The translations under genes were made by a program, and so were the position numbers. The notes below the pieces were generated by a model. The model saw only the letters and a list, made by a program, of their open reading frames with translations. It ran no database searches and was not told where the DNA came from. A stretch of DNA of 14,392 nucleotides. Source: an uncultured Arenimonas sp. (GTDB lineage: Bacteria; Pseudomonadota; Gammaproteobacteria; Xanthomonadales; Xanthomonadaceae). Each line of letters opens with the position of its first letter. Within the stretch, counting starts at the first letter, position 1. Shown here one piece after another: positions 1 through 14,392 of the stretch. The stretch is taken from contig CAMLKR010000049.1 of NCBI GenBank assembly GCA_946480565.1, positions 1 through 14,392 of the forward strand. The letters are read 5' to 3'.

Positions 1-10
1 GCGACAAGGA

Positions 11-66
11 GCCTAACTAATCATTCAAGCCGACGCCTTCGGCGCGGCTTAACTAGGGCGTTAGGC
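11..66 (+). repeat. attC: attC site 1 (Xanthomonas-type integron recombination site)
   Basis: R'' box GCCTAAC (11-17) and R' box GTTAGGC (60-66) enclose an imperfect palindrome. Arms AAGCCG and CGGCTT pair, then CGCC pairs with GGCG across a TTC loop, leaving one unpaired A on the left arm as expected for an extrahelical base that orients IntI. Bases 1-10 are the tail of a preceding cassette. Confidence 0.9.
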
Positions 67-82
67 CAAAGATGGACTGAGC

Positions 83-328
83 ATGAGATCTAGCCTTCAG
101 TTCCTTGTCATCTTCGGCGCTTTGGCGCTTATCGCAGCCCTTGCCATTGGAAGCGGGCTAGTTCATCGCGCCGAATGGCTTTGGGCAACCAACTGCCCCC
201 CTGCTCCACGGCTCATTTGCGCTCCGTCGGGCTTTCTATTTCAATGGTGGCAAGTACTCCTACTGCCCTGCCTGGTTGTGGCGGCAGGATCTGTCAACTG
301 GGCCATCAACAAGCGGTTCGCGGCCTAA
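83..328 (+). CDS. Integron cassette protein, small two-helix membrane protein, function unknown
   Basis: This 81-residue protein is not recognised. It has two hydrophobic segments (about residues 6-24 and 55-70) around a short loop with Cys38 and Cys46, so it is probably an inner-membrane protein with a possible disulphide in an external loop. The gene starts 17 bases after the R' box of attC 1, and its TAA stop lies inside the R'' box of attC 2, the usual tight packing of a cassette gene. I see no promoter inside the cassette, so expression probably depends on an upstream promoter. Membrane proteins of unknown function are common in chromosomal integron arrays; I would not assign a role. Confidence 0.7.
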   Translation: MRSSLQFLVIFGALALIAALAIGSGLVHRAEWLWATNCPPAPRLICAPSGFLFQWWQVLLLPCLVVAAGSVNWAINKRFAA

Positions 329-378
329 CCATTCATTCAAGCCGACGCCTTGGGCGCGGCTTAACTAGGGCGTTAGGC
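323..378 (+). repeat. attC: attC site 2
   Basis: R'' GCCTAAC (323-329) and R' GTTAGGC (372-378) flank the same AAGCCG-A-CGCC / GGCG-CGGCTT stem as attC 1. The only clear difference in the stem-loop is the loop base (TTG instead of TTC). The spacer after the stem, TTAACTAGGGC, is identical to site 1. Confidence 0.9.
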
Positions 379-382
379 CGCA

Positions 383-832
383 ATGAGAAGTCACGCTCCG
401 ATTTCAGGTGGGCCCGCGTCGTTGGTTGTGCTCGGAGCGCTTTTTCTCATCCTCTTTGCCGCACTCCTGATCGCGTACGTCAATGATACGACACACCAAA
501 CCGGCCCCGAGATCGACGAGTTGGTATTCGTCCAACGACTGCACAGGATCACTGGACCGGGAGCTATCAATTGCGGATTCGTCAGGCTTAGTCGAGACAC
601 CACACGGGAAACTAGCTGTAGAGACAACGCACTGAAGCAGCGTCATCCGTTTTACTACGCGTTCAAGAGGGAATACTTTAGGTGGTGGGTGGGACTGGCA
701 ATGGATCCGGCAGGAAACGTCTGGATAGTTGAATTCGATCACGAGAACCCAGAGGCTGGAACAATTCGCATCGGGCCGTGTCGTCCCCGTACATTGGGTG
801 CGAAGTTCACATGCAGCAACTGGAACGAGTGA
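383..832 (+). CDS. Integron cassette protein, single N-terminal membrane anchor with external domain, function unknown
   Basis: This 149-residue protein is not recognised. One strong hydrophobic segment (about residues 12-32) is followed by a polar domain of about 115 residues with four cysteines (64, 79, 133, 144), which would suit disulphides in the periplasm. The ATG lies 4 bases after the R' box of attC 2, and the stop is 13 bases before the R'' box of attC 3, so this is one complete cassette. There is no convincing Shine-Dalgarno sequence before the ATG; the R' region occupies that space. It is also less G+C-rich than the genes right of 5800, consistent with acquired cassette DNA. Function is unknown. 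Confidence 0.75.
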   Translation: MRSHAPISGGPASLVVLGALFLILFAALLIAYVNDTTHQTGPEIDELVFVQRLHRITGPGAINCGFVRLSRDTTRETSCRDNALKQRHPFYYAFKREYFRWWVGLAMDPAGNVWIVEFDHENPEAGTIRIGPCRPRTLGAKFTCSNWNE

Positions 833-845
833 CTGGCGAGCAGCG

Positions 846-896
846 GCCTAACCAATCATTCAAGCCGACGTGCCTACGGCACGCGGCTTAACTTAG
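846..896 (+). repeat. attC: attC site 3, left part, interrupted by an insertion sequence
   Basis: R'' GCCTAAC (846-852) and an extended stem (AAGCCG-A-CGTGCC, loop TAC, GGCACG-CGGCTT) are intact. The site continues as TTAACTT plus AG (895-896) and then breaks off where the insertion element begins. Joining 846-896 to 2055-2063 (GCGTTAGGC) restores a 60-bp attC whose spacer has the same length as that of attC 1 and 2. The insertion therefore lies between L' and R' and separates the R' cleavage box from its hairpin, which should abolish cassette recombination here. Confidence 0.85.
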
Positions 897-901
897 CAAC
901 T

Positions 902-909
902 GTCTTGAT
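902..909 (+). repeat. Subterminal inverted repeat of the IS element, transposase-3' side
   Basis: GTCTTGAT is the exact reverse complement of ATCAAGAC at 2042-2049. It begins 7 bp inside the inferred left boundary (895) and overlaps the region just past the transposase stop codon. Confidence 0.7.
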
Positions 910-912
910 CGG

Positions 913-1839
913 CTAGGCAACCAGGGCGGCGCTTTCAGTCCTCAGCTCCTCCCGCCGGCGGGCGTTCACGATGCCCAACAGTTTGCGCATGCAGGCCACC
1001 AGGGCGACCTTCGCGACCTTTCCTCTGGCCCGCAGTTGTTGGTAGTGATCGCGCAGCTCCGGCTCCCAGCGCACGGCCGTCAGCGTCGACATGTACAGCG
1101 CGATGCGCACGTCGGGCCGCCCGCCATAGATGCGCCGTTTGCCTTGAAGCTGCCCGCTGTCCTTGTTCAGCGGCGCCACGCCCACAAGCTTGGCGATCTC
1201 CTGCCGGCTGAGCCGGCCCAACTCGGGCAGCAAGGCCAGGGCCGTGGTCTGGAACACCGGACCCAAGCCCTTGGCCGACTTCAACGCCGGCGTGGTGTGC
1301 GCCTTGGTGAGCACGGCCAGCTGCGCGTCGATCGCCTTCATCTCCTTGCGCAGCGCCGCCAGGGTCTGGCGCATCAGCAGGCGAAGCGCGGGAATGGCCA
1401 AGTCCCACTGCTGGCGCGTGCGTTGGAGCGCATCGAGCACCTGCTGTCGTCGGCGAAGCCAAGCCTTGAGCTCAGCCTGCCAGGCGGGCGGTGCCTGGTA
1501 CGGCCGGAGCCGGGCATGGAACACCCGGGCCATCTCGGCCAGGACACCCGCGTCGAGCGCATCGGTCTTGGCGAGCTGGCCGGTGGCCCGGGCGAAATCC
1601 CGGGCCTGCCGGGGGTTGATGCGGGCAATCCAGAACCCCGCCTGCGCACAGGCCTCGATGACGGCGGCTTCATAGCCGCCGGTGGATTTGACCACCACGC
1701 GCACGTCGGCCAGCTTCGCCAGAGCCTTCACCAGGCGCCGGATGCCGGCCGGCGTATTGGGGTAACGCTGCAACTCCGCCCGGCCGTCGATGGCCACGTC
1801 CAGCATGGCCTTGCTCACATCGATCCCGATTCCCGGCAT
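913..1839 (-). CDS. IS110-family DEDD transposase with Glu-to-Lys change at a catalytic position
   Basis: This 308-residue protein is an IS110-family recombinase. The N-terminal RuvC-like DEDD domain shows GIGIDVSK with Asp7, then KTDALDA with Asp93 and Asp96. The C-terminal transposase_20 domain has LVGVAPLNKDSG with the nucleophile-type Ser228, followed by RRIYGGRPDVR. The second DEDD acidic residue, normally Glu in an E-A/S-T-G motif, is Lys51 (VVVKSTGGY; codon at 1687-1689, AAA where GAA is expected). Spacing from this position to the two aspartates matches that recalled for IS621 (42 and 45 residues), so the alignment is firm. The ATG at 1839 is chosen because GGGAG lies 6 bases upstream; a TTG at 1845 directly abuts that GGGAG. 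The protein should form circles and insert them at attC guided by the upstream RNA, but this copy is predicted inactive or impaired. Confidence 0.9.
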   Translation of the reverse strand: MPGIGIDVSKAMLDVAIDGRAELQRYPNTPAGIRRLVKALAKLADVRVVVKSTGGYEAAVIEACAQAGFWIARINPRQARDFARATGQLAKTDALDAGVLAEMARVFHARLRPYQAPPAWQAELKAWLRRRQQVLDALQRTRQQWDLAIPALRLLMRQTLAALRKEMKAIDAQLAVLTKAHTTPALKSAKGLGPVFQTTALALLPELGRLSRQEIAKLVGVAPLNKDSGQLQGKRRIYGGRPDVRIALYMSTLTAVRWEPELRDHYQQLRARGKVAKVALVACMRKLLGIVNARRREELRTESAALVA

Positions 1840-1868
1840 GACCAACTCCCGTTGTAGAGTAAGGACAG

Positions 1869-2025
1869 GTCGAGAGCTGTCACGTCCAAGCCCCTTCTTA
1901 CCGGTGCGAGCGGCTACTCGCGCAACTGTTCGGGCGTGAGGACGTGAGATCCGGTGTGCGGCCCAGGCTAAGTTACGGTGGCTGACACCCAGGCGTTATC
2001 GGGCTCGCACACCGGGCTCTCGACC
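1869..2025 (-). ncRNA. Predicted bridge (seek) RNA of the IS element, three-way junction with target and donor loops
   Basis: Read on the minus strand, the transposase-upstream region folds as follows. A closing stem pairs 2016-2025 with 1869-1878 (10 bp, perfect). The target arm pairs 2006-2015 with 1951-1960 (10 bp, perfect), continues with GCCC/GGGC, then opens into a loop capped by a GGTG/CACC hairpin. The donor arm pairs 1940-1946 with 1881-1887 (7 bp), then GCCC/GGGC, then a loop capped by GCGAG/CTCGC. Each loop carries two guide segments, one on either side of its cap. Target guides are 1991-1998 (UAACGCCU, same as the target strand up to the CT core) and 1968-1975 (UAACUUAG, complementary to CTAAGTTA). 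Donor guides are 1922-1928 (CAGUUGC) and 1897-1901 (GUAAG). This is the geometry described for IS110-family bridge RNAs. Exact 5' and 3' ends are inferred from the closing stem. Confidence 0.85.
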
Positions 2026-2041
2026 GCTAGGCTAATCAACA

Positions 2042-2049
2042 ATCAAGAC
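2042..2049 (+). repeat. Subterminal inverted repeat of the IS element, transposase-5' side
   Basis: ATCAAGAC is the partner of GTCTTGAT at 902-909. Three bases (GTA, 2050-2052) separate it from the AG core at 2053-2054, followed by the attC remainder GCGTTAGGC. Confidence 0.7.
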
Positions 2050-2054
2050 GTAAG

Positions 2055-2063
2055 GCGTTAGGC
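2055..2063 (+). repeat. attC: attC site 3, right part (R' box) after the IS
   Basis: GCGTTAGGC contains R' GTTAGGC (2057-2063). Joined to 846-896 it completes a regular attC. It also supplies the left half of the IS target as read on the transposase strand (TAACGC followed by the CT core). Confidence 0.85.
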
Positions 2064-2066
2064 GGC

Positions 2067-2384
2067 ATGGAAGAAGTACGAGTAGTCCTGCTAGAAGCTC
2101 GCCCATCGCATGAAGCCCCGGAGTTCAAGGAGGTTGCGGGGGCCTTCGTAAATATCTACACCACCGCCACATCGGAAGCAGAAGCGCTGTCCATTGCCAG
2201 TTCCGAGATGGCTGACGCCGGTTGGATCATGGTCGCAGTGGAGAATCAATACTCACTCACTCGCGCAGAGGCGCAGGCCGCGCCAGACTCGCTGCCATAC
2301 TTCGAGCAGGCACTACTGGACGGAATCGTTCTGGTGTTCCATAACTATCCGCACGGCGGCGAAGACCCTACTGCTTTGCACTAG
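2067..2384 (+). CDS. Integron cassette protein, small acidic soluble protein, function unknown
   Basis: This 105-residue protein has no signal peptide or membrane segment, so it is probably cytoplasmic. It has an alpha/beta look: an N-terminal strand (VRVVLLEAR), a central motif with FVNIYTTATSEAEAL followed by a helix, then AGWIMVAVE, and a C-terminal YFEQALLDGIVLVFHNYP. I recall similar short hypothetical proteins with this last motif in proteobacterial cassettes, but none with a known role. The ATG is 3 bases after R' of the interrupted attC and the stop is 7 bases before R'' of attC 4. The insertion sequence now separates it from the upstream cassettes, so transcription from a distant integron promoter is probably disturbed. 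Confidence 0.75.
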   Translation: MEEVRVVLLEARPSHEAPEFKEVAGAFVNIYTTATSEAEALSIASSEMADAGWIMVAVENQYSLTRAEAQAAPDSLPYFEQALLDGIVLVFHNYPHGGEDPTALH

Positions 2385-2391
2385 GCTTGCC

Positions 2392-2448
2392 GCCTAACCA
2401 ATCATTCAAGCCAACGCCTTCTGCGCGGCTTAACTCAAGGCGCTAGGC
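2392..2448 (+). repeat. attC: attC site 4 (variant R' box)
   Basis: R'' is GCCTAAC (2392-2398). The R' box reads GCTAGGC (2442-2448), with C instead of the second T of the GTTRRRY consensus. The hairpin is AAGCC-A-A-CGCC, loop TTCT, GCG-CGGCTT, with mismatches relative to sites 1 and 2 (CCAACG in place of CCGACG; TTCTGCG in place of TTCGGCG). It may be a weakened site. Confidence 0.8.
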
Positions 2449-2468
2449 GGCAGAAGGAGCGACAACGA

Positions 2469-2993
2469 GTGTCGGAGCCAGAGTTTACAACCGAGCGTCT
2501 GCTTGTCCGTCGCTGGCAAGACTCCGACCTCCTTGCCCTTGTTGCCGTCTATGGAGATGCGGATGCCATGCGCTGGGTGGGTGAAGGTCGAGCCATCACG
2601 AACGACGAATGTGTTCATTGGCTTGCTGTCACTCGCACAAACTACGAGAAACGAGGTTACGGCATGTTCGCCATCGAGCAACGTTCTTCACCCGGAGTCA
2701 TCGGGTTCTGCGGCATCGTCCACCCTGGCGATCAGCCCGAGCCTGAGGTCAAGTACGCGCTCCTTCGGTCGCATTGGGGTCGCGGTTTCGCCACGGAGGC
2801 CGTTTCTGGCCTCATTGCCTATGCCGCCCGCGTTCACAAGCTGGCATTCCTCATCGCCACCGCGGCGCCAGCAAATGTCGCCTCTCACAGAGCCTTACTC
2901 AAGGCTGGCATGCTCCGCGCCGAACTGAGCGCGAACGCTGACGGCACAGACACGCAGTTGTTCCACTGGCGCGCCGGCGAGAGTGCGGCGTAA
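2469..2993 (+). CDS. GNAT-family N-acetyltransferase (RimJ/RimL-like, Acetyltransf_3 type), integron cassette
   Basis: This 174-residue protein would transfer an acetyl group from acetyl-CoA to an amine; the substrate cannot be read from sequence. The N-terminus TTERLLVRRWQDSDL is the typical start of the RimJ/RimL-like group. Motif A with the CoA pyrophosphate loop is RSHWGRGFATEA (about residues 100-111), and the C-terminal motif with ANVASHRALLKAGM (about 135-148) is the family's NxxS...KxGM/F element. Length is normal and the gene appears complete. The GTG start at 2469 is supported by AGGAG at 2455-2459. The TAA stop sits inside the R'' box of the following attC. That attC is long and unlike the rest of the array, so this cassette probably came from a different integron lineage. 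Acetyltransferases are among the commonest recognisable cassette cargo; some confer antibiotic resistance, but nothing here shows that. Confidence 0.88.
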   Translation: MSEPEFTTERLLVRRWQDSDLLALVAVYGDADAMRWVGEGRAITNDECVHWLAVTRTNYEKRGYGMFAIEQRSSPGVIGFCGIVHPGDQPEPEVKYALLRSHWGRGFATEAVSGLIAYAARVHKLAFLIATAAPANVASHRALLKAGMLRAELSANADGTDTQLFHWRAGESAA

Positions 2994-3113
2994 CTCTTCG
3001 CTCGAGTGGCCCTCCATCGGTAAGGCGCTTGGCCCGCGAGGCGCTTCAGGTCATCATCCGCTTCCCGGGTCAAGCGCCTTGTCGGTGGCGTCCGCTCAGC
3101 TCAAACGTTAGGC
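2988..3113 (+). repeat. attC: attC site 5, long (126 bp) and unlike the other sites
   Basis: R'' GCGTAAC (2988-2994) and R' GTTAGGC (3107-3113) enclose a long palindrome. AAGGCGCTTG pairs with CAAGCGCCTT, extended outward by CCATCGGT with GTCGGTGG, and farther out the L''/L' arms GCTCGAGTGG and CCGCTCAGC pair with one bulged base. A large variable terminal structure of about 30 bases separates the inner arms. This is the architecture of a long 59-base-element type attC, not the Xanthomonas short type. Confidence 0.8.
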
Positions 3114-3116
3114 CTG

Positions 3117-3524
3117 ATGAAGACTCTCTCCATCGCGCTCTTGGTGTTCTCACTTTCCAGCCCATTTGGAGTGCATGCCATGGATGACTCGGTAGAGGGT
3201 TCCCGAATTTCGGAGAACACGGATGGGCAGTTCTCGTACAACTACTTCAACTACCGACCCGACGTAATCGAGTTTTTTGAGTCAAAGGGGCTGCAGGGCG
3301 GCGGGTACACCTGGGAGGCTTTGGCCAGATCGGGGCTTGAGCTCACCGGGTCACAACTCGTTGGAACCATCGAGTTCGACTCGGAGGGTGATGCGCTGTT
3401 TGCGTACTCGCCGTCGCGCCCTGCGCTTGAAGAGCTGGAGGCTGTGGTCAAGCGGCTGGCTTCCGACGCAGCATTCCGAGACGAGTGCATTGCGCTTGCC
3501 GAGGATCGCGGTGATCTGGAGTGA
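3117..3524 (+). CDS. Exported Imm51-like protein, integron cassette
   Basis: This 135-residue protein starts with a signal peptide (MKTLSIALLVFSLSSPFGVHA, probable cleavage after Ala21). The rest resembles the Imm51 immunity family: a GGGYTWEALARSGLE motif (about residues 61-75), then TIEFDSEGDALFAYSP (about 84-99), then an amphipathic helix with ALEELEAVVKRLASD. Imm51 proteins are described as immunity proteins of polymorphic toxin systems. I assign it from motif memory, so moderate certainty. Export would place the protection in the periplasm, which is unusual if the toxin acts in the cytoplasm. No toxin gene is in the window. The ATG is only 3 bases past R' of the long attC, and the stop is 1 base before R'' of attC 6. 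Confidence 0.65.
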   Translation: MKTLSIALLVFSLSSPFGVHAMDDSVEGSRISENTDGQFSYNYFNYRPDVIEFFESKGLQGGGYTWEALARSGLELTGSQLVGTIEFDSEGDALFAYSPSRPALEELEAVVKRLASDAAFRDECIALAEDRGDLE

Positions 3525-3525
3525 G

Positions 3526-3599
3526 GCCTGACCAATCATTCGATCCGACGCCTTCGGCGCAACCCAACGAATAAGCAATCAAGACGTAAGGCGTTAGAC
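3526..3599 (+). repeat. attC: attC site 6, hybrid/degenerate, containing an IS end relic
   Basis: R'' GCCTGAC (3526-3532), spacer CAATCATTC and the CGCC-TTC-GGCG hairpin tip match the array's short attC. The right arm CGGCTT is replaced by unrelated sequence. The end of the site (3576-3597) is identical over 22 bases to 2040-2061, the junction of the IS with attC 3. R' is GTTAGAC (3593-3599), which does not fully match R''. Probably not functional. Confidence 0.7.
3576..3597 (+). mobile_element. Relic of an IS110/IS1111-type element end in attC 6
   Basis: The 22 bases are identical to 2040-2061. They cover 13 bases of the IS transposase-5' terminus (including ATCAAGAC), the AG core and GCGTTAG of attC. 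Farther left the similarity is weak (AAT shared, the rest divergent). I infer an older insertion of a related element at the same attC position, largely deleted. Confidence 0.55.
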
Positions 3600-3601
3600 C
3601 C

Positions 3602-3889
3602 ATGAATAGCCATGTCACAACCAGAGATGGCCGGCCGGTCGGCGCCGCTCCCCATCTCATTGCTCTGTTTCTCCAGCTGTCTGCCTTCTGGCTGACTTGC
3701 TTCATCTTTGAGCGAGACGCCTTCTTCTATGGCATGTCGGTCGTTGGTGCCGTTGTCCTCACGTTGAAGTGGCAGGGTTCCCGCTCGACCACGATGCCGG
3801 GATGGTTGTCGACTGCGCTTTGGGTTCCTACTGTATGTTTCCTGCTCCTGCTGGCATTCATCGCCATACGGCACTGGCTTCGTGCCTGA
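3602..3889 (+). CDS. Integron cassette membrane protein, function unknown
   Basis: This 95-residue protein is not recognised. It has three likely membrane segments (about residues 18-36, 42-56 and 70-90) joined by short polar turns, with a polar N-terminal stretch of 15 residues. The ATG lies 2 bases after the R' box of attC 6, and the TGA stop falls inside the R'' box of a half attC. It is the last gene with a clear attC on both sides, and the right one is incomplete, so the cassette is probably locked in place. No strong ribosome binding site is seen before the ATG. Confidence 0.65.
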   Translation: MNSHVTTRDGRPVGAAPHLIALFLQLSAFWLTCFIFERDAFFYGMSVVGAVVLTLKWQGSRSTTMPGWLSTALWVPTVCFLLLLAFIAIRHWLRA

Positions 3890-3906
3890 CCCATCATTCA
3901 AGCCGA
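3884..3906 (+). repeat. attC: Half attC site marking the end of the recognisable array
   Basis: R'' GCCTGAC (3884-3890), spacer CCATCATTC and left arm AAGCCGA are present. The right arm and the R' box are absent. The sequence then passes into the leader of the next gene. Confidence 0.75.
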
Positions 3907-3935
3907 AACAAGCAACTCCGCATGCGAGGTGGAAA

Positions 3936-4865
3936 TTGAAGACGGTCGTGCTGCTTCTTGTCTCGCTGCTTGTATCCCCCGTCGCAATCGCCCAGCGATC
4001 AGGGCCAATCATCGACATGCACCTGCATGCATTCGGTTTCGCCGAGTACGGGGACCCTGCCCCGCCGAACGAAATCACAGGCCAGGCCCCGAGCGCGCGC
4101 ACCGACGAAGCGGCGATGAAGGCATCGCTGGATCAGATGGATCGCCATGGCGTTGTACTGGCGGTCGCCAGCGGTCCGATTGACCATGTTTCGCGCTGGA
4201 AGATGGCCGCGCCGGAAAGGATCATCGGAGGCGCCTATACGGGCCCGCGTGATCCGCTTCCGGAACTTGCCCGTCTTCGAACCCTCTTCCAGGAAAAGAC
4301 CGTCGGTGTTCTTGGTGAGCTTGGATTGCAGTACCGCGGCATGAAGCCGACGGATCCTGCCGTTGCCGCTTACTTCGCACTTGCAGAGGAGCTGGATGTT
4401 CCTGTTGCGCTGCACACGGGACTTGGCGATTCAGGCGCCCCTTACGGCTGCTGCCCAGGCTTCCGGACCACCCTGGGAAACCCCGCCCTCCTGGAAGAGG
4501 TCCTTGTTCGCCATCCCAGGCTTCGCGTGTCTCTGATGCATGCCGGATATCCATATCTCCAGGAAACGAAAGCCCTGCTTTATGTCTATCCACAGGTCTA
4601 TGTCGACATTTCAGTCCTCAATTGGGCGCTGCCACGCGCCGAGTTTCACGCTTACCTGAAGGCACTGGTGGACGCAGGCTTTGACAAGAGAATCATGTTC
4701 GGATCTGATCAGATGATCTGGCCTGACATGATCGGAAAAGCGATAGAGGGCGTTGACAGTGCCGCGTTCCTTACGCCAGAACAGAAACGGGATATTTTCT
4801 ACAACAATGCGGCCACCTTCTTGCGTCTGGATGCAGCGACGATCGCCAGGCACCATGGCAAGTAA
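3936..4865 (+). CDS. Secreted metal-dependent amidohydrolase (Amidohydrolase_2 family)
   Basis: From the TTG at 3936 the protein has 309 residues: a signal peptide (KTVVLLLVSLLVSPVAIA, cleavage near Ala19) and a TIM-barrel amidohydrolase domain. Metal and catalytic positions of the family are visible: DMHLH (His29, His31), GELG (Glu128), ALHTG (His160), LMHAGYP (His202) and FGSDQM (Asp258). It should hydrolyse or decarboxylate a small substrate in the periplasm; the substrate is unknown. The TTG is chosen because GAGG lies 6 bases upstream and gives a proper signal peptide. A GTG at 3882 would add 18 residues that are merely translated half-attC sequence. The gene follows the array end directly, so it may be a former cassette that lost its attC, or the first resident gene. 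Confidence 0.8.
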   Translation: MKTVVLLLVSLLVSPVAIAQRSGPIIDMHLHAFGFAEYGDPAPPNEITGQAPSARTDEAAMKASLDQMDRHGVVLAVASGPIDHVSRWKMAAPERIIGGAYTGPRDPLPELARLRTLFQEKTVGVLGELGLQYRGMKPTDPAVAAYFALAEELDVPVALHTGLGDSGAPYGCCPGFRTTLGNPALLEEVLVRHPRLRVSLMHAGYPYLQETKALLYVYPQVYVDISVLNWALPRAEFHAYLKALVDAGFDKRIMFGSDQMIWPDMIGKAIEGVDSAAFLTPEQKRDIFYNNAATFLRLDAATIARHHGK

Positions 4866-4925
4866 GCGGCGGCATGACAGCCGAAGCGGCGACGTCCACG
4901 CTTGAACTAGAGCCCTGGAAACCTC

Positions 4926-5294
4926 ATGAAGATCACCCTGAACTCAGACGAGAAGATCCTGCGCCGGGGCGCCGCCAACCTGCAGCGCGGCGCGGAGACG
5001 GTCGGCGGAGAACTGTTGCTGACGGACCAGCGCCTGTACTTCCGGTCGCACGCACTCAACCTGCAGACCGGCACCACGGAGATTCCCCTGTCCCATATCC
5101 GCCACATGAGGCCATGCTGGACCAGGTTCCTGGGCCTGATCCCCCTGCTGCCCAACTCGCTGGCGGTTGGGCTGTCTGATGGCACCGAGCATCGCTTTGT
5201 TCTCGTCGGGCGCAAGGAATGGGCCGCGGCCATCGACGCAGCCGTTGCCGCCTGCCGTTCATTCGAGCCGAAGCCGCTTCGCGGCGCGGCGTGA
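4926..5294 (+). CDS. GRAM-like (PH-fold) domain protein
   Basis: This 122-residue protein has no signal peptide. Residues 1-100 resemble a GRAM domain: an N-terminal DEKILRRGAANLQRG, then GELLLTDQRLYFRSH (the characteristic strand-turn-strand with LTxxRL), TTEIPLSHIRHM, and SDGTEHRFVLVGRKEWAAAIDAA as the C-terminal strand and helix. GRAM/PH folds bind lipids or proteins; in bacteria the role is generally unknown. The last dozen residues (SFEPKPLRGAA and neighbours) are encoded by an attC-like hairpin, so the native C-terminus has been extended by cassette-site DNA or has always ended there. It starts 60 bases after the amidohydrolase stop and may share its transcript. Confidence 0.7.
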   Translation: MKITLNSDEKILRRGAANLQRGAETVGGELLLTDQRLYFRSHALNLQTGTTEIPLSHIRHMRPCWTRFLGLIPLLPNSLAVGLSDGTEHRFVLVGRKEWAAAIDAAVAACRSFEPKPLRGAA

Positions 5295-5308
5295 CCCAAG
5301 GCCTCAGG
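5252..5308 (+). repeat. Decayed attC-like site overlapping the end of the GRAM-like gene
   Basis: GTTCATTCGAGCCG resembles the attC left half (ATTCAAGCCG). It is followed by a perfect GCCGC-TTC-GCGGC hairpin, then GCGGCGTGAC, resembling CGGCTTAAC. R'' and R' boxes are eroded (CCTGCCG; GCCTCAGG). The hairpin could also act as a transcription terminator, though no T-run follows. Confidence 0.55.
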
Positions 5309-5333
5309 AACCCTCCCGCAGCATCCCGCGCGC

Positions 5334-5777
5334 ATGAAGCTTCCCGACTGGCAGAACCCGATCTGGCGCAAACGATTCTGGGCCCTTCTCACGGTGCTGG
5401 TCGTCGCCTTTCTGGCGACGAACCCGGAGTTCCGCCTGCTGGTTCCGGTCCTGGATGCCATCGGGCTGGATGTCTTTCTGCTCCTGGTCGAAGTCCAGTT
5501 CATCGCGTTGCTGTCCGGTGTCTTCAGTCCTGCTTTTCGTTTCGCCTGGCCTTTTCTGGCTCCCGTCTTGAGGGCGGCAGACCGCGCGTCCCAGGCAGTA
5601 GCGGCCTTGCGCTTCATTCGTGACTTTGCCCGCTACGGACTGTGCCAATGGGCCGGGGAGTTCGGCCCGAACACCTGGCTTCGACTTCACAAGCTCATCC
5701 GTGCGGCGCGCATGGGGCCAAACCCATCATGCAAGCCGACGCCCTCGTCATGGTTCAACCAGGGCCAGCCCTTGTAA
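5334..5777 (+). CDS. Membrane protein of unknown function
   Basis: This 147-residue protein is not recognised. It has hydrophobic segments at about residues 15-29 and 35-63 (the second may be a hairpin), followed by a positively charged C-terminal region with RAADRASQAVAALRFIRDFARYG, which should stay in the cytoplasm. Residues from about 128 on (GPNPSCKPTPSSWFNQ) are encoded by an attC-like remnant. Proteins of this family of bacteria often carry such tails where a reading frame runs into an attC. No Shine-Dalgarno is obvious before the ATG. Function unknown. Confidence 0.6.
   Translation: MKLPDWQNPIWRKRFWALLTVLVVAFLATNPEFRLLVPVLDAIGLDVFLLLVEVQFIALLSGVFSPAFRFAWPFLAPVLRAADRASQAVAALRFIRDFARYGLCQWAGEFGPNTWLRLHKLIRAARMGPNPSCKPTPSSWFNQGQPL
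5717..5759 (+). repeat. Decayed attC-like site overlapping the end of the membrane protein gene
   Basis: GCCAAAC, CCATCATGC and AAGCCGACGCC match the attC left half (GCCTAAC, CCATCATTC, AAGCCGACGCC) with two substitutions. GGTTCAAC at 5752-5759 may be the eroded right arm. No R' box follows. It lies about 1.8 kb beyond the last clear site. Confidence 0.5.
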
Positions 5778-5822
5778 TCAGATGGCCGGCCTATCGCACC
5801 CCAGAACCCGGCGTGGAAACGC

Positions 5823-6368
5823 ATGACCCACGACCGCGCTGTCACCATCGCCGCCCTGCTTGCCCTGCTCACCGGCTGCGGCGTCGACGCCTGCCTGGAC
5901 ATGCTGGTGCCGCGGCCCGTGACGCCGATCGCCGGCCCGCGCGTGGTCACCTTGGCCTATGGTGACCAGCCTCCGGTGCGGGTTACGGTAAGTTGCGAAC
6001 GCTACTACGACGCCCAGTGCTCGACGCGCGGCAATTCATGGGACGTGCGCGAGGTGGGAAGCGAGGGGCCGCCGGAGCTGGTGCGCTTCATCACGGTCCA
6101 GGATCCGGTGCTGGGCGAGGTGAAGATACCCCGGCCCGGCTGCGAGCTTTACGGCAGGAACGCGCCCCGGGCATTCCAGGCCATGGTGATGATCAGGGGC
6201 AAGACCTACTTCTACCTGCACACCGAAGACGCCGGCCATGTGTTCGAACGCCGGAAGTTCGCCCGGCAGCAGATGGCGCCGTCGGCGATCCACCGCGTGG
6301 TGCTTCCGTTCACCCTGGCGGTGGATGGCAAGGCCTTGCCGCCACCGGAGCCGCCGGCCGCGGGCTGA
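5823..6368 (+). CDS. Predicted lipoprotein of unknown function
   Basis: This 181-residue protein has a short signal peptide ending in the lipobox LTGC, with Cys19 as the lipidated residue, so it should be anchored to a membrane on the periplasmic side. The mature part is rich in beta-type segments (RVVTLAYGDQPPVRVTVSC; AMVMIRGKTYFYLHTED) and contains several further cysteines, compatible with disulphides. The C-terminus is proline-rich (LPPPEPPAAG). I recognise no named family. Base composition rises here to that of the core chromosome, so this gene marks the end of the cassette-like zone. Confidence 0.75.
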   Translation: MTHDRAVTIAALLALLTGCGVDACLDMLVPRPVTPIAGPRVVTLAYGDQPPVRVTVSCERYYDAQCSTRGNSWDVREVGSEGPPELVRFITVQDPVLGEVKIPRPGCELYGRNAPRAFQAMVMIRGKTYFYLHTEDAGHVFERRKFARQQMAPSAIHRVVLPFTLAVDGKALPPPEPPAAG

Positions 6369-6404
6369 CGGGCTCGCCTGCCGGTGATCGGCGCGCAAAC
6401 TCTG

Positions 6405-6410
6405 TACCCT
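6405..6410 (+). promoter_or_regulatory. Possible -10 box upstream of the Crp/Fnr-like gene
   Basis: TACCCT lies 34 bases before the ATG at 6439. No good -35 is visible at the right distance. Similar TAxxxT hexamers occur at the same distance before two other genes in this window (7258 and 13362). Confidence 0.3.
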
Positions 6411-6438
6411 GCGGTCAGCCTGCCGCCGAAGCCCGACC

Positions 6439-7209
6439 ATGCCCGCCAAGCCCGAACCACAGCACAACCACCTTCTGGCGGCGCTTTCGCCGGACGTGCA
6501 GGGGCGTTTGTTCAGGCACCTGGAGCTGGTGCCGCTGCCGCTGCGCGCCCTGCTCTACGAATCGCGCCGACCGATGCGGCACGTTTACTTCCCCACCGAC
6601 TCGATCGTGTCGCTGCAGTACCTGATGGAGAACGGCACCTCGACCGCCATTTCGGTGGTCGGCAACGAGGGACTGCTGGGCATCACCCTGTTCCTGGGCG
6701 GCGAGAGCACGCCCAGCCGGTCGGTGGTGCAGAGCGCCGGGTTCGCCTACCGGCTGCCGCGGGTCCGGGTGAAGGAGGAGTTCAACCGCCATGGCCAGCT
6801 GCTGCTGCTCATGCTGCGCTACACGCAGGCCCTGATCACCCAGGTGTCGCAGACGGCGGTGTGCAACCGCCACCACTCGATCGACAAGCAGCTCTGCCGC
6901 TGGCTGCTGCTGTCGATGGACCGGCTGAACCACAACCACCTCACCATGACCCAGGAATTCATCGGCAACATGCTGGGCGTGCGCCGCGAGGGCGTGACCC
7001 AGGCGGCGCTGAAGCTGCAGCAGCTGGGGGTGATCTCGTATTCGCGCGGCCTGATCAAGGTGCTCGACCGGCCGAAGCTCGAAACGCTCAGCTGCGAGTG
7101 CTACAGCGTCGTGAAGAGGGAAACCGACCTGCTGCTCGACTACCTGCCGCAGCGCCAGGTCATCACCGACGCCGGCACCATCCCCACGGCCACGCTGGAA
7201 ACCGTCTGA
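6439..7209 (+). CDS. Crp/Fnr-family transcriptional regulator
   Basis: This 256-residue protein has an N-terminal cyclic-nucleotide-binding-fold beta-barrel (about residues 15-120), a long dimerisation helix and a C-terminal winged helix-turn-helix (about 165-215; LTMTQEFIGNMLGVRREGVT is the helix-turn-helix). The C-terminal SCECYSVVKRE signature is typical of a widespread proteobacterial subgroup without known ligand. In the barrel, the phosphate-binding-cassette-like segment GITLFLGG...SRS keeps the Arg-Ser pair but lacks the Glu that contacts cAMP ribose in Crp (Ile is there instead), so cAMP binding is doubtful. There is no Fnr-type N-terminal cysteine cluster. The last 20 residues are an extra tail of low similarity. 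It stands alone between small envelope genes; its targets cannot be read from the sequence. Confidence 0.88.
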   Translation: MPAKPEPQHNHLLAALSPDVQGRLFRHLELVPLPLRALLYESRRPMRHVYFPTDSIVSLQYLMENGTSTAISVVGNEGLLGITLFLGGESTPSRSVVQSAGFAYRLPRVRVKEEFNRHGQLLLLMLRYTQALITQVSQTAVCNRHHSIDKQLCRWLLLSMDRLNHNHLTMTQEFIGNMLGVRREGVTQAALKLQQLGVISYSRGLIKVLDRPKLETLSCECYSVVKRETDLLLDYLPQRQVITDAGTIPTATLETV

Positions 7210-7215
7210 TCCCGC

Positions 7216-7231
7216 CAGGTGCGGCCACCTG
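7216..7231. terminator. Hairpin after the Crp/Fnr-like gene
   Basis: CAGGTG-CGGC-CACCTG forms a perfect 6-bp stem 6 bases after the stop codon. A GC palindrome GGGCGCGCGCCC follows at 7235-7246. No T-run follows, so this is a weak or factor-assisted terminator at best; an operator is also possible. Confidence 0.35.
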
Positions 7232-7257
7232 AACGGGCGCGCGCCCAGAGCTGGGTC

Positions 7258-7263
7258 TAGACT
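7258..7263 (+). promoter_or_regulatory. Possible -10 box for the small membrane protein gene
   Basis: TAGACT lies 37 bases before the ATG at 7295, after the hairpins that end the preceding gene. No clear -35 is seen. Confidence 0.3.
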
Positions 7264-7294
7264 GTGGGCGGAATCCCGGCAAGGTGGAGGTCAC

Positions 7295-7540
7295 ATGGAC
7301 ATCGCCCAACTGCACGCGTTCCTGGTCTGGTGCGCGGCCATCAACTACGGGATCCTGCTGGTCTGGTTCCTGGCCTTCACGCTGGCGCACGACGCCATCC
7401 ACCGGCTGCATTCGCGCTGGTTCCGGCTGTCGCCGGAAACCTTCGATGCGCTCAACTACGCCGGCGTCGCCGTCTACAAGATCGGCATCATGCTGTTCGT
7501 CCTGGTGCCGCTGCTGGCCCTGACGGCGATCCGGGCCTGA
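7295..7540 (+). CDS. Small two-helix membrane protein, DUF6868-like
   Basis: This 81-residue protein has two membrane segments (about residues 9-30 and 56-78) with a polar, basic link (HDAIHRLHSRWFRLSPETFD). The pattern FLVWCAAINYGILLVWF...H...HSRWFRLSPETFDALNYAGVAVYKIGI matches the small proteobacterial family I know as DUF6868. Function is unknown. AGGTGGAGGT upstream of the ATG is a good ribosome binding site. It appears to have its own promoter. Confidence 0.75.
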   Translation: MDIAQLHAFLVWCAAINYGILLVWFLAFTLAHDAIHRLHSRWFRLSPETFDALNYAGVAVYKIGIMLFVLVPLLALTAIRA

Positions 7541-7610
7541 ATCGGTGTACAAGAGGACACCGGCCGGTTTCCGGGCCGCCGCTTCACCCACCCCCCCAAT
7601 GGAGTCCGCC

Positions 7611-7802
7611 ATGAAAACTGTCCTGTTCGCCGTGCTGTTGCTCGCCCTCGGCGCCTGTTCCTACATCCCGGTCGTCGGCCACGGCGGCAAGGCCGGCGGC
7701 GACACCGTCGTGCTCTGCCACAAGGGCAAGAAGACCATGGAGCTGCCGCGTTCGGCCGCCGAAGGCCACATGAACCACGGCGACCGCTACGGCCGCTGCT
7801 GA
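7611..7802 (+). CDS. Small lipoprotein with a CHKGK...HGD..G.C motif
   Basis: This 63-residue protein has a signal peptide ending in LGAC, so Cys16 should be lipidated, leaving a mature peptide of 48 residues. The mature part carries LCHKGKKTMELPRSAAEGHMNHGDRYGRC. This resembles the short Cys...His-rich C-terminal module (C-H-x-P/K-G ... A-x-x-x-H-x-x-H-G-D-x-x-G-x-C) found at the ends of many secreted bacterial proteins. The two cysteines probably form a disulphide and the histidines could bind a metal. Here the module stands almost alone. GGAG 6 bases before the ATG at 7611 fixes the start; an in-frame ATG at 7599 and a GTG at 7545 would spoil the signal peptide. Confidence 0.75.
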   Translation: MKTVLFAVLLLALGACSYIPVVGHGGKAGGDTVVLCHKGKKTMELPRSAAEGHMNHGDRYGRC

Positions 7803-7845
7803 TCGGCCCGGGCGGCCGACGCCGCCCGCCCTCCGGAGAGTCCCG

Positions 7846-8319
7846 ATGAAGCGATGGCTGAACCTTCCCCTGGTCCTGCTGCTGGCCGGCTGCGCCGGTA
7901 CGTCCACGGTGATGATGGGGCCGGCGCGGGCACCGGTGGATCCGGCCGACGTGCGCATCTACCGCACGCCGCCGCCGGACTCGGTCGAGATCGCCCAGCT
8001 CGAATCCACCAGCGGCATCGGTTTTGACACCCGTGGCCAGACCGACGCGGTGATCGCCCGCCTCAAGCGCGAGGCGGCGGCGCTGGGCGCCAACGGCATC
8101 ATCCTTCTGGGCACCGGCGCCAGCCGGTCGCCGGTGGGCATGTCGGTGGGCGCGGCCAGTTATGGCCGGCACAGCGCCGGCGGCATCGGCATCGGCATTC
8201 CGACCACGCAGAAACATGCGGCGGGCGTGGCGATCTACGTGCCCGAACCCCAGGCCTACCCCGACGCACCGGCCGATGCCGACGCCCCGCCGGCCCTCGA
8301 CCCGCCGCCGGAAGGCTGA
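7846..8319 (+). CDS. Predicted lipoprotein of unknown function
   Basis: This 157-residue protein has a signal peptide with lipobox LAGC (Cys16). The mature domain, ADVRIYRTPPPDSVEIAQLE followed by DAVIARLKREAAALGANGIIL, has the strand-helix-strand pattern of the RcsF/DUF4156-like group of small periplasmic lipoprotein folds; I give this only as a resemblance. A glycine-rich stretch and a proline/alanine-rich tail (PDAPADADAPPALDPPPEG) follow. GGAGAG lies before the ATG. It ends directly against the convergent ctpA gene with no spacer, so the two transcripts must overlap. Confidence 0.7.
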   Translation: MKRWLNLPLVLLLAGCAGTSTVMMGPARAPVDPADVRIYRTPPPDSVEIAQLESTSGIGFDTRGQTDAVIARLKREAAALGANGIILLGTGASRSPVGMSVGAASYGRHSAGGIGIGIPTTQKHAAGVAIYVPEPQAYPDAPADADAPPALDPPPEG

Positions 8320-9621
8320 TCAGCCGCCGGTGGCGGTGCCCGCGGCCGCGGCGGTGCGCTGCCCGGACTTGAGCTGCGCCAGGGCGTCGGCAATCGCCTT
8401 CTCGCCTTCGATCACCTCGCCACGCGCGTAACCGTCGCCCACTTCCTCGTCACCACGCAGGTGGCCAGGCAGGTCCTGTTCGCGCAGGCCGCGGGTGGCT
8501 TCGCCGCGCAGCACCACGTCCGGGCGGATGCCGCGGGCCTGGATGGACTTGCCGCTGGGCGTGAAATAACGCGCGGTGGTCAGCTTCACCGAATCGCCGT
8601 TCTCCAGCGGCACCACGGTCTGCACCGAGCCCTTGCCGAAGGTGCGGCTGCCCATGATGGTGGCGCGGCCGTGGTCGCTGAGCGCGCCGGCCAGCACTTC
8701 GGCCGCGCTGGCGGTGCCGGCGTCGACCAGCACCACCACCGGCGCGCCCGCGATCAGGTCGCCGGCCTTGGCGTGGTAGCTGGCGTTGGAATACGGCAGA
8801 CGGCCCTTGGTGGTGACGATCAGGCCCTTCTCGAGCAGCGCATCGGCGGCTTCGACCGCGGCGTTGAGCAGGCCGCCCGGGTTGGAGCGCAGGTCCAGCA
8901 CCAGGCCCGACAGCGGACCGCCCGCCTGCCCGGCCAGCGCGCGCAGCTGGCGCACCACCTGCGGGCCGGTGTCGGTCTGGAAGGTGCTGATGCGCAGGTA
9001 GCCGTAGCCCGGTTCGAGCATGCGGCTGCTGACGCTGGTGACGCGGATGATCTCGCGGGTGATCTCCAGCTCGCGCGGCACGGCCTCGCCGGTGCGCACC
9101 AGGGTGACCGACACCTTGGTGCCCGCCTCGCCGCGCAGGTCGCGGCTGACGGCGTCGGCGCCGTCCTTGGCCAGCGGCTGGCCGTCGATGGCGATGATGA
9201 TGTCGCCGGCGCGCAGCCCGGCGCGCTGCGCCGGCGTGCCGTCGATCGGGGCGATGACCAGGATGCTGCCGTCGGGGCGCTGCTCGATCTCGACGCCCAC
9301 GCCGGAGTAGGCGCCCTCGGTCTGCTCCTGCAGGTCCTCGGCCTCGTCCTTTTCCAGGTAGGCGCTGTGCGGATCGAGGTCCGACAGCAGGCCGCGCAGC
9401 GCCGCCTTCATCAGTTCCTGGTCGTCGATCGGTTCGACGTAGGCGTCCTTGATGGCGCGGTATACCGCCACGTAGCGCTGGATCTCTTCCAGCGGCACGG
9501 TGCGCGGCGCCGGCTCGGCCAGCGCGGGCGCGGCCGGTTCGACGTCGTCGGCGGCGGTCTGGGCGAAGGCTGGCAGGGCCAGGGCGGACAGCAGGATCAG
9601 GAGGGGGCGCATGGGCCGCAT
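8320..9621 (-). CDS. ctpA: S41-family carboxy-terminal processing protease (CtpA-like)
   Basis: This 433-residue protein cleaves near C-termini of periplasmic proteins. It has a signal peptide (cleavage after AFA, residue 20), a PDZ domain (about residues 98-185, with AGLRAGDIIIAIDGQPL), and the S41 catalytic domain. The catalytic Ser305 is in GTASAAEVLAGAL and the general-base Lys330 in TFGKGSVQ, the usual 25 residues apart; LDLRSNPGGLL is the conserved structural motif. An internal ATG at 9612 would shorten it by three residues; neither start has a clear ribosome binding site. It is the last gene of gpmI-envC-ctpA, starting 81 bases after the envC stop. In other bacteria such proteases control peptidoglycan hydrolases, which suits the envC neighbour. 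Confidence 0.93.
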   Translation of the reverse strand: MRPMRPLLILLSALALPAFAQTAADDVEPAAPALAEPAPRTVPLEEIQRYVAVYRAIKDAYVEPIDDQELMKAALRGLLSDLDPHSAYLEKDEAEDLQEQTEGAYSGVGVEIEQRPDGSILVIAPIDGTPAQRAGLRAGDIIIAIDGQPLAKDGADAVSRDLRGEAGTKVSVTLVRTGEAVPRELEITREIIRVTSVSSRMLEPGYGYLRISTFQTDTGPQVVRQLRALAGQAGGPLSGLVLDLRSNPGGLLNAAVEAADALLEKGLIVTTKGRLPYSNASYHAKAGDLIAGAPVVVLVDAGTASAAEVLAGALSDHGRATIMGSRTFGKGSVQTVVPLENGDSVKLTTARYFTPSGKSIQARGIRPDVVLRGEATRGLREQDLPGHLRGDEEVGDGYARGEVIEGEKAIADALAQLKSGQRTAAAAGTATGG

Positions 9622-9679
9622 TATGCGCCGGGCGCGGCGTGCTTTCGCAGGGCCGCGGCCGCCTTCACGCCCGTCGGTC

Positions 9680-9696
9680 GGCGGCGGTGCGCCGCC
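9680..9696. repeat. GC-rich hairpin between envC and ctpA
   Basis: GGCGGCG-GTG-CGCCGCC forms a perfect 7-bp stem just past the envC stop. No T-run follows on either strand. It could attenuate transcription into ctpA or stabilise the upstream message. Confidence 0.35.
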
Positions 9697-9702
9697 GGCG
9701 GA

Positions 9703-10857
9703 TCAGGGCCGCAGCCAGGGCTTGGGGTCCTGGGGCTGGCCGTTGCGTCGCAGTTCGAAATACAGGGCCGGCCGGCCCTGCCCGCCCGAGCTGCCGACGG
9801 TGGCCAGGGGCTCACCGCTGCGCACCCAGTCGCCGACGTCCTTGAGCAGGGCGTCGTTGAAGGCGTAGAGGCTCATCCAGCCGTCGCCGTGGTCGACGAT
9901 GGTCAGCAGGCCATAACCCTTCAGCCAGTCCGAATAGGCGACCCGGCCCGGCGCCACCGCGCGCACCTCGGCGCCGGCGGTGCCGGCGATCAGCAGGCCG
10001 TCGCTGGTGCGGCCATCGGGCAGCCGGCCGCCGAAGGCCGCCAGCGACGTGCCGGCCAGCGGGCGGCCGAGCTGGCCGCGACGGGTCGCAAACGGCCGGT
10101 TGTCGTCCACCTGGCGCGGGATGTCGGCGACGGCGTCGCGCAGCTGTTCCAGCAGTTTGACCACGGCCTTCTCGTCGCGGCCCAAGGCCGCGAGGCGCGC
10201 GGCGCGGTCCTTGAACTGCGACTCCACCGTGGCCAGCACGCCGGCCCGTTCGCCGCGCTGGGCCTCCAGGGCGTCCAGTTCGGTCTGCTGCTGCAGGCGC
10301 GCGGCTTCCAGGATCTGGCGCTGGTCGACGATCTGCTGGGCGACGGCGGCCAGTTCGCGCAGCTCGGCCAGCAGGCCGGTGATGCGCTGCTGGCGGTCGG
10401 CCTGGAAATAGCGGTGATAGGCCAGCACGCGGGCCAGGTCGCTCATGCGGTCCTGGGCCAGCAGCAGCTTCAGCTGTTCGTGGCGGCCGAGCGCGTAGGC
10501 CGAACGCACCAGGGCGGCCAGGGCCTCGCGCTGTTCGGACAGGCCGGCCTCGAGCGTGGCCTTCTTTTCCTCGAGCTGCTGCAGCTCGATTTCCTGGGTG
10601 GCGATGCCGGCCTCGGTGCGGCGCAGGGCGCGCACGGCTTCGTTCACCTGGCCGTCGGCCGCGCGCAGGGCCTTGGCGGCGTCGCCGCGTTCGGCCTCGA
10701 GCTCGCGCTGTTCCTTCGCGATCGCCTGGATCTGGGCGCGCAGGGCCTCCAGGCGCTTCTGCGCCGCGGCTTCCTTCTGCGCGCGTTCCGGCGCGCCCTG
10801 GGCCAATACGGCCGGGGCCAGGGCCAGGGCGAACAGCAGCGCGGCGGCGCGGATCAA
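9703..10857 (-). CDS. envC: EnvC-like murein hydrolase activator, LytM domain without metal ligands
   Basis: This 384-residue protein has a signal peptide (IRAAALLFALALAPAVLA), a long coiled coil (about residues 20-240, many E/Q/R/A heptads) and a C-terminal LytM/M23 domain (about 275-380; GLLIAGTAGAEVRAVAPGRV, YGLLTIVDHGDGWMSLYA). The metal and catalytic histidines of active M23 enzymes are replaced: the GHN-type site reads AFN and the HLHFE-type site reads ALYFE. It is therefore expected to activate amidases rather than cut peptidoglycan, as EnvC does for AmiA/AmiB in cell division. The start is TTG at 10857, whose TTGA overlaps the gpmI TGA stop, implying translational coupling. It precedes ctpA on the same strand. 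Confidence 0.88.
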   Translation of the reverse strand: MIRAAALLFALALAPAVLAQGAPERAQKEAAAQKRLEALRAQIQAIAKEQRELEAERGDAAKALRAADGQVNEAVRALRRTEAGIATQEIELQQLEEKKATLEAGLSEQREALAALVRSAYALGRHEQLKLLLAQDRMSDLARVLAYHRYFQADRQQRITGLLAELRELAAVAQQIVDQRQILEAARLQQQTELDALEAQRGERAGVLATVESQFKDRAARLAALGRDEKAVVKLLEQLRDAVADIPRQVDDNRPFATRRGQLGRPLAGTSLAAFGGRLPDGRTSDGLLIAGTAGAEVRAVAPGRVAYSDWLKGYGLLTIVDHGDGWMSLYAFNDALLKDVGDWVRSGEPLATVGSSGGQGRPALYFELRRNGQPQDPKPWLRP

Positions 10858-12395
10858 GCCAGGTTCACCAGCGGACGGCCGGTCATCTCCGGCGGCTGCG
10901 GCAGTCCCAGCAGGGCCAGCATCGTCGGCGCGATGTCGCGCAGGGCGCCGCCGCTGCGCAGCTGCGCCTTGCGGCCGAAATAGACCAGGGGCACCGGGCC
11001 GACCGTGTGCGAGGTGTGCGGCTGGCCGGTGTCCGGGTCGCGCATCATCTCGAGGTTGCCGTGGTCGGCGGTGACGATCATCTCGCCGCCGACGCTTTCC
11101 AGCGCGGCGCGGATCGCGCCCAGCGCGTCGTCCACGGCTTCGGCCGCCTTCACCGCGGCGGCCAGGATGCCGCTGTGGCCGACCATGTCGGGATTGGCGA
11201 TGTTGCAGATGACCACGTCGTGTTTGCGCGCGCGGATGTCGTCGGTGAGGCGCGCGGTGAGCAGGGGCAGGTTCATTTCCGGCTGCAGGTCGTAGGTCGC
11301 CACCTTGGGCGACGGTATCAGCGCGCGTTCCTCGCCGGCCAGCTGGGCCTCGCGGCCGCCGGACATGAAGAAGGTGACGTGGGCGTACTTCTCGGTTTCG
11401 GCGATGCGCAGCTGGGTGAGGCCGTTCGCGGCCAGCACGTCGCCGAGGGTGTTGCGCAGGTCTTCCGGCCCGTAGGCGACCGGCGCCGGCAGTTTCGCGT
11501 CGTACTCGGTGAGGCAGACGAAACGCGAGAGGGCGAGCGGGCGCGGCTTGGCGAAACCATTGAAGTCGGGCGAGACGAACACGCTGGTGAGCTGGCGCGC
11601 GCGGTCGGCGCGGAAGTTCATGAACACCACGGCGTCGCCGTCGCGCATCGGCCGGTGGCCGGTGATGACGGTGGGCTGCACGAATTCGTCGTTCTCGTCG
11701 CGGCCGTAGGCGGCGTGCAGGGCGGTGAGCGCGTCCGAAGCGGTGTCGTCGGCCTCGGCCTCGACCATGGCGCGGTAGGCGCGTTCGACGCGGTCCCAGC
11801 GCTGGTCGCGGTCCATGGCCCAATAGCGGCCGCTGACGGTGGCGATGCGGGCGTCGCTGCCTTCGGCGCAGATCGCCGCCAGCTTTTCGAGGCTCGGTTC
11901 GGCCGAACGCGGCGGCATGTCGCGGCCGTCGAGGAAGGCGTGCACGGCGATGTCGGCCACGCCTTCGCGGCGGGCCAGTTCGATCATCGCGAACAGGTGG
12001 TTTTCGTGGCTGTGCACGCCGCCCGGCGACAGCAGGCCCAGCAGGTGCAGGCTGCCGCCGACGGCCTTCGCGGCCCGGCAGGCGGCGACCAGCTCGGGGT
12101 TGGTGTAGAAGCTGCCGTCCTCGATCGCGGCATCCACCCGGGTCAGGTCCTGGTAGACGATGCGCCCGGCGCCGATGTTCATGTGCCCGACCTCGGAATT
12201 GCCCATCTGGCCGTCCGGCAGGCCGACGTGTTTGCCCTCGGTATGCACCAGGGTGTGCGGGCAGTCGGCCAGCAGGCGACGCCAGTTCGGCAGCCGGGCC
12301 AGGGCCAGGGCATTGTCGGCCGGGTCCTCGCGGTGGCCCCAGCCGTCGAGGATCAGCAGCAACAGGGGCTTGGGGCGGGGGCTGGCGGCGGACAA
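10854..12395 (-). CDS. gpmI: 2,3-bisphosphoglycerate-independent phosphoglycerate mutase
   Basis: This 513-residue enzyme interconverts 3- and 2-phosphoglycerate in glycolysis and gluconeogenesis, with two manganese ions. Family motifs are all present: LLLILDGWG (metal ligand Asp17), GNSEVGHMNIGAGR (phospho-acceptor Ser67), GGVHSH (His128), HAFLDGRDMPP, SGRYWAMDRD, MNFRADRARQ, NPDMVGHSG, TADHGN and HTSHTVGPVPLVY. I choose the TTG at 12395 because GGAG lies 6 bases upstream and the protein then begins right before the conserved RPKPLLLLILDGWG. A GTG at 12419 would add eight residues and has no ribosome binding site. It is the first gene of gpmI-envC-ctpA. A TACAAT element lies just upstream. 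Confidence 0.95.
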   Translation of the reverse strand: MSAASPRPKPLLLLILDGWGHREDPADNALALARLPNWRRLLADCPHTLVHTEGKHVGLPDGQMGNSEVGHMNIGAGRIVYQDLTRVDAAIEDGSFYTNPELVAACRAAKAVGGSLHLLGLLSPGGVHSHENHLFAMIELARREGVADIAVHAFLDGRDMPPRSAEPSLEKLAAICAEGSDARIATVSGRYWAMDRDQRWDRVERAYRAMVEAEADDTASDALTALHAAYGRDENDEFVQPTVITGHRPMRDGDAVVFMNFRADRARQLTSVFVSPDFNGFAKPRPLALSRFVCLTEYDAKLPAPVAYGPEDLRNTLGDVLAANGLTQLRIAETEKYAHVTFFMSGGREAQLAGEERALIPSPKVATYDLQPEMNLPLLTARLTDDIRARKHDVVICNIANPDMVGHSGILAAAVKAAEAVDDALGAIRAALESVGGEMIVTADHGNLEMMRDPDTGQPHTSHTVGPVPLVYFGRKAQLRSGGALRDIAPTMLALLGLPQPPEMTGRPLVNLA

Positions 12396-12425
12396 GGCGG
12401 ACTCCGGGACGAATGGCACGGGGGA

Positions 12426-12431
12426 ATTGTA
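12426..12431 (-). promoter_or_regulatory. gpmI: Possible -10 box for gpmI
   Basis: On the minus strand the hexamer is TACAAT. Transcription would start near 12419, giving a leader of about 25 bases before the TTG at 12395. No convincing -35 element is seen. Confidence 0.45.
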
Positions 12432-12518
12432 GCCCCGGCGCGGAGACTGGGCCTGCCCGCCTTTAAACCCCCGGCGCGGCCCCCGCATCCCAACGGGGAA
12501 TTCCACAGGAGCCACCCC

Positions 12519-13247
12519 ATGCGTATCCGCAAGCTCGCGTCCCTCGTCTCCCTGTCCCTGGTCCTGGCCGCCGGTCCGGCGCTGGCCCAGCAGAACATCG
12601 AAAAGGTGTCCGGCGGCATCACCGCCGAAGCCGGCCAGGACTACGGCTCGCTCGAAACCGTCAACGGCGGCATCACCGTGCGCGAGGGCGCCACCGTGCG
12701 CAGCGCCGAAACCGTCAACGGCGGCATCAGCATCGACGACCGGGCCCGCATCGGCAGCATCGAGGCGGTGAACGGCAGCATCAGCCTGGGCGAAGAGGCC
12801 ACGGCGCGGTCCATCGAGGGCGTGAACGGCGGCATCAGCCTGGCGCCGGGCGCGCGGGTGGACGACGACGTCGAAACCGTCAACGGCAGCATCAAGGCCG
12901 AAGCCGCGGCCAAGGTCGGCGGCAAGGTCGGCAACGTCAACGGCGCCATCAGCCTGATCGGCGCCGAGGTCGGCGGCGGCCTGACCACCACCAATGGCGA
13001 CATCACCCTGGCCCGCGGCGCCGTCGTGCGCGGCGGCATCCTGGTCGAGAAGCCGCAGCGCCAGTGGTGGAGCACCGGCCGCAAGCGCGACCCGCGGGTG
13101 ATCATCGGCGCGAACTCGGTGGTCGAAGGCTCGCTGGTGTTCGAACGCGAGGTCGAGCTGTTCGTGCACCCGACCGCGAAGATCGGCCCGGTGACCGGCG
13201 CCACCGCGCAGACCTTCACCGACAGCCTGCCGCCGCGCGGCGACTGA
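12519..13247 (+). CDS. Secreted protein with 18-residue VNGxI repeats (predicted beta-solenoid)
   Basis: This 242-residue protein has a signal peptide (cleavage after ALA, residue 23) and then a tandem repeat centred on V-N-G-G/S/A-I. The asparagines (or Ser in the first copy) are at residues 31, 49, 67, 85, 103, 122, 141 and 159. Spacing is 18, with two steps of 19. This suggests a right-handed parallel beta-helix with a stacked asparagine ladder, exported to the periplasm or beyond. After the repeats comes a basic, Trp-containing insert (QRQWWSTGRKRD) and a further strand region (VIIGANSVVEGSLVFE). I know no assigned function. AGGA 8 bases before the ATG supports the start. It is divergent from gpmI, sharing a 123-bp intergenic region. 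Confidence 0.85.
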   Translation: MRIRKLASLVSLSLVLAAGPALAQQNIEKVSGGITAEAGQDYGSLETVNGGITVREGATVRSAETVNGGISIDDRARIGSIEAVNGSISLGEEATARSIEGVNGGISLAPGARVDDDVETVNGSIKAEAAAKVGGKVGNVNGAISLIGAEVGGGLTTTNGDITLARGAVVRGGILVEKPQRQWWSTGRKRDPRVIIGANSVVEGSLVFEREVELFVHPTAKIGPVTGATAQTFTDSLPPRGD

Positions 13248-13303
13248 GTGGCCGTGGTCCGGCCCCGCGCCGGACCGCGAGCCAGGTCACGGTCCAGGCC
13301 CCT

Positions 13304-13331
13304 GGAACGCCCGCCCTCCGGCGGGCGTTCC
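13304..13331. terminator. Strong bidirectional-looking hairpin terminator
   Basis: GGAACGCCCGCC, loop CTCC, GGCGGGCGTTCC form a perfect 12-bp stem between the solenoid gene and the M28 peptidase gene. There is no T-run, as is common in very GC-rich genomes. Confidence 0.7.
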
Positions 13332-13361
13332 GCTGTGGGCGGCCCGGGCCGCCGATGAGGC

Positions 13362-13367
13362 TAGAAT
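13362..13367 (+). promoter_or_regulatory. Possible -10 box for the M28 peptidase gene
   Basis: TAGAAT lies 37 bases before the ATG at 13399 and just downstream of the hairpin terminator. No clear -35 is seen. Confidence 0.4.
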
Positions 13368-13398
13368 CGGGGTTCCCCGCACCCGAGGAACCCCAGGA

Positions 13399-14392
<994 letters not shown>

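Follow-up and report, generated by a model that had tools for sequence, protein, structure and literature searches.

The 14,392-nucleotide stretch of DNA analysed here (the window), from an uncultured Arenimonas sp., carries an insertion sequence of the IS110 group whose left end would encode a bridge RNA programmed for attC, the recombination site of integron cassettes. This reading, which draws on the anatomy, covariation and location of the element as seen in sequence, is given a probability of roughly 0.88, and the window element is, on the same grounds, one copy of an attC-specialised clade.

The putative insertion sequence, of IS110 type, spans 1156 bp on the minus strand (897..2052), with ends placed from the guides and from relatives. 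Its transposase gene (913..1845, minus strand) has a TTG start at 1845 and an in-frame ATG at 1839, and was assigned to the IS110-family DEDD transposases by domain and family matches. The protein matches PF01548 (DEDD_Tnp_IS110, N-terminal; 8.1e-25) and PF02371 (Transposase_20, C-terminal; 1.9e-13), scores 178.6 bits against NCBIfam NF033542 'IS110 family RNA-guided transposase' (cut-off 140), and matches the solved transposases of IS621 (8.5e-25) and ISCro4 (4e-26), elements that likewise encode a DEDD transposase. A long left end (LE) of 207 bases (1846-2052, minus strand) contains the RNA, the right end (RE) is 16 bases long (897-912, minus strand), and the core dinucleotide CT (AG on the plus strand) flanks the element on both sides. 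An 8-base sub-terminal inverted repeat is present in a left copy (GTCTTGAT, 2042..2049), three bases from the end, and a right copy (902..909), five bases from the end. These repeats measure 6-10 bp in the attC-class ends listed, where they are centred on TGTCTT, and 2-5 bp in the other ends listed; the attC-class lengths exceed the 2-3 bases published for IS110-group elements and lie between the reported norms of the IS110 and IS1111 groups, the latter being 7-17 bp.

The predicted bridge RNA is located upstream of the transposase gene on the same strand (1868..2025, minus). Positions 1869-2025 fold into a three-way junction with a minimum free energy (MFE) of -79.4 kcal/mol (z = -4.95, 0/200 shuffles as stable), and the stems covary in relatives. 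The first-pass annotation had described this junction with perfect closing, target and donor stems of 10, 10 and 7 bp. The junction and the 10-bp target stem, which continues for 5 bp past a one-base bulge, stand as described; the closing stem has 9 bp within 1869-2025 and reaches 10 only when base 1868, read from the sequence, is counted, and the donor stem is present but comprises 8 bp rather than 7 in the MFE structure, with an inner 4 bp. The target loop comes first and the donor loop second, and all four guides include the core. Guide positions in the window were set from an alignment of relatives, and all four matches proposed in the first pass (8, 8, 7 and 5 bases) were recovered at these positions on the minus strand: the left target guide (LTG; UAACGCCU, 1991..1998) equals target-left at 2053-2060 (8/8), the right target guide (RTG; UAACUUAG, 1968..1975) is complementary to CTAAGTTA, the core plus target-right at 889-896 (8/8), the left donor guide (LDG; CAGUUGC, 1922..1928) equals the RE end plus the first core base (7/7), and the right donor guide (RDG; GUAAG, 1897..1901) is complementary to CTTAC, the core plus the LE end (5/5). 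The available text on IS621 likewise describes an RNA in the left end, with target then donor loop and the core in all four pairings.

Bridge RNAs are known for IS110 elements, as described in the portion of the source available (PMC11208160). By analogy, the target loop would recognise TAACGC with the CT core on the R' side of attC and the CT core followed by RARTTA on the L' side, and the donor loop would recognise both termini of the element itself, again together with the core. The circle formed on excision (RE-core-LE) would then recombine with attC in such a way that the element comes to lie between L' and R' and LE adjoins R'; RNA expression, formation of the ribonucleoprotein, the circle and strand exchange at the CT core are extrapolated from work on IS621 and on seekRNAs. 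The window element differs in its target from IS621 and ISCro4, which use REP-type sites.

The window element is inserted between L' and R' of an attC, with LE adjoining R'. Of the interrupted site, positions 2053..2063 hold the core (2053-2054) with the R' half, and positions 846..896 hold the R''-L''-loop-L' part, which ends with the other core copy (895-896); the rejoined empty site scores as attC. Cassette open reading frames (ORFs) are on the plus strand and the transposase is on the minus strand. Among the ORFs of the array are those for a GNAT acetyltransferase (2469-2993; Acetyltransf_3, 2e-30) and an Imm51-domain immunity protein (3117-3524; 8e-13). A 13-base left-end remnant, TACGTCTTGATTG (3576..3588, minus strand), stands beside TAACGCCT in another attC of this array. 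Among 90 matches to an attC target joined to a left end in the loci collected by that point, with overlapping loci counted separately, the RNA was absent behind only this remnant and a decayed match within L104, which suggests that the remnant is the scar of an earlier, related insertion. In another copy, L248, the 14 bases that open its own type of left end occur once more, together with a CT, in the left flank, possibly also an end scar.

A contig search with the single window protein found no relative; a later profile scan of species genomes did, and among the best 80 loci taken from it, 16 encode transposases 58-70% identical to that of the window. Ninety-eight copies were oriented, from 80 stretches picked from the listing of matches to the Rfam family sX15 (see below), 14 profile-scan loci and the window. 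An IS110 N-terminal motif, marking the transposase start, was found within 150 bases downstream of the RNA in 89 of the 98; the nine without a recognised start include contig ends and decayed-looking copies. The left end was readable in 93 copies, window included, after L202, L212, L223, L224 and L225 were dropped, and the right end was scored in 56 of these (29 of the attC class, 27 others). The flanks of L214-L217 are masked; their right ends were unused, and left targets containing N were excluded from the class test described below. Most known members of the attC-specialised clade in this set come from xanthomonad genomes, the group searched, and one comes from Azomonas. Three stretches (L177, L015 and L184) carry paired attC-clade copies approximately 2-3 kilobases apart. 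A DNA search of plasmids gave matches in 30 records, none covering more than 28% of the query, a protein search gave 2452 matching plasmid records, with no IS1111-attC name usable for a tree among the 60 listed, and viral contigs yielded four distant relatives.

Guides of attC type, chosen from the RNA alone by a rule written after the copies had been viewed, were present in 41 of the 93 copies, window included. Of these, 38 have a left target resembling attC, which differs from TAACRCCT (TAACGCCT or TAACACCT) by no more than one base, as against 0 of the 52 copies with other guides, supporting the first-pass claim that the RNA reads the two sides of attC and gives site-specific targeting. In the three exceptions, L002, L011 and L199, the left target departs from this sequence by more than one change. 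The left flanks of the attC-guided copies are mutually different apart from those of L008 and L010, which are cut by contig ends and possibly represent one place, leaving at least 39 separate places. The LTG equals target-left at all 8 bases in 30 of the 41, and the RTG matches over 8 bases in 19, 7 in nine and 5 in one of the 29 copies with a right end. In the donor loop, the LDG matches the RE end over 7 bases in 9/29 copies and over 6 in 20/29, and the RDG is the exact complement of the LE end in 77/93; the two change together, the window having GUAAG with CTTAC and L203 having ACAAG with CTTGT. Within the set, the RTG UAACUUAG and the target CTAAGTTA each occur in the window alone, as does the combination of the LE CTTAC with the RDG GUAAG.

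The joined flanks of attC-class copies, minus one core, scored as attC in 12/29 (window included) versus 0/27 of the others. The detector found 3/29 in its first version and was relaxed once to give these counts, with 0.0 per shuffled window; 17/29 attC-class empty sites fail this strict test, and in the window the relaxed detector found only two complete attCs. One or more further attCs are present in the flanks of 17/29 attC-class copies versus 0/27 others, and L-box inverted repeats were identified in 24/29 right flanks of the attC class; the right flank of L011 is not attC.

Copies with other guide classes use other sites, namely those of the AAGAGCCT, CAACCCCT, TCCGCTCT, TCGGCTCT, GTGGATCT, GTGGCTCT and AGATCCCT types and one Solimonas site. 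The mean left match of these non-attC classes to their own sites is 8.0 in three and 6.5, 6.2, 6.0, 5.4 and 5.0 in the others, the weak ones including the AAGAGCCT type (6.2), the CAACCCCT type (5.4/8) and the Solimonas copy (5.0). When LTGs were re-assigned over nine target classes, 4 of 362,880 assignments were as good as or better than the true one, itself included, and for RTGs over six target classes the true assignment was the only one of 720; with core bases removed these counts were 17/362,880 and 1/720. This class test permits a small guide shift, identical for all classes; if the columns are kept fixed, L189-L193 and L002 have guides offset from their targets, with matches at 1-2 of 8 bases. 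The target classes were defined after a cruder first grouping by single linkage, which merged attC guides with CAACCCCT guides; the permutation test on that grouping gave 56/20,000 (LTG) and 182/20,000 (RTG) permutations as good, and 149 and 151 without the core.

Covariation is also seen at single bases within the attC clade, with p-values that ignore kinship. Base 4 of the RTG (C/T) follows the target (6-1, 4-17; p 0.003, or 0.017 with identical RNAs collapsed; L011 excluded), as does base 5 of the LTG (G/A; 33-3, 0-3; p 0.002), where all three A cases come from a single RNA carried by three copies in one genome. The guides therefore covary with their targets both between clades, by re-assignment, and within the attC clade. 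A hold-out set of 20 further places, most of the non-attC ones from genomes already used, gave the same picture on the left side: the three scoreable attC-guided copies (3/3) lie at TAACGCCT, TAATGCCT and TAACACCT, one attC-like RNA (L261) is decayed and unscoreable, and none of the other 16 places is at an attC-like left target. The right end was found for none of the three attC-guided hold-out copies. Left targets of L263 and L264, read by eye, are TCGGCTCT and equal their own guides, and L262 and L269 show a poor guide match.

The stems were examined in an alignment of 31 of the 32 unique attC-clade RNAs (L006 left out), in which 95.2% of cells pair. In this alignment the 3' arm of the window's donor stem is one column off, and the stem structure was then set for the other rows. 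Compensatory changes were found in the homologous copies, with nine pairs changed on both sides compared to a mean of 4.9 in shuffles, none of 500 reaching nine, and a maximum of 5 in slid versions; the number of further pair types, one of five measures, showed no excess (19 versus 19.0 in shuffles).

The same locus is also covered, on the opposite strand, by a curated RNA family. Rfam sX15 (RF02234) matches 1869..2029 on the plus strand at full length (model 1-159) and above its gathering score (95.1 bits, threshold 55); the Rfam entry, in which the strand opposite to the transposase is annotated as an sRNA, is titled 'Xanthomonadaceae sRNA', and its line gives no function. A match upstream of the transposase gene and opposite to it was found in 14 of the 16 loci of 58-70% identity (15 matches in all), including L002-L013, L015 and L052; L001, with only about 100 bases upstream, had no match, and L014 had none over threshold. 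Across 395 genomes of one family, sX15 exceeded the cut-off in 70 (88 at E <= 0.001), as against 0 of 14 control genomes. The source paper of sX15 is reportedly Schmidtke et al. 2012. In Xanthomonas massiliensis, two stretches carrying attC-clade copies also hold matches to Rfam sRNA-Xcc1 (L009:3409-3500 and L010:1757-1844).

One alternative is that the functional RNA is sX15 on this opposite strand, acting as a regulatory sRNA, with the guide matches as side effects of shared sequence. The opposite orientation to the transposase is constant in the window, the 14 loci and the 89 of 98 copies with a recognised transposase start, and the base-pair statistics lean to the opposite strand: across 30 RNAs (window excluded) the transposase strand has 45 A-C cells versus 13 G-U cells, 23 of the 45 being in the second pair of the closing stem, and its MFE is the lower one in 1/32 RNAs of the attC clade and in 18/31 of the rest. 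Guide geometry, however, favours the transposase strand. In the available text on IS621, the target loop comes first; on the left side it is the bottom strand that pairs with the LTG, and on the right side it is the top strand that pairs with the RTG (PMC11208160). The transposase-strand RNA fits this scheme in loop order and in all four guides, and the opposite strand would not; moreover, a regulatory sRNA leaves unexplained why guides track targets, making this explanation unlikely. We take the transposase strand as the probable bridge RNA strand, with sX15 being either a real antisense RNA or a non-functional curated strand.

As to the former, it is a tentative suggestion, more doubtful than not, that sX15 serves as a natural antisense RNA against the bridge RNAs of an entire IS110 clade, covering all four guides. 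No promoter was detected by a consensus scan across positions 1750-2120 of the linear window, and on the joined RE-LE circle of attC-class copies TTGCTT-17-TAGCCT/TACTGT, a weak match to the consensus, is located just before the RNA. If the antisense reading is true, sX15 could mask the guides or set transposition in the integrated state, which lacks a circle-junction promoter, and the clade would carry a programmable guide together with its own anti-guide. A precedent is ISPpu9, for which two sRNAs are described as regulating such a transposase gene in the available part of the report (PMC8450116).

A second alternative to a bridge RNA of IS110 type is that the element belongs to the described IS1111-attC group with a downstream, attC-seeking seekRNA. 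Guide RNAs that seek attC are known for the IS1111-type elements ISKpn4, ISPst6 and ISPa25, with the RNA downstream of the transposase, according to the available text (PMC11187229); the window element shares this kind of target, being likewise inserted in attC, and the sub-terminal repeats of 6-10 bases at the attC-class ends are reminiscent of IS1111. Membership of that group is nevertheless very unlikely. The RNA in the window is upstream of the transposase, with a right end of just 16 bases, whereas the seekRNA paper, in the sections available, usually places the IS1111 RNA region downstream, with few exceptions, and the corresponding sections of the bridge-RNA paper describe IS1111 elements whose right end far exceeds the left in length. 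The guide order, top versus bottom strand, is also that of IS110 and is reversed in ISKpn4, ISPst6 and ISPa25.

The idea that the transposase itself recognises folded attC, RNA guides being unneeded, draws on attC being a structured site and on the IS1111-attC elements having been described by their site before the RNA was known, but it is highly improbable, given that relatives with other guides use other sites and that guide and target bases change together. Chance resemblance of short guides to sites is scarcely credible against the re-assignment tests, the stem covariation, the attC-guided set on its target and the hold-out set.

When 36 unique intact transposases were placed in a midpoint-rooted tree, the 20 of the attC class grouped together with a support of 0.68 (1.0 for the 19 without the window), and the window is the first branch within this group, so attC programming looks like having one origin in the set examined. 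One relative, P0061 of Novilysobacter luteus, is 69% identical to the window transposase and is named ISStma8 by one source. The DEDD catalytic residues are intact in the clade and not in the window copy: codon 53 (1687..1689, minus strand) is AAA, encoding lysine, where the DEDD glutamate of IS621 and ISCro4 aligns. Glutamate is nearly invariant at this position in the alignment of relatives; among the 36 unique intact transposases (window included) it is found in 33, lysine occurs in the window only, and two were unread by the pattern. Alanine at conserved catalytic residues abolished IS621 recombination, as stated in the available text on that element. The window copy is therefore probably dead, no longer mobile by itself and immobile unless helped in trans.

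Searches of the literature, in which subscription journals were mostly absent, retrieved no IS110-type, upstream-RNA element aimed at attC, nothing joining sX15 with IS110 and nothing on ISStma8. The novelty is an apparently attC-aimed RNA of IS110 type upstream of its transposase, the published attC-seeking RNAs found being of IS1111 type and downstream. In the parts of two cassette surveys available, transposases, integrases and insertion sequences are listed among Xanthomonas cassette proteins (PMC12444791), and, in a plant-microbiome survey, ISfinder hits place 10% of the phyllosphere cassette transposases in IS110, 'IS1111 group' (PMC11089894). Members of the attC clade may be among these transposases.

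The clade gives the Rfam sRNA family sX15 a concrete identity, and offers a natural series of guide-target swaps from which bridge-RNA rules could be studied. The findings indicate that RNA-guided attC seeking is not confined to the IS1111 type, where the RNA is downstream, but also occurs in the IS110 type, where it is upstream, suggesting that cassette arrays are a niche reached by guide RNAs in both. As insertion parts R' from L', the cassette at the interrupted site should stay frozen while the element is present, until the element leaves.
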